Shown here in pieces: positions 1-64,000 of a DNA stretch of 64,000 nucleotides. The DNA is from Ferroplasma sp. (lineage in GTDB: Archaea > Thermoplasmatota > Thermoplasmata > Thermoplasmatales > Thermoplasmataceae), in contig NZ_CP133597.1 in the NCBI RefSeq assembly GCF_031200575.1, positions 124,001 through 188,000 of the forward strand. The letters are read 5' to 3'. The number at the start of each line of letters is the position of its first letter. Position 1 is the stretch's first letter. The notes under the pieces were generated by a model, which was given only the letters and a program-made list of their open reading frames with translations, did no database searches and was not told the DNA's origin. The position numbers were made by a program, and so were the translations under genes.

Positions 1-840
1 ACAGCGGAATCTATAAAAACTGCCTCTACTGTGCAGCCAGATCCGGATCTGGAGAAAGATATAGAATCAGTTATTGAACGGATTAAAAATGGAGACCTTC
101 TTCAGATAGTACTCTCAAGGAGATTCAATCTGGGGGATTACGATCCGCTGTATATACTGAGGAAATTTATGGCCGGTGACAGGTCCCTTTACGTCTATTA
201 TTACAAATTTGGGGATCTTGAAATTATAGGAAGCTCCCCTGAAAATCTTGTTTCACTTCATGACAGTCGCATAGAAATATTCCCTGTTGCCGGAACCCGC
301 AGGAGGGGCGAAACAGAAGAAGAGGATGAAATTCTTGAAAATGACCTTAAAAACGATGAGAAGGAACTTCTGGAGCACAGGATGCTTGTGGATCTGGCAA
401 GAAACGATCTGGGAAGGATATGCACACCAGGTTCTGTTAGGGTTGAAAAATCCATGGATGTTGAAAAATTTGCCAGCGTACAGCATCTTGTTAGCAGGGT
501 ATCGGGTATACCGGAAAATTATGGATTCGGTGACATACTCGCATCGGTGTTCCCGGCAGGCACCGTAAGCGGAGCCCCTAAAAAAAAGGCAATGACATTG
601 ATAAACCAGTATGAAAAAACTCCCCGGGGCCCATATGCAGGTGCACTGGGCATAGCTGGAAATAATGAACTTGACCTTGCCCTCCTGATCAGAAGCCTTT
701 ATAGAAATCGTACTGAAAATTATACACAGGCCGGGGCGGGCATAGTAAAGGACTCTGTTCCTGTTAATGAAGTAAATGAAATGTATTCAAAGATTTTAAC
801 CGTTACAGGTGGTTTATATGAAAAAAATATTGATTATTGA
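1..840 (+). CDS. trpE: anthranilate synthase component I, 3' part
   Basis: Converts chorismate to anthranilate, the first step of tryptophan synthesis, using ammonia supplied by TrpG. The frame is open from base 1, so the N-terminal part lies outside the window; the GTG at 31 is not the real start. About 280 residues remain and they cover the chorismate-binding core: PVAGTRRRG, EHRMLVDLARNDLGR, GTVSGAPK and QAGAGIV are all family signatures. The 3' end overlaps trpG. It heads a tight trpE-trpG-trpC-DAHP synthase run. The motifs favour TrpE over isochorismate or aminodeoxychorismate synthases mainly because of the trpG and trpC neighbours. Confidence 0.95.
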   Translation, partial: TAESIKTASTVQPDPDLEKDIESVIERIKNGDLLQIVLSRRFNLGDYDPLYILRKFMAGDRSLYVYYYKFGDLEIIGSSPENLVSLHDSRIEIFPVAGTRRRGETEEEDEILENDLKNDEKELLEHRMLVDLARNDLGRICTPGSVRVEKSMDVEKFASVQHLVSRVSGIPENYGFGDILASVFPAGTVSGAPKKKAMTLINQYEKTPRGPYAGALGIAGNNELDLALLIRSLYRNRTENYTQAGAGIVKDSVPVNEVNEMYSKILTVTGGLYEKNIDY

Positions 841-1378
841 TAACTATGATTCATTTACATATAATATATACCAGTATCTATACTCTAAGGACGTAAGTAT
901 AGACATAAAACCTAACGATAAACTCCCGGATTCCGGAGAGTACGATGGGTATATTATATCCCCGGGCCCAGGTAACCCTGAGAGGCCTGAGGATCGCGGG
1001 AATCTATATGAATTTATAGATAGGAATAAGGGATCGAGATTTCTGGGTGTGTGTTTCGGGAACCAGATTCTTGGGTATTATCTTGGATCTGATATTGTTC
1101 TGTCAAAAAGGATTATGCACGGGCAGACGGACACAATAATACATAGAGATTCGCCGCTGTATAGGGGAATTCCGGAAAAATTCACTGCTATTAGATACCA
1201 TTCACTTGTACTGGCAGGTGGAAATAGGATAGTAATAGATGCGGTTTCAGAGACAGATGGTGAGATTATGGGGTTCCATTCAAGGGATGGGCGTTTTTAC
1301 GGTGTTCAGTTTCACCCAGAAAGTTACTATTCAGAATATGGAAAGAGTATCTTCAAAAATTTTGTTGATGCATTATGA
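818..1378 (+). CDS. trpG: anthranilate synthase component II (glutamine amidotransferase)
   Basis: Hydrolyses glutamine and channels ammonia to TrpE. It is a class I glutamine amidotransferase of 186 residues from the ATG at 818. The nucleophile is Cys79 in GVCFGNQ, and the HPES motif near the C terminus supplies His and Glu. SPGPGNP, typical of TrpG/PabA, is present near residue 49. An upstream in-frame GTG at 809 would add three residues. The ATG is preferred because family members begin with the MKKILIIDNYDSF segment and AGGTGG lies just upstream. It overlaps trpE at its start and trpC at ATGA. It could also serve PabB, as in some bacteria. Confidence 0.93.
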   Translation: MKKILIIDNYDSFTYNIYQYLYSKDVSIDIKPNDKLPDSGEYDGYIISPGPGNPERPEDRGNLYEFIDRNKGSRFLGVCFGNQILGYYLGSDIVLSKRIMHGQTDTIIHRDSPLYRGIPEKFTAIRYHSLVLAGGNRIVIDAVSETDGEIMGFHSRDGRFYGVQFHPESYYSEYGKSIFKNFVDAL

Positions 1379-2085
1379 TAGTGGATGATATTTATTCCGA
1401 AAATGACAAAAGGAAACTTATTGAATTCAATATGCGTGAAAGAACTATTTTAAGCCTTAAAGAGTCCCTGCAGAATGCGGAGAAAAAACCAGGAATTATA
1501 GCTGAGTTCAAACGTAAATCACCTTCAGGATTCAGAAATAAATTCAATACTGATATACTTAAATACTTTAATAGTATAAAGGAAACCATCGCAGGAATCA
1601 GTATTTTAACGGAACCTCACTACTTTGGCGGTGACCCGTTAGATGCCAGAGCCGTGCAATGCTATAGCAAACCAATACTAATTAAGGATTTCATATCCAG
1701 CCGTGCGATGGTAAAATCATCATTCATGGCAGGAGGAGATGTATTTCTCCTGATTTGCGACTTCCTTGATTACAGTACCATAAAAGATCTGGTACAGTAT
1801 GGTGGTTCACTGGGAATGGAGGCACTGGTGGAGGTGCATGACCCCAACAGGATAAAAAACATATTTCCAGCAGAAAACGTCCTGATTGGATACAACAGGA
1901 GAAATCTGAGGACATTGAAAATGGATGACAGGGCAGAAGATGTATATGACAGCCTTAAATCCTTTGGCCTGCCGCTGATACTGGAGAGTGGCATAACATC
2001 TGAAAATATTGGTAAACTACATACTGAAAGGTACAGTGGCCTACTTATAGGATCCTCCATACTTTCCGGCGATGAAATCAGGTGA
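1375..2085 (+). CDS. trpC: indole-3-glycerol phosphate synthase
   Basis: Closes the indole ring in tryptophan synthesis, turning carboxyphenylaminodeoxyribulose phosphate into indole-3-glycerol phosphate. The protein has 236 residues, slightly short for a TIM barrel of this family. IIAEFKRKSPSG, the N-terminal catalytic lysine motif, is clear near residue 41. EVHD, the NRRNLRT stretch and ILESGI follow in the usual order. The start ATG overlaps the trpG stop as ATGA, indicating translational coupling. trpD, trpF, trpB and trpA are not in the window, so the operon either continues upstream or is split. Confidence 0.93.
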   Translation: MIVDDIYSENDKRKLIEFNMRERTILSLKESLQNAEKKPGIIAEFKRKSPSGFRNKFNTDILKYFNSIKETIAGISILTEPHYFGGDPLDARAVQCYSKPILIKDFISSRAMVKSSFMAGGDVFLLICDFLDYSTIKDLVQYGGSLGMEALVEVHDPNRIKNIFPAENVLIGYNRRNLRTLKMDDRAEDVYDSLKSFGLPLILESGITSENIGKLHTERYSGLLIGSSILSGDEIR

Positions 2086-2089
2086 TCAA

Positions 2090-2872
2090 ATGGTGAATGT
2101 AAAAATAAATGACGAAATTAGCCTAACCGATGATAAATTTCTCATGATTGCAGGGCCGTGCTCTGTAGAGGATGAGGAACAGATTGTTGGGGTTGCAAAA
2201 GAACTTAAAAAAATTGGCGTAAATGTCCTCCGTGGAGGGGCGTTCAAACCCAGAACATGCCCTGATTCATTCCAGGGACTTGGTGAGGAAGGTCTGAAAC
2301 TGCTTTCAATGGCAAGGGAAGCAACAGGGATGGCCATAATAACCGAGGTAATGGATATAGAGGAATTACCGGTTGTTGAAAAGTATGCAGACATAATACA
2401 GATAGGTTCGAGAAATTCCCAGAATTTTTCTCTATTGAAAAGGGTAAGCAGGGAGAAAAAACCGGTATTATTAAAAAGGGGATTTGGAAATACAGTTGAT
2501 GAACTTATTGCATCATCAAAATACCTTTCCATGAATGGCAATCATAACATAATGTTTTCAGAGAGAGGCATAAGAACGTTTGAGCAGTCTACTCGGTTTA
2601 CCCTGGATATATCGGCCATCCCAGTACTGCATGAAAAAACAGATTACCCGGTAATTATAGACCCAAGCCACCCGGCAGGAGTAAACAGGTATGTAGAACC
2701 ACTGGCTCTGGGTGGAACGGCTGCTGGAGCTGATGGCCTCATGATTGAGGTTCATCCTGACCCATCAAAAGCACTGAGCGATTCAGCACAGCAGCTAACA
2801 GTTCCACAGTTCAGGGAACTTTACACCAAGGTCCAGAGGATTAACACAGTATTAGGCAAAACCATGATTTAA
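2090..2872 (+). CDS. aroF: 3-deoxy-7-phosphoheptulonate (DAHP) synthase
   Basis: Condenses phosphoenolpyruvate and erythrose 4-phosphate, the entry step of the shikimate pathway. It is the short type I-beta form of about 260 residues without an N-terminal regulatory domain. Signatures are AGPCSVED, LRGGAFKPRTCPDSFQG, the KRG segment near residue 130, and DPSHPAG. The ATG at 2090 is chosen because GGTGATC lies just before it; an in-frame ATG at 2072 sits inside trpC. Its place at the end of the trp run couples chorismate supply to tryptophan synthesis. Chorismate is also the substrate of MqnA encoded at 18463. Confidence 0.93.
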   Translation: MVNVKINDEISLTDDKFLMIAGPCSVEDEEQIVGVAKELKKIGVNVLRGGAFKPRTCPDSFQGLGEEGLKLLSMAREATGMAIITEVMDIEELPVVEKYADIIQIGSRNSQNFSLLKRVSREKKPVLLKRGFGNTVDELIASSKYLSMNGNHNIMFSERGIRTFEQSTRFTLDISAIPVLHEKTDYPVIIDPSHPAGVNRYVEPLALGGTAAGADGLMIEVHPDPSKALSDSAQQLTVPQFRELYTKVQRINTVLGKTMI

Positions 2873-2921
2873 CTAAAACTCTTAGTTATGAGCATTTTGG
2901 CAGATTTAGGTCCTGAAGTAA

Positions 2922-4349
2922 TTATCCTTTCATAACCGCCAGGGGCATAAGGGATGCAACAGGTGATGCAATTCTGGCACCACGAATAACATCAATTACA
3001 TCCTCGATGTTTTTATAGCTTCCAGGAGATTCTTCAACCACCGCCTTGCCAGTTGTTGCACGCAGGTATATACCTCTAGATTCCATATCATTTCTGACTC
3101 CTTCCATGGTAAACTGCTCTGTGGCCCTCTTCCTGCTAAGGAGGCGTCCAGCACCGTGGCATGAACTGGAGAATGTGGTTTCTTCATTTCCAGCTGTCCC
3201 CACAAGGATATATGATGGGCCGCCCATGTGCCCAGGTATTATAACTGGATTTCCTGTATCAGCAAAATATCCACTGGCAGTATTTGCAGGCTGGGCCCTT
3301 GTTGCCCCCTTCCTGTGTATTATTAATTTTCTTTTTATTCCGTCAATGCTATGGGTCTCTACTTTAGCCATGTTATGGGCAAGACTGTAAACTATGTTTA
3401 TGCCCATGCTCTCAAAATCCATCCCAATTACCTTTTCAAATGCCATTCTTATTTTATACGTTATAATCTGCCTGTTGACAAAACCAAAATTAGCGGCTGC
3501 ATTCATGGCATCCATATAATCCATGCCCGCGCTGCTACCAGCATATGCGGATATGAGCTGCCTGTCCTCCGGGAGTTTTACGCTTTCATCATCCTCGTTC
3601 AATCGCATAAGATAGTCCGTGGCAACCTGATGACCGAGGCCCCTGGACCCGGTATGAACCATTACAGCCAGCTTATTTCCCTCTCCAGTGCCGAATTTTT
3701 CAGCGGTTTTCTGGTCAAATATCCTGTCAACCCGGTCTATCTCAAGGAAGTGGTTGCCTGCCCCAAGGGTTCCAAGTTCATTTTTGCCTCTTTTAATGGC
3801 CCTCTCGCTCACTTTGGAAATATTAGCAGGCATATGCCCTTTTTCCTCTGTATGCAGGATATCTTCACGGGTGGCATATCCATTATTATATGCCCATTCA
3901 AGGCCAGAGGAAAGGATTTCATTCTCATCCCCGGTGTTTATTCTGAAACTTGATTTGTTATCTATCCCTGCCGGTACGGTTTTATATAGTTCGTCAAGTA
4001 CCTTACGTACACTATCCTTATACATGCTGTAATCCAGGTTGGTGGCAATGAGTGAAACGCCACAGTTTATATCATACCCCACACCGCCGGGAGATACTAT
4101 TCCATCATAATAGTCAAATGCCGCAACCCCACCTATTGGAAAGCCGTATCCCAGATGTATGTCAGGCATGGCCAGTGATGCCTTAACGATTCCCGGAAGG
4201 GATGCAACATTCATAACCTGCCGCAAAGGTTCATCATCACTGAAGTGGCCCAGTATTCGATCGTTTATGTACAGGATGCCTGGAACCCTCATGCTGCCTG
4301 TTGCCGGGATTTCATACTGGAAATCATTCAATTTATTAAGATGGAACAT
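2922..4349 (-). CDS. rtcB: RNA-splicing ligase RtcB
   Basis: GTP- and manganese-dependent ligase that joins 2',3'-cyclic phosphate and 5'-OH RNA ends, mainly spliced tRNA halves in archaea. The 475-residue length is normal for an intein-free RtcB. Metal and GTP-site motifs are intact: GVGYDINCGV (Asp93, Cys96), GAGNHF (His200), HTGSRGLGH (His232) and CHGAGR, whose His398 corresponds to the guanylylated histidine. No intein is seen, unlike some Pyrococcus homologues. It stands alone on the minus strand, convergent with the aromatic operon and divergent from the small gene at 4462. Confidence 0.96.
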   Translation of the reverse strand: MFHLNKLNDFQYEIPATGSMRVPGILYINDRILGHFSDDEPLRQVMNVASLPGIVKASLAMPDIHLGYGFPIGGVAAFDYYDGIVSPGGVGYDINCGVSLIATNLDYSMYKDSVRKVLDELYKTVPAGIDNKSSFRINTGDENEILSSGLEWAYNNGYATREDILHTEEKGHMPANISKVSERAIKRGKNELGTLGAGNHFLEIDRVDRIFDQKTAEKFGTGEGNKLAVMVHTGSRGLGHQVATDYLMRLNEDDESVKLPEDRQLISAYAGSSAGMDYMDAMNAAANFGFVNRQIITYKIRMAFEKVIGMDFESMGINIVYSLAHNMAKVETHSIDGIKRKLIIHRKGATRAQPANTASGYFADTGNPVIIPGHMGGPSYILVGTAGNEETTFSSSCHGAGRLLSRKRATEQFTMEGVRNDMESRGIYLRATTGKAVVEESPGSYKNIEDVIDVIRGARIASPVASLMPLAVMKG

Positions 4350-4374
4350 ACATGTTTATTACATGGTTAAACAT

Positions 4375-4413
4375 AACTGTTTTCAGTTTTTAAATTTGGT
4401 TAATAACTGAAAA
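4375..4413. promoter_or_regulatory. AACTG/CAGTT inverted repeats between rtcB and the 4462 gene
   Basis: AACTG-TTTT-CAGTT (4375-4388) is a perfect short hairpin or palindrome. TTTTCAGTT (4380-4388) is also exactly complementary to AACTGAAAA (4405-4413). The repeats lie just upstream of rtcB and in the divergent promoter zone, with an AT-rich TTTAAATT between them. This is the right place for a shared operator. No known regulator site is recognised, so the role is inference. Confidence 0.35.
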
Positions 4414-4461
4414 TGCTCAGAAATAAAAAAATTAATAAAATAATAAAGTAATAAGGGCTAA

Positions 4462-4704
4462 ATGGTAAAGATTTTTGATATTAATGACTTTGATGAAAGG
4501 AAACAATTCGAAATCAAACTCCAGATCGCACTTCTTAACAATACACTGAAAATAAGAGAAAATTCAAAAAACCCTGAAAAATACGACGAATATATAGGAG
4601 AGCGTAAAGACAAAATCAGGGGACTGCTGAATACCACTGCCAAATTCGCCATAAAAGACCATGATAAAATTATATATGACCCCGAACTTGTGAATCTGGC
4701 TTGA
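4462..4704 (+). CDS. small hypothetical protein, 80 residues
   Basis: Not recognised. It is a charged, soluble, probably mostly helical protein of 80 residues with no cysteine and no membrane segment. The N-terminal half (KIFDINDFDERKQFEIKLQ) reads like a helical segment and the middle is rich in lysine and glutamate. The ATG follows an AT-rich tract with TAATAAAGTAATAAGG. An antisense frame covers the same bases, but sense composition and the promoter position favour this one. It is the first gene divergent from rtcB and precedes a winged-helix gene by about 100 nt. Confidence 0.6.
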   Translation: MVKIFDINDFDERKQFEIKLQIALLNNTLKIRENSKNPEKYDEYIGERKDKIRGLLNTTAKFAIKDHDKIIYDPELVNLA

Positions 4705-4812
4705 TTATGCAAACAGGGTTTTTAAACCGTTTTAGCAACTAAATCCAGTATTCAGCCTGAAGCCATTCTGAAATGTTCCAAAATAATAAATAATGGCTTG
4801 TCATTTATTACC

Positions 4813-5136
4813 ATGAATGATATATCAATTTTTAAGGAAATCAGGGAGAACATAGAAACTCTTGAAAGGCACCTTATTATTATTAAAACGCTGTTAACGG
4901 AACAGCCTCTGGGTATTATTAAAATGTCACAGCAAACAGGAATACCTGAGCATAAAATCAGGTATTCTTTGCGGATACTGGAACACGGAGGCATTATTGA
5001 GGCTTCCAGGGAGGGTGCCATATTGACATCTGATTTTATTGCAAACCGGGAAAAAATCCTTACGGATGCCAGGGAGAACGCACAAAGGCTTGAAAATATA
5101 TATAAGGAACTGAAAAATATTCTGGAGTCACCATGA
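4813..5136 (+). CDS. winged-helix transcriptional regulator-like protein
   Basis: Probable DNA-binding protein of about 107 residues. Residues 30-80 read as a winged helix: IIKMSQQTGIPEHKIRYSLRILEHGGIIEAS has the helix-turn-helix and wing pattern of small archaeal regulators. A charged C-terminal helix (NAQRLENIYKELKNIL) could dimerise. The ATG at 4813 is preferred over a TTG at 4798 because an AATAATAAATAAT TATA-like tract lies about 25-30 nt upstream. The stop overlaps the start of the following acetyltransferase, so the two are one transcription unit. Its target is unknown. Confidence 0.7.
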   Translation: MNDISIFKEIRENIETLERHLIIIKTLLTEQPLGIIKMSQQTGIPEHKIRYSLRILEHGGIIEASREGAILTSDFIANREKILTDARENAQRLENIYKELKNILESP

Positions 5137-5666
5137 TGTTCAAAAAAAATGAACAGGCAGAAAAATATTTGATAAGACGCGGTGTTCCTGGAGATGCGAG
5201 GGGGATAATTGAATGCATGCAGAGTGTAATGGACGAAAAGATCTATCTTGTAAGCGAATACTATCTTTTGACGGAAAGGGGTGAGCAGGAGAGATTAAAA
5301 AACCGTGACGACCTCACACTGGTGTGCGAGGTTAATGGAAAGATAGTGGGGGTTACAACCATACAGAGGGGAATGTATAAAAAGAACAGGCACACAGCAT
5401 CTATGGGAATTGCCATAAAAAGAGATTTCAGGCACATGAATATTGGGACAAAGATGATACGGGAGGCGATTTCATGGTCCAAAGAACAGGGAATAGAGAA
5501 AATAAACCTTGAGGTTTTTTCCAGCAATGTAAATGCAATTAAAGCATATAGAAATCTAGGATTCGAATATGAGGGTGTAAGGAGAAGGCAGTTTATGATA
5601 GGTGACCAGTATGTCGATGATGTTTTAATGACATATTTTACATCTACCCTGGAGGATAAAAACTAA
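5133..5666 (+). CDS. GNAT family N-acetyltransferase
   Basis: Predicted acetyl-CoA-dependent acetyltransferase, 177 residues, with the GNAT fold across the whole chain. Motif A is present in modified form as IKRDFRHMNIGTKMIREA near residue 95. The LEVFSSNVNAIKAYRNLGFEYEG stretch is the conserved motif B region seen in RimI/RimL-like enzymes. The substrate cannot be read from sequence; RimJ/RimL-like protein or small-molecule acetylation is possible. It overlaps the preceding regulator gene by 4 nt and is likely co-transcribed with it. Confidence 0.85.
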   Translation: MMFKKNEQAEKYLIRRGVPGDARGIIECMQSVMDEKIYLVSEYYLLTERGEQERLKNRDDLTLVCEVNGKIVGVTTIQRGMYKKNRHTASMGIAIKRDFRHMNIGTKMIREAISWSKEQGIEKINLEVFSSNVNAIKAYRNLGFEYEGVRRRQFMIGDQYVDDVLMTYFTSTLEDKN

Positions 5667-5723
5667 TGGCATAATTAGTCTGACATAAAGATTTAAATTA
5701 ACAGTTTCAATAAGAGTAATATA

Positions 5724-6740
5724 ATGCGAGGGTCAAAAGTAACGGATATTTTACTGAAATATTTTTTTATATTCATAGGTTTAACCATATTTCTATTTGC
5801 AGTATACAAATTTGTGCCAACATCTGTGATAAAGAATGACTTCCCTGGAAATTCAATAGAGATACTGGGAATAAATAGAAATGTTCTATTTCAGTATTTT
5901 TATTTCCTGCACTCACTGGTAACTGGAAACATGGGATATTCTAACACGTCTTTTTACTCCGGAACAGTGTACAGTGCTATTTCCATAACCATCCCGGAAA
6001 CATTACTGTTTCTTGGTGTAACCTTTGCCATATCTTACACGGTATCTTATTATATTGGAATTTATTCCGGTACAGTATTTAAAACAGCAAAGATTGTTAA
6101 CATGAATATTTTCCCGTTACTTTTCATGTATCTGGTTTCAGGGCTGATTCTGCTGGCAGTATTTTCCGGGATACTTGGATGGCTGCCATCACATGGTATA
6201 CTTTCCGCCAGTTCAGCAGCGTTGAATGGGTGGGTTTCATCCACTGGAAACAGCATATATACCACAGCACCGACAAATATTATTTTCATAGACAGTATTA
6301 TTCATGGTTCGTCCTCCGTATTTCTAGATTATTTAAAACACACGGCACTTCCATTTTTTTCACTGTTTATTCCAACAACTGTTTATTTAAGTGTTTTTAT
6401 AAGCCATGAAGCATCAATAGAGTATAACAAGAAGTATATGCGGGCAGGCATCACCAGGAATGCCTTTATGGACAGTTATACAACGTATATAAGGAGAGGC
6501 ATAAAATCAAGAATTATGGGGGAGGTGAAGTCTGTATTTGTTATATTCATGGGTGGAATGGCAATAGTAAGCTACATATTTTCATATATGAACACAGGAG
6601 AATTTGCCATATACTCTTCCCTGAACTATAACTATGGCATAATGGGCGGTATTTACAGCTTTTTTATTCTGGCAATAATAGTAATAATATTTGACCTTTT
6701 TATTGATATTATCAACAGGGGAGTGAGAAATGAAATATAA
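5724..6740 (+). CDS. dppB: Dpp/Opp-type ABC transporter permease, DppB-like
   Basis: Inner-membrane permease of the peptide/nickel family, 338 residues with about six membrane segments. The first is near residues 10-30, and a large external loop with a short ITIPETLLFLG-type helix follows. The C-terminal half has the inner-membrane loop (YMRAGITRNAFMDSYTTYI) that normally docks on the ATPase, and it ends in the usual FDLFIDIINRGVR. The coupling loop departs from the common EAA consensus. The gene overlaps the next permease by 11 nt. No intact ATPase gene is adjacent, so transport activity is uncertain. Confidence 0.85.
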   Translation: MRGSKVTDILLKYFFIFIGLTIFLFAVYKFVPTSVIKNDFPGNSIEILGINRNVLFQYFYFLHSLVTGNMGYSNTSFYSGTVYSAISITIPETLLFLGVTFAISYTVSYYIGIYSGTVFKTAKIVNMNIFPLLFMYLVSGLILLAVFSGILGWLPSHGILSASSAALNGWVSSTGNSIYTTAPTNIIFIDSIIHGSSSVFLDYLKHTALPFFSLFIPTTVYLSVFISHEASIEYNKKYMRAGITRNAFMDSYTTYIRRGIKSRIMGEVKSVFVIFMGGMAIVSYIFSYMNTGEFAIYSSLNYNYGIMGGIYSFFILAIIVIIFDLFIDIINRGVRNEI

Positions 6741-7548
6741 TCCAAGGAATTTAATTATGGGAATAAGCGTGGCTTTCATTCTTTTCTATATACTTGCATT
6801 TATCCTCGATTCTTTTTACCCATCATATCTTGGTGTGAGATCTTTATCTAACCTTCTGGTGTTTAAGAAAACCCTATCGGCCATACCATCACCACCCACA
6901 TTAAATAACGGGTGGTGGAATTATTTTGGCACGACATACAATGGGATTGCCCTTCTTCCGGCGCTTCTGGGATCCCTTAAATTTGATTTTGCTGTAATGT
7001 TTGCATCACTGGGAATTTCAGCCCTTGCTGGAAGCGCAATAGGATTTCTTGCAAATTATGCTGGTGGTGCCATAAGAAAATTCATATTTTACGTAGTCAG
7101 GGTCATGACAACAGCTCCATACCTGCTTGTCATGCTTTTAATCCTTTACGTTGCCAGGCCTGATGAAACCGGGATAATAATTGCCATATCTGTTGGATGG
7201 TTTCCCTTCTATATTATAAGATATGTTGAATCCTTAGAATTCAAGAATAGCAGAAAACAGACAGATAACTGGTGGAAACTGTTAAAATTCTTGCCCTATA
7301 TTTTAACTGATATGGGTGCAATTAGCGGGGTTGTGGTTATAATAACATATTTTGGATTTTATTTCAAGAATCCGTTCGTGGTTGACATAGGCAATATTAT
7401 GTATCTTGGCGGCAATGTTAGCACATTCCTGGCGTTTGGTGCATGGTGGATAGCTGTATTCCCGCTCCTGTTTATTACAGTGTTTATAGGCTTTACGGCA
7501 CTGCTGAGCTATGAAATAAGGGGGGTGGTATCGGGCGCAGAAGAATGA
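6730..7548 (+). CDS. dppC: Dpp/Opp-type ABC transporter permease, DppC-like
   Basis: Second permease of the pair, 272 residues with an N-terminal membrane anchor at about residues 8-28 and roughly five further membrane segments. The C-terminal WWIAVFPLLFITVFIGFTALLSYEIR matches the WW...PG...LGDxLRD end of DppC proteins in pattern. The usual proline-rich docking loop is reduced to a short RKQTDNWWKLLKF stretch. The stop codon overlaps an ATG (ATGA at 7545) that opens the ATPase-like gene in a different frame, so it belongs to one unit with that gene. Confidence 0.83.
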   Translation: MKYNPRNLIMGISVAFILFYILAFILDSFYPSYLGVRSLSNLLVFKKTLSAIPSPPTLNNGWWNYFGTTYNGIALLPALLGSLKFDFAVMFASLGISALAGSAIGFLANYAGGAIRKFIFYVVRVMTTAPYLLVMLLILYVARPDETGIIIAISVGWFPFYIIRYVESLEFKNSRKQTDNWWKLLKFLPYILTDMGAISGVVVIITYFGFYFKNPFVVDIGNIMYLGGNVSTFLAFGAWWIAVFPLLFITVFIGFTALLSYEIRGVVSGAEE

Positions 7549-7600
7549 TAATAAAAATATACTATCATTTGAAAATTTTGCCATATACTCAGGCAAGGAT

Positions 7601-8683
7601 ATGCTAATTGGAAATATTACTTTGAGTTTAAGCGAAAACTGTGAAATTTTATTAACCTCAGCAAATAACAACATTTCATTGATCCCGGGAATTTTTATTT
7701 TTGATGTTTTTAACAGCTACAGGTACTCGGGGTCTGTTATGCATGGAGGAGTAAATTTAATTGATATTATTTCCAATATAAAAAAATTCAGGGTGAACGG
7801 AAACAGGATAGGGATTGCAGCATATGTACTTGGGGATGTGCTTTGTATACCCTCCAATCCCCTAGATCTGTTTGATCTTGGAAATGAAATTTACAGCCAG
7901 ATACTTGATTTTCTCCCCTATGAATCAAGGATTGATATTCTCAATTCTGTGATCAGAAGGGAAATGATAAAAATAACAGAAATAGACACAATAATAAAGG
8001 ATTTTGACAGTTCCCAAGAAAAGAGAGAGTTTACATTCTGGACATGCAAAAATTTTGGGGTGATGGGCCTGTTCAGTGAAATTTATGAGGTCCTTGACTC
8101 AGGAAAACCGGATAGAAGGGATTTACTTGCATCCCTGATTATAAGGAAAAAAACTGGTGCGAATCTCGCGGATATAGCCGTTCTAAGGGATTATTATAGG
8201 CACAGGCTTGATTTAGACCGGCTCATGTATCTATATAAGAAATCCACCATGGACTCAGGGAAAGATAGGGATTTAATAAGGAAGATAGAAAATTTAAAAC
8301 GGAGAGAAAGAAAAGATTTTGACTTCATAAGCCTAAATCTCACAAAACCATACAGCGAAGGCATACTGAAAGATGAATTCATAGAACTGCTTGCAAGAGA
8401 GCTTAATCTAATGGGCATAACGTTCAACAGTGGCCTTTACAGTAAACGGCCATCTGAAATACCTGTTTCTGATCTTTATAAATTCATCATAGGTACAGGC
8501 TTTATTACAGAAAAAACAGTAACGATAGTAGACCTCTCACTCAATCCAGGAATACTTCCTGAGGTGTCAGAGTACATAAGGAGAATGAAATCAGTTCAGG
8601 CTATGGCATGCCTTTACTTATGCAAAGATGATAAGTTTCCAGAAAGCGCCATCCATCTGTTTGACAGTATAGTGGATATATAA
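7601..8683 (+). CDS. degenerate ABC ATPase-like protein (Walker motifs lost)
   Basis: Occupies the dppD/dppF position. The frame-2 translation from about 7556 reads NILSFENFAIYSGKDML, the start of an ABC ATPase domain, then GSVMHGGVNLIDI and a Q-loop-like NPLDLFDLGNEI. The Walker A place holds SANNNIS with no GxxGxGKS. The last third resembles the end of a second ATPase: TVTIVDLSLNPG in place of LLIADEPTSALD, then a CKDD-type switch region. It may therefore be a shrunken DppD-DppF fusion with no ATP site. No in-frame ATG, GTG or TTG precedes 7601. A 1-nt insertion in the A5 run at 7553-7557 would join it to the ATG at 7545 that overlaps dppC. Homology is by eye only. Confidence 0.55.
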   Translation: MLIGNITLSLSENCEILLTSANNNISLIPGIFIFDVFNSYRYSGSVMHGGVNLIDIISNIKKFRVNGNRIGIAAYVLGDVLCIPSNPLDLFDLGNEIYSQILDFLPYESRIDILNSVIRREMIKITEIDTIIKDFDSSQEKREFTFWTCKNFGVMGLFSEIYEVLDSGKPDRRDLLASLIIRKKTGANLADIAVLRDYYRHRLDLDRLMYLYKKSTMDSGKDRDLIRKIENLKRRERKDFDFISLNLTKPYSEGILKDEFIELLARELNLMGITFNSGLYSKRPSEIPVSDLYKFIIGTGFITEKTVTIVDLSLNPGILPEVSEYIRRMKSVQAMACLYLCKDDKFPESAIHLFDSIVDI

Positions 8684-8718
8684 ATTTACATGATTGTATT
8701 ATTTTTAGAAAATCTGTT

Positions 8719-11076
8719 TTATGCAACTATATCATTGAAAAGCATAATTCCTGACCCTGTAATACTATTTTTCATGGTCAGGTATGACTGGTAATAAATT
8801 TTCATTTCAACCCTTCTGTGAATTGGTAATATATACATATGAGTACTGTTCATCAAAGTTTTTACATTTTTCAAATTTGTGTTATTATAATTCTGAACCA
8901 GGCTGCTAATATTTGAATTAAGCGCCTTCATCAAAACTGACTGATTTTTATTTGAAATGTTGAATGCATAATAACTAAATCCATTGGCATATGAATGTGT
9001 AAAATTTTCTGTGCTGCCCAGATATGAATAATAAATAGAGGAATTCATTTCAGGCAATGTTTCCTCGTAAACCGGCATGGGGTTAATTCCTGCTGATATG
9101 TAAGTATTCATAAATGCTACTGGTTCGTTTATTATTGGGAAGCTTGAACCATTACTGACCATAGCTGCAAGGTTCTTGGAAAACTCAGATATATTGGACC
9201 CAGATATCCCTGCCTCTGTGAATAAAGGTATAACCAGCGGGCTACCACTGTAATATAAATTACTGGCAATATGATATTTAGAAGACTCTGTGGAGTTGGT
9301 TATAAAGGAACGCCACAGGCTTTTAGCCATTGATAGATTATTTCCTGGATAAGCCTCGTAAAATGCCTCCCTGACTGTTATGTTTGAGAATAAATTATAC
9401 GGCATATTGGCATCTGGGACAAATCTCTCCAGAAGTGTTGTGTTTATATTGGCATTGAAGTTGTATATGGATGAAAGGTTATATGTAATATTATATGTGG
9501 ATAGCGAGGCCAGCCCTGATAAATATGTGTAAGAAGATGGAAACACGCCTATCTGTGATGTGTTGAATCTCATGTCCTGGTATATGGCAGAATAACTATT
9601 TCTGTAGTCTATTGTAACAGTATCCATGGAAGGTGCCGTATTATTAGCTGTGCCGGTAAATTCTGGATTGCGGATCAGTGTAATATACTTTCCTGGCACG
9701 GATTTTTCTATCTCGTATGGGCCGTCAGCCAGTATATTCTCCATGGTATAATTTGAGTTAGCTGACTTGAAAGCGTGGAAACCTGCGGGGGTGAAGGATA
9801 TGTCCTCGCCATTCCTGCTCAGATTGGTAGCAGATGATATGAATGTGCCTGGCGATGAGAGCAGGCCGTAGACCCTGCTGGGGCTCAGATGTACTGTAAA
9901 ATTGAGAGTCACTGTATCTGTACTGTTACTGTATGTTATGGCATTCATGATATTCGTATAATTATTTGTTTCATGATAGTTACCGGGCAGAAGGTACTGT
10001 GCCAGTATCCACCCCGGTGTTTGCGGTGATTTATCTTCCAGGAGAAGATCCATCACCAGCGAGTAGTATACGTCGTATGCATTCACAGGAATGCCATTCT
10101 GGAACCTGACGTTATGACTTATATGGAATGTATAGCTATTCCCATCCGGCCCAGGAAGGCTGGATGCGACTTCCGGGAAATAACCGGATGTGCCGTTGCC
10201 AACTAGAAATTGTTCTGTGTTGTAAAGTATTTCAAGATCTCCGGCTGTGTACGCTTCCTGCGGGTTGAGATTAGAATATGGATTTAGGCTATCAACAACA
10301 ATGGAATCTGCAACGGTGTTAATATATAATATTGCATTGGGATTAACCGGTATATCCATATAATATGTGGATTTATAATTTGCAGTGCCATGACCTGTTA
10401 TGGTAATTAGTTTGAGTATGTAATACCCAGAGCCTAGATTTAAACTGTATGTTGAATATCCCGATTTGTTCTGTTCCATGGTTCCATTATGGTAAATTGT
10501 TAATGATTGACTGATTATCTTGAAAGTTGAGTTGACAGGACAGCCAGTATTGCCAATGCTGATATTTAATGCTGTGCCTGGTCTGTATATATTCGAGTTT
10601 GAAACCACAGAGGGAATTGATGAATTAAGGACGGTAATAATTCCCTCTGCCGTTCTATTGGATGATGCCTGGTTTTCTACGTATACTGGTATATATGTGT
10701 TTGATCTGTATAACCCGGATGAAAAGTTTGCCCAGTAATAAATATAGTATATACCTGGACTGGTATAGATATGCGATATTGATAGAGTATTGCCAGTATA
10801 ATTCATTGCGGTCTCGGTATTATCCCCCCATTCTACTGTAATATTTCTGTAAGCCTCATTAGATTTGAGAGTCAGGGTATAATTTTCCCCTGGAGAAATA
10901 TAGTTCTGGGCAGAATCCACCTTTATAGAAGGTTCCAGCCTTGATGGGTGGAGAAGAGATAATATGGCAAAGGAGGAAAGAACAACCATTAGGACTATTA
11001 TAATTGCATACCATTTTTTCCTTGTTGATCTCGGTTTTTTTGGATAGGTTTCAGGATCAGGCATGCTGGATGTCAT
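8719..11076 (-). CDS. membrane-anchored peptide-binding protein with PKD-like domain
   Basis: Extracellular substrate-binding protein of the SBP_bac_5 (OppA/DppA) family, 785 residues. A short basic cytoplasmic N terminus is followed by a single membrane segment at about 23-45. Residues 50-135 look like a PKD-type beta domain (VEWGDN...SHIYTSPGIYYIYYWA). The binding domain runs from about 245 to the end, with SYTFHISHNVRFQNGIPVNAYDVYYS as the family signature. Many N-x-S/T sites suggest surface glycosylation. It lies convergent to the dppBC-like operon 35 nt away and is its probable partner, though separately transcribed. Confidence 0.82.
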   Translation of the reverse strand: MTSSMPDPETYPKKPRSTRKKWYAIIIVLMVVLSSFAILSLLHPSRLEPSIKVDSAQNYISPGENYTLTLKSNEAYRNITVEWGDNTETAMNYTGNTLSISHIYTSPGIYYIYYWANFSSGLYRSNTYIPVYVENQASSNRTAEGIITVLNSSIPSVVSNSNIYRPGTALNISIGNTGCPVNSTFKIISQSLTIYHNGTMEQNKSGYSTYSLNLGSGYYILKLITITGHGTANYKSTYYMDIPVNPNAILYINTVADSIVVDSLNPYSNLNPQEAYTAGDLEILYNTEQFLVGNGTSGYFPEVASSLPGPDGNSYTFHISHNVRFQNGIPVNAYDVYYSLVMDLLLEDKSPQTPGWILAQYLLPGNYHETNNYTNIMNAITYSNSTDTVTLNFTVHLSPSRVYGLLSSPGTFISSATNLSRNGEDISFTPAGFHAFKSANSNYTMENILADGPYEIEKSVPGKYITLIRNPEFTGTANNTAPSMDTVTIDYRNSYSAIYQDMRFNTSQIGVFPSSYTYLSGLASLSTYNITYNLSSIYNFNANINTTLLERFVPDANMPYNLFSNITVREAFYEAYPGNNLSMAKSLWRSFITNSTESSKYHIASNLYYSGSPLVIPLFTEAGISGSNISEFSKNLAAMVSNGSSFPIINEPVAFMNTYISAGINPMPVYEETLPEMNSSIYYSYLGSTENFTHSYANGFSYYAFNISNKNQSVLMKALNSNISSLVQNYNNTNLKNVKTLMNSTHMYILPIHRRVEMKIYYQSYLTMKNSITGSGIMLFNDIVA

Positions 11077-11130
11077 ACAAAGTGTATTAAAATTTGTATA
11101 ATTAAGGTTTCCTTATATTATAGAAAATAA

Positions 11131-11138
11131 TATAAATA
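11131..11138 (+). promoter_or_regulatory. TATA box of the nucleotidyltransferase gene
   Basis: TATAAATA centred 23 nt before the ATG at 11157 fits a leaderless archaeal promoter. Confidence 0.55.
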
Positions 11139-11156
11139 CCGGTATTATTCAATTTT

Positions 11157-12233
11157 ATGACTATAAAAGCAGTGGTTATGGCCGGGGGAAAGGGTACCAG
11201 ACTCAGGCCTATAACATATTCAATCCCCAAACCGGTGGTGCCCATAGCCGGAAAGCCATGCATGCTGTATTTACTGGATTCTTACTACAGCGCCGGCATT
11301 AAGGATGTTATAGTTACCACAGGATATAAATTTAGCTCCCTTATAACAAGCATAATTGAAAACAGGCATGATGACCAGACAATACTGTTTTCTGTAGAAA
11401 AAGAGCCTGCTGGAACTGCCGGCAGTGTAAAATTAGTTTCCAACTTTATTGATGACACGTTTATAGTTGGTAGTGGTGATATACTTTCTGATTTTAATAT
11501 ATCTGAAATACTGGAATTCCATAAAAATATGGGAGCCAAAATAACTGTGGTGCTTACAGAGGTGGAGGATCCCAGGCAGTTCGGGATAGTGGAACTTGAA
11601 AATAATAAGATAGTGAGATTCCTGGAAAAGCCGGATAAGGATCAGACATTTTCACATATAGCAAACACAGGAATATACATAATAGAACCAGAAATTATGG
11701 AATACATTAAAAAAATACCATATGATTTCGCCAAGGATCTGTTTCCAGAACTTATGAAACAGAATGTCGATATATATGGATACATGGGGAAGGGAGTATG
11801 GCTTGATACAGGAAGACCAAACGATCTTATTATTGCGAACCAGATTATGGTGGAAAAATATGGGAAATCGTACAGTGAGGATTTTATCAGTGGGAAAAAT
11901 ATAATAATGGATATGATCGGGCTTCAAAAGACCAGAATAAACCGTTGTTATACAGGTATGGGAATTAAAGCTGGAAATAATGTAACCATGACCAGTTCTG
12001 CGGTATACAGTAATGCGGTACTTGGAGATAATGTCGAAATAACCAACTCTCTCCTTATGGAAAACGTAACCGTGAAATCCGGGACAAAAATAAAAAATTC
12101 GGTTATAATGAGAAATTGCATAATCGGGGAGGATTCAGAGATACTGGACAGCATAATAGCACCGGATATGGATTTAATGGGAAAATCTAGGATATATAAT
12201 GTTTCTCTGGCCTCAAAAATTATAGAAGATTGA
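11157..12233 (+). CDS. sugar-1-phosphate nucleotidyltransferase with left-handed beta helix
   Basis: Makes an NDP-sugar from a sugar-1-phosphate. The N-terminal 230 residues form the nucleotidyltransferase domain: VMAGGKGTRLRPITYSIPKP is the nucleotide-binding signature, with VEKEPAGTAGS and the SGDIL metal-site segment after it. From about residue 265 the chain shows hexapeptide repeats (AGNNVTMTSSAVYSNAVLGD) of a left-handed beta helix. The 358-residue size matches archaeal ManC/GlmU-like or GDP-mannose pyrophosphorylase-like enzymes. The base and sugar cannot be decided by eye. It likely serves glycan or glycolipid synthesis. Its end overlaps the convergent DUF131 gene by 14 nt. Confidence 0.9.
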   Translation: MTIKAVVMAGGKGTRLRPITYSIPKPVVPIAGKPCMLYLLDSYYSAGIKDVIVTTGYKFSSLITSIIENRHDDQTILFSVEKEPAGTAGSVKLVSNFIDDTFIVGSGDILSDFNISEILEFHKNMGAKITVVLTEVEDPRQFGIVELENNKIVRFLEKPDKDQTFSHIANTGIYIIEPEIMEYIKKIPYDFAKDLFPELMKQNVDIYGYMGKGVWLDTGRPNDLIIANQIMVEKYGKSYSEDFISGKNIIMDMIGLQKTRINRCYTGMGIKAGNNVTMTSSAVYSNAVLGDNVEITNSLLMENVTVKSGTKIKNSVIMRNCIIGEDSEILDSIIAPDMDLMGKSRIYNVSLASKIIED

Positions 12234-12615
12234 ATATAGATAAGATATAGAGGATTATAATGCAGGCAGCCACCGCCATGTATATATAAATTAATTTTTT
12301 GTCGTTGCCGAATATTATGGGAATGGGACCAATCATTACAAGGCCGCCTATTTTTGATTTTTTGCCGTTCTTATCCTCTTCCTTGTCCTGCATATCAGTA
12401 TTTATATCACCTTTATATGGAACTGGAACTGAAATAAAAAATAGGACAACGCCGGAGAATATCATTATAAATGGCAACACCGTAAGTGGATCTGTACTTA
12501 CCGCAAAGGGGATGAAAAGAAATATACCGAACTGCACCAGTCCTTCCAGTGCCAGCATAATTAAAATAATAAACCCGGCCAGAATTAAAAATATAGCTGC
12601 TAGCCTGCCATTCAT
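12220..12615 (-). CDS. DUF131 (TIGR00304) membrane protein
   Basis: Small archaeal membrane protein of unknown function, 131 residues with three or four membrane segments near residues 5-28, 43-65 and 105-128. The conserved GGLVMIGPIPIIFG motif just before the last segment is the hallmark of the DUF131/TIGR00304 family as I know it. A charged stretch rich in Asp, Glu and Lys lies between the second segment and this motif. It starts 2 nt after the coiled-coil gene and is probably co-transcribed with it. Confidence 0.82.
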   Translation of the reverse strand: MNGRLAAIFLILAGFIILIMLALEGLVQFGIFLFIPFAVSTDPLTVLPFIMIFSGVVLFFISVPVPYKGDINTDMQDKEEDKNGKKSKIGGLVMIGPIPIIFGNDKKLIYIYMAVAACIIILYILSIFNLL

Positions 12616-12617
12616 AA

Positions 12618-13562
12618 TTACAGGAAGCCGGCCTTCTGGAGTATCAGAAGGTCTTCAGTAGTGAGCTGCTCTCCGGCCTTGAACTTTTCATAGAGTTCTG
12701 AAGCCTTCTCCTGAAGTTCTGATTCCTTTTCCTTTTTCCTTGTAACTTTTGTCTTGTTTCTTATGGAGAATATGGCCTTTTCCATATCCTTTAACTCGCC
12801 CTTGGCTTTTATGAATGCAGCATGCTCGGCCTCTGATTCCTGGCTATACTTAATAAATATTTCGTGTTTCTCGTCCGCCTCTTTACGGACCTCATCGAGT
12901 TTCTGCAATTCATCGTTTATTTCATCACTGAGCTGGGATATCCTATTTGACAGTTCTTCTATCTGTTTTTTATATTCCTCTCCCTTGGCCCTTTCCTCAT
13001 TAATCTTATCGGTGAGTTCCTTTATTGTGTCATTCTTTAAAAGCTCCTGTTCCCGAAGGGTTTTTGATTTTTTAATCTCATTTGTGAGCCTTCTTATTTC
13101 CACAATAATCTTATTTTCCTCATCCTTTTTGAGCTCTGTGGTCTGTTGCCTCTTTTCAAGATACTGGAGTTCCTTCTCCTTGGCCTTTATATCCTTTATA
13201 TCCATGCCTGTTCCAATGGAGGATTTGTACTCTCTCAGATTCTTTTTCAATTCAGACAGATTTTTATAATGAACTTCTTTCTCGTCACGCAGTGTTTTGA
13301 TTTTTTCTATCAAATCATTTTTTTCCGCAATCTTCTCCTTAGCCTGCTCGCGCATTTCGTGAGTTTTTTGATTCAATTCATCACGTAATTTAGCATACTT
13401 CTGCGCTTCTGCATTGGCTTCATCTCGCTTTTTAATATGGAGTTCTACTTCATCTCTGATTGCCTCTTTTTTTGTTTCAAAATCTTCCAAAAGGTCCGTC
13501 ATGCTAACACTTCGATATCTTATTGCAGATATTATGCCCGAATTAATAATACTCCGGTTCAT
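12618..13562 (-). CDS. archaeal coiled-coil protein (COG1340-like)
   Basis: Almost entirely alpha-helical coiled coil, 314 residues from the ATG at 13562 or 294 from the ATG at 13502. The body is a run of heptad-like Glu/Lys/Leu repeats from about residue 25 to 270, followed by a short ordered C terminus (LTTEDLLILQKAGFL). This matches the widespread uncharacterised archaeal family COG1340. Homologues usually begin like MTDLLEDFE, supporting 13502. A TTTTTAAATA TATA-like box about 20-25 nt upstream supports 13562. The function is unknown; a scaffold role is speculative. It is followed by the DUF131 gene after 2 nt. Confidence 0.78.
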   Translation of the reverse strand: MNRSIINSGIISAIRYRSVSMTDLLEDFETKKEAIRDEVELHIKKRDEANAEAQKYAKLRDELNQKTHEMREQAKEKIAEKNDLIEKIKTLRDEKEVHYKNLSELKKNLREYKSSIGTGMDIKDIKAKEKELQYLEKRQQTTELKKDEENKIIVEIRRLTNEIKKSKTLREQELLKNDTIKELTDKINEERAKGEEYKKQIEELSNRISQLSDEINDELQKLDEVRKEADEKHEIFIKYSQESEAEHAAFIKAKGELKDMEKAIFSIRNKTKVTRKKEKESELQEKASELYEKFKAGEQLTTEDLLILQKAGFL

Positions 13563-13726
13563 AAACCTGTAGTTGAGATTTGTATTTAAAAAGACTATAT
13601 AAGTATTACTATCAACCGGTAGCTACAGAAATATCATGATTTATGATTTAACTCCCGGGTGTGCAGAGCATATTAAATGGGTATAAATATATGATATATT
13701 TCACAAATGAAAAACAATCCGTATAA

Positions 13727-13741
13727 AATTATATAATAAAT
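13727..13741 (+). promoter_or_regulatory. TATA region of the cobalamin operon
   Basis: ATTATATAATAAATA ends 15 nt before the cobD ATG at 13756, with its centre about 23 nt away. This matches leaderless promoter spacing. No cobalamin riboswitch is apparent in the 190-nt spacer. Confidence 0.5.
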
Positions 13742-13755
13742 AATCATAAGCAAAA

Positions 13756-14784
13756 ATGCACGGGGGAGATGTTTATACATTTACAGAAGAACAGGGAACG
13801 GATCGGGAATCAGTACTTGATTTTTCCGCCAACATGAATGATTTTATCAATATTAAGAACATGGAAATATATGGAAAGGATATAAAAAATTATCCAGAAA
13901 ATAATCTTGAACAATACAAATCCATACTTTCAGAAAATAAATTTAAAAATGGTAATATAGCCATTGTTCCGGGATTGACATCATTTATACATTTTTATAT
14001 GGCAGGCCTCAAGGGCAATGCAATAATAATTTCCCCGGCATTTACAGAATACAATTATGCCAGAACCGATGCCAGGAGAATTGAACTACCCTTCAATGCT
14101 GTAAACAGAAATCCAGAGATAATCGAATATTATAATTTTGATAGTTTATTTCTTGTTTACCCGGACAACCCAACAGGGCAGATTATGAGAAAAGACAGCC
14201 TCATAAAAATTCTTGATATTTGCCTGGGAAAAAACGCAGATGTTTTTCTTGATGAGTCATTTATCTGGTTTGTAAATAACCGTGAGGTAGATGAATCAGA
14301 ATTGATAGAGGCGTATCATAATTTGATAATAGGCAGGTCATTAACCAAGATACTCTCGATACCAGGTCTCAGGCTTGCGTATGTACTGTCCTCATGTGAG
14401 AATATATGCCGCATAGAAAATAATCTGGACCCGTGGAGAATCAGCCAGCCAGCACTCCTGTATCTGAGAGGCTGTAGCATGGATTTCAGCGGCATCCCGG
14501 AAAAAACTGAGATGGAACGTAAATATGTCATAAAATCTCTGAAAACAATGGGGATGGAACCGGTTGGGTCACCCAGAGCTAATTTTGTAACATTCAGGCT
14601 TCCCAAGGGAATTAATGGGGAGAAGATGAAAAAATTCCTTGCTGCAAGGAATATAATGATTAGAATCCTTGATGACTATCCAGAATTCGGTAGCGATTAT
14701 ATGCGCATAGGCATAAAAAAACGTTGGAAAAATGCAATCCTTCTCAGGTCGATAAAGGAGTATATTGGTGGTTTGAATGATTAA
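13756..14784 (+). CDS. cobD: threonine-phosphate decarboxylase / HisC-like aminotransferase CobD
   Basis: PLP enzyme that decarboxylates L-threonine O-3-phosphate to (R)-1-amino-2-propanol phosphate, the nucleotide-loop linker of cobalamin. It has 342 residues, fold type I. The N-terminal HGGDVYTF...LDFSANMND is the CobD signature that separates it from HisC. The PLP lysine lies in SLTKILSIPGLRLAY, and YPDNPTGQ and LDESF mark the cofactor site. Its end overlaps cbiP by 8 nt. Location with cbiP and cbiB settles the assignment. Confidence 0.92.
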   Translation: MHGGDVYTFTEEQGTDRESVLDFSANMNDFINIKNMEIYGKDIKNYPENNLEQYKSILSENKFKNGNIAIVPGLTSFIHFYMAGLKGNAIIISPAFTEYNYARTDARRIELPFNAVNRNPEIIEYYNFDSLFLVYPDNPTGQIMRKDSLIKILDICLGKNADVFLDESFIWFVNNREVDESELIEAYHNLIIGRSLTKILSIPGLRLAYVLSSCENICRIENNLDPWRISQPALLYLRGCSMDFSGIPEKTEMERKYVIKSLKTMGMEPVGSPRANFVTFRLPKGINGEKMKKFLAARNIMIRILDDYPEFGSDYMRIGIKKRWKNAILLRSIKEYIGGLND

Positions 14785-16198
14785 AATGATACAGGTACTG
14801 GGCACAGCTTCAGATTCCGGAAAAAGCACAATGGCAATGGCCCTGTGCAGATATTTTTCCCGCAAAGGATACAGTGTTGCCCCGTTTAAGGCAATAAATA
14901 TGTCACTAAACTCAATATCCCTGGCAGATTCCTCAGAGATATCCCGTGCCCAGTGGCTTCAGGCAATTGCCTCTGGATCAGAGCCTTCAATGTACATGAA
15001 TCCATTCCTGATTAAACCTGAGGGCATGGGCAAATCCCAGATAATAGTTCAGGGTAAATCAATTGGATCATTGAAAGTAAATGATTATTATGAATATCTG
15101 AAGTCCAATGCGGAAAGCGTTATCAGGGAATCCTTAAGAGAGCTTTCCGGTAAATATGACATTATTATAGCCGAGGGTGCAGGTTCTGCTGCAGAAATAA
15201 ACATGGAGGGTAGAGATTTTGCAAATATATTTGTTTCCAGTATTTATAGAACACCGGCAATAATTATTTCTGATATAGAACGGGGAGGGGTTTTTGCATC
15301 ACTTTATGGAACAGTGAAGCTAATGAGCAATAACGAACTTGTGAAATACCTGGTTATTAACAGGATGAGGGGAAGTACATCCATGCTACAAAGCGGTATA
15401 GAAAAACTGGAGCGGCTCACAGGAAAAACTGTAATAGGGGTAATTCCGTATTCTGAATTTACCCTCCCAGGTGAGGATTCCCTCAACTATACAAAATCTG
15501 GGATACATAATAGCAGGATATGTGTTATAAGATACCCACACATGGAAAACTACAGCGATATGGATCCATTTTATTTGCTAAACATAGGATTTACCTTTGT
15601 TGATGCTTCAAATATTAAAGTGCTGGATGAAAGTGATATTATAATACTTCCCGGTTCAAAAATTGTATCTGAGGATTTATATTATCTGGAAAAAAGTGGC
15701 ATAGCAGAAAAATTGAAGAGTATTTACAAAAATAAAACTATAATAGGAATCTGTGGGGGTTACCAGATGCTGGGGAAAAAAATTATAGACAAGAATAGGG
15801 TGGAATCAGATGAAACTGAGATAAAGTGCATGGGCATTCTTGATGTTGAAACAGAATATATGGATAAAAAGCAAACCGGGAAGGTTGAATACGTGCTGAA
15901 TTCTGGAATTTTCGGAGAAAATTTACCGGAAACTGGATATGAAATACATTACGGGAGGAGTATTGAAAATCATGAAAAACCCTTTGCTTTTGTGGATGGC
16001 ATGCCTGAGGGATCTGTACATGGGAATGTATATGGCACCAATATACACGGGATATTTGAAAACAGATATATTCTAAAAAGAATAATGAAGGCAGACATTG
16101 ATGACTACCGTGGAACACTGGAGAAAAATATAGAATATACTGAGAAGATTTTCACGAACAATATGGATATGCAAAAGATAGAAAAACTGGTATTATGA
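14777..16198 (+). CDS. cbiP: cobyric acid synthase (CbiP/CobQ)
   Basis: Amidates four side chains of adenosylcobyrinic acid a,c-diamide using glutamine and ATP. The N-terminal dethiobiotin-synthetase-like domain carries a P loop, GTASDSGKST, and the APFKAINMSLNS and MNPFLIKPEG signatures. The C-terminal class I-like amidotransferase domain has its Cys in GICGGYQMLG and the YEIHYGRS and GNVYGTNIHGIF motifs. The 473-residue length is normal. It overlaps cobD at its start and cbiB by ATGA at its end. Confidence 0.95.
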   Translation: MIKMIQVLGTASDSGKSTMAMALCRYFSRKGYSVAPFKAINMSLNSISLADSSEISRAQWLQAIASGSEPSMYMNPFLIKPEGMGKSQIIVQGKSIGSLKVNDYYEYLKSNAESVIRESLRELSGKYDIIIAEGAGSAAEINMEGRDFANIFVSSIYRTPAIIISDIERGGVFASLYGTVKLMSNNELVKYLVINRMRGSTSMLQSGIEKLERLTGKTVIGVIPYSEFTLPGEDSLNYTKSGIHNSRICVIRYPHMENYSDMDPFYLLNIGFTFVDASNIKVLDESDIIILPGSKIVSEDLYYLEKSGIAEKLKSIYKNKTIIGICGGYQMLGKKIIDKNRVESDETEIKCMGILDVETEYMDKKQTGKVEYVLNSGIFGENLPETGYEIHYGRSIENHEKPFAFVDGMPEGSVHGNVYGTNIHGIFENRYILKRIMKADIDDYRGTLEKNIEYTEKIFTNNMDMQKIEKLVL

Positions 16199-17151
16199 TA
16201 AACGGTGCGGAACTACTGATACTTATAGTTACTCTAGCTTTTATACTGGATATTATTATGGGAGAACCGCCCAATATTATACACCCTGTTGTGATAATTG
16301 GACGTACGATTTCAAAATTTAAACCATATTTTATGAGGTACCACAATAGAATACTTGCCGGGTGCCTATTCCTTCTATGGGTTATAATATTGAACTCCTT
16401 GCCGGTTATAATAGTTCTCTACATTTTATACCGGCCGGGAAATATTTTATTTTTGATCGCATTTATAATAATATATGTATATTTCTTGAAAAGCACATTT
16501 TCTATAAATTCAATGGGAAAGCACATAAAGCGTATTGTGAATTCAATAAAAGATCATGATATTATCATGGCCAGAAAGCATACATCTATGGTTGTGAGAA
16601 GACCAACAGATAATATGGATATACACGGTATTGCATCTGCATCCATAGAAACCATAGCAGAAGGATTCGTTGATGGATATTTAACACCATTATTTTTTTA
16701 TTCCTTCTTTGGACTGGCCGGCGCGCTGGTGTCAAGAGTGATAAATACCATGGATTCAAATATTGCATACAGGGAGTCACAGTATTATGAAATTGGAAGG
16801 TGCACTGCAATAGGAGATTCCATCATAAATTTTTTCGGTTCCAGGATGGTACCGGGAATATTCAGGATCAGTGCGTTTCTGATGGGATACAGCGCCGGAA
16901 AAACAAGAATTGTCAATACAACTGACAGCCTGAATGCTGGTTACAGCATTGGGTCAATGGCCTCAGTATTAAATGTTAGACTTGAAAAAATAGGCGAATA
17001 TATAATTAACAATCAGGGGCAACAGCCAGAGGTGGAAGATATCAGGAAGGCCATGAATATATACTATGTGTCAGCGGCCTTATTTCTCATTCTCTTTATT
17101 ATTCCTGTTATTGCTATACTATTTTTTATACACCTTCTAGTGATTTTATGA
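16195..17151 (+). CDS. cbiB: adenosylcobinamide-phosphate synthase CbiB
   Basis: Integral membrane enzyme that attaches aminopropanol phosphate to adenosylcobyric acid. It has 318 residues and several hydrophobic segments (about 5-25, 55-100, 160-180 and 285-315). MGEPPNIIHPVVIIG at residues 21-35 and VRRPTDNMD are CbiB signatures, as is the acidic-hydrophobic GIASASIETIAEGFVDG stretch. It is translationally coupled to cbiP. The three genes cover the step that uses the CobD product. Corrin-ring and CobS-type genes are not in the window, so salvage or a distant second cluster is implied. Confidence 0.94.
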   Translation: MINGAELLILIVTLAFILDIIMGEPPNIIHPVVIIGRTISKFKPYFMRYHNRILAGCLFLLWVIILNSLPVIIVLYILYRPGNILFLIAFIIIYVYFLKSTFSINSMGKHIKRIVNSIKDHDIIMARKHTSMVVRRPTDNMDIHGIASASIETIAEGFVDGYLTPLFFYSFFGLAGALVSRVINTMDSNIAYRESQYYEIGRCTAIGDSIINFFGSRMVPGIFRISAFLMGYSAGKTRIVNTTDSLNAGYSIGSMASVLNVRLEKIGEYIINNQGQQPEVEDIRKAMNIYYVSAALFLILFIIPVIAILFFIHLLVIL

Positions 17152-17322
17152 CAATATATAATCTGAATGAAAGCCGAAATGTGATACGCACATATTGTAT
17201 CATGCATTAACTGCACCAGAGAATGGATGACCAATTTATGCCTGGAAATCCGGCAATTATTGATGTTTTATTCATAACTATTTATAGAATGTGTTCACGG
17301 TGAGCTAAAAAAATATATGAAT

Positions 17323-17338
17323 AATTATTTATTTTTAA
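17323..17338 (+). promoter_or_regulatory. TATA region of the mqn genes
   Basis: ATTATTTATTTTTAAT is centred about 26 nt before the mqnE ATG at 17355. It lies at the end of a 203-nt spacer after cbiB in which I see no gene. Confidence 0.45.
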
Positions 17339-17354
17339 TAACAATATATCAGTT

Positions 17355-18461
17355 ATGTCAATGGCTTATAATAGCAATTACTGGTATGATTACCTGAAGA
17401 GCAAAGAAATTACTGAAAAGGATGCCAAGGAATTACTTGATATGGATATTTATTCCCTAATGTCATTGGGAGATTCTCTAACATCGCTTGAGGTTGGGGA
17501 TAGGGTTTCATATGCTGTATCATATAATATAAATTATTCAAATTACTGCACCGCCTCATGCCCTATATGCGCCTATTATGTTCCGTATAAAATAAAGAAA
17601 TACAATCCGGAAAAGGGATTTGAATTATCCGTCGAAGATGTACATAATGAGGCCATGAAAGCAAAGGACCTCAATGTTACCGAGATACATATTGTAGGCG
17701 GGTTTAACCCGGATTTAAGCATAGAATACTATGAAAATATATTCAGGGAGGTTAAAAAGGTGCTTCCAGATATAACTTTAAAAACATTCACAATACCGGA
17801 AATAGATTTCATTGCAAGAACCACAGGAAACTCAATACCGGAGGTAATAGACAGGTTCAGGAAGGCGGGAATGGATGCCCATACGGGCGGTGGTGCCGAG
17901 ATATTCAATGAAAATATAAGGAAGCAGATTACAACACCGGAGAAGATATCCGGAGAAAAATGGCTGGAGGACGCCAAACTTATTCACAGCCTTGGAATTA
18001 AAGGCAATTCAACAATGACCTATGGAACTGTGGAGGGATACGATGACATTATAAATCATATGATCAGATTGAGGGATAACCAGCTTGAACAGCCAGGATT
18101 CCTATCATTCATTCCATTAAAATTCAGCATAGAAAATACACCCCTTTACAAGATGGGAAAGGTCAGGATGCCTGCTTCCGGTGATAAGGACATAAAGGTT
18201 TATGCTCTGGCAAGGGCAATTCTGGGGAAATCCATCAGAAATATAAGTGTTTACTGGGTTGCTCTGGGAAAGGAGCTGGCACAGGTTGCACTGATGTCAG
18301 GAGGAAGCGATCTTGTGGGCACTGCATTCAGTGAGAAGGTTTTTGGCGCAACAAACAGAAAAACTTCTGGAAGCGTGGAGGAACTTAATCATATGGTTGA
18401 GGAAATAGGAAAGGTCCCTGCATTGAGAGATACATTTTATAATATCAAGGAGTACTATTGA
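17355..18461 (+). CDS. mqnE: aminodeoxyfutalosine synthase (radical SAM)
   Basis: Radical SAM enzyme of the futalosine menaquinone route; it joins the MqnA product to SAM to give aminofutalosine. It has 368 residues. The cluster cysteines are in CTASCPICAY (C-x3-C-x2-C) near residue 62. HIVGG and GGGAEIF near residue 177 match MqnE rather than MqnC or CofH. GNSTMTYGTVEGYDD and FLSFIPLKF follow as in the family. The ATG at 17361 is an alternative start. It is followed 1 nt later by mqnA and then mqnC. Confidence 0.88.
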   Translation: MSMAYNSNYWYDYLKSKEITEKDAKELLDMDIYSLMSLGDSLTSLEVGDRVSYAVSYNINYSNYCTASCPICAYYVPYKIKKYNPEKGFELSVEDVHNEAMKAKDLNVTEIHIVGGFNPDLSIEYYENIFREVKKVLPDITLKTFTIPEIDFIARTTGNSIPEVIDRFRKAGMDAHTGGGAEIFNENIRKQITTPEKISGEKWLEDAKLIHSLGIKGNSTMTYGTVEGYDDIINHMIRLRDNQLEQPGFLSFIPLKFSIENTPLYKMGKVRMPASGDKDIKVYALARAILGKSIRNISVYWVALGKELAQVALMSGGSDLVGTAFSEKVFGATNRKTSGSVEELNHMVEEIGKVPALRDTFYNIKEYY

Positions 18462-18462
18462 A

Positions 18463-19194
18463 ATGATAGGGATCATTAATTTATCTCATTCTGATCCACT
18501 TTACATGGCGTTCCCTGCCGGTCAAACAGTTAGGAATAGTGCTGCAGATAATCTTAAATATTTAATGGCAGGGAGTATAGAGATAGGCATGATATCACTG
18601 GTTTCTTACATAAAAAACAGGGATAAGCTGAAGCTTATCAAAAGCATGAATATACATTCCAGAGCGAATACACTATCTACGCTCCTTGTCTCAAAGCTTG
18701 ATCATTTAAAGGATAATATGAAAATAAATGTAACGTCCCTGACAAAAACCACTGAACTTTATCTAAAACTTGTCCTGGACAGAATGGGATTATCATATGT
18801 AATCTCCAATTCAAAATATTCCGACCCTGGCAATCTTTTAAAAACAGCAGATTATGCACTGATTATTGGTGATAATGCAATAGAGGCATATTCTGGAAAC
18901 CTTAACATATTAATGGACACCGGCCTGGAATTTTCAAAACAGTACCATATGTATCCGGTATATGCCATTTCAGCTGCGGCAAATGGCACAAATGTGGACG
19001 ACAGCATGGTAAATTATCTTAACGGCCGTATAGCGGAATCAAAAAAATACATTAAGGATGCAGTTGAGTTGAATTCAAAAAAATTCAATGTCAAGGAGGA
19101 GGTTATGAAGGAGTATTACAGAAGCATAGATTATTCCTTTAGTGAACCGGTGATGAAAACAGTTGAATTTGTATCAGGATTAAATGACTTGTAG
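18463..19194 (+). CDS. mqnA: chorismate dehydratase MqnA
   Basis: Dehydrates chorismate to 3-enolpyruvoylbenzoate, the first futalosine-pathway step. It has 243 residues with the periplasmic-binding-like fold of the MqnA/MqnD family. The LMAGSIEIGMISLVSYI segment and the IIGDNAIEAYSG segment near residue 140 occupy family positions. YHMYPVYAISAAANGT replaces the common PFVYAVW stretch, so this copy is divergent. MqnD is the other candidate, but position between mqnE and mqnC and the IGD-type motif suit MqnA. Start spacing of 1 nt from mqnE implies co-translation. Confidence 0.75.
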   Translation: MIGIINLSHSDPLYMAFPAGQTVRNSAADNLKYLMAGSIEIGMISLVSYIKNRDKLKLIKSMNIHSRANTLSTLLVSKLDHLKDNMKINVTSLTKTTELYLKLVLDRMGLSYVISNSKYSDPGNLLKTADYALIIGDNAIEAYSGNLNILMDTGLEFSKQYHMYPVYAISAAANGTNVDDSMVNYLNGRIAESKKYIKDAVELNSKKFNVKEEVMKEYYRSIDYSFSEPVMKTVEFVSGLNDL

Positions 19195-19254
19195 ATAATA
19201 GGCACTAATCTATAAATTGGGAACATATTTATTTTATAAAGCCATATTATAATT

Positions 19255-20352
19255 ATGATTTCTTACAGTTACATGGACAGTGTTGAAAATAAAATAAAAA
19301 ATGGCGAAACACTTGATGAAAATGAGATTGTATACCTGTACGATTCCGCCAGCCTCAGGGACCTTGGAAGGCTGGCAAGGTCAATTACTGATGAAATATC
19401 CGGAAACAGGGTCTCATTTGTTTCAAATCTCATACTAAATTATACAAATATATGCAACGTCCGCTGCCATTTCTGCGCATTTTACAGAAAGCAGACAGAT
19501 AGTGATGCATATACCCTGTCGGTGGATGGTGTTGTTGATGAAATAAAAAAATACTATGAGCCATATGGTATTAAGCAGCTGCTGATACAGGGCGGCGTAA
19601 ATTCTTTTCTTGATCTTTCATATTACACAGAATTATTTCAGAGAATAAAAAAGGAATTCCCAAGGCTTGGGATACACGGGCTTTCAACTTCCGAGTTACA
19701 CTTCATATCACTCAAGGCCCATATTCCTGTAAAAGATCTTCTAATCAAATTAAGGGAAAGTGGTCTTGAAACAATCCCGGGTGCCGGTGGAGAGATACTT
19801 GATGGCAGCGTCAGAAAAAGGATGGGACGCCCTGAGGAAAGCGGAAGGCAGTGGCTTGAGATAATGGAAGAGGCACATAAGCTGGGAATACACACATCTG
19901 CAACAATGATGTTCGGCCATCTCGAAACATCTATGGACAAGGCCCACCATATGCTCTCAATACTGGAGTTGCAGAAAAAATACCACGGATTTTTATCATT
20001 TACACCGTGGAATTTTGAGCCAGGAAACACAGAACTTGCAAAGGAGGGTTATAAATACAGATCCGGTGGAGTTTCTGTACTGAAGAACATTGCAATTGCA
20101 AGGATAGTTTTCAATAAGGATTTGCCCGTAATACAGAGCTCATGGCTCACAAATGGCATGCAGATGGCACAGATGGCAATACTCTTCGGTGCAAATGACT
20201 GGGGAGGAACAATATACGATGAAAAGGTTATACCCGCAACCGGCAAACAGGTGGGCAATCTCAGAAAAGACTATATAATTAATTCTATAAAACAGCTGAA
20301 TATGATTCCTGTTGAAAGGGATAATATGTACCGTGCCATCAAAACATATTAA
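19255..20352 (+). CDS. mqnC: cyclic dehypoxanthine futalosine synthase (radical SAM)
   Basis: Radical SAM cyclase that converts dehypoxanthine futalosine to its cyclic form in menaquinone synthesis. It has 365 residues. The cluster motif is CNVRCHFCAF near residue 65. LLIQGGVN, GAGGEILDGSVRKRMG and SATMMFGHLET are characteristic of MqnC, and FTPWNFEPGNTELA matches its C-terminal region. It is separated from mqnA by 60 nt that contain TATA-like ATATTTATTTTATAAA, so it may have its own promoter. Paired with mqnE it defines the futalosine route. Confidence 0.9.
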   Translation: MISYSYMDSVENKIKNGETLDENEIVYLYDSASLRDLGRLARSITDEISGNRVSFVSNLILNYTNICNVRCHFCAFYRKQTDSDAYTLSVDGVVDEIKKYYEPYGIKQLLIQGGVNSFLDLSYYTELFQRIKKEFPRLGIHGLSTSELHFISLKAHIPVKDLLIKLRESGLETIPGAGGEILDGSVRKRMGRPEESGRQWLEIMEEAHKLGIHTSATMMFGHLETSMDKAHHMLSILELQKKYHGFLSFTPWNFEPGNTELAKEGYKYRSGGVSVLKNIAIARIVFNKDLPVIQSSWLTNGMQMAQMAILFGANDWGGTIYDEKVIPATGKQVGNLRKDYIINSIKQLNMIPVERDNMYRAIKTY

Positions 20353-20372
20353 AAATTAATTTTATAAAATTA

Positions 20373-21674
20373 TTATTTAAAAAGTTCTATATATTTATAT
20401 GGTTTTAATTTCCCGAAACAGTATTGAACCTGCTGGAACTGGGATTTAAAGTCCCTTACCTTTTCAGCCATAGCTTCCGGCTCTTTTTTCTTTATAATTA
20501 TATCGCTGATCAATTCTGCCAGATATTTTATGTCAGATTCCTTGAAACCTATTCTGGTCACTTCCTGTGTTCCTATTCTTATCCCGCTCGGGTTCATTGA
20601 TTTTTTATTGTCATCATATGGAAGCAGGTTCTTGTTCAGTACTATATTGCAGCTTTCAAGTTTTTCAGCAACTTCCTTTCCACCGCCGTTCTTTGAAACG
20701 TCTATTGCAAGTGTATGGGATTTTGTAAATCCATTTTTTTCTCCAAGGACCTTGAAACCGTATTTGCTCAATTCAGAACCCAGTGTTTGTGCATTTTTAA
20801 TTATCTGCTTTGCATAGGATTCCCCGAAGTCAAGATGTTCTGCAAGGGTAACTCCCAGAGCTGCCATGGCATTCAAGTGGTGATTGCTTAGCGTGCCCGG
20901 GAATACTCCACGCTGGACCTTTTTCCATTTCTCCTCCTCTGTTTCACCGATAATTATTCCATGCTGTGGGCCTGGAAGTGTTTTATGTGTACTCCCGGTA
21001 ATGATCTGTGCACCCTCTCTCAGTGGATCCTGGAACTGCTTTCCACCTATTAATCCCAGAACATGTGCTGCGTCGTAGACAACTGTCGACCCGATTTCAT
21101 CAAATGTATCCCTCAGTTCTTTCAGTGGGGTCGGGAAAAGGAAAACAGACTGACCGAACCATGCCAGTTTTGGTTTAACCTCTTTCAGAACCTTTATGGT
21201 ACCGTCAATGTCAATATTCATTTCATCAACATCAAAGGGATAATTAACTGTCTTTAATCCCCTGAAGCCAACAGCACCGAATGACGCTGAACTGATATGG
21301 CCACCGCCAGATAACGCGGGCGTAGTTATAGTATCACCTGGCTTTGTAAATGCGTACAATACCGCCATGTTGGAATTGGTTCCTGAAAGTGGACGTGGGT
21401 CAACATACTTTGCATTGAACAATGCCCTTCCAAGATCTGTCACCTTATCCTCTATAAGATCGACAAACTGGTTTCCCTGATAGTATCTTTTATGTGGCAA
21501 TCCTTCTGCGTATCTGAATCCAAGATCAGTGAGAAGCATTTCCATTGCCATGGGACTCATTATATTTTCGGATGCTATAAGAGGTATGCTTTCCTCGAAA
21601 AACTTATTATGCTTCATTGCAAGTTCCCTTATAAAAAGTGCGTCCTCCAAAAATTCATCACTTTTATTTATCAT
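20373..21674 (-). CDS. glyA: serine hydroxymethyltransferase
   Basis: PLP enzyme that interconverts serine and glycine with transfer of a one-carbon unit to a pterin. It has 433 residues, fold type I. The internal aldimine lysine is Lys231 in GSTHKTLPGPQHG, with Asp201 and His204 (DAAHVLG) at the cofactor and PLIASEN and HKRYYQG at the N terminus. All expected motifs are intact. It faces mqnC convergently, 20 nt away. folP at the end of the window suggests that this cell makes a folate-type pterin as one-carbon carrier. Confidence 0.96.
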   Translation of the reverse strand: MINKSDEFLEDALFIRELAMKHNKFFEESIPLIASENIMSPMAMEMLLTDLGFRYAEGLPHKRYYQGNQFVDLIEDKVTDLGRALFNAKYVDPRPLSGTNSNMAVLYAFTKPGDTITTPALSGGGHISSASFGAVGFRGLKTVNYPFDVDEMNIDIDGTIKVLKEVKPKLAWFGQSVFLFPTPLKELRDTFDEIGSTVVYDAAHVLGLIGGKQFQDPLREGAQIITGSTHKTLPGPQHGIIIGETEEEKWKKVQRGVFPGTLSNHHLNAMAALGVTLAEHLDFGESYAKQIIKNAQTLGSELSKYGFKVLGEKNGFTKSHTLAIDVSKNGGGKEVAEKLESCNIVLNKNLLPYDDNKKSMNPSGIRIGTQEVTRIGFKESDIKYLAELISDIIIKKKEPEAMAEKVRDFKSQFQQVQYCFGKLKPYKYIELFK

Positions 21675-21726
21675 TAAATAGATAATATAAAAAGGTATAT
21701 TTATCTTTAGTTTATAAAAATAAAAT

Positions 21727-23067
21727 TTATTTTCTCTTTTTTATTGCATAGGCTGCCACTCCGATTATTGCAAGTATTGCAATAACACCTCCAGCTATGT
21801 AGTATTCTGTGTAATTGTTAACTGCCTTGAATGGAACATCAGATACCTCTATTGTATGATTGGAGAAGTGCGGTATGTACATAAGCACATACATTCCTGA
21901 TGAGCTATTTACATAGGAATAATATGCATGACTGCTGCTTGTTTCGTTCATGAGCGTTGAAACAGTGACATATGATGCTATTTTTCCATCAAATTTTACA
22001 TATGCATGCCCTGTATTTTTTGTTACATTATTGCCTATGAATATTGCCACTATTGTATGGTGATTAACAGATGAGTCCACATCAAATGTTGCTGTTGATG
22101 ATGTCTTTCCTGTAAATACCATATGAATTGAGGAATTATAATATAAGGTGCTGTTTGTCAGGGTCCCGTTAACCATGTTCAGGTCGATTTCGGATGATAC
22201 GATTCCTTTCATTATTCCGCGCATTACAGTTGTATTGTTATTAATTTTCTGCATTCCTGGTGGAACGACCATATTTACAAAAACTGGTCCTGTTTTTGCA
22301 GAGCTTATTGATATTTCATGTCCGGTAATTTTGAAAGACCCATTATGTACAAATAGCATTGCTATGGTGCCGTTGTTGTCAATAATTATCATCTGTCTTC
22401 CAGCATTTACGGTATTATTGAAATTCACCATGGTATGCATGGCAACATTTGAATTTGTGAATACACTGCTGTTTGCCTCTGCGTTAAGACTTGCATTGGC
22501 TGACGAAGAAACCTGCATGTTGCTTGTGTTGTATATAGTTGCCCCGGATGGCACATATATGTGTATCGTCCCATTATGTACCAGCATGTTTGTTTCTATT
22601 GTTGGGTTGTTATGCATTACAAAGAATGATGAGGTATTGGTATACATAAAGAGGTTCCCGATTACATTTGTACCCTGGAAGAGTAATGGGATATATGGCA
22701 TGCGTATATCAAGCGATGATGTACTGTTTGCATATAGTTTGCTTATAATCTGTGTCGATGTTAGATTATATGTTAAATTGGAGAAAACTCCACTAGTGGA
22801 ATTGAAATTTCCGGTTAGGAATCTCCCCGAAATGTTGCCTGTGGTCGTGTTATACATTAATCTTGCACCGTAATTATGCATATGTTGAAAATGCGCGTTT
22901 ATGCTGGAATTGAAATTCGCACTACCTGACATTCCATTATAACTATCCCCAGAAATTGCATTCTGCTGCACACTGCTACCTGCTGCTAGCGGAACAGCTG
23001 CAGATACCGACATGGCCATCAGTATGACAACCAATAATGTTAAAACTATTTTAGCTTTCATAAACAT
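21727..23067 (-). CDS. putative surface glycoprotein with signal peptide and C-terminal anchor
   Basis: Not recognised by family. It has 446 residues, an N-terminal signal peptide (about 5-25, ending near VSAA), a long beta-rich extracellular part and one membrane segment at about 420-440 followed by KKRK. The ectodomain holds dozens of N-x-S/T sequons and is rich in Asn, Thr, Ser, Met and His, with almost no Cys. Segments such as MLVHNGTIHIYVPSGA and MLFVHNGSFKITG look like loosely repeated beta units. Topology fits a type I cell-surface protein of a wall-less archaeon. It stands alone on the minus strand. Confidence 0.7.
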   Translation of the reverse strand: MFMKAKIVLTLLVVILMAMSVSAAVPLAAGSSVQQNAISGDSYNGMSGSANFNSSINAHFQHMHNYGARLMYNTTTGNISGRFLTGNFNSTSGVFSNLTYNLTSTQIISKLYANSTSSLDIRMPYIPLLFQGTNVIGNLFMYTNTSSFFVMHNNPTIETNMLVHNGTIHIYVPSGATIYNTSNMQVSSSANASLNAEANSSVFTNSNVAMHTMVNFNNTVNAGRQMIIIDNNGTIAMLFVHNGSFKITGHEISISSAKTGPVFVNMVVPPGMQKINNNTTVMRGIMKGIVSSEIDLNMVNGTLTNSTLYYNSSIHMVFTGKTSSTATFDVDSSVNHHTIVAIFIGNNVTKNTGHAYVKFDGKIASYVTVSTLMNETSSSHAYYSYVNSSSGMYVLMYIPHFSNHTIEVSDVPFKAVNNYTEYYIAGGVIAILAIIGVAAYAIKKRK

Positions 23068-23112
23068 AAACCTAAATTTGGATATTTATATCTTACTAAT
23101 GAAAAACTAAAA

Positions 23113-23123
23113 AAATTTTATAA
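23113..23123 (+). promoter_or_regulatory. TATA box of the DTD2 gene
   Basis: AATTTTATAAT is centred about 27 nt before the ATG at 23145, consistent with a leaderless start. Confidence 0.5.
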
Positions 23124-23144
23124 TGGATTTCTAAATAAGGCGGC

Positions 23145-23918
23145 ATGATTTTAATTATTGCGTCCAGGAAAGATGGTGCCAGCATGGAGATGGCAGATAA
23201 AATGATTCGCCTGTATAATTTCAGGCAGGAAAATACTGACACGTTTACATACAGGAATTATAAACTCCTTTTTATTGGTAATTTGCATATTTACAACAAT
23301 GTGGAAAATCTGGATGATTCAATTGAAAAAGTGGTATTTCTATCCAAGCATTCATCCAGTGCAGGGGTTAAATCACTTACGGTGCATCCAGTGGGAAATT
23401 TGAGGAAGGCAGAACTTGGCGGGTTTGATAATGTAATAGTGCCTTCTGATCCAGAGGGTATGGGTGCGTCACTGAGATATATAAAAAGTAACTATCATGG
23501 GAACTACTTTGAAATTACATTTGAGGCCACGCACCATGGGCCTTATCTGGAAAAACCATCGTACTTTATAGAAATAGGCACAACAGAAAATGAATGGAAA
23601 ATGGATGGAATTGCAGAGTTAATGGCAAGGTCTGTAATAGATGGTGAAATTATAAAATATAAAAATTATGTTGGAGTAGGAGGTGGCCATTATGCACCAA
23701 AACTCAGTTCCTATTTTTTCGAAAATGAAATAAACATAGGGCACATAATTCCGAAATATATCCACGAGACAATATCCATTGAAGAAATAGAAAGTACAGT
23801 AAAGAAAACACCAGAATGTAGGGGATTCCTCATGGACGCACATGGTACTAAGGGCAGGGTCAAGGATATGATAGGAAAAATAGCAGATGAAATGAACCTT
23901 GAAATTATAAAGATATAA
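23145..23918 (+). CDS. dtdA: archaeal D-aminoacyl-tRNA deacylase (DTD2)
   Basis: Hydrolyses D-amino acids mischarged on tRNA, protecting translation from D-amino acids. It has 257 residues, the usual size. Family motifs are FEATHHGPYLEKPSYFIEIG near residue 127, GGGHYAPKLS near 184 and the C-terminal MDAHGTKGR. It is not related to bacterial Dtd1. It begins a plus-strand run followed by a threonine-synthase-like gene, a DUF1611 gene and a MurL-like gene. At least the latter two families have been linked to D-glutamate chemistry, which makes this neighbourhood notable. Confidence 0.92.
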   Translation: MILIIASRKDGASMEMADKMIRLYNFRQENTDTFTYRNYKLLFIGNLHIYNNVENLDDSIEKVVFLSKHSSSAGVKSLTVHPVGNLRKAELGGFDNVIVPSDPEGMGASLRYIKSNYHGNYFEITFEATHHGPYLEKPSYFIEIGTTENEWKMDGIAELMARSVIDGEIIKYKNYVGVGGGHYAPKLSSYFFENEINIGHIIPKYIHETISIEEIESTVKKTPECRGFLMDAHGTKGRVKDMIGKIADEMNLEIIKI

Positions 23919-23965
23919 TTTTTCTAAAGTTAAATTATAAATAAGTGAAATATAATTTTATCCGG

Positions 23966-24025
23966 TGTTTATATAGATGATTGCCAGTGCCATGGCAAAT
24001 CATTGCATACTCAATGTTTATATAG
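23966..24025 (+). promoter_or_regulatory. duplicated TATA box upstream of the thrC-like gene
   Basis: The 11-mer TGTTTATATAG occurs at 23966-23976 and again at 24015-24025. Both are good archaeal TATA boxes. The second would place transcription start near 24046, just before the ATG at 24058. The first would give a start near 23997, a longer leader. Two promoters, or one promoter and a relic, are both possible. Confidence 0.4.
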
Positions 24026-24057
24026 TAATTAATATTATAATGATATCAGTGAAAAAA

Positions 24058-24993
24058 ATGGAAATAGAAACTGAAGATAAGCCTCCAGGTAGTCCGTTAA
24101 TCAGGGATTTTGATATTGGAAATTATCTAGGGAACAGTAATTTTTTCCTCAAATATGAGGGCGTAAATCCTACAGGAACCCAGAAGGATAGAATTTCTAA
24201 AAAACATGTTGAAAATGCCATAGAGAAAGGTTACAGCGAAATATCTGTGGCAACATGTGGAAACTATGGTGCATCCATAGCATATTACGCAAGGGCAATG
24301 GGCATAAAAGCCATTGTTGGAATTCCATCTGAATATTCAAATTCAAGATATGCAGAGATAGCAGCGTACGGTGCAGAAGTCATAGAGAAGCCACTCAAAT
24401 ATGAGGAAATGGTTGAATATATGAGGGATGAAGCGGGGAAAAATGGCTGGTATGATGCAAGCCCTGGATCACAGAACAGTGATCTCGATGTGGCAGGTTA
24501 CAGTGAAATAGCCTATGAAATTTATGAGCAGTTAGGATTTGCCCCTGATTATGTCTCTGTGCCAGTTGGAAATGGAACAACAATGTACGGCATATATTAT
24601 GGATTTCTCAAATTGATGAGAAATGGAAGGTCTGATAAAGTCCCATCGTTCATAGCGTCCAGCACAGATGGGGGCAATCCAGTGGTTTATTCATTCATGA
24701 ATGGGTTCAGAAGGATAGTTGAACTTGATCAGGATAGTATAGTGGAGACCCATAGCAACGAGCCACTGATAGCATACAGGTCATATGATGGTCAGAAAGC
24801 ACTTGATGTGCTTTATAAAACAAAGGGCAGGGCATCGTATGTATCTGATGAAGACATGATAAATATGTCAGCAGGGTTCAGGGAAATAGATCATCTATCG
24901 GTACTGCCTGCATCGGCTTCGGCTGCTTTGGCTGCATTAAAATATGCTAGGAATAAAAGTTGTGTGATAGTATTAACTGGAAGTGATAAATAA
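24058..24993 (+). CDS. thrC: threonine synthase-like PLP enzyme
   Basis: Fold type II PLP enzyme most similar to threonine synthase, which makes threonine from O-phosphohomoserine. The PLP lysine is in NPTGTQKDR, the phosphate-binding loop region is ATCGNYGASIAYYA, and SVPVGNGTTMYGIYYGF and LPASASAALAAL are family signatures. Length is about 311 residues, short for ThrC. Upstream in-frame ATGs at 24040 and 23977 exist, but 23977 lies on top of a TATA box. It is followed directly by a DUF1611 gene (stop/start overlap). A different beta-elimination or replacement substrate is possible given that partner. Confidence 0.72.
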   Translation: MEIETEDKPPGSPLIRDFDIGNYLGNSNFFLKYEGVNPTGTQKDRISKKHVENAIEKGYSEISVATCGNYGASIAYYARAMGIKAIVGIPSEYSNSRYAEIAAYGAEVIEKPLKYEEMVEYMRDEAGKNGWYDASPGSQNSDLDVAGYSEIAYEIYEQLGFAPDYVSVPVGNGTTMYGIYYGFLKLMRNGRSDKVPSFIASSTDGGNPVVYSFMNGFRRIVELDQDSIVETHSNEPLIAYRSYDGQKALDVLYKTKGRASYVSDEDMINMSAGFREIDHLSVLPASASAALAALKYARNKSCVIVLTGSDK

Positions 24994-26021
24994 TGGAAAA
25001 GGCAGTGATTCTCTCAGAGGGATGTTTTGCAACAACATACGGTAAAACGGCTAATGGACTTGTGAGGTACAGTAAAAGATATGAAATCGTATCTGTAATA
25101 GATTCGAGATATTACGGCATGGATGCCGGATATGTCCTCATGGGCAGGCAGGATGGCATAAGAATTGTAAGTACCGTACAGGAGGCAAAGAATCTTGGGG
25201 CAACAACAATGATAGTGGGTGTTGCAACCGACGGTGGGTATCTTCCTGTAGAATATAGAAAATTTGTTTCAGATGCAATAGAAAGTGGAATGAATATCGT
25301 CAGCGGGCTGCACCAGTATATCAGCAACGACCGTGAGTTCAGCAGGATGGCTCAGAAATACGGTGTTCAGATAACAGATGTAAGGAAGATGTTCAATGGC
25401 TATGAATATTCATTTACGGGGAAAATTGAGGAGGTAAAATCAAAAAAGATTGCAGTGCTGGGGACTGATAGTGCAATAGGTAAAAGAACTACAGCTGTTT
25501 ACCTGAACGATGCCATGAACAGGCAGGGGAAAAGTTCAGAATTGATCGGTACTGGTCAAACCTCATGGATGCAGGGCTTTCCATACACGGTTGTCATGGA
25601 TTCCATAATAAATGATTTTGTTGCAGGTTCCCTGGAGTACATAACTTACAGGGCATGGCTGGAAAAGCACCCCCAGTACATGTTCCTTGAGGGACAGGGT
25701 TCAATACTTCATCCTGCATATCCTGGGGGGTTCGAGATCATAGGTGCAATGAGACCAGATGCCATTATTCTCCAGCATGCGCCAAAAAGGAAATACTATG
25801 ATGGGTTTCCTGAATTCCCCATAGAACCACTGGACAAGTATATAAAGGTACTTGAGCTGGTATCCAGCAAGAAGGTAATTGCAATATCCCTTAACACAGA
25901 AAACATGGAGCCCTATGAGATAGATAATGAAAAGGTAAAACTGGAAAGACAGTATGGAATACCTGTTTTTGACCCGCTTCAGGAATTCGAAAGCATTACA
26001 GGCGTTATATCAGATTTATAA
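24993..26021 (+). CDS. DUF1611 family P-loop protein (DgcN-like)
   Basis: Two-domain protein of 342 residues. The N-terminal 135 residues form a Rossmann-like DUF1611_N domain. The C-terminal domain carries a nucleotide-binding loop GTDSAIGKRTT near residue 154, then GQTSWMQG and FLEGQGSILHPAYPGG. Bacterial and haloarchaeal relatives (DgcN) have been linked to D-glutamate N-acetylation, often beside a dipeptide or Glu epimerase gene. That link is from memory and the substrate here is not shown. The start overlaps the stop of the threonine-synthase-like gene by 1 nt, and the MurL-like gene follows after 30 nt. Confidence 0.8.
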   Translation: MEKAVILSEGCFATTYGKTANGLVRYSKRYEIVSVIDSRYYGMDAGYVLMGRQDGIRIVSTVQEAKNLGATTMIVGVATDGGYLPVEYRKFVSDAIESGMNIVSGLHQYISNDREFSRMAQKYGVQITDVRKMFNGYEYSFTGKIEEVKSKKIAVLGTDSAIGKRTTAVYLNDAMNRQGKSSELIGTGQTSWMQGFPYTVVMDSIINDFVAGSLEYITYRAWLEKHPQYMFLEGQGSILHPAYPGGFEIIGAMRPDAIILQHAPKRKYYDGFPEFPIEPLDKYIKVLELVSSKKVIAISLNTENMEPYEIDNEKVKLERQYGIPVFDPLQEFESITGVISDL

Positions 26022-26051
26022 ACGTCTGTTACATTATACATAGGGGAATAA

Positions 26052-27467
26052 ATGTACATCGATAACATAATTTCTTTCAATAGTATAGAGGTCAGCATAG
26101 ATAAAATAGAAAAACGCAGAATAACAGGGTACATAAAGCTCGATGATTTCAGTTACAGGTTAATTTTTACATACGCAGAGGATATAGATGTGGACAGGAA
26201 TATAGCCGGATTAATACTTACAATGCCGGCAATAAATTACACATATTTCTCCAGAAAACTCTTACTGAATTTTCCGGTCAGCCAGAGGGATATAAAACTT
26301 ATAAGGGATTTCATGGTCATAAATGCCCATGAGGTGTTCATTAATAAGATAATTAACAGAAGGTATGATTATATCAAACCAGAATTTATTCCAGCAGAAA
26401 GCGACATAAACAAAGAAAACGCAGATGGGATCACAGAGCTTGTATGCCCAGAAATCGTAAAGGATGAAAATCCATGGATTACTTACAGGGAAAAGGTTGC
26501 AATAATGTCATCCGGAGGAAAGGAGAGCCTTCTGGCATTCGGAATATTCAATGAAATAAACAGATCGGAAAACAACTATGCATTTTATTTTGAAGAATCA
26601 GGTTCACACTGGTTAACTGCAAAGACAGCATATGATTATTACAGGAACAACTTCGGCAATGTAATGAAGGTCTGGTCAAACACTGATAGATTCTATCATG
26701 AAGCTTTAAAACACCTGAAAATAATCAGGCAGGAAATGATAGATATAAGATCGGATGATTATCCCATACAGGTATTCATTTTTCCGCTGTACATATTCCT
26801 TCTTCTTCCAATGATCAGGAAGTATAAGATAGGAAACATAATAATGGGCGATGAATTTGATGATCCCCGCGGCATGGAGGATTATAAGGGCCTGAAATAT
26901 TATTATGGAATATTTGACCAGACATATGATTTTAACAGGATGATCTCTGCTTATTTCCGTGATAAGGGGATAAACAGTGAAGTTTACTCCATAGTTTATC
27001 CGGTAACCGGATACGTTGAAGAAAAAATACTGATGGAAAGGTATAGAAACCTATTCCTTCAGCAACGGTCATGCCACTCCTGCCATGAAAAAGATGGTGT
27101 TATCTATCCTTGTGGAAAATGCTCCAAATGCCTGGGTATTTTATTATTTATAGAATCTGCAGGTGGTGACCCCAGGGATATAATGTATTCTGATACAGAC
27201 ATAAGACTGCTCGGGCGCAGGCTTTTAAAATCCCGGTTAAGGTTGGATCCTGATGAGAGGCAGTATGCAGAATCTAAGATCGGGTTTTCTGATAATAAGA
27301 ATATGGAAATAAACCATGTTGCGGGAATGCATATAATGCCCTATGAAAAAGATGTACTGTCAGCAGTCCCGGAAAATTTCAGGCCTTCCATAAAGAAAAT
27401 TTTATCCGGGTATACTGATGGAACATATGAGCTAAAGGATAATGCATGGGTAAGAGTTCAGAAATAA
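26052..27467 (+). CDS. PP-loop enzyme resembling MurL glutamate epimerase
   Basis: Protein of 471 residues. An N-terminal domain of about 130 residues of unclear nature precedes a core with the ATP-pyrophosphatase-like loop SSGGKESLLAFG near residue 155. Further on are MGDEFDDPRG and a cysteine cluster HSCHEKDG...CGKCSKCLGIL near residues 350-375, a likely metal site. This loop-plus-CxxCxxC layout is what I recall for MurL, the ATP-dependent L-Glu to D-Glu epimerase of peptidoglycan precursors in Xanthomonas. A wall-less archaeon has no peptidoglycan, so another substrate is implied. Other PP-loop enzymes remain possible. Confidence 0.6.
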   Translation: MYIDNIISFNSIEVSIDKIEKRRITGYIKLDDFSYRLIFTYAEDIDVDRNIAGLILTMPAINYTYFSRKLLLNFPVSQRDIKLIRDFMVINAHEVFINKIINRRYDYIKPEFIPAESDINKENADGITELVCPEIVKDENPWITYREKVAIMSSGGKESLLAFGIFNEINRSENNYAFYFEESGSHWLTAKTAYDYYRNNFGNVMKVWSNTDRFYHEALKHLKIIRQEMIDIRSDDYPIQVFIFPLYIFLLLPMIRKYKIGNIIMGDEFDDPRGMEDYKGLKYYYGIFDQTYDFNRMISAYFRDKGINSEVYSIVYPVTGYVEEKILMERYRNLFLQQRSCHSCHEKDGVIYPCGKCSKCLGILLFIESAGGDPRDIMYSDTDIRLLGRRLLKSRLRLDPDERQYAESKIGFSDNKNMEINHVAGMHIMPYEKDVLSAVPENFRPSIKKILSGYTDGTYELKDNAWVRVQK

Positions 27468-27952
27468 CTTTCCTGCACAGCAATGCATTCCCCGTTGGTA
27501 GTGCACCTTGAATAATCATTTAATGGATTGATATTAGTTTTGATAAAGTTCTGCGCCCATGAATACTTGGAAATAAATTCATCGGCTAAATCAGGATAGC
27601 CCATAATATACAGGGCTGCTGCAAGTGCCTCCAGAGATGATAGTTTCCCAGGTTTTCCATAATTAACCGGATTTACCGGCAACAGAAGGGGAAGTTTCCT
27701 GCCATTCTTCGCCTCTATATTTTCAATAGAACTTATTCTGTTCCATGAACCGTCGATTACAACAATACCATGCCTTTCATAAAGTTCTTTATCTGAATTT
27801 AGAAGGAAATTTTCTGAATATGGAGTTAGATATAGTTTACTGTAAATTTTATTTATAGGGATATGTATTGCCAGACCGTATCTTTCAAGTTTTTTCATTG
27901 TAGATTTTTTAGGGTCATCCTGATTCATGTAAACATAGAATATTTTTTCCAT
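27458..27952 (-). CDS. tsr3: rRNA aminocarboxypropyltransferase Tsr3 (DUF367)
   Basis: Transfers the 3-amino-3-carboxypropyl group from SAM to a hypermodified pseudouridine of small-subunit rRNA. It has 164 residues. Family motifs are DDPKKSTMKKL at the N terminus, VVIDGSWNRI near residue 87, LPLLLPVNPVNYGKPGKLSSLEALAAALYIMGY and KYSWAQNFIKTN. The archaeal substrate is presumed from yeast and archaeal Tsr3 work. The 3' end overlaps the convergent MurL-like gene by 10 nt. In eukaryotes it acts after Nep1; see the gene at 50350 for a possible Nep1-like protein. Confidence 0.9.
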   Translation of the reverse strand: MEKIFYVYMNQDDPKKSTMKKLERYGLAIHIPINKIYSKLYLTPYSENFLLNSDKELYERHGIVVIDGSWNRISSIENIEAKNGRKLPLLLPVNPVNYGKPGKLSSLEALAAALYIMGYPDLADEFISKYSWAQNFIKTNINPLNDYSRCTTNGECIAVQESYF

Positions 27953-28231
27953 GAAATATATCAGTTAGAATAAAAATATAAAATTTGGTATTTTATGTGC
28001 AGAAATTGACCGGTAATAAAAGTGTGTAGAAAAATTGAACAAATATATCAATGATTGAATACATTTATATAGTATATTTAAACGTTAATACAAAATTTCA
28101 ATATAATATTATTACTATATGTATAACTAATAAATATGTGGATTAAATATTAGTAAGTGTTTTAATAGGATGATTTAAATATACAAAGATAAAAATAGAA
28201 AAGTAGTTATATTGAATACTCATGGATTTCT

Positions 28232-29593
28232 ATGGTTGAAAATATGGACAAAGTTAAGGATATAATTGCCAGGGAAAACAGGATCCCCGTGTGGTCCCTA
28301 CCCACAGCATTTCTCGGAATTATAGGCCTGGGGTATTTCTTTACCTTTTATGATATATCAGATATTGGTCTTGCAATGCCTGCGATAGATGAACAATTCA
28401 ATCTCCATGGCTCTATAATTCTTTTCATAGCGCTTTCAGTTGGGCTTATAGGATATGCAATTGGATCTTACATTATAGGAAGCCTTGCAGATATATTTGG
28501 CCGGTATAGATCCATGATTTTAACCATGGCATTAACTGCAATCGGTTCCCTCGGGGATGCACTATCTTTCAACGTGCCTGAATTGACAATTTTCAGATTC
28601 ATAACAGGGATAGGCCTTGGTGCGGATCTCAATCTGGTATCCATATACATAACTGAATTTGCACCTTCTGCAGTTAGGGGTAAAATAACTGTATTCACCT
28701 TCCTTATAGGTATATTTGGGCAGGCTGTAACACCGTTTATAGGTTATTTCCTTGTGCCTGCCTTCACAACAGGATGGCGCTGGCTATTCGGAATTGGAGC
28801 AATAATCGCATTTATAGCAGTATTTTTGAGAATGGAGCTTCCTGAATCTCCAAGATGGCTCGCCACGAGGGGTAACAACATATCAAAGGCTGAAAAGGTT
28901 CTGGAAATGATGGAAGCAAATGCCAGCAAGAAGGTGGGAAAGCTTCCTGAACCACATCCAGAATCAGTTGTTGTGGAGGAGCCAAAATTCCCCACACTGT
29001 ATCTGTTCAAAAAACCATATTCAACCCGTATGGCGCTTCTTATAGCGGTGTGGTTTTTCTGGTACATAGGAAATTATGCGTTCCTTGGTGATGCTGCATC
29101 CCTGCTGGAGGGGATAGGATTTACAGTTGCAGCGGCCATACTGTACATAGCCATAGGGGCAATAATAGGTTATCCAGCAGGAGCCCTTATCATGATGTAT
29201 ACTTCAGATAAGTATGAAAGAAAGCATGTTATTTTTGCAGCTACCTTAGTATGGCTGATAGGCATGATATCTATGGCAACAAAAGTGATTGATTTCCTTT
29301 ATTTTGGATCTTTCCTTGCCGCACTTGGACTGGGGATGTACCTTCAGGTAGCATACACGTTCACTGCAGAAAATTATCCCACAAGGGCCAGGAGCTCAGG
29401 ATTTGGTATAACTGATGGTATAGGGCATGGTGGAGGCGCGCTGGGTGCAATACTCCTGCCCATACTTGTTGCAACCTATTCATGGGCATTTGGATTTGTT
29501 TTCATTGGAATTACGGGCTTCATAGCCGGACTTCTTGTACTCATAGGGGGCACAAGAGTGTCAAGAAGAAACCTGGAAGACATATCTGAATGA
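28232..29593 (+). CDS. MFS transporter, sugar/metabolite:H+ symporter type
   Basis: Major facilitator of 453 residues with about 12 membrane segments and a cytoplasmic loop near residues 205-265. The signature ADIFGRYRS between segments 2 and 3 and PESPRWLATRG at the start of the central loop place it in the sugar/metabolite:H+ symporter group. GAALIG-type substrate motifs are not diagnostic. It stands alone after a 279-nt AT-rich spacer (27953-28231) that contains several TATA-like tracts, including TTTAAATATA about 50 nt upstream, and no gene I can support. Substrate unknown; organic acid or sugar is plausible for an acidophile. Confidence 0.85.
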   Translation: MVENMDKVKDIIARENRIPVWSLPTAFLGIIGLGYFFTFYDISDIGLAMPAIDEQFNLHGSIILFIALSVGLIGYAIGSYIIGSLADIFGRYRSMILTMALTAIGSLGDALSFNVPELTIFRFITGIGLGADLNLVSIYITEFAPSAVRGKITVFTFLIGIFGQAVTPFIGYFLVPAFTTGWRWLFGIGAIIAFIAVFLRMELPESPRWLATRGNNISKAEKVLEMMEANASKKVGKLPEPHPESVVVEEPKFPTLYLFKKPYSTRMALLIAVWFFWYIGNYAFLGDAASLLEGIGFTVAAAILYIAIGAIIGYPAGALIMMYTSDKYERKHVIFAATLVWLIGMISMATKVIDFLYFGSFLAALGLGMYLQVAYTFTAENYPTRARSSGFGITDGIGHGGGALGAILLPILVATYSWAFGFVFIGITGFIAGLLVLIGGTRVSRRNLEDISE

Positions 29594-29721
29594 AATAAAT
29601 TTTTAAACATTAAACAATATTTATCAAATAATCAGAATTTTTATTCCATAATTTCGTGATTATTTGAAGTTTTCTTATCAATACATATTATTTATCGAAT
29701 TACATGCATTCCATGCAATGA

Positions 29722-31678
<1,957 letters not shown>

Positions 31679-31679
31679 A

Positions 31680-34600
31680 ATGATAGACCATAATCTGGAT
31701 AAATATAATAAAGCCCTTACAAAAAGCGTCAATGAATGCTACGAAATAGCCCTGGAGGCAAGATCCCTGGGCAGGGACGTTTCCACAGACGTAGAAATAC
31801 CGCTGGCCAATGACATGGCTGAAAGGGTTGAAAAATTAATTCAGATTGATGGAATCGCAAATGATATAAGGGAACTCAGCAAAACAAAGTCCAGGGAAGA
31901 AGTATCCCTGGAGATTTCCAGAAAGGTTGCTGAAATGCTCAAGTCCGATAGAAGAATGGCACTTGAAAAATCGGTTCGGGTTGGGCTAGCAATTTTAACA
32001 GAGGGAATACTTGTTGCCCCACTGGAGGGAATCAAGGAGGTTAACATAGTTCCAAACGATGATGGTACTGAATACGTTGATATTGTATATTCAGGGCCCA
32101 TAAGAAGTGCCGGTGGAACTGCACAGGCCCTCAGTGTTTTGATGGCAGATATTGTCCGCAGGGAATTGAACATAGGGAGTTTTAAGGCAACGGATGAGGA
32201 GATAGAGCGTTATATAGAGGAGATACAGGCCTATAACAGGTCAAAGCACTTGCAGTATCTTCCGACTCCAGATGAAATACGGCTTGTTATTGGCAATTCT
32301 CCGGTTATGATAGATGGAGAGGGAAGCGAGGAGGAAGAAATATCAGGACACAGGGACATGAAACGCATCCCCACCAACCGTATAAGGGGAGGAATGTGCC
32401 TTGTTCTCTGTGAGGGTTTAATTCAAAAATCAAGAAAGGTCCTTAAGTATACAAACTTAATGAATTTAAAGGAATGGAATATCCTGGAAAAAATAGGCAA
32501 AAATAAAACTGAAGAGAAGGGGGATACCTCACAGAAATATCTCCGTGATATAATAGCAGGGAGGCCTGTTTTCGGATATCCTAACAGGCCAGGAGGATTC
32601 AGGCTAAGGTACGGGAGATCAAGGCTTTCAGGACTTGCTGCAGCGTCCATAAATCCAGTTTCAATGTACATTGTGGATCAGTTCATAGCCATAGGTTCCC
32701 AGATAAAGGTGGAACTGCCTGGAAAGGCTGCTGCAATAACACCCTGTGATACGATAGATGGGCCATCCGTGCTTCTAAAATCTGGAGAACACAGGAAGAT
32801 AAGGACAGTTGAGGAGGCAAAATCCATAGAAGATCAGATAGAGATGATAACTGATCTGGGTGAAATCCTTATTGCCTATGGAGATTTTCTGGAAAACAAC
32901 AAAAATCTGGTAACCTCTCCATTTACTTTGGAATGGTGGTCATATTATTTGCCTGATGATTTAAAAAAATTCGAACGTTCGAAGCCCGATCAGTTTGAGG
33001 CGGTCGAAATATCGAGAAAATACAATATACCTCTTTATCCTGAATATGATTATTACTGGCATGATTTAACGGTGGAAGAACTTAAATCACTTATTTCTAT
33101 GATTAAGCGGGGCAAAATAAATGATGGAAAACTGTATATTAGTGCAGACGCAAAGGATGTTCTTATAAAACTGGGTATCGAGTTCAAACATGAGGGTGAT
33201 TATATTGTATTAAAGGAGTATTATCCATTACTTGCATCCACCGGCTTTTCCATAGAAAATGGAGTTCCAATGGGAGATGGCACTTTTACAGCTAATAGTG
33301 CCCTTGAGGCTGTTAACCAGCTTTCCGGCATCATAATCAAGGCAAGGTCCCCTGTTCGTGTGGGGGCAAGGCTTGGTAGACCTGAGAAGGCAGGGGACAG
33401 GAAAATGAAACCCAAGGTCCATGTATTGTTCCCCATCCTCAATTACGGTGATAACAGAAGATCAATACTTAATGCTGCAAAGAATAAAACTGAGTATACC
33501 ATAGAACTCAATGCAAGAGTGTGCAAAAACTGTGGCAATGAAACACCGTTAACAGTGTGTGAGAACTGCGGTTCAGTAACATACAACCAGAACCAGAACA
33601 GAAAAATGAAAATCGACCTTAATAATGTCCTCCAGAAGGCAGAGTCGAGACTTAATATAAGGCCAGACCAGGTTAAGGAATTAAAGGGTGTTAAAAAATT
33701 AATGTCAAAGAACAACGCCGTCGAGCCTATAGAAAAAGGGATATTAAGATCGATACATGATATAAGCATCAACAAGGATGGCACATGCAGGTACGATATG
33801 TCAGATATACCTATAACCCATTTCAAAAAATCCGAACTTAACCTGACATCTGAACAGCTTGAGGCGCTGGGTTATCCCGACCAGGAGATAAATGAAATAT
33901 ATCCACAGGACATAATAATACCAGAAGACTCAGCCAGGTATCTCCTGAATGTTGCAAATTTTGTTGATGATTTGCTGGTCCGTTATTACAATATGCAGCC
34001 ATATTATTCATGCCACGATATAAATGATCTTATAGGTGAGCTTGTTATTGGACTGGCCCCACATACATCAGGAGGCATTGTTTCAAGAATAATTGGATTC
34101 TCAAAGGTAAGTGGATGCTACGCCCATCCCTTTTATCATGCTGCCAAAAGAAGGAACTGTGATGGGGATGAGGACAGTATAATGCTTCTGCTTGAAGGGC
34201 TGCTTGATTTTTCCAGAGATTTCCTGCCATCTACCACTGGCGGTTTAATGGACGCCCCTTTGGTACTTACAGTGCTTCTGGATCCTGAAGAAGTGGACAA
34301 GGAGGCAATGAATGTTGATACACTATGGAAATATCCACTGGAATTTTACCAGGCCACCGAAAAGGGTATTCCACCTTCCCAGATAGAGAAAATTATGCTC
34401 ACAATGAAAGCAAAAATAGAGGCCCAGGGAATATATACCGGTTCTGGATTTTCCTTTGATACATCTGACCTGAACGGTGGAGTGCTGATGTCTGCGTATA
34501 AAACCATAGACTCCATGGAGGAAAAGATAGAAAAACAGCTGGGACTGGCAACCAAGCTTTTATCCGTTGATGAGAACGATGTTGCCGCAAGGGTAATATC

Positions 34601-34922
34601 ATCACATTTTCTACCAGATATGTTTGGTAATATGAGGAGTTTCTTCACACAGGAATTCCGCTGCACTAAGTGCAACACAAAATTCAGGCGTATCCCACTC
34701 TCAGGGAAATGTTTGAAGTGCGGATCAGACAATATCATACTGACAATACATCATGGTAGCATAGTAAAATATCTAAAGGAGACGGAAAAGGTCATGGATG
34801 AATACAGACTGCCAGTTTACCTGCAGTACCAGATAAGGCGTTTAATAGATTCAATAGACAATACATTCGATGTTTCTGAACCTGTTAAGGTTGAAGAAAC
34901 AACACTGGAATCATTTAAATAA
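31680..34922 (+). CDS. polC: DNA polymerase D large subunit DP2
   Basis: Catalytic subunit of the archaeal replicative polymerase PolD. It has 1080 residues, one uninterrupted chain without intein. The active-site acidic cluster is NCDGDED near residue 826. Zinc-binding modules are CKNCG...CENCG near 614 and CTKCN...CLKCG near 1003-1023. SGPIRSAGGTAQALS and NRIRGGMCLVLCEG near 140-245 are typical N-terminal motifs. The C-terminal tail would contact the small subunit DP1, which is not encoded in the window. Start 1 nt after the SCP2 stop implies coupling. Confidence 0.97.
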   Translation: MIDHNLDKYNKALTKSVNECYEIALEARSLGRDVSTDVEIPLANDMAERVEKLIQIDGIANDIRELSKTKSREEVSLEISRKVAEMLKSDRRMALEKSVRVGLAILTEGILVAPLEGIKEVNIVPNDDGTEYVDIVYSGPIRSAGGTAQALSVLMADIVRRELNIGSFKATDEEIERYIEEIQAYNRSKHLQYLPTPDEIRLVIGNSPVMIDGEGSEEEEISGHRDMKRIPTNRIRGGMCLVLCEGLIQKSRKVLKYTNLMNLKEWNILEKIGKNKTEEKGDTSQKYLRDIIAGRPVFGYPNRPGGFRLRYGRSRLSGLAAASINPVSMYIVDQFIAIGSQIKVELPGKAAAITPCDTIDGPSVLLKSGEHRKIRTVEEAKSIEDQIEMITDLGEILIAYGDFLENNKNLVTSPFTLEWWSYYLPDDLKKFERSKPDQFEAVEISRKYNIPLYPEYDYYWHDLTVEELKSLISMIKRGKINDGKLYISADAKDVLIKLGIEFKHEGDYIVLKEYYPLLASTGFSIENGVPMGDGTFTANSALEAVNQLSGIIIKARSPVRVGARLGRPEKAGDRKMKPKVHVLFPILNYGDNRRSILNAAKNKTEYTIELNARVCKNCGNETPLTVCENCGSVTYNQNQNRKMKIDLNNVLQKAESRLNIRPDQVKELKGVKKLMSKNNAVEPIEKGILRSIHDISINKDGTCRYDMSDIPITHFKKSELNLTSEQLEALGYPDQEINEIYPQDIIIPEDSARYLLNVANFVDDLLVRYYNMQPYYSCHDINDLIGELVIGLAPHTSGGIVSRIIGFSKVSGCYAHPFYHAAKRRNCDGDEDSIMLLLEGLLDFSRDFLPSTTGGLMDAPLVLTVLLDPEEVDKEAMNVDTLWKYPLEFYQATEKGIPPSQIEKIMLTMKAKIEAQGIYTGSGFSFDTSDLNGGVLMSAYKTIDSMEEKIEKQLGLATKLLSVDENDVAARVISSHFLPDMFGNMRSFFTQEFRCTKCNTKFRRIPLSGKCLKCGSDNIILTIHHGSIVKYLKETEKVMDEYRLPVYLQYQIRRLIDSIDNTFDVSEPVKVEETTLESFK

Positions 34923-34941
34923 AGACAAGCAATAGAGAAGT

Positions 34942-35721
34942 ATGATAGGTTCATTATTTGTAACAGGACCAGCAGGTACCGGTAAGTCTACATTCTGCGG
35001 TGCTTTCAAGGACTGGCTTATACAGAATGAATATGATGCAATTATTGTGAATCTGGATCCTGGCGCAGAATACCTGCCATATGAACCAGATATTGATATA
35101 AGGGAGTTTATTTCCCTGAATGAGGTTATGTCAGCCTATTCACTGGGCCCGAATGGTGCACAGATAGTTGCTGCTGATTTGCTTCTGGATAATATAGAAA
35201 AAATAAAATCAAAACTTGACCTTTATGATGATTATTATGTAATATTTGATACACCCGGGCAGATAGAGCTTTTCAGCTTCAGACCAGGGAGCCCGCTGCT
35301 GGTTAAATCGCTGGCGAATAAAAAGGCCATGATAGCGTTTATGGCGGATTCCATGATTTCACAAACACCTTCTGGTTATGTTTCTGAAAAAATGCTTTTC
35401 GGTTCCGTATACTCCAGGTTTTATGTTCCAATGATGTTCATACTGAACAAAATTGACCTCATTGGAGAAGACAAGGTCAAAGAAATATCAGATTGGGAGG
35501 ATAGCCCGGATCTCCTCTATGATGAACTGAGAAATGAGAATACAGATACAGTAAAGGATTACTTTCTTAATATAATAAATGCACTCAAGGACTCTGAAAT
35601 ATTGAATAAAATAATTCCTGTATCTTCAAAGGACGCTATGGGTTTTGAGGATGTATATACTGATATGTCAGATTTTTTCCAGGGAGGAGAGGATACAGAT
35701 ACCATGTATAGGGATGACTGA
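34942..35721 (+). CDS. GPN-loop GTPase
   Basis: GTPase of the GPN/XAB1 family, 259 residues, likely a homodimer as in Pyrococcus PAB0955. The Walker A motif is GPAGTGKSTF at residues 8-17. The defining GPN triplet is in SLGPNGAQ near residue 73, DTPGQIELF is the G3 region, and LNKIDL is G4. Eukaryotic relatives assist RNA polymerase assembly; the archaeal role is not settled. It follows DP2 after 19 nt and precedes ubiA in the same direction. Confidence 0.93.
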   Translation: MIGSLFVTGPAGTGKSTFCGAFKDWLIQNEYDAIIVNLDPGAEYLPYEPDIDIREFISLNEVMSAYSLGPNGAQIVAADLLLDNIEKIKSKLDLYDDYYVIFDTPGQIELFSFRPGSPLLVKSLANKKAMIAFMADSMISQTPSGYVSEKMLFGSVYSRFYVPMMFILNKIDLIGEDKVKEISDWEDSPDLLYDELRNENTDTVKDYFLNIINALKDSEILNKIIPVSSKDAMGFEDVYTDMSDFFQGGEDTDTMYRDD

Positions 35722-35764
35722 CCGCCGTATTGTTAATTAACTATTTTGCCATGGTGGTAATGAT

Positions 35765-36610
35765 ATGAAGGCAAGAGAGCTCGTTGATTTCATAAAACTT
35801 GAGCATACGGTATTCGATCTCCCGTTTATTTATGCCGGTGCAATAATAGCATCTGCCGGTTCATATCATTTTTTGAAATACATAATAATACTTATTACTG
35901 CCACAAGTGCAAGAGGAGCAGGCATGTCCATAAACAGGATACTGGGCCTGCGCTATGATAAAATCAACCCAAGGAAAAAGGACTGGTCCCTGGTAAAGGG
36001 CACAATGAAGCTCAGAACTGCATATCTATTCACAGCCATCCTCATAGCAGTATTTGAAATTTCAACATATTTACTTAACGATGTTGTGCTCTATCTTTCA
36101 CCGGTTGTGATACTATTTTTCATAGCCGATCCACTTTTAAAAAGGGTAACATCATGGAGGCATCTTTTCATGGGGTTTACAATAGGGCTTGGAGTTCTTG
36201 GAGGATTCCTTGCCATAACACCGGTTTTCCCACCCCTGATAATTTACATTACCGTCCTTATTTCTACCTTCTGGATAGCCGGATTTGATATTATATACAC
36301 CATACCGGATATGGATTACGACAGGAAGAACAATCTGAAAACCCTGAATGTTAGGTTCGGCCTCAGGAATGGGATGGTCATATCATATATTTTCCATATA
36401 TTTACCATATTGCTGTTCGTTTTCATAGCCTTCCTGGTAAGAAATATTTATTATGATTTTCTACTGATCCCCATAATAGGATTGATACTTTACGAGCATG
36501 TTATTGTAAACCCATCAAATATAAAAACCATCAGAATGTCTTTTTTCAATGCAAATTCATTTATAGGAATTATATTTCTGATCGGCATGATAATATCATT
36601 TTACCGGTGA
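35765..36610 (+). CDS. UbiA family prenyltransferase, MqnP-like copy 1
   Basis: Membrane aromatic prenyltransferase of 281 residues with about eight or nine membrane segments. Similarity to MqnP-type enzymes is seen in ARGAGMSINRILGLRYDKINPR and GFDIIYTIPDMDYDRKNNLKTL. The first Asp-rich motif, normally NRxxDxxxD, reads NRILGLRYD, so the central Asp is Gly. The second motif is intact. It is preceded by GGTGGT and may belong to the pyrG-DP2-GPN operon. A candidate role is prenylation of the menaquinone precursor, but the copy at 42258 has the better first motif. A (G)GGP-type lipid transferase is an alternative. Confidence 0.8.
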   Translation: MKARELVDFIKLEHTVFDLPFIYAGAIIASAGSYHFLKYIIILITATSARGAGMSINRILGLRYDKINPRKKDWSLVKGTMKLRTAYLFTAILIAVFEISTYLLNDVVLYLSPVVILFFIADPLLKRVTSWRHLFMGFTIGLGVLGGFLAITPVFPPLIIYITVLISTFWIAGFDIIYTIPDMDYDRKNNLKTLNVRFGLRNGMVISYIFHIFTILLFVFIAFLVRNIYYDFLLIPIIGLILYEHVIVNPSNIKTIRMSFFNANSFIGIIFLIGMIISFYR

Positions 36611-36611
36611 A

Positions 36612-38585
36612 TTAGAGAACGATTCTCACATCCACAGCAAATGCACCTTTTTCATTTACAATTAATGGATTTATGTCCATCTCCTTAATATTTAGATCTA
36701 TAAACATGTTTGATATCTTCGATATGGCACTCACCGTTGCATTTACATCGTAATTGCTATTCCTTGCCCTGAGCATGTCCAGAATCTTACTCTCCTTTAT
36801 CATCCTGTATGCTTCATCCTCGGAAACAGGGCATATACCATAGCTCAGGCTTTTTATGACCTCCATATAAACCCCTCCTATTCCCACCACAATAGCTGGC
36901 CCAAATACGGGATCCTTTATTCCCCCGACAAATATTTCGGCCCCGGAAACCTGCTGCTGCATTATCACCCTTTTATAGTTGAGTTCTGTAAATGCCTTTG
37001 AAACTGTATCTTTCTCCACATTCATAATAACACCTTTTACGTCTGTTTTATGCACAGGTGTATCAGGTGAAATTTTCATTACAAATGGATATCCAACAGT
37101 ATCTGATTTTGCCTGGGCTTCATCCACGTTTTCAGCCATTGCATAGAGAGGTGTTCCTATTCCATATATCTCCATAAGTTCCATTGCCTCAAAATCCCTA
37201 AGATAGGTTTTTCCAGTAACCAGGTCAGCTGCCTTCCTTATTGGATTGGATGTCCTGATCTTTTTTACAGGTTCAGGCCTTTCCACCATATACTTTATTG
37301 ATTTGATCGCGTCCTCAGGGAATATAAATGATGGAACCGATACGGAGTCGAGAAGCTTTGCCGCTGCGTTCTGGTCCAGGCCCATGGTAATCCCTATTAC
37401 TCCCTTTCCGCGATAATTTACCACTGCCTTTGCAACATCAGAACAGGTAACCATGGGTAAGGACTGCACAATAACTATTTTAGTACAGTCCAGATCCTTT
37501 ACTATCCCAAGGGCGTTATTATATCTGGTATAATCAGCATCCCCGGAAAGGTCTATAGGATTTCTAGGCGTACTCTGTGCCGGTATCACACTCAATAGCT
37601 CCTGCTTTATCCTGTCAGGAAGTTCTATTTCCTTCAAACCCTCCGTATCTATTGCGTCTGTAGCCAGCACTCCGTGTCCTCCAGAGTTTGTGATTATAAG
37701 TATATCGCCTGTTACCGGTTCTGAAGATAATACTATCTTTGCAAGATTGAGCATGTCCTCTATATTGTCCACAAATATGCCACCAACAGTTCTCACTGCA
37801 GCACGGAAGATATCTATAGATCCTGCGACACTGGCTGTATGTGTCTTAACAGCGGCTGCCCCTGTTTTTCCTATTCCGCCCTTCAGGAATATGACTGGCT
37901 TTCTTTTTGTAACATCCGGTATAACTGACAGGAACTTATTCCCGGATGAAACACCCTCCAGATATGAAAATACTGCCCTGGTTTCAACATCCGAGGAAAG
38001 GAATTGAAGTGCATCCGTTTCGTCCACATCTGCCTGGTTCCCAAGGCTAATGAAATAGCTAATTCCCACATTGGATTCCTGGGCCCAGTTGAGCATGTAC
38101 ACACCCAGCCCACCGCTCTGTGCAACAATTGCAGCCTTTCCCCTTTTTACATCTGCAAAGGCAAAGGTTGCGTTAACCTCAGGTGTTATTAAACCGATCG
38201 TGTTTGGACCAAGGACACGTATATTATTTTCTCTGGCAGTTGCCATTATCCTGTCCTCAAGTTCTGCCCCGTGCTGGTCAGTTTCCTTAAAACCAGAGGT
38301 TATAATGATTGCAGCTCCTGCTTTTATTGCTGCTGCATCCTCCATCACCCCTGGCACAGCATCCCTTGGAACAACGATTACAACAAGATCGACCTGATCC
38401 TTTATATCCCTCAAATTTTTATATGCAGCGTAACCCAGTATTTCAGAATTTTTATTATTCACAGGATAAATTTTGCCCGAGAAAGATGATGATATGTTCC
38501 TTAAAATGATGTTGCCGACCTTGAGGCTATCAGAAGATGCACCAACAATTGCTATGCTTTTAGGTTTAAATAATTGTTCCAGCAT
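36612..38585 (-). CDS. acyl-CoA synthetase, ADP-forming (fused alpha-beta)
   Basis: Converts an acyl-CoA, ADP and phosphate to the acid, CoA and ATP, an archaeal way to make ATP from acetyl-CoA or related acyl-CoAs. It has 657 residues. The N-terminal CoA-binding domain has KSIAVIGASSD-like KSIAIVGASSDSLKVGN, and the succinyl-CoA-ligase-like part holds the phosphohistidine in KTHTASVAGS near residue 258. The ATP-grasp beta part (about 445-657) has YPFVMKISPDTPVHKTDVKGV. Acyl specificity is not readable. It ends 2 nt from the convergent ubiA stop. Confidence 0.93.
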   Translation of the reverse strand: MLEQLFKPKSIAIVGASSDSLKVGNIILRNISSSFSGKIYPVNNKNSEILGYAAYKNLRDIKDQVDLVVIVVPRDAVPGVMEDAAAIKAGAAIIITSGFKETDQHGAELEDRIMATARENNIRVLGPNTIGLITPEVNATFAFADVKRGKAAIVAQSGGLGVYMLNWAQESNVGISYFISLGNQADVDETDALQFLSSDVETRAVFSYLEGVSSGNKFLSVIPDVTKRKPVIFLKGGIGKTGAAAVKTHTASVAGSIDIFRAAVRTVGGIFVDNIEDMLNLAKIVLSSEPVTGDILIITNSGGHGVLATDAIDTEGLKEIELPDRIKQELLSVIPAQSTPRNPIDLSGDADYTRYNNALGIVKDLDCTKIVIVQSLPMVTCSDVAKAVVNYRGKGVIGITMGLDQNAAAKLLDSVSVPSFIFPEDAIKSIKYMVERPEPVKKIRTSNPIRKAADLVTGKTYLRDFEAMELMEIYGIGTPLYAMAENVDEAQAKSDTVGYPFVMKISPDTPVHKTDVKGVIMNVEKDTVSKAFTELNYKRVIMQQQVSGAEIFVGGIKDPVFGPAIVVGIGGVYMEVIKSLSYGICPVSEDEAYRMIKESKILDMLRARNSNYDVNATVSAISKISNMFIDLNIKEMDINPLIVNEKGAFAVDVRIVL

Positions 38586-38628
38586 AAACTATTATTTATC
38601 ATTGAGTTAAATAGTTTCCCCATAGGAG

Positions 38629-39204
38629 CTATAACGGAAAATCCTCACCCAGGTCCCTAGTATCAATGACATCTATGAACTGGCTTATCATTTCCAGCGA
38701 TTGGAAATATAACCGTTCAGAATAAGTTGAGGATATGTCAGATACCACTATGCTTCTATATTCACGCATACCTGCATTAATAGAGCTGATGAACACATCA
38801 GTATCTGTTAAAAATCCGCCAAATAATACAGTTTTTCTTTCAGTATCTTTGAGGACGTTTTCAATATTGCTTTGATAAAAAATATCCTCTTTTTGAACTT
38901 TTATTTCATTTTTTACTGCTATCTTATTATTAAATTCCTTTATAAAATTTTCATCATAATCAGATTCCGGGGGCATATTCTTTTTCCTGTTCTTTTCCTT
39001 TAAATTATGTATTACATTTAAATCAGGGTTACTGACATTATAGCAGATTTCTCTTTTGGTGAATATAACAGGGATATTGTATTTGGAGATGAAGGAATTC
39101 ATATAATCCATACCCATGAGAAATTCCATTTTGCTAAATGTGTGCCTGAAAAACTCTGTACTGTAATTAATCATAACCAATGATGTATCATCTGGATTTA
39201 TCAT
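38629..39204 (-). CDS. isochorismatase-fold protein lacking the catalytic cysteine
   Basis: Protein of 191 residues with the cysteine-hydrolase (isochorismatase-like) pattern: an N-terminal strand LVMINYSTEF, a lysine near KVQKEDIFYQ, then VLFGGFLTDTDVFISSINAGMREYRSIVVSDISST. In active members the first strand ends with Asp (IDMQNDF) and the nucleophile is Cys (TxxCVxxT). Here the first is Asn and the second is Asp, so two of three catalytic residues are gone. It may be a non-catalytic or altered family member. It stands alone on the minus strand next to a tRNA gene. Confidence 0.65.
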   Translation of the reverse strand: MINPDDTSLVMINYSTEFFRHTFSKMEFLMGMDYMNSFISKYNIPVIFTKREICYNVSNPDLNVIHNLKEKNRKKNMPPESDYDENFIKEFNNKIAVKNEIKVQKEDIFYQSNIENVLKDTERKTVLFGGFLTDTDVFISSINAGMREYRSIVVSDISSTYSERLYFQSLEMISQFIDVIDTRDLGEDFPL

Positions 39205-39246
39205 AGATGTTTATACATGGAAAGTATTTTTAACTTATTCAATAAA

Positions 39247-39257
39247 TTATATATAAA
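39247..39257 (+). promoter_or_regulatory. TATA box of tRNA-Leu
   Basis: TTATATATAAA is centred about 25 nt before the mature 5' end at 39277, as expected for an archaeal tRNA promoter. Confidence 0.6.
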
Positions 39258-39276
39258 GTTCCATGATACAGAGTAC

Positions 39277-39360
39277 GCGGAGATTGCCGAGCTAGGAAAA
39301 GGCGATGGATTTAGGGTCCATTTCCGCAGGGATTCGTGGGTTCAAATCCCACTCTCCGCA
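39277..39360 (+). tRNA. tRNA-Leu (anticodon UAG)
   Basis: An 84-nt class II tRNA. The acceptor stem GCGGAGA pairs with TCTCCGC, the discriminator is A at 39360, and CCA is not encoded. The anticodon stem ATGGA/TCCAT encloses the loop TTTAGGG, giving anticodon TAG. The long variable arm lies after it, and the T arm is GTGGG-TTCAAAT-CCCAC. No intron is present in the anticodon loop. A protein frame over the same bases was not accepted. Confidence 0.96.
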
Positions 39361-39543
39361 TTATGCAGGCAGGCTGATATTGCAACAATCTATAGGTTTC
39401 TTATTTTATATAAAACTATATTCAGCATAGTGCCACCTTATAATGAAGATATGAAGATTGCTTTTAGGCACCCTAACCTACGGACTCTGTCCAGTGAAAT
39501 ATAATTTAGAAGGCTTAAAATATAAGTATAATATTCAATTAAA

Positions 39544-39732
39544 ATGGCTAATGTAAAATTTTGTCCATCAGAGGCCCATATACAGGTTAAAAAAGGTTTG
39601 CTTAGAAAGTCAAGCACACAGGAAAGTTATCCAATGGAAAGACTATATGTACAGGAAGTAATGGACGGCTCGCTTTCATATAAACCGGTAGGCTGGATAT
39701 GTCCTAAATGCGGGCATGTTGAAATAGAATGA
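39544..39732 (+). CDS. small CPxCG zinc-binding-like protein, 62 residues
   Basis: Not recognised by name. A 62-residue protein with a C-terminal WICPKCGHVEIE knuckle and an N-terminal FCPSEAH, so three Cys and up to two His could bind one metal ion. The middle is polar with VKKGLLRKSSTQESYPMERLYVQEV. The ATG at 39544 is preceded by AAAATATAAGTATAATATTC at TATA distance. It looks like a conserved small zinc protein rather than chance, since the CPKCGH ending is common in archaeal mini-proteins. It lies between tRNA-Leu and a methyltransferase gene. Confidence 0.7.
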   Translation: MANVKFCPSEAHIQVKKGLLRKSSTQESYPMERLYVQEVMDGSLSYKPVGWICPKCGHVEIE

Positions 39733-39813
39733 ATCATATTTTTACTGGCATTATTATACTTGATGCACCAATCTACAGATAAAAATTTAGTAATATTTTG
39801 GCTAATGAGATTA

Positions 39814-39821
39814 ATTTATAT
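39814..39821 (+). promoter_or_regulatory. TATA box that sets the methyltransferase start
   Basis: TTTATATA is centred 26 nt before the ATG at 39843. This argues that translation begins there on a leaderless mRNA rather than at an in-frame TTG at 39798 or ATG at 39822, which would lie upstream of transcription start. Confidence 0.6.
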
Positions 39822-39842
39822 ATGCTATCCACATATTTTTTC

Positions 39843-40592
39843 ATGGATGGATATGATAAAACTAGAGATTTTTTTGCGAAAAATTCTGGATATTATTCTA
39901 GAAGTGAATCTCATGCAGGGGATAACGATCTTAACATTCTTGTAGATATGATTAAACTGCAGGGTGATATGATAGGACTGGACGCAGCTACTGGTGCCGG
40001 ATTTACAGCAGTTAAAATGGCACAGAGAATTTCCAAAGTATATGCACTGGACATGGTCGAAAATATGCTGGAGGAAACAGGGAAACTGGCCAGGAAGGAA
40101 GGGCTTAAAAATATAATTACAGTTAAGGGTTATGTTGATTCAATGCCATTCGAGAATGAAAAATTTGATGTTGTTGCATCAAGAAGGGCCCCGCATCACT
40201 TCATGGATAAAAATAAATTTGCCAAAGAATGCTACAGGGTTTTGAAAGATGGTGGAAGGATAGGCATAGACGACATGACTGCGCCTGATAACGTAATAAA
40301 AAATCTTAATGAATTTGAGAAAATACGCGACCCATCACACATGTGCGCTGCATCTCCTGAAGAGTGGGAAAAAATTCTAGAAAATGCTGGATTTGGTAAT
40401 ATCCAGATCAAGATATACAGGAGACAGGTTACATTTGAACAGTGGTTAAATCCAGTTGATAAGAGTTCCGATGAGGGTATACAATCCCTTGAATACCTTA
40501 TGAATGATACCAGTGGATTTGCTTCTGCAATAAGATGGGATGGGAAATCTTTTTATAAATCCTGGATAGTAATTGTGGGAACAAAACTTTAA
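39843..40592 (+). CDS. class I SAM-dependent methyltransferase (UbiE-like)
   Basis: Predicted SAM methyltransferase of about 249 residues. Motif I is GLDAATGAGFTAVKMA, then VYALDMVENML (acidic residue binding the SAM ribose), MPFENEKFDVVASRRAPHHF and VLKDGGRIGIDD. This order is typical of the Methyltransf_11/UbiE group. The substrate is not decided; quinone precursor methylation is attractive because futalosine and prenyltransferase genes occur in the window, but no sequence feature proves it. The start is set by the TATA box. The gene appears monocistronic. Confidence 0.82.
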   Translation: MDGYDKTRDFFAKNSGYYSRSESHAGDNDLNILVDMIKLQGDMIGLDAATGAGFTAVKMAQRISKVYALDMVENMLEETGKLARKEGLKNIITVKGYVDSMPFENEKFDVVASRRAPHHFMDKNKFAKECYRVLKDGGRIGIDDMTAPDNVIKNLNEFEKIRDPSHMCAASPEEWEKILENAGFGNIQIKIYRRQVTFEQWLNPVDKSSDEGIQSLEYLMNDTSGFASAIRWDGKSFYKSWIVIVGTKL

Positions 40593-40664
40593 AAAGAACG
40601 ATACCATTAATCCTGTGTTAAGAAAATTTATAAACTATTATGTATATGTATTGTAAGACAGAAT

Positions 40665-41339
40665 ATGACACACAGGGAGGAAGCACAGATGGATGTTAAG
40701 TTCAGAGTAAAAAATAAGAGCTGTTCACTCAGTGGATTATATTCCGAATTTGGAGTTAATTCCAGGGTTATCAAGAAGGAAATGAAAGAGGGCATTGTTT
40801 ATGAGATCGCTGAAATTTATTACAAAAAAAACGATCTAGAAAAGATACTTGCATCCATTAGATCAAACAGTGAGGTCATTAATGTTGATACCCTATATAG
40901 CAATGAGAACATATTGATAATAAAATTAACCACAGAGGAATGCCCCATACTGGGCATAATTAAAAAATATTCTGGAGAAGGAAAAACGACATTCACCAAG
41001 GAGGAAAAAATAGAGGAAGGCGAAAACGTTTGGTATATGTCCATGACCAGTGTGGAGCTTGTAAAAGAACTTTCAGAAAGGCTCAAGGATGCTACTGGTG
41101 ATGATGTGTTAGTGAATATATATAAAAAATCCAGGGTTGATAAAAAATCGCTTTTCATAGTAAAGGAGGCATATGATCTTGGTTTTTTTGATGTCCCGAA
41201 GAGGATTAATCTTTTGGAACTTTCTGCAACTTTAAATATACCTCCCACAACCCTGGACTTAATTATAAGGAAGTCTCTGAAATATTTTCTCGATGTTGAA
41301 ATTGCATCTGGAGAAAAAGTACAGACAACCAGGGAGTAG
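40665..41339 (+). CDS. Bat-type regulator with HTH_10 domain
   Basis: Probable transcription factor, 224 residues. The C-terminal 55 residues (LFIVKEAYDLGFFDVPKRINLLELSATLNIPPTTLDLIIRKS) match the HTH_10 domain of bacterioopsin-activator-like archaeal regulators. The N-terminal two thirds resemble the ligand or sensor part of such proteins, with alternating strands and helices and no cofactor motif that I recognise. TTTATAAACT about 30 nt upstream is the likely TATA box. The stop lies 2 nt before a FAD-protein gene, so both are probably one unit and the regulator may respond to redox or energy state. Confidence 0.8.
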   Translation: MTHREEAQMDVKFRVKNKSCSLSGLYSEFGVNSRVIKKEMKEGIVYEIAEIYYKKNDLEKILASIRSNSEVINVDTLYSNENILIIKLTTEECPILGIIKKYSGEGKTTFTKEEKIEEGENVWYMSMTSVELVKELSERLKDATGDDVLVNIYKKSRVDKKSLFIVKEAYDLGFFDVPKRINLLELSATLNIPPTTLDLIIRKSLKYFLDVEIASGEKVQTTRE

Positions 41340-41341
41340 AT

Positions 41342-42208
41342 TTGAGAGAATACAGGAATGTAATTATAGGGTCAGGGTACTCAGGCTTAAACGCTTATTA
41401 TGGAATCAGGGATAAAAAAGGCACATTGCTGATAGATTCTACAGGAAATTTCATATACCATTCAAAGCAGAGGGATATTGCCATAGAAATTCCGCAGGCT
41501 ACCCGGGAGAGGGTGGATAAGATTGATATTAATAATCATTGCATATACACAGAGAACAGCGAATATTGTGCAGAGAATATTGTTATTGCAACCGGATGCA
41601 ACAGGCAGAACCAGATAGAATTCATGAAAAATGAAAATATATACAGAAATAAATACCTAGGATCTGCCAATGAATATGATGATTATATTCTTCTCCAGTT
41701 TATACTGAAACTGAATATGAATGGCATAAATGCAGGCTACAGCGGTAATTTCCTGGCTGGACTTGGAGAAAATGTGGCAGCCGCTGTCAGGGATTTCCTT
41801 ATGGCATCTAAAATACCTATTGCCCAGGAACCGGATTTTATTTTCCCAAGATGCAGGCCGGCTCTGTTTGAAAATTTCATAAAGGTTGATGAAAATTTTA
41901 TGGCAAAAGATGGTTTATATGCCATAGGCGATATAATTGATTCAGATATAAGATCTGGAGAGCTTTCAATGAGGCAGGGGGCATTTGTTGGAAAGCATAT
42001 TAATGGGAATGGTGATAATTTCAAGCCGGTCTTTATAGTAGTGCTGGACAACTTTAAAGGTACAGGCATAAGAATTAAAAGCAGATATCCGTGGGGTATG
42101 AAGGAAGCTTCGACCCGAACAGGATATTTATATTCGTTAATGCCTGAATTCCTGATAGAATATTACCGGTTAAGGAGGGGAAAAATGGGATTCATAAGTG
42201 TGCTTTAA
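41342..42208 (+). CDS. short FAD-dependent oxidoreductase (NDH-2-like, no NAD domain seen)
   Basis: Flavoprotein of 288 residues. The N-terminal FAD loop is NVIIGSGYSGLNA, followed by ENIVIATGC and the C-terminal FAD segment GLYAIGDIIDSDIRSGELSMRQGAFVGKHI. These are the FAD parts of type II NADH dehydrogenases and pyridine-nucleotide oxidoreductases. The usual NAD(P)-binding Rossmann insert is much reduced: the total is about 100 residues short. The start is TTG at 41342, with AGGGAG upstream; no earlier ATG exists. It is coupled to the Bat-type regulator gene. The electron donor and acceptor are unknown; a quinone is plausible. Confidence 0.72.
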   Translation: MREYRNVIIGSGYSGLNAYYGIRDKKGTLLIDSTGNFIYHSKQRDIAIEIPQATRERVDKIDINNHCIYTENSEYCAENIVIATGCNRQNQIEFMKNENIYRNKYLGSANEYDDYILLQFILKLNMNGINAGYSGNFLAGLGENVAAAVRDFLMASKIPIAQEPDFIFPRCRPALFENFIKVDENFMAKDGLYAIGDIIDSDIRSGELSMRQGAFVGKHINGNGDNFKPVFIVVLDNFKGTGIRIKSRYPWGMKEASTRTGYLYSLMPEFLIEYYRLRRGKMGFISVL

Positions 42209-42226
42209 TCAAAAATATTTTCAATA

Positions 42227-42236
42227 AAATTTATTA
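42227..42236 (+). promoter_or_regulatory. TATA box of the second ubiA gene
   Basis: AAATTTATTA is centred 26 nt before the ATG at 42258, consistent with a leaderless start there. Confidence 0.5.
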
Positions 42237-42257
42237 GTTTTGCACAGATAACGTAGG

Positions 42258-43154
42258 ATGTGGGATCCGGGAGGAGCCAGGGACGTCAAGAGCAAATTGT
42301 ACATAATTTTGAGGTTTCTGAGGATGGAGCAGACATTTTTCAGTCTCCCCATGGCATATCTTGGAGCGTTCCTTGCTATACGGGGAATTCCGGACTTAAG
42401 GATACTGATACTAATTTTCTTTGCACTGTTTTTTGTTAGAATTGCCGGAATGACAAATGATAACCTGGCCGACAGGTTCATAGACGCAAAAAACCCCAGA
42501 ACAAAAACAAGGCCGCTGGTAACCGGTGTCATTACTGTAAAAAATGCGTATACATTGATTGCAATAGGCCTCGTCGGATATTTTATATCTGTGTATTTTA
42601 TCAATATTGTGGCTTTTTCAATATCGCCACTTGGTGCACTTATTATTATGAGTTATCCTTATATGAAGAGATATACATCATTTGCAAATTACCAGATTGC
42701 ATCAATACAGGGGCTTTCTGTCATGGCAGGTGCAATAGCTGCCATAGGTGTTCACACCCCTATTTATATAATAGATAGAATACCATGGTTTTTCGTATTT
42801 GCAACCATATTCTGGGCACTGGGATTCGATCTTTATAATCACATACCTGATATGGAATATGATAGGGAAAACAACCTGCACAGTTTTGCCACCCTGCTCG
42901 GAAAAAATGCACTTAAATTCGCTGGCCTCAATCAGATTCTCTCAGTGGCCCTGGCATTCGGCGGGGATATTGTATATAGATTGAATATTCTATCCTATGC
43001 AACCACAACCCTTCACGGAGGAATCATGCTGGCCGCATTCCTGCTCGCATATAAGGGTAACTTTGGCAAGGCATTTTATTACAATATATACGCTTCCGTG
43101 GTGCTGGCCATGGGCATTATAATCGATGTGGCACTGGGGTTTCCAGCATTATGA
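42258..43154 (+). CDS. UbiA family prenyltransferase, MqnP-like copy 2
   Basis: Membrane prenyltransferase of 298 residues with about nine membrane segments. The first Asp-rich motif is complete: DNLADRFIDAKNPRTKTRPL has three acidic residues at four-residue spacing. The second is LYNHIPDMEYDRENNLHS. MKRYTSF lies between them, as in MqnP and UbiA. This copy is the better candidate for transfer of a prenyl chain to the menaquinone ring precursor in the futalosine route; the paralogue at 35765 lacks one Asp. It stands alone, with its own TATA box, after the FAD-protein gene. Confidence 0.85.
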   Translation: MWDPGGARDVKSKLYIILRFLRMEQTFFSLPMAYLGAFLAIRGIPDLRILILIFFALFFVRIAGMTNDNLADRFIDAKNPRTKTRPLVTGVITVKNAYTLIAIGLVGYFISVYFINIVAFSISPLGALIIMSYPYMKRYTSFANYQIASIQGLSVMAGAIAAIGVHTPIYIIDRIPWFFVFATIFWALGFDLYNHIPDMEYDRENNLHSFATLLGKNALKFAGLNQILSVALAFGGDIVYRLNILSYATTTLHGGIMLAAFLLAYKGNFGKAFYYNIYASVVLAMGIIIDVALGFPAL

Positions 43155-43323
43155 TGCCCAAATTACATGATAGAATTCCATAAATTTTCAGGTATATCAG
43201 GCGGGGCTTCAGGATTTGTATTTACACATAATATGGAACAGTTCCTATATGAATGTGGAAAAATTACAGGTCAATATCTTAAATTCAATAAATATTAATT
43301 AACTAACCTGTTATTATCATCCT

Positions 43324-43992
43324 ATGTATGAAGAGGAAAAAAAACTTGCTGCAATGGAGGCTTTAAAATATGTGCATAGCGGCATGAAGATCGGGCTCGG
43401 TACGGGGTCAACAACAAAGTATTTTCTTGACGGCCTGGGGGAAATGGTGAAATCCGGAAAAATTTCAGATATTACGGGCGTCCCCACCTCCATCAGAACA
43501 GAGGAACTGGCCAGGTCCTATGGGATAAAAACTGCCAACAACGTGGAGGGAATTGAAATAGATTTCGATGGTGCTGATGAATTCGACCCTGCAGGCAATC
43601 TTGTCAAGGGTGGTGGTGGGGCACTTGTAAGGGAAAAAATAGTGGCGTATAATAGCAGTGATGTCTATATAATGGCTGATCACTCTAAATTTTCACAGAG
43701 ATTGCATAATTTTCCACTTCCAGTGGAAGTTCTCCCCTTCATGGAGGAAAGCACCAGAAAAAACATAGAAGAATTGGGATGTGTTTCAACTTTCAGAGAC
43801 CGGAAAAAGTTCAGGAGTGACAATGGTAATTATATCCTTGACTGTAAATTTGAATACACAGACCCGGATCTGGAATCCCGAATTAAAATGATCCCCGGTG
43901 TTGTTGAAGTTGGAATATTCAGGGGCATAGCCACCAGAATATTCATGGGGAATGGTGGACAATGCAGAATAATGGATTTTAAAAAATCATAA
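43324..43992 (+). CDS. rpiA: ribose-5-phosphate isomerase A
   Basis: Interconverts ribose 5-phosphate and ribulose 5-phosphate. It has 222 residues, the normal length. The signatures GLGTGSTTKYF near residue 25, DFDGADEFDP near 81 and KGGGGALVREKI (catalytic Glu and Lys region) near 95 are intact, as is the C-terminal GVVEVGIF. AATAAATATT lies about 30 nt upstream. The last 6 nt overlap the end of the convergent phoU-like gene. Confidence 0.96.
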   Translation: MYEEEKKLAAMEALKYVHSGMKIGLGTGSTTKYFLDGLGEMVKSGKISDITGVPTSIRTEELARSYGIKTANNVEGIEIDFDGADEFDPAGNLVKGGGGALVREKIVAYNSSDVYIMADHSKFSQRLHNFPLPVEVLPFMEESTRKNIEELGCVSTFRDRKKFRSDNGNYILDCKFEYTDPDLESRIKMIPGVVEVGIFRGIATRIFMGNGGQCRIMDFKKS

Positions 43993-44955
43993 TGTTATTT
44001 CATTCTGCATTGAAAGCACCATGTCCATTGCAAGTTCGGCTATATCCGTGGAATATAGTGCTATCCTGGATATTTCTTCTGATGAAAAAGATACAGTTGC
44101 AATGTCAGAATTTCTCCCCAGGTCAAGAAGCTCCTTTTTCTGGGTCATTATAGTTTTTTTGAATGATATTATATCGTTGAGGCCGTTATATTTTTTAGAG
44201 TAGAAGAGCGCCATTGATTTTTTATATAGATCAAGTGAGAATGTAAGGTTCTCAACAATCTTTTGGTAGGGAACCTCCACATCTTCCCTATCCAGCCAGA
44301 TTTTACATATGTTCACTGTATGATCTGCCATCCTTTCCAGAATCCTTGATATAATTAAGTAGTATATGCTATTTGGGTCTTCACAGCTTTTACCCTTTAC
44401 CTCCCTGTATATGTACCATTGAAAACGATCTATTTCATCATCACGCTCTATAACATTCCTTAGTAGGTCAAGGTCCCTGTCGTTTATGCCCTTGATCGTG
44501 TCGTAAATCATAGATTCAACATTCAGTGACATACGTTTTATGGAATTGTATATAGGATATGAATTGGAATTAAGTACATTCTGAAGCACGATTCTCTTTG
44601 AGTCTTCCTCAAATATTTCTATGCCTATAACAAGTTTTGAAAATTTTTTTATTGCCTCGCGTGTTTCATCGCTAATGTAAAATGAGCTGGTTATCGCAAG
44701 AGTGTCATATCCTGATATATATAGAGAAATAAGGGCCCTCTGAATGCTTTTGGAATCCATTTTGGAGTTGAGGACCAGATGCTTTTCTATATCGGTTTTC
44801 ACATCACCGCTACCATAGAGTATTAACCTGTTTCTGGATTCTTCTATCTTGACCTCGCTGCTCTGTTGCAGGTTGTTGCTCTTTACCCATTTCGAGGGTA
44901 ACGATACTATGTATGTTGACCCGCCTGTAAGCTGTATCTTTCTGACTGATTGCAT
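43987..44955 (-). CDS. phoU: archaeal PhoU-like regulator with N-terminal SpoVT/AbrB domain
   Basis: Protein of 322 residues. The first 50 (VRKIQLTGGSTYIVSLPSKWVKSNNL) form a SpoVT/AbrB-type DNA-binding domain. The rest is helical with two PhoU-like repeats containing RIxxxxxxxI and ERMADHTVNICKI, the usual metal-binding ExxxD pattern. In archaea this fusion is annotated as a phosphate uptake regulator. Its own promoter zone contains ACTATATA (44975-44982), similar to arms found before both phosphate transporter genes of the window. A role in phosphate control is thus likely but inferred. Confidence 0.85.
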   Translation of the reverse strand: MQSVRKIQLTGGSTYIVSLPSKWVKSNNLQQSSEVKIEESRNRLILYGSGDVKTDIEKHLVLNSKMDSKSIQRALISLYISGYDTLAITSSFYISDETREAIKKFSKLVIGIEIFEEDSKRIVLQNVLNSNSYPIYNSIKRMSLNVESMIYDTIKGINDRDLDLLRNVIERDDEIDRFQWYIYREVKGKSCEDPNSIYYLIISRILERMADHTVNICKIWLDREDVEVPYQKIVENLTFSLDLYKKSMALFYSKKYNGLNDIISFKKTIMTQKKELLDLGRNSDIATVSFSSEEISRIALYSTDIAELAMDMVLSMQNEITL

Positions 44956-45012
44956 GTATATATAATAATTAATAACTATATATAAATATCTATTAAATTC
45001 ATAAATACATAT

Positions 45013-45717
45013 TCAAGATTTCACAATACCTCTTTTACTCATAAAATATGCCAGGGCTATTCCGATCACATAGAGAACACCTATAGATGCTATATATTCA
45101 TCAGCCAGCGCGAATACATAGAATTCATAGAATGTCAACCTCCCAACATTCACAGGGCCTGCTGTTGTAATTGTAATGTTTCCTGCAATAGTGTAATTTG
45201 TATCGTACAGGCCAGATGGTAGCTTTGTATCATAATAAATGGTGGTGATCCCATTCTTTTCAGTATGGTTAAGTTTGGAATAAGTTATGTTTTGTGAATA
45301 TGTTCCACCCGAATATATATACAGATATGAGCCATTCAGAGAGCCTGTATAATTTGTTGTAACTGTGAAGTTATAATTCTTATCCACACCGGAAAATGGA
45401 GATATGTCAATATTTAATGATGTGCCGTTGATGTCCTTGCTTTCCTTTCCATTGAGGTCATAGAAATATGTGGAATACATCCCCCCGGCTATGATGAGTA
45501 CAACAAGCAGTATTACTATGCCACCAAATAGTCTGGGCTTGAATTTGTACATGCCGAGAAAATGCATCAGCAGAAACATTACAACCGGTATGGTAAATAT
45601 CAGGAGAAACAGATAAGCATAATATATTGACACAGAAAAAACCATAAGCGCGTAAAGTATGGCTATAAGCGGTATAAACAGCCTGTTGTGTCTTGTCAAG
45701 AATTCTCTTATGGTCAT
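45013..45717 (-). CDS. membrane protein with extracellular beta domain, unknown
   Basis: Not recognised. It has 234 residues with membrane segments at about 13-32, 35-52 and 63-82, then an extracellular domain of about 110 residues rich in Thr, Tyr and N-x-S/T sequons, then one final segment at about 205-226 and a short basic tail. The outside part is probably all beta. No cysteine pairs or catalytic motifs are visible. It stands alone on the minus strand, upstream (on the reading strand) of phoU, with GAACAG and AT-rich sequence before its ATG. Confidence 0.65.
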   Translation of the reverse strand: MTIREFLTRHNRLFIPLIAILYALMVFSVSIYYAYLFLLIFTIPVVMFLLMHFLGMYKFKPRLFGGIVILLVVLIIAGGMYSTYFYDLNGKESKDINGTSLNIDISPFSGVDKNYNFTVTTNYTGSLNGSYLYIYSGGTYSQNITYSKLNHTEKNGITTIYYDTKLPSGLYDTNYTIAGNITITTAGPVNVGRLTFYEFYVFALADEYIASIGVLYVIGIALAYFMSKRGIVKS

Positions 45718-45831
45718 TACTGTTCGTAGTTAATCATGTTATAAAAATATTGCATTAAAACCCATATATAACAGGAGCTAAAAAAATAGGACATTTTTTG
45801 TAAGGTTATAAATATTAAAATAATATCAATA

Positions 45832-46977
45832 ATGGTGTACGATGTAATTATATCGGGGGCTGGCCCCTCTGGGTCCTATTTAGCATATTTACTATCAAAA
45901 AACGGGTACAGTGTACTTCAGTTAGAGGAGCATAAGGAAATAGGAAAGCCGGTAGAATGTACTGGGCTTGTATCAGAAAGGGTATTTGGGTACGTAAAAT
46001 CAAAATCTCAGATTAATGAGGTACATGGGGCAAACGTATTTTTTCCCAATGGAAAAAGTATACACATATCAAAGGGGGAAAAAACCATAGTAATGTACAG
46101 GGACGAATTTGACAAAGACGTATCCGCCATGGCAATAGGTACAGGCACAGACACAAGGATAAACGCCAGGGTTCTAGACGCCAGGGTAAATGATGACTAC
46201 GCCGAGGTGAAATACCGTGAAAATGGAGAAATAAAGTATCAAAAGGCCAGCATTGTTGTGGGTGCAGATGGTGCAACCAGCAGAATAAGACAGGCACTGA
46301 ACTATGAAAGGCCAAGAAAACTTATATCCACATATCAGGTAGATTCTTCATTTCACCTAGAAGACCAGGATGATGTTAATGTCTTTATAGGTTCAGAAAA
46401 TAGCAAGGGTTTTTTTGGCTGGGCAGTGCCATCAGGAGAAATAACCAGGATAGGCGTTGGTGTGGACCATGTAACCGCAATCAAGTATTTCAAAAATATA
46501 AATAGTAGATTCGAAAGATCACAGATCCTGGGCATAAATGCTGGACCGATCCCCATAAATTACCTTAAGAAGACATACTCCAGCAGATCGGTCCTGCTTG
46601 GTGATGCGGCCGGAATAGTGAAACCACTCTCTGGAGGAGGGATTTACACCGGTATAGTATCAGCCAAAAATGCATATACAGCCATCAACCATGCCTTTGA
46701 AAAAGATGATTTTTCAGAGAAGTCCATGAGCGAATACCAGAAGCTCTGGAAGCGCGAAATAGGAAGAGAACTATATATTGATTCGATTATTCAGAGATAT
46801 TTTGCCAGAATAAGCACAAATGATGAAATGTTGAATAAAATATACAGTACCATAGACACTGAGGACATAATAAAAAGGATTAATTCCCTTGGTGATATAG
46901 ACTATCCTGCGAGGGTTGTATTTTCTATTCTCATGAGAAAACCCAGACTGGTCAAATATTTCCTTTTAGGTGGGTAG
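45832..46977 (+). CDS. geranylgeranyl reductase family flavoprotein
   Basis: FAD enzyme that saturates geranylgeranyl chains of archaeal lipids or isoprenoid quinones. It has 381 residues. The FAD loop is VIISGAGPSGSYLAYLL at the N terminus, then EEHKEIGKPVECTGLVSERV with the conserved Cys, GFFGWAVPSG (the family GWxxP motif), and VLLGDAAGIVKPLSGGGIYTG. TTATAAATATT about 20 nt upstream may be its TATA box. Digeranylgeranylglycerophospholipid reductase is the standard annotation. A quinone side chain as substrate is also possible given the menaquinone genes nearby. Confidence 0.9.
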   Translation: MVYDVIISGAGPSGSYLAYLLSKNGYSVLQLEEHKEIGKPVECTGLVSERVFGYVKSKSQINEVHGANVFFPNGKSIHISKGEKTIVMYRDEFDKDVSAMAIGTGTDTRINARVLDARVNDDYAEVKYRENGEIKYQKASIVVGADGATSRIRQALNYERPRKLISTYQVDSSFHLEDQDDVNVFIGSENSKGFFGWAVPSGEITRIGVGVDHVTAIKYFKNINSRFERSQILGINAGPIPINYLKKTYSSRSVLLGDAAGIVKPLSGGGIYTGIVSAKNAYTAINHAFEKDDFSEKSMSEYQKLWKREIGRELYIDSIIQRYFARISTNDEMLNKIYSTIDTEDIIKRINSLGDIDYPARVVFSILMRKPRLVKYFLLGG

Positions 46978-47058
46978 TGTAAGGATATAAACAATTATTA
47001 ATCGATTATATTTGAAATTCATGATTAAGTTAATTAATTATGAATTATTAAACTGTGA

Positions 47059-47940
47059 ATGAAGGGGAAGATTTTTTATTTTATGCTCCTGATTTCCGTT
47101 GTGGTCATATGGGGGGCGACGTTTCCAATTATGAAACTCTCGCTGTATTATATTACCCCAACCATGCTACTTTCTTTCAGATTCCTCCTTTCCGGGTTAC
47201 TCATGATGCCCATTGTAATGAAAAATAAAATGCTGGTAGAAAAAAAGAACGTAATTCTTGGGATAACGGGAGGAATACTTCTGTTTATTGCATATTATAC
47301 ACAAACAGTTGGTCTGGAATATACAACTTCCTCCCAGTCTGGGCTTATAACCGGGATGTATGTTGTATTGCTTCCCATAATTTCTCTCCTGTACCTAAAG
47401 ATAAAGCTCAATAAAATTGATGTGATTGCAGTTTCAGTTGGGTTTATAGGACTTATTTTAATGTCGTCCCTGAAATTCAATTCAGCCGACTCATTCGGTG
47501 ACCTTCTGACATTTATATGTGCCATATTTTATGCAATTCAGACGGCCTATGTATTCAAATATACAAAATTCCTGGACAGTATGGTTTTCACATTTTACCA
47601 GCTAGTCATAGTAGGAGTTCTCTCAACAATCTTCCTTCCATTCAGCTGGGAGCCATCGGGCCTATCAAAACCTATAGTTATTTTTACAATTGTTTTTACT
47701 GCCATTTTTGCCAGCTTCTTTGCCATACTTATAAACACGAAGGCATTAATGTATATTGAGCCCACCGCCGCTGGGGTGGTATATGTGGGTGAGCCGGTGT
47801 TTGCTGTTATTGCGTCCATACTTATATTGAGGGAAATACCTACACTGTACATTATCGCAGGTGGCATTATAATAGTACTGGCAATGCTTATGGAGACTGT
47901 CCATAAATATATAGAAACCAGAGGCTCCATGAATATATAA
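47059..47940 (+). CDS. EamA/DMT family transporter
   Basis: Drug/metabolite transporter of 293 residues with ten predicted membrane segments in two EamA repeats, about 5-130 and 145-285. VIWGATFPIMKLSL at the start and YIEPTAAGVVYVGEPVFAVIASILILREIP in the second repeat are typical. The substrate is unknown; amino-acid or metabolite export is usual. AT-rich sequence with GAATTATTAAAC lies just upstream. It is followed by the TATATAG-rich promoter zone of the broken phosphate transporter gene. Confidence 0.88.
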   Translation: MKGKIFYFMLLISVVVIWGATFPIMKLSLYYITPTMLLSFRFLLSGLLMMPIVMKNKMLVEKKNVILGITGGILLFIAYYTQTVGLEYTTSSQSGLITGMYVVLLPIISLLYLKIKLNKIDVIAVSVGFIGLILMSSLKFNSADSFGDLLTFICAIFYAIQTAYVFKYTKFLDSMVFTFYQLVIVGVLSTIFLPFSWEPSGLSKPIVIFTIVFTAIFASFFAILINTKALMYIEPTAAGVVYVGEPVFAVIASILILREIPTLYIIAGGIIIVLAMLMETVHKYIETRGSMNI

Positions 47941-47948
47941 TATATTTT

Positions 47949-47968
47949 ACTATATACATATATATAGT
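47949..47968. promoter_or_regulatory. ACTATATA/TATATAGT inverted repeat before the broken phosphate transporter
   Basis: ACTATATA at 47949-47956 and TATATAGT at 47961-47968 are exact inverted arms around CATA. A TATA-like ATATTTAT (47980-47987) follows 12 nt later and the ATG at 48020 lies 36 nt beyond its centre. A similar TATATAG element and the same TATA-to-ATG distance occur before the intact paralogue at 61733. A shared phosphate-responsive operator is inferred. Confidence 0.45.
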
Positions 47969-48019
47969 TTATATGGGAAATATTTATTCATATGCCGGGA
48001 ATATTTGCTCGGAAAAAAT

Positions 48020-49435
48020 ATGGGCGATAAAGATAATGGAAATATAAGCACAATAAATCAGGCACTGGATAATGCCACCGGAAAGTTCCATTTCAAGACC
48101 TTTCTGACAGCAGGCATGGGATTTTTTACAGATGCCTATGATTTATTTATTATCGGAACTGTGGTTGCAATACTTCCCATGGTTGGCTGGATTCTCACCA
48201 CAACAGATGTTGCATTGATATCATCGATATCCTTAATAGCAGCCGTTTTGGGGGCACTTGCCTTCGGTAGGTTACTTGACTATCTCGGAAGAAAGGCAGT
48301 TTACGGGCTTGAACTGGTATTGCTGGTTGTGGGTGCATTAGGAAGCGCATTCCTATCATTCAGGAATGTAGATGCACTTATATTTTGGAGATTTTTACTT
48401 GGAATTGGAATAGGAGGAGATTACGCAACGTCCTCTGTAATAATGAGTGAATACTCAAATATAAAATCCAGGGGTAAATACGTGGGCAGCATACTTTCCA
48501 TGCAGAGCATAGGTCTGGTGGTATCATCCCTGCTTGCACTGCTATTCCTGCTGAACACAAAAATCATACCCCTGGTAGATGCCTGGAAGATACTTCTTGC
48601 TGTTGGTGCTATACCGGCTGCAGCTGTAATATATTACAGAAGAAAGATGCCTGAACCACCAAGATTCACCGTTGCAAAGGGCAGGGCTGATGAGGCGGCC
48701 GCGAATCTCAAATCCTACACAGGAATTGATGTGAAGATGGATAAAAAGAAGCAAAAGATAAATGCTCCCTAGTACACACTTTTTACTGACAGGAAATTCC
48801 TGATAACCCTTATAGGTACAGCAGGTGCATGGTTTTTAATGGACTGGGCTTTCTATGGGAATTCCATAATGTCCCATGATATATTCAAAACAATCATAAC
48901 CCAGACAGGCCTTTCCGGGCTCATAATATCAACAGAATATGCAGCATTGATATTTACGGTAGCTGCACTCCCTGGATACTGGCTTGCAACATTCACGCTG
49001 GATAAAATCGGGAGAAAGCCCATACAGGTAATAGGATTCACAATGCTGGCAGTGTCCTATATGATCCTTGCGGCATTTCCGATTCTGGATACGCCAGGAT
49101 ATGTTGCAGAGTTCCTGATAGTGTACGGAATGAGCTATTTCTTTATGATGTTCGGCCCGAATGTAACAACCTTTGTATATCCGCCAGAGGTGTTCCCGGC
49201 AACAACCAGGGGCCTGGGTACAGGAATTTCAGCTGCAGGGGCAAAAACAGGGGCATTTATTGGTACATTTGTTGATGCGTTTATAATAGTGAGTGGTCTT
49301 TCTGCGTTAATGAGCGTGCTTACTGTTTTCTCCATAGCGGCTTTAATGATAACTGTACTATGCCTGCCCGAGACAAAGGGAAGGGCAGTGGAGGAGATAT
49401 CAAGGGAAAAAGAATACACACAGACGTTACAGTGA
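48020..49435 (+). pseudogene. PHS-type phosphate:H+ symporter interrupted by an amber codon
   Basis: Major facilitator of the Pho84-like PHS family, 471 codons if read through. The single defect is TAG at 48770-48772 (codon 251). The frame continues without further change to 49435. The intact paralogue at 61733 has Trp there: KAPWYILFKD against NAP-stop-YTLFTD here, so TGG to TAG explains it. Family motifs flank the break: GMGFFTDAYDLFIIG, GIGIGGDYATSSVIMSEYSN before, DWAFYGNSIM and FGPNVTTFVYPPEVFP after. The decay is recent or the lesion is strain-specific or a sequencing error. A TTG at 48005 is an unlikely start. Confidence 0.9.
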
Positions 49436-49445
49436 ATTTTAATTT

Positions 49446-50339
49446 TTACAGTAATTTTTTAAAAATTTTTTCTATACCTATTATTTTATCGTTTTTATAC
49501 TGGAATATATTAACATTGCATAAAGATTCTACATAATTTTTGAATTTTAATGTATCCGGTGTCTTACCGTATAGCCTACCGTATTCATTACGCAATGTTT
49601 CCATTTTTATTTCTATTAGAGATTTAGAGACCATGCATAAGGAATAGTATGAATATGCAGTTCTGAGATAAGGCTTTACTGAAGAGATATCTGATACATA
49701 ACCGGTTTTGCTCTTTATTATATATGCGAATAAATTCTCTATGTTTCCATCTGCAATGGAATTGAATTCCGGCCCCCGTTCTATTATGCATGCATTGTAT
49801 TTGTATTCATATTTAAATATAGAAAGGTCACTGATTTCATTAAAATATTTCAGGCGTTTCTTGTCATCGGAACCTGTGGAAACAAGTATGATTTTGCCCT
49901 TATCCAGAAGCTCCCTAAGAATCTCCATTACCGGAGTCATGGAAAGCATTATTTCATGAATCCCTGAAAGCTCCTCCGCTATGGCTTCCATGATCGCCAT
50001 TTCACCTGTTCTTATGGTGTTGTATTTTACTTCTTCCAGCATTTTTAGTGCAGTGTTTCTATCTGGCCCAGTAAATGATGCTTTGCCATCAACCTGCTCT
50101 GCGGATATGAAAAATATATGGCTATACTTTCTTATTAACATATAACCATCCAGCAGCTCAGAATAATAAACATCAACATAGGAATGCAATTTACCTATGG
50201 TTTCAATGGAATCTGGATCAATGGAAAGTGAGCTGCCATAGGTTTCAGAAATGAAAAGCCCCATCAGCCTCACAAGTGTTTGGATGTCATCGTTTCCTGC
50301 ATCATATTTACGGGTCACAGATCCCCTGGCTTCAAGCAT
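49446..50339 (-). CDS. hypothetical protein, 297 residues
   Basis: Not recognised. A soluble alpha/beta protein of 297 residues. A central ILRELLDKGKIILVSTGSDDKKRLKYF segment has the look of a strand-turn-helix nucleotide or substrate loop but matches no named motif. N- and C-terminal thirds are mostly helical with many Tyr and Lys. Only a few Cys are present, not arranged as a metal site. GGTGTG precedes the ATG 10 nt after the upstream gene, so it is the second gene of a two-gene operon. Its end faces the broken phosphate transporter 10 nt away. Confidence 0.6.
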   Translation of the reverse strand: MLEARGSVTRKYDAGNDDIQTLVRLMGLFISETYGSSLSIDPDSIETIGKLHSYVDVYYSELLDGYMLIRKYSHIFFISAEQVDGKASFTGPDRNTALKMLEEVKYNTIRTGEMAIMEAIAEELSGIHEIMLSMTPVMEILRELLDKGKIILVSTGSDDKKRLKYFNEISDLSIFKYEYKYNACIIERGPEFNSIADGNIENLFAYIIKSKTGYVSDISSVKPYLRTAYSYYSLCMVSKSLIEIKMETLRNEYGRLYGKTPDTLKFKNYVESLCNVNIFQYKNDKIIGIEKIFKKLL

Positions 50340-50349
50340 TTATACACAC

Positions 50350-50994
50350 CTAATATTCATTTAATGATCTTACCTCTTCCCCTGTCTTTGTAAGTACGCT
50401 GGCATATATAATTTTTATAGCGTTTCTGTTCGTTTCGCAGTATTCCACAAACTCATTTACATGCATTTTTACCATGGTATCTGAATATTCATTATAGAGT
50501 TCTTTCAGCCCTGCTTTTATTTCCACTCCGTCCATCCCGGGTATGAAATATACACGGTCACCATCTATGGCAGCAACAAGATAATAAATAATGCTGGATG
50601 GGGTGCCCTCGTTTATAGTATTGTATCCTGTAAACCGGTTAATATCGCCGGCTGGTATCCCGATTACTATTACCCTGCCCTTCTCCATGTAGTTTATCGC
50701 CCTTTGTGGGTCGCCATCTTCAGAAAGCAGCAATTTGAATTCACTGTTTTTTAACTTTCTCAGATTGCGATTAACAGCAGATGATATCCTGTCCAGTGTG
50801 CTGTCCTCTACCAGAAAACCAAAATAATCTTTATATGAAATTATACTGTTAATCTTATTTATTCTTATTATGTAATTGCTAATATGCATATAGTTATAAA
50901 TCTGGGTGTGTATAGCTATCCAGAGACTGCCTGCAAAGGATGCCTGTGGATCAGGATAACTTTTAAACCATATTACAGGGATGTTTGATTGCAT
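50350..50994 (-). CDS. hypothetical protein, possible Nep1/SPOUT-like
   Basis: Protein of 214 residues without a confident family. LWIAIHTQIYN near residue 25, a YIIRI...YKDYFGFLVE stretch, and RVIVIGIPAGDINRFTGYNTINEGTPSSIIYYLVAAI near residues 110-145 loosely recall the IHT...RIPR...F.GLM and IGAFPHGDF...SIS order of Nep1-type SPOUT rRNA pseudouridine methyltransferases. The likeness is weak and the N terminus would be shortened. TTTAAATATT about 27 nt before the ATG fits a leaderless promoter. It is first in an operon with the 297-residue protein. Tsr3, which acts on the Nep1 product in eukaryotes, is encoded at 27458. Confidence 0.45.
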   Translation of the reverse strand: MQSNIPVIWFKSYPDPQASFAGSLWIAIHTQIYNYMHISNYIIRINKINSIISYKDYFGFLVEDSTLDRISSAVNRNLRKLKNSEFKLLLSEDGDPQRAINYMEKGRVIVIGIPAGDINRFTGYNTINEGTPSSIIYYLVAAIDGDRVYFIPGMDGVEIKAGLKELYNEYSDTMVKMHVNEFVEYCETNRNAIKIIYASVLTKTGEEVRSLNEY

Positions 50995-51046
50995 ATTTAT
51001 TTTAATATCGTTATTTAATATTTAAAATGTTTCAAATTTGCCGGCG

Positions 51047-51571
51047 TTAAATGGGTACAGTACCATCTGCCAGTATCCGCTCTTTAATTATTTTGCTTGC
51101 ATCATCATAATTTTTGGTGGATTTCCAGATATTTATGAAAACTATATCACCCACATTCTTTTTAATTGCTTCCATATGTATATCCCTATCATCGATATAC
51201 ACAACCCTATCTACAGGTATATAAACTCCTATCTCCCCCAGGGTGTTTATTAATTTTAATAATCTCTGATCCTTGTCAGGTGTGTGGTCAGTTGAGCTGT
51301 AGTCAAATAAACTCGCGATGCCAAAGGTTTCCAGTGCCTCATCAACGTAATCCCTTCGATTCCAGCTCAGGGTTGTTGTAATAGCACCATTTTCCCTTGC
51401 CCATTTAATAAATCGTACTGCATCTTCGAAAATTGTAACAGTTACATTATCCCTGTTTTTTATACTTATTGCATTGATTCTTGTATATGGCGGCTCAACC
51501 CCAGAGATATTCAGATGGTCCCATACGGTTCCGTCAAGATCCATGGCCAGAATCCAAGGTCTAATCATCAT
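51047..51571 (-). CDS. HAD phosphatase, MDP-1 type
   Basis: Haloacid dehalogenase-fold phosphatase of 174 residues. Motif I is LAMDLDGTVWDH with nucleophile and acid/base Asp. Motif II region is ITTTLSWNRRDY, motif III lysine is in HTPDKDQRLLKL, and motif IV is VVYIDDRDIH. The short cap fits magnesium-dependent phosphatase-1. Such enzymes are thought to remove phosphate from sugars or protein tyrosine; the archaeal substrate is unknown. An alternative ATG two codons in gives MIRPW. It is divergent from the acetyltransferase at 51750. Confidence 0.85.
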   Translation of the reverse strand: MMIRPWILAMDLDGTVWDHLNISGVEPPYTRINAISIKNRDNVTVTIFEDAVRFIKWARENGAITTTLSWNRRDYVDEALETFGIASLFDYSSTDHTPDKDQRLLKLINTLGEIGVYIPVDRVVYIDDRDIHMEAIKKNVGDIVFINIWKSTKNYDDASKIIKERILADGTVPI

Positions 51572-51749
51572 GAGTGTATTACAAATATAAATTAAATTTA
51601 TCGTATAAAATGTGAAATTTTTAGCCCAAAAAAATATTATTAATGCATATTTTTAAATAATTATTGCTAGACAGTAAACTTATAGGCCCGTAGCTTTTTA
51701 GAGAGATATTTCATAACAAATTACATATAGCATAACCGGATAGATAGGT

Positions 51750-52379
51750 ATGTTAAACAATGTTGTTATATCAGAGGTAAAATCAGAGGAGGACTTTAGT
51801 AATGGCATAAATATTTACGAGGAAGCGTTCCCGGCATCAGAGAAAAGACCTGTGGAGGATATAAGGAGGAATATAGAAAAAGACCATGAAAAAATGTTTA
51901 TTGGAAAATACGATGGAAACCCGGCAATATTTATAATGATGTGGCCAGTTAATGATTCTGATTTTTTATTTCTGGATTATATTGCTGTCAAGAAAGAGTA
52001 CAGGGGGAATGGGCTTGGATCACTGTTTCTTCAAAAAATATTCGACATAGAGGAAGGGTATAATCACGTAATATTCGAGGTGGAAAATCCCGGTGAGGGA
52101 GACAATAAGAATCAGAGAATGAAGAGAATAAAATTTTACCGCCGGGCGGGTGCAAAAACATTGACAGGTTTTAAATATTTCCTTCCCCCCAGGAACAATA
52201 ACAAATCACAGGAAATGAAACTCATGATAATGTCCAGAAAGAATATTAAGAAGCTTGAGGGAGAGAAAATACAGGTAGTGCTGGAACAAATTTACACACA
52301 TATATACAAAAGGAGAAGTGATGATAAAACACTCAATGGTATACTTGACAATATTCCAGATGATATACAGCTGGAATGA
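51750..52379 (+). CDS. GNAT family N-acetyltransferase
   Basis: Acetyltransferase-like protein of 209 residues. The acetyl-CoA loop is IAVKKEYRGNGLGSLFL near residue 85, followed by VIFEVENPG and KFYRRAGAKTLTGFKYF, as in GNAT proteins of the acetyl-Glu or toxin-related type. After residue 155 comes a basic helical tail (KNIKKLEGEKIQVVLEQIYTHIYKRRSDD). The substrate is unknown. Its stop codon abuts the end of the convergent tgtA gene with no spacer. Confidence 0.83.
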   Translation: MLNNVVISEVKSEEDFSNGINIYEEAFPASEKRPVEDIRRNIEKDHEKMFIGKYDGNPAIFIMMWPVNDSDFLFLDYIAVKKEYRGNGLGSLFLQKIFDIEEGYNHVIFEVENPGEGDNKNQRMKRIKFYRRAGAKTLTGFKYFLPPRNNNKSQEMKLMIMSRKNIKKLEGEKIQVVLEQIYTHIYKRRSDDKTLNGILDNIPDDIQLE

Positions 52380-54257
52380 TTAGAATTTTTTAATGCCTTC
52401 ATGAACCTTTACAGCTATCCCCTCCCTGTAAAATTTCATTTCCTTTCCAGATACTGTTGCGTGCCCTACTGCAAATAGATTTCCACCGGAATCAGTGACC
52501 ATAACCTCATTCCCGGGGATTATATCCTTATCGCAGTCTTCAATGAATTTGAAGAATACATTATATCCCTGTGAATTGAACTCCCCACTGTCCTGGCTAA
52601 CTATCACTCTTGAATATGGAAAGTCAAGCATATCGTTGAGAAGTACCCCGCCATAGATAGATAGTGTCAAAAATCCGTCGTTTCTCATGGTGGCAATAAT
52701 TTTGCCATCCCTCTTGATATTCCTTATATGCCCTGTGGCACGGGATTTCACAATAAAATCTGATTCTTTAAAAAGATCCATTTCAGTGTGAAACTGAAAT
52801 TTAAATACTGTGTTTATTTTTGTATGCGTGTATCTTCTGATACGGGAATTACCACATATTGATGGGCTGTATGAATGGATATCGGAATTTATTGATTTCA
52901 ACCAGTTCACATACCTTTCTGTATAATCACGATCCACAATTCCTGAGGAAACCATCTGGCTTACAGGATATGTATTTTCAAGTTCTATGGGAATGAATAT
53001 ATCATTCCACTGGACAAGGAAGTTATAATCAGTTGTTTCGTAAGAGTTTATTATGTCACTGGATACGGGAAATCCATGCCTCCACTGTTTAGAGTTAATA
53101 AGTAATGTTTTTTTGCCATTGCTTATGTAGGATTCAGTAAAATCAGCAAGGCGCCTGATAAAGATGTTTTTATATGTTATATAGTTGAAAAAGTACAGGG
53201 GGGATTTCAGTGAAATGTTCCAGTATGGTTTAAGGTCGTGTTTCAGCATTTCCATATATGCACTATAAAGTGCAGGATGTGCCATTGATTTTTCCTCCAC
53301 ATACTGATATAGTGTGTTTTCATAAATACGCTCCTTAATTTCCGTAATTTCGTTGAATATTGCCTTGAGATTATGCATGGAAAGTAATTTCAGCCGGGTC
53401 TTTTCATCTGCCCTGATCAATTCCGTAGGGGAATATTTATTAAAAAGAGGGCTCCATTCAGGAAAATCCCTGATTTCCTTCAGGTTTCTGGTGCCTTCTG
53501 TGTATAGCACACGATTATCCTTTGCGTATTTTATGTATGAGGCGGAGTCAAATATGTCCACACCCAGCAGAACAGAAAAGGCGAAGAACATAGGATGGCC
53601 GCCACCAAAAAGATGCACGGGTTTTGAAAAGTCTGAATTTATCTTTGAGTTTATAATTACATTTACAAGGTCACTGTATCTGTATGACTCCAGGAGTGGT
53701 ACCACCCCGCCGATGGGGAGATATGATGCCTCAGACATCATTTTTGCAGATTCAACTCTCAAATCCGGATACACTGAGCCCTGAATCGGCCCTGCTATTA
53801 TGGAGTCCTCTGTATTTACCTCCCTTAGCCTTCTATAGGTTTCATATACTGCAGCTTTTGCCTGATCGTAGCTATCCTGTGGTTTGGTGAATATGTCAAG
53901 AATCGTGATGATATCGCTTCCTATTTTTTTCTGGAATTCCACGATTTCACTGTTACTGTACTCTATGTCCCCGTAAACATAGCTCTGGAATGTGCCGGAA
54001 TCGGTCATTATGGGACCATCAAAATTTATGAGCCTGTGCACCCCAGATTTTAGGGCCTCCTGCTCAAGTGATGCCGTTCGTTTTATAATATAACTATTGG
54101 TAATAACTGCCTGGACTCCTATAGATTTTAATTCTTCCTGCGAGAGAAAGTTTAGATTCGGGTTTATGACCGGCATTACTGTTGGTGTTTCTATATCACC
54201 ATGTGGTGTGGTGAATTTTCCTATCCTTGCCAGCCCTTCCTTGAAAAACATCTGCAT
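52380..54257 (-). CDS. tgtA: archaeosine tRNA-guanine transglycosylase
   Basis: Exchanges guanine-15 of archaeal tRNAs for preQ0, the precursor of archaeosine. It has 625 residues. The catalytic TIM barrel spans about 1-330: PTVMPVINPN, IMTDSGTFQSYVYGD with the first catalytic Asp, and GGVVPLLESYRYSDLV. Middle domains follow, and a C-terminal PUA domain (about 550-625) has GNEVMVTDSGGNLFAVGHATVSGKEM. The complete single-chain form with PUA is the usual euryarchaeal ArcTGT. It ends at the acetyltransferase stop and starts about 135 nt from the divergent metal-regulated locus. Confidence 0.95.
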   Translation of the reverse strand: MQMFFKEGLARIGKFTTPHGDIETPTVMPVINPNLNFLSQEELKSIGVQAVITNSYIIKRTASLEQEALKSGVHRLINFDGPIMTDSGTFQSYVYGDIEYSNSEIVEFQKKIGSDIITILDIFTKPQDSYDQAKAAVYETYRRLREVNTEDSIIAGPIQGSVYPDLRVESAKMMSEASYLPIGGVVPLLESYRYSDLVNVIINSKINSDFSKPVHLFGGGHPMFFAFSVLLGVDIFDSASYIKYAKDNRVLYTEGTRNLKEIRDFPEWSPLFNKYSPTELIRADEKTRLKLLSMHNLKAIFNEITEIKERIYENTLYQYVEEKSMAHPALYSAYMEMLKHDLKPYWNISLKSPLYFFNYITYKNIFIRRLADFTESYISNGKKTLLINSKQWRHGFPVSSDIINSYETTDYNFLVQWNDIFIPIELENTYPVSQMVSSGIVDRDYTERYVNWLKSINSDIHSYSPSICGNSRIRRYTHTKINTVFKFQFHTEMDLFKESDFIVKSRATGHIRNIKRDGKIIATMRNDGFLTLSIYGGVLLNDMLDFPYSRVIVSQDSGEFNSQGYNVFFKFIEDCDKDIIPGNEVMVTDSGGNLFAVGHATVSGKEMKFYREGIAVKVHEGIKKF

Positions 54258-54361
54258 TATGGCTAATTTTAACTTTCTATATAATTATTAGTTGAAAATT
54301 AAATTGTACCTGCAACGAATGGATGTTTAGCCTGAATACCGTATTGCTGGCAATCACAATA

Positions 54362-54382
54362 AGTTTATTTAGGCACACCTAA
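54362..54382 (+). promoter_or_regulatory. TATA box with DtxR-type palindrome
   Basis: AGTTTATTT (54362-54370) is a TATA box 27 nt before the ATG at 54393. It overlaps TTAGGCACACCTAA (54369-54382), whose 5-bp arms TTAGG and CCTAA are exact inverted repeats. This is the TTAGGnnnnCCTAA core of DtxR/IdeR/MntR-type metal-dependent repressors. A bound repressor would block the RNA polymerase entry site, fitting metal-controlled expression of the transporter downstream. Confidence 0.6.
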
Positions 54383-54392
54383 TTACCTTCCC

Positions 54393-54566
54393 ATGGAATT
54401 TAGCAGTAAGGGAAGGAATTATTTAGAAGTCCTATTTTCACCATTTAAAATTTTTGCGGATGCAGTTAAAAATTCCGAACAAAAGCAGTTTATACTGGAT
54501 GCATTACATACAGGTGCAAATTGTTCAGGAGTGGTTGAGATGAAATGGGAAAAATTCCACATATAG
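54393..54566 (+). CDS. small protein, 57 residues, first in the metal-regulated unit
   Basis: Not recognised. A 57-codon frame beginning exactly at the leaderless position set by the TATA box. The sequence starts MEFSSKGRNYLEVLFSPFKIF and contains an amphipathic first half, QKQFILDALHTGANCSG and the ending MKWEKFHI, with one Cys and two His. It has no membrane segment. It precedes the NRAMP-like gene by 29 nt in the same direction. It could be a genuine small protein in the metal regulon, or a leader peptide. Coding reality rests on position, not on homology. Confidence 0.5.
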   Translation: MEFSSKGRNYLEVLFSPFKIFADAVKNSEQKQFILDALHTGANCSGVVEMKWEKFHI

Positions 54567-54595
54567 CATGTATCGTAGAAAGATGATGACTTAAC

Positions 54596-55846
54596 ATGGA
54601 TGCAAATGCCCTAACAAAAAGAAAAAAATTCCTTAGCAAGGATACACTGCTCATGTTCGGCCCGGCGTGGCTTGTCATGATGGCAGACATGGATGCGTCG
54701 TCGTATATAGGAGCGGCACAAACCGGTGCAACCCTTGGATACGGATTAATATGGCTTATGCTGGTACTTATTATACCTCTTTATGTGGTCCAGGAGCTTG
54801 CAGGCAGGATCAGCATTGCCACAAGAAGTGGATTGGGAGAGGTGGTAAGGGAAAATTATGGGAAGAGGGTAGCATCAATTGTTGCAATGCCCATGGCATT
54901 AACTGATATGTTTACCTACGGAATCGAATATCTGGGGATAGGCATCGGGCTGGAGATAATGGGCCTGTCCCTATATTATACTATCCCGGTGATATATATT
55001 ATCCATATATTGATTGTTACCAGAAAAAGGTATAACCAGGCCGAAAAACCCTTACTCATAATATCACTTATACTTATCGTTGCTCTTCTGGCCTCCTTAT
55101 TCTATCGTGGAATTATGCCATTATCATCACCAATGTCAAATCCACTGCTTATTAAACCTGCTGCAGGCTATTTCTTTTTGCTTGCTGCAAATGTGGGCGC
55201 AGTAATAATGCCATTTATGATATTCTTTCAGGCATCTGCAACGGGATTAAAATTAACGGATATGAGTAAGATTGGTATCAGCATAAAGAGTCACAGATCG
55301 GTGAAAATAATGCGCAGGGAGACCCTGGTTGGAGCCATAGTGACAGAGTTATTAATGGTAATAGCTGAGATGGCGTTTACAGGAATACCACATGCAGCGA
55401 GTTCATCGTTCTTTGCAACACCCCAGGAACTTGGCAAAGTCCTGGTTCCAATTGCCGGTTCCCTTTCGCCCTTCATATTCGGGATAGGAATTATTGCCGC
55501 AGGATTTATAGCACTGATTACTATATCGCTGGGAAGTGCCTGGGGAATTGCTGAATCCCTGAATATTTCTAAAAAATCTTACTGGCTTGTATATGTACTT
55601 GAAAGTTTACCCGCCGTCATTGCAGTCATCATTATTAACCCCTCAAGCTTAATAGCATTGGTTCTTTATCTTCTAATATTCTTTGTTTTTACACTTGTGG
55701 CACCAATGATAATGTTATGGATTATAGGAAGAAACAAAAAAATAATGGGGGAACTTGTCCTATCAAGGAAAAATGAGGCGTTGTATCTGGCCATGTTTAT
55801 TCTTATTATATCAACTGCTGTCATCGCCGTGGCAACTTCATTATAA
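54596..55846 (+). CDS. NRAMP-like metal ion transporter
   Basis: SLC11-type transporter of 416 residues with about 11 membrane segments. FGPAWLVMMADMDASSYIGAAQTGATLGYGLIW is the first-helix region and VGAVIMPFMIFFQASATGL the sixth. In classic manganese/iron NRAMPs the first helix has DPGN; here it reads DMDA, so the Asn ligand is missing while the sixth-helix Met region is kept. NRAMP-related magnesium transporters differ at these sites too, so the ion is uncertain. The DtxR-type palindrome upstream argues for manganese or iron. GATGATGAC lies before the ATG. Confidence 0.83.
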   Translation: MDANALTKRKKFLSKDTLLMFGPAWLVMMADMDASSYIGAAQTGATLGYGLIWLMLVLIIPLYVVQELAGRISIATRSGLGEVVRENYGKRVASIVAMPMALTDMFTYGIEYLGIGIGLEIMGLSLYYTIPVIYIIHILIVTRKRYNQAEKPLLIISLILIVALLASLFYRGIMPLSSPMSNPLLIKPAAGYFFLLAANVGAVIMPFMIFFQASATGLKLTDMSKIGISIKSHRSVKIMRRETLVGAIVTELLMVIAEMAFTGIPHAASSSFFATPQELGKVLVPIAGSLSPFIFGIGIIAAGFIALITISLGSAWGIAESLNISKKSYWLVYVLESLPAVIAVIIINPSSLIALVLYLLIFFVFTLVAPMIMLWIIGRNKKIMGELVLSRKNEALYLAMFILIISTAVIAVATSL

Positions 55847-55915
55847 TGGCCTGATAACAGGTTCTATGTGGCAAACTTGAAGTTTAAGGGTTATACATTA
55901 TAAAAATTTTATTTC

Positions 55916-55957
55916 CAGTATATACTGAAAATTTGCAAGGTTTTTATTCCTTGTAAA
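55916..55957. repeat. two palindromes in the NRAMP-ADH spacer
   Basis: CAGTATATACTG (55916-55927) is a perfect 12-bp palindrome. TTTGCAAGG (55932-55940) and CCTTGTAAA (55949-55957) are inverted with one mismatch around an 8-nt loop. They lie 70-110 nt after the transporter stop and about 140 nt before the ADH start. They could be operators or a transcript-end hairpin. The rest of the 251-nt spacer has no gene I can support. Confidence 0.4.
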
Positions 55958-56067
55958 ACTTCACGGTTATTTTTCAGAGGAATTGCCACGATTGTAATAT
56001 TTAATTATCCTGTTAATTGGTACCTATGGTCAATATACCAGATGATATCTGGTCCTTTTCCGGAAAA

Positions 56068-56078
56068 ATTATAATAAA
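56068..56078 (+). promoter_or_regulatory. TATA box that sets the ADH start
   Basis: ATTATAATAAA is centred 25 nt before the ATG at 56098. This supports that start over the in-frame ATG at 56017. Confidence 0.5.
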
Positions 56079-56097
56079 GATAATCCCATTAAACATT

Positions 56098-57102
56098 ATG
56101 AAAGCTTTTATTTTGAAAGAACCGGAAAAGCTTGAAATTGTAGATATAGAACCTAAAGAACCGGATGATAACGAAGTCCAGATTAGAACAATGGCATGTG
56201 GAATATGTGGAACTGATTTTCATGCATATCATGGAAAGCATCTTGCAGTGACATACCCGGTAATCCCAGGCCATGAATTAAGCGGCATCGTGGCAAAAAC
56301 CGGAAGGAACGTGAAATCTTTCCATCCAGGTGATCATGTTGTGGTTGATCCGAATATTACATGCGGGCACTGTGATTACTGTAAGGAGGGAAAGGAAAAT
56401 TTCTGTGAGAATATGAGAAGCGTTGGAATAAACTACCCTGGCGGATACGGAGAGTATGTTACTGTGCCGGAAAAGGTGGTTTACAGAGTACCTGATGGCA
56501 TGGATTTTAAGCATGCAGCAATGTCAGAACCGGTAGCATGCATTATACACGCTTTTGAAACAACAGATGTCCATCTCGGAGGATCTGCAATTATTCTCGG
56601 TACAGGTTTTATAGGACTCACCTTTCTTCAAATCTTAAAGGGCATGGGTTACTATCCAGTACATATAATGGGTCGAAATCCGATCAGAAATAAACTTGCT
56701 GCAAAATATGGAGCAGATGCCCTGTATACAAGTGCTGATGAGATAATGAACAGCCCACTTATTGGGAAAGCAAATTTAGTAATCGAAGCAACAGGGGATA
56801 ACAGTGTACTGGCCAGAACAGTTGATATGGTTGCCCCCTCTGGAAAGATATTTGCCTTCTCTGTATATCCTCCTGGAGAAAATGTAGGCATAAATGCAAA
56901 TAAAATTTACAGCAAAGAAATTTCCATCTTCGGTGATTTCATAAATCCATATACAATGAAGAAAGCAATAAACATGATAAGCTCCGGGCTTATTGATTGC
57001 ACTGGAATGGAAGACCATATAATAGGATTAAATGATATAGGCACTTTATTTAAATCTGGAAAAAAGGATTTTATCAAGCCTGTTATTTCTTATTATTCGT
57101 AG
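56098..57102 (+). CDS. zinc-dependent alcohol/polyol dehydrogenase (MDR family)
   Basis: Medium-chain dehydrogenase of 334 residues. The catalytic zinc site is CGICGTDFH plus GHE near residue 65. The structural zinc site is CGHCDYCKEGKENFC near residues 88-102. The Rossmann loop is ILGTGFIGL near residue 170. The residue after the second strand is MGRNP, with Arg rather than Asp, which suggests NADP use. Threonine-, sorbitol- or glucose-dehydrogenase-like activity is possible. The start is fixed by TATA spacing; 27 extra residues from 56017 are not family-like. Its end overlaps the convergent marR gene by 20 nt. Confidence 0.88.
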   Translation: MKAFILKEPEKLEIVDIEPKEPDDNEVQIRTMACGICGTDFHAYHGKHLAVTYPVIPGHELSGIVAKTGRNVKSFHPGDHVVVDPNITCGHCDYCKEGKENFCENMRSVGINYPGGYGEYVTVPEKVVYRVPDGMDFKHAAMSEPVACIIHAFETTDVHLGGSAIILGTGFIGLTFLQILKGMGYYPVHIMGRNPIRNKLAAKYGADALYTSADEIMNSPLIGKANLVIEATGDNSVLARTVDMVAPSGKIFAFSVYPPGENVGINANKIYSKEISIFGDFINPYTMKKAINMISSGLIDCTGMEDHIIGLNDIGTLFKSGKKDFIKPVISYYS

Positions 57103-57517
57103 ATTTTAAGTTTATATCTATTTTTTCTAGAATATTGCAGAGCTGTTCAACATCCTCTGGAGGAAGTGATGAAACAGAGTCGTTTATAATTGTTTTAATT
57201 ATGCACTGTATTTCGTTAAATACTTTGAGACCCTTATCTGTTATCTGTATATTTATTACCCTGCGGTCATCGTTGCTGTGTATCCTTCTGACCAGCCCCA
57301 TCTGTTCCAGGCCATCGGTGATATCAGTGACCCAGCCTTTTGCTAGGGAAAGTTCATCAGCAAGGTATTTCATGTTCCTTGGCTCATTGCTTACCAGATA
57401 CAGGAGTTTATAATCAGTTCTGGTAAGAGAGTATTCCCCTATTTTATCTTTTATCCTTGAACCGTATTCTGTAAGGATGCTATCAAGCAGTGACCATATT
57501 GTAATAGTTCTCTCCAT
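57083..57517 (-). CDS. MarR family transcriptional regulator
   Basis: Winged-helix regulator of 144 residues. The DNA-binding part spans about 35-105: LTRTDYKLLYLVSNEPRNMKYLADELSLAKGWVTDITDGLEQMGLVRRIHSNDDRRVINIQITDKG contains the helix-turn-helix and wing with the DxRxxxxxLT signature in the form DDRRVINIQIT. Terminal helices would dimerise. It is the second gene after a drug-efflux MFS gene, 4 nt away, so it probably controls that operon. The 3' end overlaps the ADH gene by 20 nt. Confidence 0.9.
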   Translation of the reverse strand: MERTITIWSLLDSILTEYGSRIKDKIGEYSLTRTDYKLLYLVSNEPRNMKYLADELSLAKGWVTDITDGLEQMGLVRRIHSNDDRRVINIQITDKGLKVFNEIQCIIKTIINDSVSSLPPEDVEQLCNILEKIDINLKSTNNKK

Positions 57518-57521
57518 AATA

Positions 57522-59255
57522 TTACCTCTTCATCTTCACTGCCCTGTCAGATATGTCAGAGCTTTCTGGTTTTGCTTCAGCCTTATCTGCTTTTTCTGAT
57601 TTTGACTTTCTAAGCGGCTCACGGAAAATTGATACAAGTGCCCCAACAAAAACTATTGCAGCACCAGCATAGAAAACTATGTGCAGCGATTTAATGAAGG
57701 CTGGTGCAAATATAGTAGGGAACCATGTTCTGGCAGTCATGGTTGCTATGGCGCTTGCTGGAATGCTGCTAACGACACTGGTCGGCAGCAGTCCCAGTAT
57801 TACCTTTGCAGGGTTGATTCCCAGAAGTGCACCGAATATAGCCTCTGTGGGAGGGAGCTTTGACATTTCTACTGCTAGTGTGCTTCCTCCTCCTGCGGCA
57901 TAAACAGCGGAGGATAGAGTGTGGGGCAGTGTTGTTGTTAATCCAAGTATAAGTATTGAGAAAAATATGCCCATACTTGCTGTTGTGCCGACGTTTCTCA
58001 GTGTTGTTAACATGCCGGAAGCAGAACCCCTGACATCAGCTGGCACAGATGACATGACCGCAGATGTATTCGGTGCAGTGAACATACCCATTCCTGCCCC
58101 AAACATGAAGAGAAGTATAGCCATGAATATATAAATGAAATCGGCAGGAAGCAGTACCAGCAGGAGGAGGGCCACGCCGGAAACTATGAGCCCTGATGAT
58201 GCAAGCCATCTCTGACCATGTGTATCAGAATATCTTCCTGCTATGGGACCGAATATTCCCATGGCTACTGTCATTGGAAGCATATATATTCCTGCCCAGA
58301 ATGGCACTGATGCATAATGGTATCCATGTATAGGAAGCCATATGCCCTGGAACAGTATAATTATCATGAACATGAAACCCATCATCCCCATACTGGATAT
58401 CATTCCTGCGAAACTCCCCGCAGTAAAGCCCCTGATTCTGAATAAGCTGAGATTGAACATTGGCTGTTTAACCTTTCTCTCAACAAATGGGAATGCTATA
58501 AGAAGTATGGCACCCACAATAAGCGCTACCTGTACCCACGGATTTCCCCATCCCATTGCACTGCTCTTGTATGGAGCTATCCCGTATGTAACTCCCACAA
58601 GGAATATAATTAAACCACCTGCAAATGTTATGTTTCCGGGGATATCCAGCCTCTGTTTCTTTTTTGGGGATGTTTCCTTCAGTTTGAGGTAAGACCACAC
58701 AGTCCCCAGGATTCCCACAGGAACACTCACAAGGAATATGTATCTCCAGTTAATTGTTGCCAGAACTCCACCCACAACTATTCCTATGCTCATTCCAGCT
58801 GTGGCCGCGATGGCATTTATCCCCAGTGCAAACCCTCTTTCTTCCTTCTTGAAATTATCAGTAATAATTGCATAACTGTTTGCAAATATGAACGACCCGC
58901 CTACAGCCTGAATAATCCTAAAGAATATTAACTCCAGTGCACCAGTGTCACCTTTTCCCGGAGTTAGGTAAAGCAGTATGGAGCCAACAGTGAATATGGC
59001 AAAACCCATATTGAAAAGCCTGACCCTGCCGAACATATCTGATAATCTGCCTATTGTAACCAGAAGTACTGCTGTTACTATCATGTATCCCATGAGTATC
59101 CATAGAAGGTATACAAATGAGTTTGGCTGTAAAGGATTTAATTTAATTCCGGTAAATATTGCCGGTAGTGCTATTATAAGTATGCTCATGTTTATAGTGG
59201 CCATCAATACTCCCATTGTAGTATTTGATAAAGCTACCCATTTCTCCTGAACCAT
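57522..59255 (-). CDS. MFS multidrug efflux transporter, DHA2 type
   Basis: Drug:H+ antiporter of 577 residues with about 14 membrane segments, as in EmrB/QacA. The segment [18 protein letters not shown] between helices 2 and 3 and [24 protein letters not shown] (motif C region) near residue 155 are clear. A charged tail of about 40 residues ([19 protein letters not shown]) ends the protein. It is first in an operon with marR, an order that lets the regulator follow its own target. TTTAAATAAT upstream (minus strand) may be the TATA box. Substrates unknown. Confidence 0.92.
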
Positions 59256-59331
59256 ACTAGCTAATTATTTTTTATTATTTAAAGGTTATTTTACAAAAAT
59301 ATTTACTAATAAACAATCATGAAGTCAAGAA

Positions 59332-61104
59332 TTATTTCATATAATAATATTCTCCCTCTGCTTTCTGCTGGCGATCCAGTGCACTGTTCAATTTATTGAT
59401 CCTTGGCCTTTTTGTAATTTCATCGCGCCTGAATGTAATTCCCAGTTCCTTAAGGAATGTATTCATTCCTTCCCTCATCCCCATTGGACCAATAGATTCA
59501 CCGTATACCCCCTGATCACCCTTGAAAACTATAAGTGCATCAGATATGAGATCTATAAGATAAATATCATGATCCACAACTATGGCACTCTTTTTATTGT
59601 TTTCCATTACCCTCCTTATTATTCTTGCAACACTCATCCTGTACGAAGAGTCAAGATGCGCAGATGGTTCATCAATAAGGTAAAGATCGGCATCTGTAGC
59701 CAGCGTCAGGGCTATGGACGTACGCTGCAGTTCCCCGCCGGAAAGGTCTCCCATATCCTTATCATACAGCTCTTCAATATTAAGCGGCGAAAGGATTTCA
59801 TTCTTTATGAAGACGTCCTCCATTTTTTCCTTCAACGCATTGGAGAGGAGTTCGTAAACCGTGCCATCATAATCACTGGATATATACTGTGGCTTGTATG
59901 CTATTCTTAGCTCATTTTCCACAGAACCGGAATCGGGTTTGATAACTCCTGAAAGGATTTTAACAAAGGTTGTTTTTCCCAGTGCATTCTGGCCCAGGAC
60001 ACCAATTATTTCCTCCCTGTTTATGTATCCTTCCCCTATATTCAACTTAAAATTCCCATACTGTTTTTCCATTGCAGTCCATGATGTAACCCTTGTTGTT
60101 ACAGATGTTCTTTTGCTTGATTTAACAGTAAAATCAATGGATGCTGGCCTGATCCTCACATTTTCCTCCCTTATATACCCGGAAAGGAAAGCATTTATAG
60201 CTTTATTCGTTGATTTTTCCTTGGTAATTACACCATATGCCCCCGGGCTTCCATAAACAAGGTTTATCTGGTCTGCCATCTTATCCAGAATGGCAAGGTC
60301 ATGTTCAACAACAAGTACAGTTTTAGATTTTGAAAGTTCCCTTATTATTTCTGATATGCGCAGTCGCTCGTTTATGTCAAGGTATGAGGAAGCCTCATCA
60401 AAGAGGTAAATATCTGCATCTTTCATCAGCGTGATTCCAACTGCCAGTTTCTGCAATTCCCCACCAGAAAGTTCCTTTATATCCCTGTCAAGGGAACTGG
60501 ACATTGCAAGTTCATCTATTATTATATCCATGTTTCCATGATCATTATTTTTCATGATTTCGCGAACAGTGCCTTTCACAACTCTGGGAATGAGATCTAC
60601 ATACTGGTTTTTGAGCACTGCCTTCTTTTTTCCGCTGTATAAGTCCCTGAAATATTGGCCCATTATGCTCTTTGAAAATTTATCTATTACAAAATCCTGG
60701 TCATCCTTCCTTTCTATATCACCGAAATTTGGTATCAGAACTCCGGACAATATATTCATGGTTGTGGTTTTTCCAAGGGCGTTCTGCCCTAGAATTGCAT
60801 TAACCCTTCCAGTTCCCAGCTCAGGCAGTGAATAAAGCCTGAAAGAGTCTATTCCATACTGATGCACTATGTTTTTATTCAGTTCATCTGGTATGCTAAC
60901 TATCTTTATGGCATCAAATGGGCATCTTTTCACGCATATACCACAGCCAATGCACAGTGATTCCGTAATTACCGGAAAGTCATCGGACTGCCCTGGGAAT
61001 TCTATTGTCTTTGCCCCGTTCCTGACAGGGGGGCAGTAATACCTGCATTCGTGGTTGCATTTTTTCGGATGGCATCTTTCCCTGTCTAAAATAGCTATAT
61101 GCAT
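59332..61104 (-). CDS. rli1: ribosome recycling ATPase ABCE1/Rli1
   Basis: Splits post-termination ribosomes. It has 590 residues. The N-terminal iron-sulfur domain has CHPKKCNHECRYYCP and CIGCGICVKRCPFDAI. Two ABC domains follow, each with Walker A GQNALGKTT and signature LSGGELQ; Walker B segments are DIYLFDEASSYLD and DLYLIDEPSAHLD. Linker and hinge residues follow each ABC unit. All catalytic parts look intact; Thr replaces the more usual Ser at the end of both P loops. It is followed on the reading strand by a 76-nt spacer and preceded by a conserved small protein gene. Confidence 0.96.
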   Translation of the reverse strand: MHIAILDRERCHPKKCNHECRYYCPPVRNGAKTIEFPGQSDDFPVITESLCIGCGICVKRCPFDAIKIVSIPDELNKNIVHQYGIDSFRLYSLPELGTGRVNAILGQNALGKTTTMNILSGVLIPNFGDIERKDDQDFVIDKFSKSIMGQYFRDLYSGKKKAVLKNQYVDLIPRVVKGTVREIMKNNDHGNMDIIIDELAMSSSLDRDIKELSGGELQKLAVGITLMKDADIYLFDEASSYLDINERLRISEIIRELSKSKTVLVVEHDLAILDKMADQINLVYGSPGAYGVITKEKSTNKAINAFLSGYIREENVRIRPASIDFTVKSSKRTSVTTRVTSWTAMEKQYGNFKLNIGEGYINREEIIGVLGQNALGKTTFVKILSGVIKPDSGSVENELRIAYKPQYISSDYDGTVYELLSNALKEKMEDVFIKNEILSPLNIEELYDKDMGDLSGGELQRTSIALTLATDADLYLIDEPSAHLDSSYRMSVARIIRRVMENNKKSAIVVDHDIYLIDLISDALIVFKGDQGVYGESIGPMGMREGMNTFLKELGITFRRDEITKRPRINKLNSALDRQQKAEGEYYYMK

Positions 61105-61120
61105 ATTATATTCTCAAAAT

Positions 61121-61567
61121 TTAATTTGATTTCCAGTATTCGTCCGGTATCTCACTGTATATATCGAACTGTCTATCATGATCCGCTGGTGTATTTATAT
61201 TCATCTCGGATAGCTCCAGCACCCTGAGTACATTCAGTATCCAGTAATGTATACGCCATTCCCTTCCATCAAAAAGTGTTGTTTCTTCTCTCTCGGTTTC
61301 AAGTATTCCCAGATCTTCCATTGTATAAAAAACATCCCTATCTTCTGGCTCAAGCATATTATCAATAACCCTTGTACTGTACCCGAAGAAATTAATAATG
61401 TGCTCTGCTGAGGATTCTGATTCCTCAATACCCATCTTCCGATTCTGAAGACTCAATCCATTGCTTATTGCCCTTGACAGTTCATCTATTTTAACATATG
61501 TCCTGTTTCTTAATTTTACCATTTCCATGTTACTTGTTGCCACATTAATCACCTTTAAAGTAAACAT
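61121..61567 (-). CDS. small conserved archaeal protein (DUF6015-like)
   Basis: Protein of 148 residues. The central block HIINFFGYSTRVIDNMLEPEDRDVFYTMEDLGIL and the following ETTLFDGREWRIHYW are strikingly conserved in style and match what I recall as the archaeal DUF6015 family; the name is from memory. It looks winged-helix-like, with an acidic linker. No enzyme motif is visible. In-frame ATGs at codons 14 and 16 could be the real start. It is 16 nt upstream of ABCE1 and probably in its operon, so a link to translation is possible. Confidence 0.65.
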   Translation of the reverse strand: MFTLKVINVATSNMEMVKLRNRTYVKIDELSRAISNGLSLQNRKMGIEESESSAEHIINFFGYSTRVIDNMLEPEDRDVFYTMEDLGILETEREETTLFDGREWRIHYWILNVLRVLELSEMNINTPADHDRQFDIYSEIPDEYWKSN

Positions 61568-61661
61568 ACCTTATTACATGTGAATTAATAAGGTTATTTA
61601 ATTTTGAATAATAATATGGTATTCGTATTATATTAAGGTTTCCCGCAAAGAGAAAAATCAA

Positions 61662-61690
61662 CCTATATAGCATATATAGAATATATAGGT
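61662..61690. promoter_or_regulatory. three tandem TATATAG repeats before the intact phosphate transporter
   Basis: TATATAG occurs at 61664, 61673 and 61682, a strict 9-nt period, and the ends CCTATATA and TATATAGG also form an inverted pair. A TATA-like AATATTTATA (61691-61700) follows immediately and the ATG at 61733 is about 37 nt past its centre. The related inverted repeat at 47949-47968 precedes the broken paralogue. A regulator-binding site is inferred. Confidence 0.5.
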
Positions 61691-61732
61691 AATATTTATA
61701 ATGTTTAGAAGTCTCATAAGATTGGATATGTA

Positions 61733-63139
61733 ATGAGTTCAGATATAGATAGATCTATGGATATGGCAAAATCGTCCAGATTTCACTATAAGGTATTATT
61801 CATTTCAGGGCTTGGTTTTTTCACTGATGCATATGATCTGTTTATTATAGGTGTGGTTATACTTTTGCTTCCATACGCAGGCTGGCACAGCATCGGTGTA
61901 TTTTATGAGGGGTTATTAACATCCACAGCTCTTCTGGCAGCCGTTATAGGTGCTGTAGTTTTCGGGCGCCTTCTCGACTACTCTGGCAGGAAGGCCATAT
62001 ATGGGCTTGAACTAATTGCCCTGATAGCAGGTGCCCTGGGAAGTGCATTTCTAACTCCTGTTAATAATATATTCTTACTCATATTCTGGAGGTTTCTACT
62101 TGGCATAGGTATAGGGGGTGATTATGCAACCAGTTCAACGATAATGACAGAATATTCCAATACAATGAACAGGGGGAAATTTGTTGGTATGGTATTTTCT
62201 ATGCAGAGTTTCGGGTTGATAGCGGGGCCCCTCATATCCATGGCATTTCTCTCCAATGCGGTATCGCCCTACATAACATGGCGTCTTTTACTGGCCATAG
62301 GTGCACTTCCGGCAATTATCGTAATCTATTTCAGGAGAAAAATGCCTGAACCACCCAGATATACAGCAGATGTAAGGGGTGATTATGCCCAGGCAGCTCA
62401 GAATTTGAAAAATTTTACGGGCATAAAATCTGATGCAAAACAGGGGAAAACTGTAAAGGCCCCCTGGTATATTCTTTTCAAGGACAGAAAATTCCTTTTA
62501 ACACTTATAGGCACAGCAGGAGCATGGTTTTTAATGGACTGGGCCTTTTATGGGAATTCTATAATGTCCAACAGCATACTTTCCTTTCTTGTTCCCGCAT
62601 CGATTTCCGGCATACATGCAATTATCCTTACAAATGAATATTCTGCCATGATATTCGGTATTGCAGCTTTTCCAGGATACTGGATTGCGGCATTTACAAT
62701 AGACAGGATAGGGAGAAAGCCTGTGCAGGTTGCAGGATTTGCAATGATGGCAATTTCATTCGCAACCATATCATTAGTAAGTTTCCTTACTACATATAAA
62801 TTCCTGGACTATTTTCTATTAATATATGGAATAAGCTATTTCTTCATAATGTTCGGCCCCAATGTGACAACGTTTGTATATCCACCGGAGGTATTTCCCA
62901 TTTCCACAAGGGGGCTTGGAACTGGCATCTCCTCTGCTGGTGGGAAAACGGGGGCATTTATAGGCACATTTGCCGACACCATCATACTATCTGTAACCGG
63001 GATTCACTTTCTCTTGGGGATACTTGCGATTATTGCATTCGCCGGGATGATAATAACAATCCTGTTGCTTCCTGAAACAAAGAGGAAAGATCTGGGAGAA
63101 ATATCCAGAGAGGGTGAATTTACAAGTACGGGAAAGTGA
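61733..63139 (+). CDS. PHS-type phosphate:H+ symporter (MFS), intact
   Basis: Major facilitator of 468 residues, 12 membrane segments, in the Pho84-like PHS group. The N-terminal GLGFFTDAYDLFIIG is the family signature, with FGRLLDYSGRKAIYG after helix 2, GIGIGGDYATSSTIMTEYSN in helix 4 and FGPNVTTFVYPPEVFP in the second half. KAPWYILFKD near residue 243 contains the Trp that is a stop codon in the paralogue at 48020. It has its own promoter with TATATAG repeats. Phosphate is the likely substrate by family; other organic anions are possible. Confidence 0.88.
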   Translation: MSSDIDRSMDMAKSSRFHYKVLFISGLGFFTDAYDLFIIGVVILLLPYAGWHSIGVFYEGLLTSTALLAAVIGAVVFGRLLDYSGRKAIYGLELIALIAGALGSAFLTPVNNIFLLIFWRFLLGIGIGGDYATSSTIMTEYSNTMNRGKFVGMVFSMQSFGLIAGPLISMAFLSNAVSPYITWRLLLAIGALPAIIVIYFRRKMPEPPRYTADVRGDYAQAAQNLKNFTGIKSDAKQGKTVKAPWYILFKDRKFLLTLIGTAGAWFLMDWAFYGNSIMSNSILSFLVPASISGIHAIILTNEYSAMIFGIAAFPGYWIAAFTIDRIGRKPVQVAGFAMMAISFATISLVSFLTTYKFLDYFLLIYGISYFFIMFGPNVTTFVYPPEVFPISTRGLGTGISSAGGKTGAFIGTFADTIILSVTGIHFLLGILAIIAFAGMIITILLLPETKRKDLGEISREGEFTSTGK

Positions 63140-63176
63140 AAAGACTTAATAATCCTTAAGCATAATCTGTAAGCAT

Positions 63177-64000
63177 ATGGAGATTATTTTTCCTGACCCG
63201 GAAAATAAATATAAGCTCAGCCATTACATAGAATCAGAGAACGGCATGGTGGAAATTGCCGGAAATCAATATAATTATAGTTCTGAAAGTCTGTCCTTAG
63301 ATACAGTTAAAGAGTTTTATTTTAAAAACAGCCTTTTTCAGGGTTTTGAGGATAAACTTTCCAGAAAAGTTGAAATGAAAATAAAGAATAAAAAAACGAA
63401 AATTATGGGAATACTCAATGCAACACCGGACTCCTTTTTTGGAGGGTCCAGAATTACCAGTACTGAAATAGTAGACCGGATGATAGATTCGAAGCCAGAT
63501 ATAATTGATATAGGCGGTGAAAGTACAAGGCCGGGTAGCTCTGAGGTTGACCCGGAAACAGAATTTAACAGGATAAAGGGTATAATTGAATATATAAAAT
63601 CAGTTTCAAATATACCGGTATCTGTGGATTCCAGGCACTATGAAACAATAAGCAGGTCAATAGCCTATGGAATCGATTACATAAACGATATATCAGGATT
63701 TGAGGATAGGCGCATGATTGATGTGGCAAGGGACAGCGGGGCAAAATGCATACTCATGCACATGAGAGGCACACCGCAGAATATGGGCCAGTTAACGCAC
63801 TATGACAATATTTTTGCAGAGATCAATATGTTTTTTTATGATAGGGCTAATTCAATGGTTAATGCAGGCATAGACCCTGATAATATCATACTGGACCCGG
63901 GAATAGGGTTTTCAAAGGATTTTGAAGGGAATATGTCTATTCTCAGATTCCCGTGGTCTTTTTTCCTTGGATTTGATACGTTATTTGGCACATCGAGGAA
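63177..64000 (+). CDS. folP: dihydropteroate synthase, 5' part
   Basis: Joins p-aminobenzoate to the pterin pyrophosphate in folate synthesis. The frame is open from the ATG at 63177 to the window end, 274 codons, so the C terminus is missing. The TIM-barrel core starts near residue 75: MGILNATPDSFF, DIGGESTRPGS, PVSVDSRHYE, INDISGFEDRR, MHMRGTPQNM and DPGIGFSKDFEGN are all standard. An N-terminal extension of about 70 residues (including EIIFPDPENKYKLSHYI) precedes it and is not part of bacterial FolP. The ATG lies 37 nt after the phosphate transporter stop. It agrees with glyA in pointing to a folate-like carrier. Confidence 0.93.
   Translation, partial: MEIIFPDPENKYKLSHYIESENGMVEIAGNQYNYSSESLSLDTVKEFYFKNSLFQGFEDKLSRKVEMKIKNKKTKIMGILNATPDSFFGGSRITSTEIVDRMIDSKPDIIDIGGESTRPGSSEVDPETEFNRIKGIIEYIKSVSNIPVSVDSRHYETISRSIAYGIDYINDISGFEDRRMIDVARDSGAKCILMHMRGTPQNMGQLTHYDNIFAEINMFFYDRANSMVNAGIDPDNIILDPGIGFSKDFEGNMSILRFPWSFFLGFDTLFGTSR

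Follow-up and report, generated by a model that had tools for sequence, protein, structure and literature searches.

The window analysed here, a stretch of 64,000 nucleotides, covers positions 124001-188000 of a Ferroplasma sp. genome assembled as one contig (1,859,113 bases; assembly 99.33% complete), and it contains an MFS transporter gene of the PHS type that is interrupted by one stop codon (48020..49435, + strand; 471 codons read through). The reading frame runs from an ATG at 48020 to a TGA at 49433-49435 (471 residues when the stop is counted as a residue), and its sole internal stop is an in-frame TAG at codon 251, counted from that ATG (48770..48772, + strand; 48771 is position 172771 of the contig). 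An earlier note on this DNA had described an amber codon at this position, where an intact paralogue 13 kb away has Trp, in a gene with no other lesion; the frame and the TGG codon of the paralogue are confirmed, and no second lesion was found in the 471 codons.

The N-terminal part of the gene (48020..48772, + strand) is still translatable and encodes 250 aa with helices 1-6, and the C-terminal part past the stop (48773..49435, + strand) is intact in sequence, comprises helices 7-12 and holds W271, D275, Y279, N381, and K409. A mechanical list of open reading frames splits the gene in two. The first frame, 48005-48772, begins at a TTG at 48005, and the second (48839..49435, + strand; 198 aa) begins at the first possible restart ATG (M274), which lies in predicted helix 7. 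A random arrangement of open reading frames is impossible, because some 470 codons that are 75-93% identical to those of relatives flank a single stop. The next gene in the 3' direction (49446-50339) is on the other strand, so that polar effects of the stop are not expected.

The transporter and the consequence of its truncation

We claim, as a prediction from sequence, that the interrupted gene and its paralogue encode PHS-type phosphate:H+ symporters. The best NCBIfam model for both is TIGR00887 (phosphate:H+ symporter), scoring 315.6 bits with the read-through gene and 323.1 bits with the paralogue, and since both scores stay under the curated cut-off (610.3) the assignment is to the PHS type and not to the equivalog. 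The read-through protein has Pfam matches to PF00083 and PF07690, a phmmer search against solved structures gives phosphate transporters as its top six matches, and Foldseek ranks 1-12 are all PiPT (7sp5) or OsPHT1;11 (9kmq, 9kou). However, SV2A is level with PiPT in VIA-align (Z 42.1 and 41.0), and the fold alone therefore does not single out phosphate transporters. The window gene has the GGDY and W-x3-D-x3-Y motifs in common with PiPT of Piriformospora indica and rice PHT1;11, although these eukaryotic proteins are only 29-34% identical, longer, and uninterrupted. D134, Y135, and D275 are invariant and K409 is nearly invariant in a 20-sequence alignment. Residues were mapped to Pho84 and PiPT by alignment to solved relatives, K409 by its motif. 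The phosphate and proton residues named in one published account are D178, Y179, D358, and K492 in Pho84 and D149, Y150, D324, and K459 in PiPT, and PiPT D324/Pho84 Asp358, which is aligned with D275, is rated there as crucial for transport (PMC5159500).

An AlphaFold2 model of the read-through protein (mean pLDDT 87.9) has 12 helices and places codon 251 in the linker that joins helix 6 (185-207) to helix 7 (258-283). D275 and K409 both come after the stop, and the truncated product of 250 residues would consist of helices 1-6 only, without W271, D275, Y279, N381, or K409. As the whole C-terminal bundle is missing, this half is almost certainly not a working transporter, and transporter function would be lost with it.

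Private nature and age of the stop

The paralogue (61733..63139, + strand; 468 aa) is intact, is 59% identical to the interrupted gene, and is its best match elsewhere in the genome, with TGG at the aligned position. No second full copy of the interrupted gene was found in the genome, this paralogue being the nearest other gene. A second TAG-bearing paralogue that came up in the genome search (L005) was rejected, as the TAG is that gene's own terminal stop. Codon alignment gives TGG at codon 251 in all nine orthologues, which are 75-93% identical. Full-length counterparts at least 75% identical and free of internal stops are present in eight of the nine other genomes of the genus, and the ninth, which is 80% complete and fragmented, has no counterpart at the 75% level. 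The counterpart in Ferroplasma acidarmanus Fer1 is 80% identical, and closer ones are found in metagenome-assembled genomes labelled Thermoplasmata. Among the 36 places listed with at least 52% identity in 61 genomes, an internal stop occurs in two, the window gene and one in G011 (E-plasma). The latter (L024:1741-1743, contig KI542675.1) was rejected as a shared stop, for it is an in-frame TAG of its own at another place, codon 81 of the match. Position 251 is Ile, Met, or Leu in three distant relatives (L019, L020, L021), and so Trp is kept in the genus and in many relatives but is not universal.

The pair of transporter genes has equivalents in the genus. Counterparts of both window paralogues occur in G004 without interruption, at a distance of about 15.5 kb from each other, whereas the window copy has the stop at codon 251. 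The counterparts in F. acidiphilum Y are probably FAD_1738 and FAD_1753, to judge from their spacing (PMC5473848). G005, of the same genus, has two close copies (G005:C11:6112-7518 and G005:C5:152690-154081; 83% and 75% identical to the window gene), so that transporter copy number varies within the genus.

With changes polarised by two outgroups, the window's own branch shows 29 synonymous and 8 nonsynonymous codon changes in the N-terminal part and 40 and 6 in the C-terminal part, and the sister branch shows 16 and 5 and 19 and 3, respectively. Pairwise dN/dS against the sister, the nearest relative, is 0.089 for the N-terminal part and 0.041 for the C-terminal part. A simple Poisson bound, for which synonymous sites are partly saturated, puts any unconstrained period of the C-terminal part at 3-7% of the branch at most. 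Selection on the C-terminal half is thus undiminished, and the stop would therefore date from about the final 3-7% of that branch. This recency fits the proposal of the earlier note that the stop is very recent, polymorphic, or an artefact. Undiminished selection is consistent with either a very recent loss or a retained function and does not separate the two.

Other interrupted genes in the genome

A search of the genome with Pfam MFS_1 gave 72 matched stretches, which by our own count represent about 64 loci, and besides the window gene two MFS genes are otherwise intact but carry one private stop each (one TAA, one TAG). In the second gene of this kind (1,233,043-1,234,434, - strand; L135:540-1934) codon 236, which belongs to the central linker, is TAA (at about 1,233,727-1,233,729), and an in-frame GTG comes six codons after it. 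At the threshold chosen it has counterparts in two of 60 other genomes, G005 (93% identical, with TCC) and G026 (72% identical), both of which are without the stop. The third gene (980,702-981,979, + strand; L175) has as codon 42 a TAG (980,825-980,827) that corresponds to TCG in G006, and its dN/dS against G006 after the stop is 0.012, so that this stop must be very fresh. G005 has a private TAG in the same gene at codon 98, which is Trp in the window genome; a conserved TAG was considered and rejected, the two stops being at codons 98 and 42. A fourth MFS locus, near 374 kb, is more decayed, with an MFS match that is divided between two frames. MFS matches with internal stops are also listed for G004 (L174) and G005 (L173).

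Private stops are thus found in three of about 64 MFS loci versus none of about 113 other compared genes (Fisher p 0.046, with rough counts), which is weak evidence of an excess in MFS genes. A 545-kb sample also contains other clear in-frame stops, which by eye were assigned to transposase-like genes. Two of these, L207:7180 and L209:6494 (both + strand), have an in-frame TAA with sequence that otherwise continues, as seen by eye in translation. As two further MFS genes carry single private stops, fresh nonsense alleles seem to hit the large redundant MFS family, and the interrupted MFS genes look like ordinary loss within it.

Origin of the stop and its alternatives

Recent pseudogenes with a single nonsense mutation occur in prokaryotes, with one premature stop, no further decay, and a paralogue present. 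The window gene is like them, with nothing distinctive found here: its premature stop is absent from the orthologues and there is no other lesion. We consider it likely that the stop is a very recent nonsense mutation, possibly at the level of the strain or culture, in a PHS-type symporter gene whose loss is tolerated by virtue of the paralogue. We propose that a single base substitution, which would be TGG to TAG to judge from the relatives, created the amber stop very recently and perhaps only in this strain or culture, that translation would now end after helix 6 to yield the 250-residue half, and that the cell presumably tolerates the loss through the intact, 59% identical paralogue, as the earlier note had thought possible. 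Both the mutational cause and the tolerance are what we infer from these comparisons.

Over 11 years in culture, F. acidiphilum Y accumulated 116 substitutions, of which 115 were GC to AT, a rate described by its authors as outstanding (PMC5473848). The change from TGG to TAG belongs to the GC-to-AT class, and the other two stops do not clearly do so (TCG to TAG is C to A). A single GC-to-AT change would turn 935 of the 37,729 codons in a local sample (221 of these being TGG) into a stop, which suggests that some 2-3% of GC-to-AT mutations in genes make stops, and an occasional fresh nonsense allele is therefore to be expected in any such culture. On the gene's own branch, however, 51 AT-to-GC changes outnumber 26 GC-to-AT changes, so that long-term change here does not follow the spectrum published for the laboratory culture.

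The alternative that survives best is an error of sequencing or consensus at the level of the base, with the genome truly having TGG at codon 251, and we regard this as unlikely. A lone wrong base would look just like what is seen, a sole lesion in the gene and among 116 genes compared, with no relaxed selection, and the two further MFS genes, each of them pristine but for a single private stop, would also fit scattered base errors; three near-pristine genes with single stops could hint at such errors. The state of the assembly argues the other way. The nearest relative, G006, is represented by a contig that is 89-92% identical in DNA and collinear with most of 136 kb of the host genome. Of the G006 open reading frames with a counterpart at least 75% identical in these 136 kb, 115 of 116 are intact, the exception being the window gene, and in the reverse comparison 115 of 117 are intact, the two exceptions having slightly different gene ends. 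No frameshifted gene was found among those compared with G006, which gives no sign of an indel-prone assembly, and since the window gene is the only interrupted one of 116 compared over 121 kb, the one-contig assembly is not error-ridden. A miscall at a modified motif of the CCWGG type was rejected, as differences from CCTGG to CCTAG show no excess and number one in 121,138 aligned bases. (CTAG itself occurs at about half its Markov expectation, 62 vs 124, in G000:C1:104001-240000.) Random errors would also not favour MFS genes, yet all three interrupted genes other than transposases belong to this family, a weak point given its p of about 0.05. We conclude that the nonsense mutation is considerably more likely to be real than a base error. 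Of the artefact put forward in the earlier note, what stands is that a single wrong base could have produced the stop, but with one disrupted gene of 116 and no excess of the CCTGG-to-CCTAG change it is less likely than was implied.

Readthrough of UAG, which would yield the full transporter, is very improbable. It could account for the intact and constrained sequence of the C-terminal half, since selection on that half is also expected if the full protein is still made, and in this respect the data alone do not prove loss. The codon-42 TAG gene, with its dN/dS of 0.012 after the TAG, and the separate TAG of G005 at a Trp codon of the same gene also speak for it, as does the decoding of TAG as pyrrolysine described in publications on Thermoplasmata-related methanogens (PMC4153887, PMC3941956). 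Against it, no relative aligned has a stop at codon 251, and with the TAGs of the other gene private to each genome there is no conserved recoding site. No pyrrolysyl-tRNA synthetase was found in the genome, the best PylS match being 33.1 bits against a cut-off of 178.15, in a search in which some match also came up in 13 of 14 control genomes, only one of them exceeding the cut-off. Among the tRNAs read (44 Rfam matches and an intron-bearing tRNA-Trp) none has a CUA anticodon, although a tRNA with an unusual intron could escape detection, as that tRNA-Trp did in the Rfam search. Anticodons were read by ARAGORN at 29 of 30 loci, at 13 of 13 loci, and in the window's own tRNA, and by eye in two intron-bearing tRNAs, a tRNA-Tyr with anticodon GTA at L103:1501-1600 and the tRNA-Trp with anticodon CCA on the minus strand of L131. 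The tRNA-Trp and tRNA-Tyr genes both escaped ARAGORN as run. TAG is moreover a normal terminator, ending 12 of 117 open reading frames with a counterpart (window gene included), and there is no excess of TAG among candidate in-frame stops in coding-like sequence over 545 kb (4 of 27 vs 34 of 153 in the background, in a coding-potential scan in which two of the loci had been picked because of their stops); the figure for 480 kb of G004 is two TAG among 18 stops inside coding-like sequence. With an ordinary terminator, decoding machinery that was not found, and no in-frame excess, reassignment or general suppression of TAG was rejected, and the view of the earlier note that readthrough is without support holds.

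Least probable of all is a split transporter, in which the six helices on either side of the stop would be translated separately and the two halves would then reassemble. In its favour, the stop of the window gene separates the two bundles at their linker, the second MFS gene is likewise cut by its TAA in the central linker, with the GTG six codons on opening its whole C-terminal half, and membrane protein halves can reassemble, natural cases being described as rare but existing (PMC3464245). However, M274, which lies midway along helix 7, is the first in-frame ATG, GTG, or TTG after the stop of the window gene, so that a second product would lack part of this helix. The AGGTG that lies 11 bases before the ATG of M274 is unchanged in the uninterrupted L039 and is therefore probably just coding sequence. 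Chance alone could well place two of three stops in a linker, and the remaining one, at codon 42, is outside the inter-bundle linker. The 1,233-kb gene is the better candidate for a split transporter. A wider proposal, that both MFS transporters cut in the inter-bundle linker still work, by way of low-level readthrough or reassembling halves, is most plausible for the 1,233-kb gene and is in our estimation a long shot; if true, it would show transporters at the very start of gene fission. Proof of readthrough or of a split transporter would make the gene a clean archaeal example of the first step towards recoding or gene fission.

Most likely, then, the stop is an ordinary, very recent loss-of-function mutation and not an unusual reading of the gene, which is a probable pseudogene or strain-level null allele. 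Its relevance is mainly one of annotation, in that models of phosphate uptake in this organism should treat the gene as a probable pseudogene or strain-level null allele. The several fresh single-stop MFS alleles in one genome suggest that this large family readily loses members, whether in nature or in culture.
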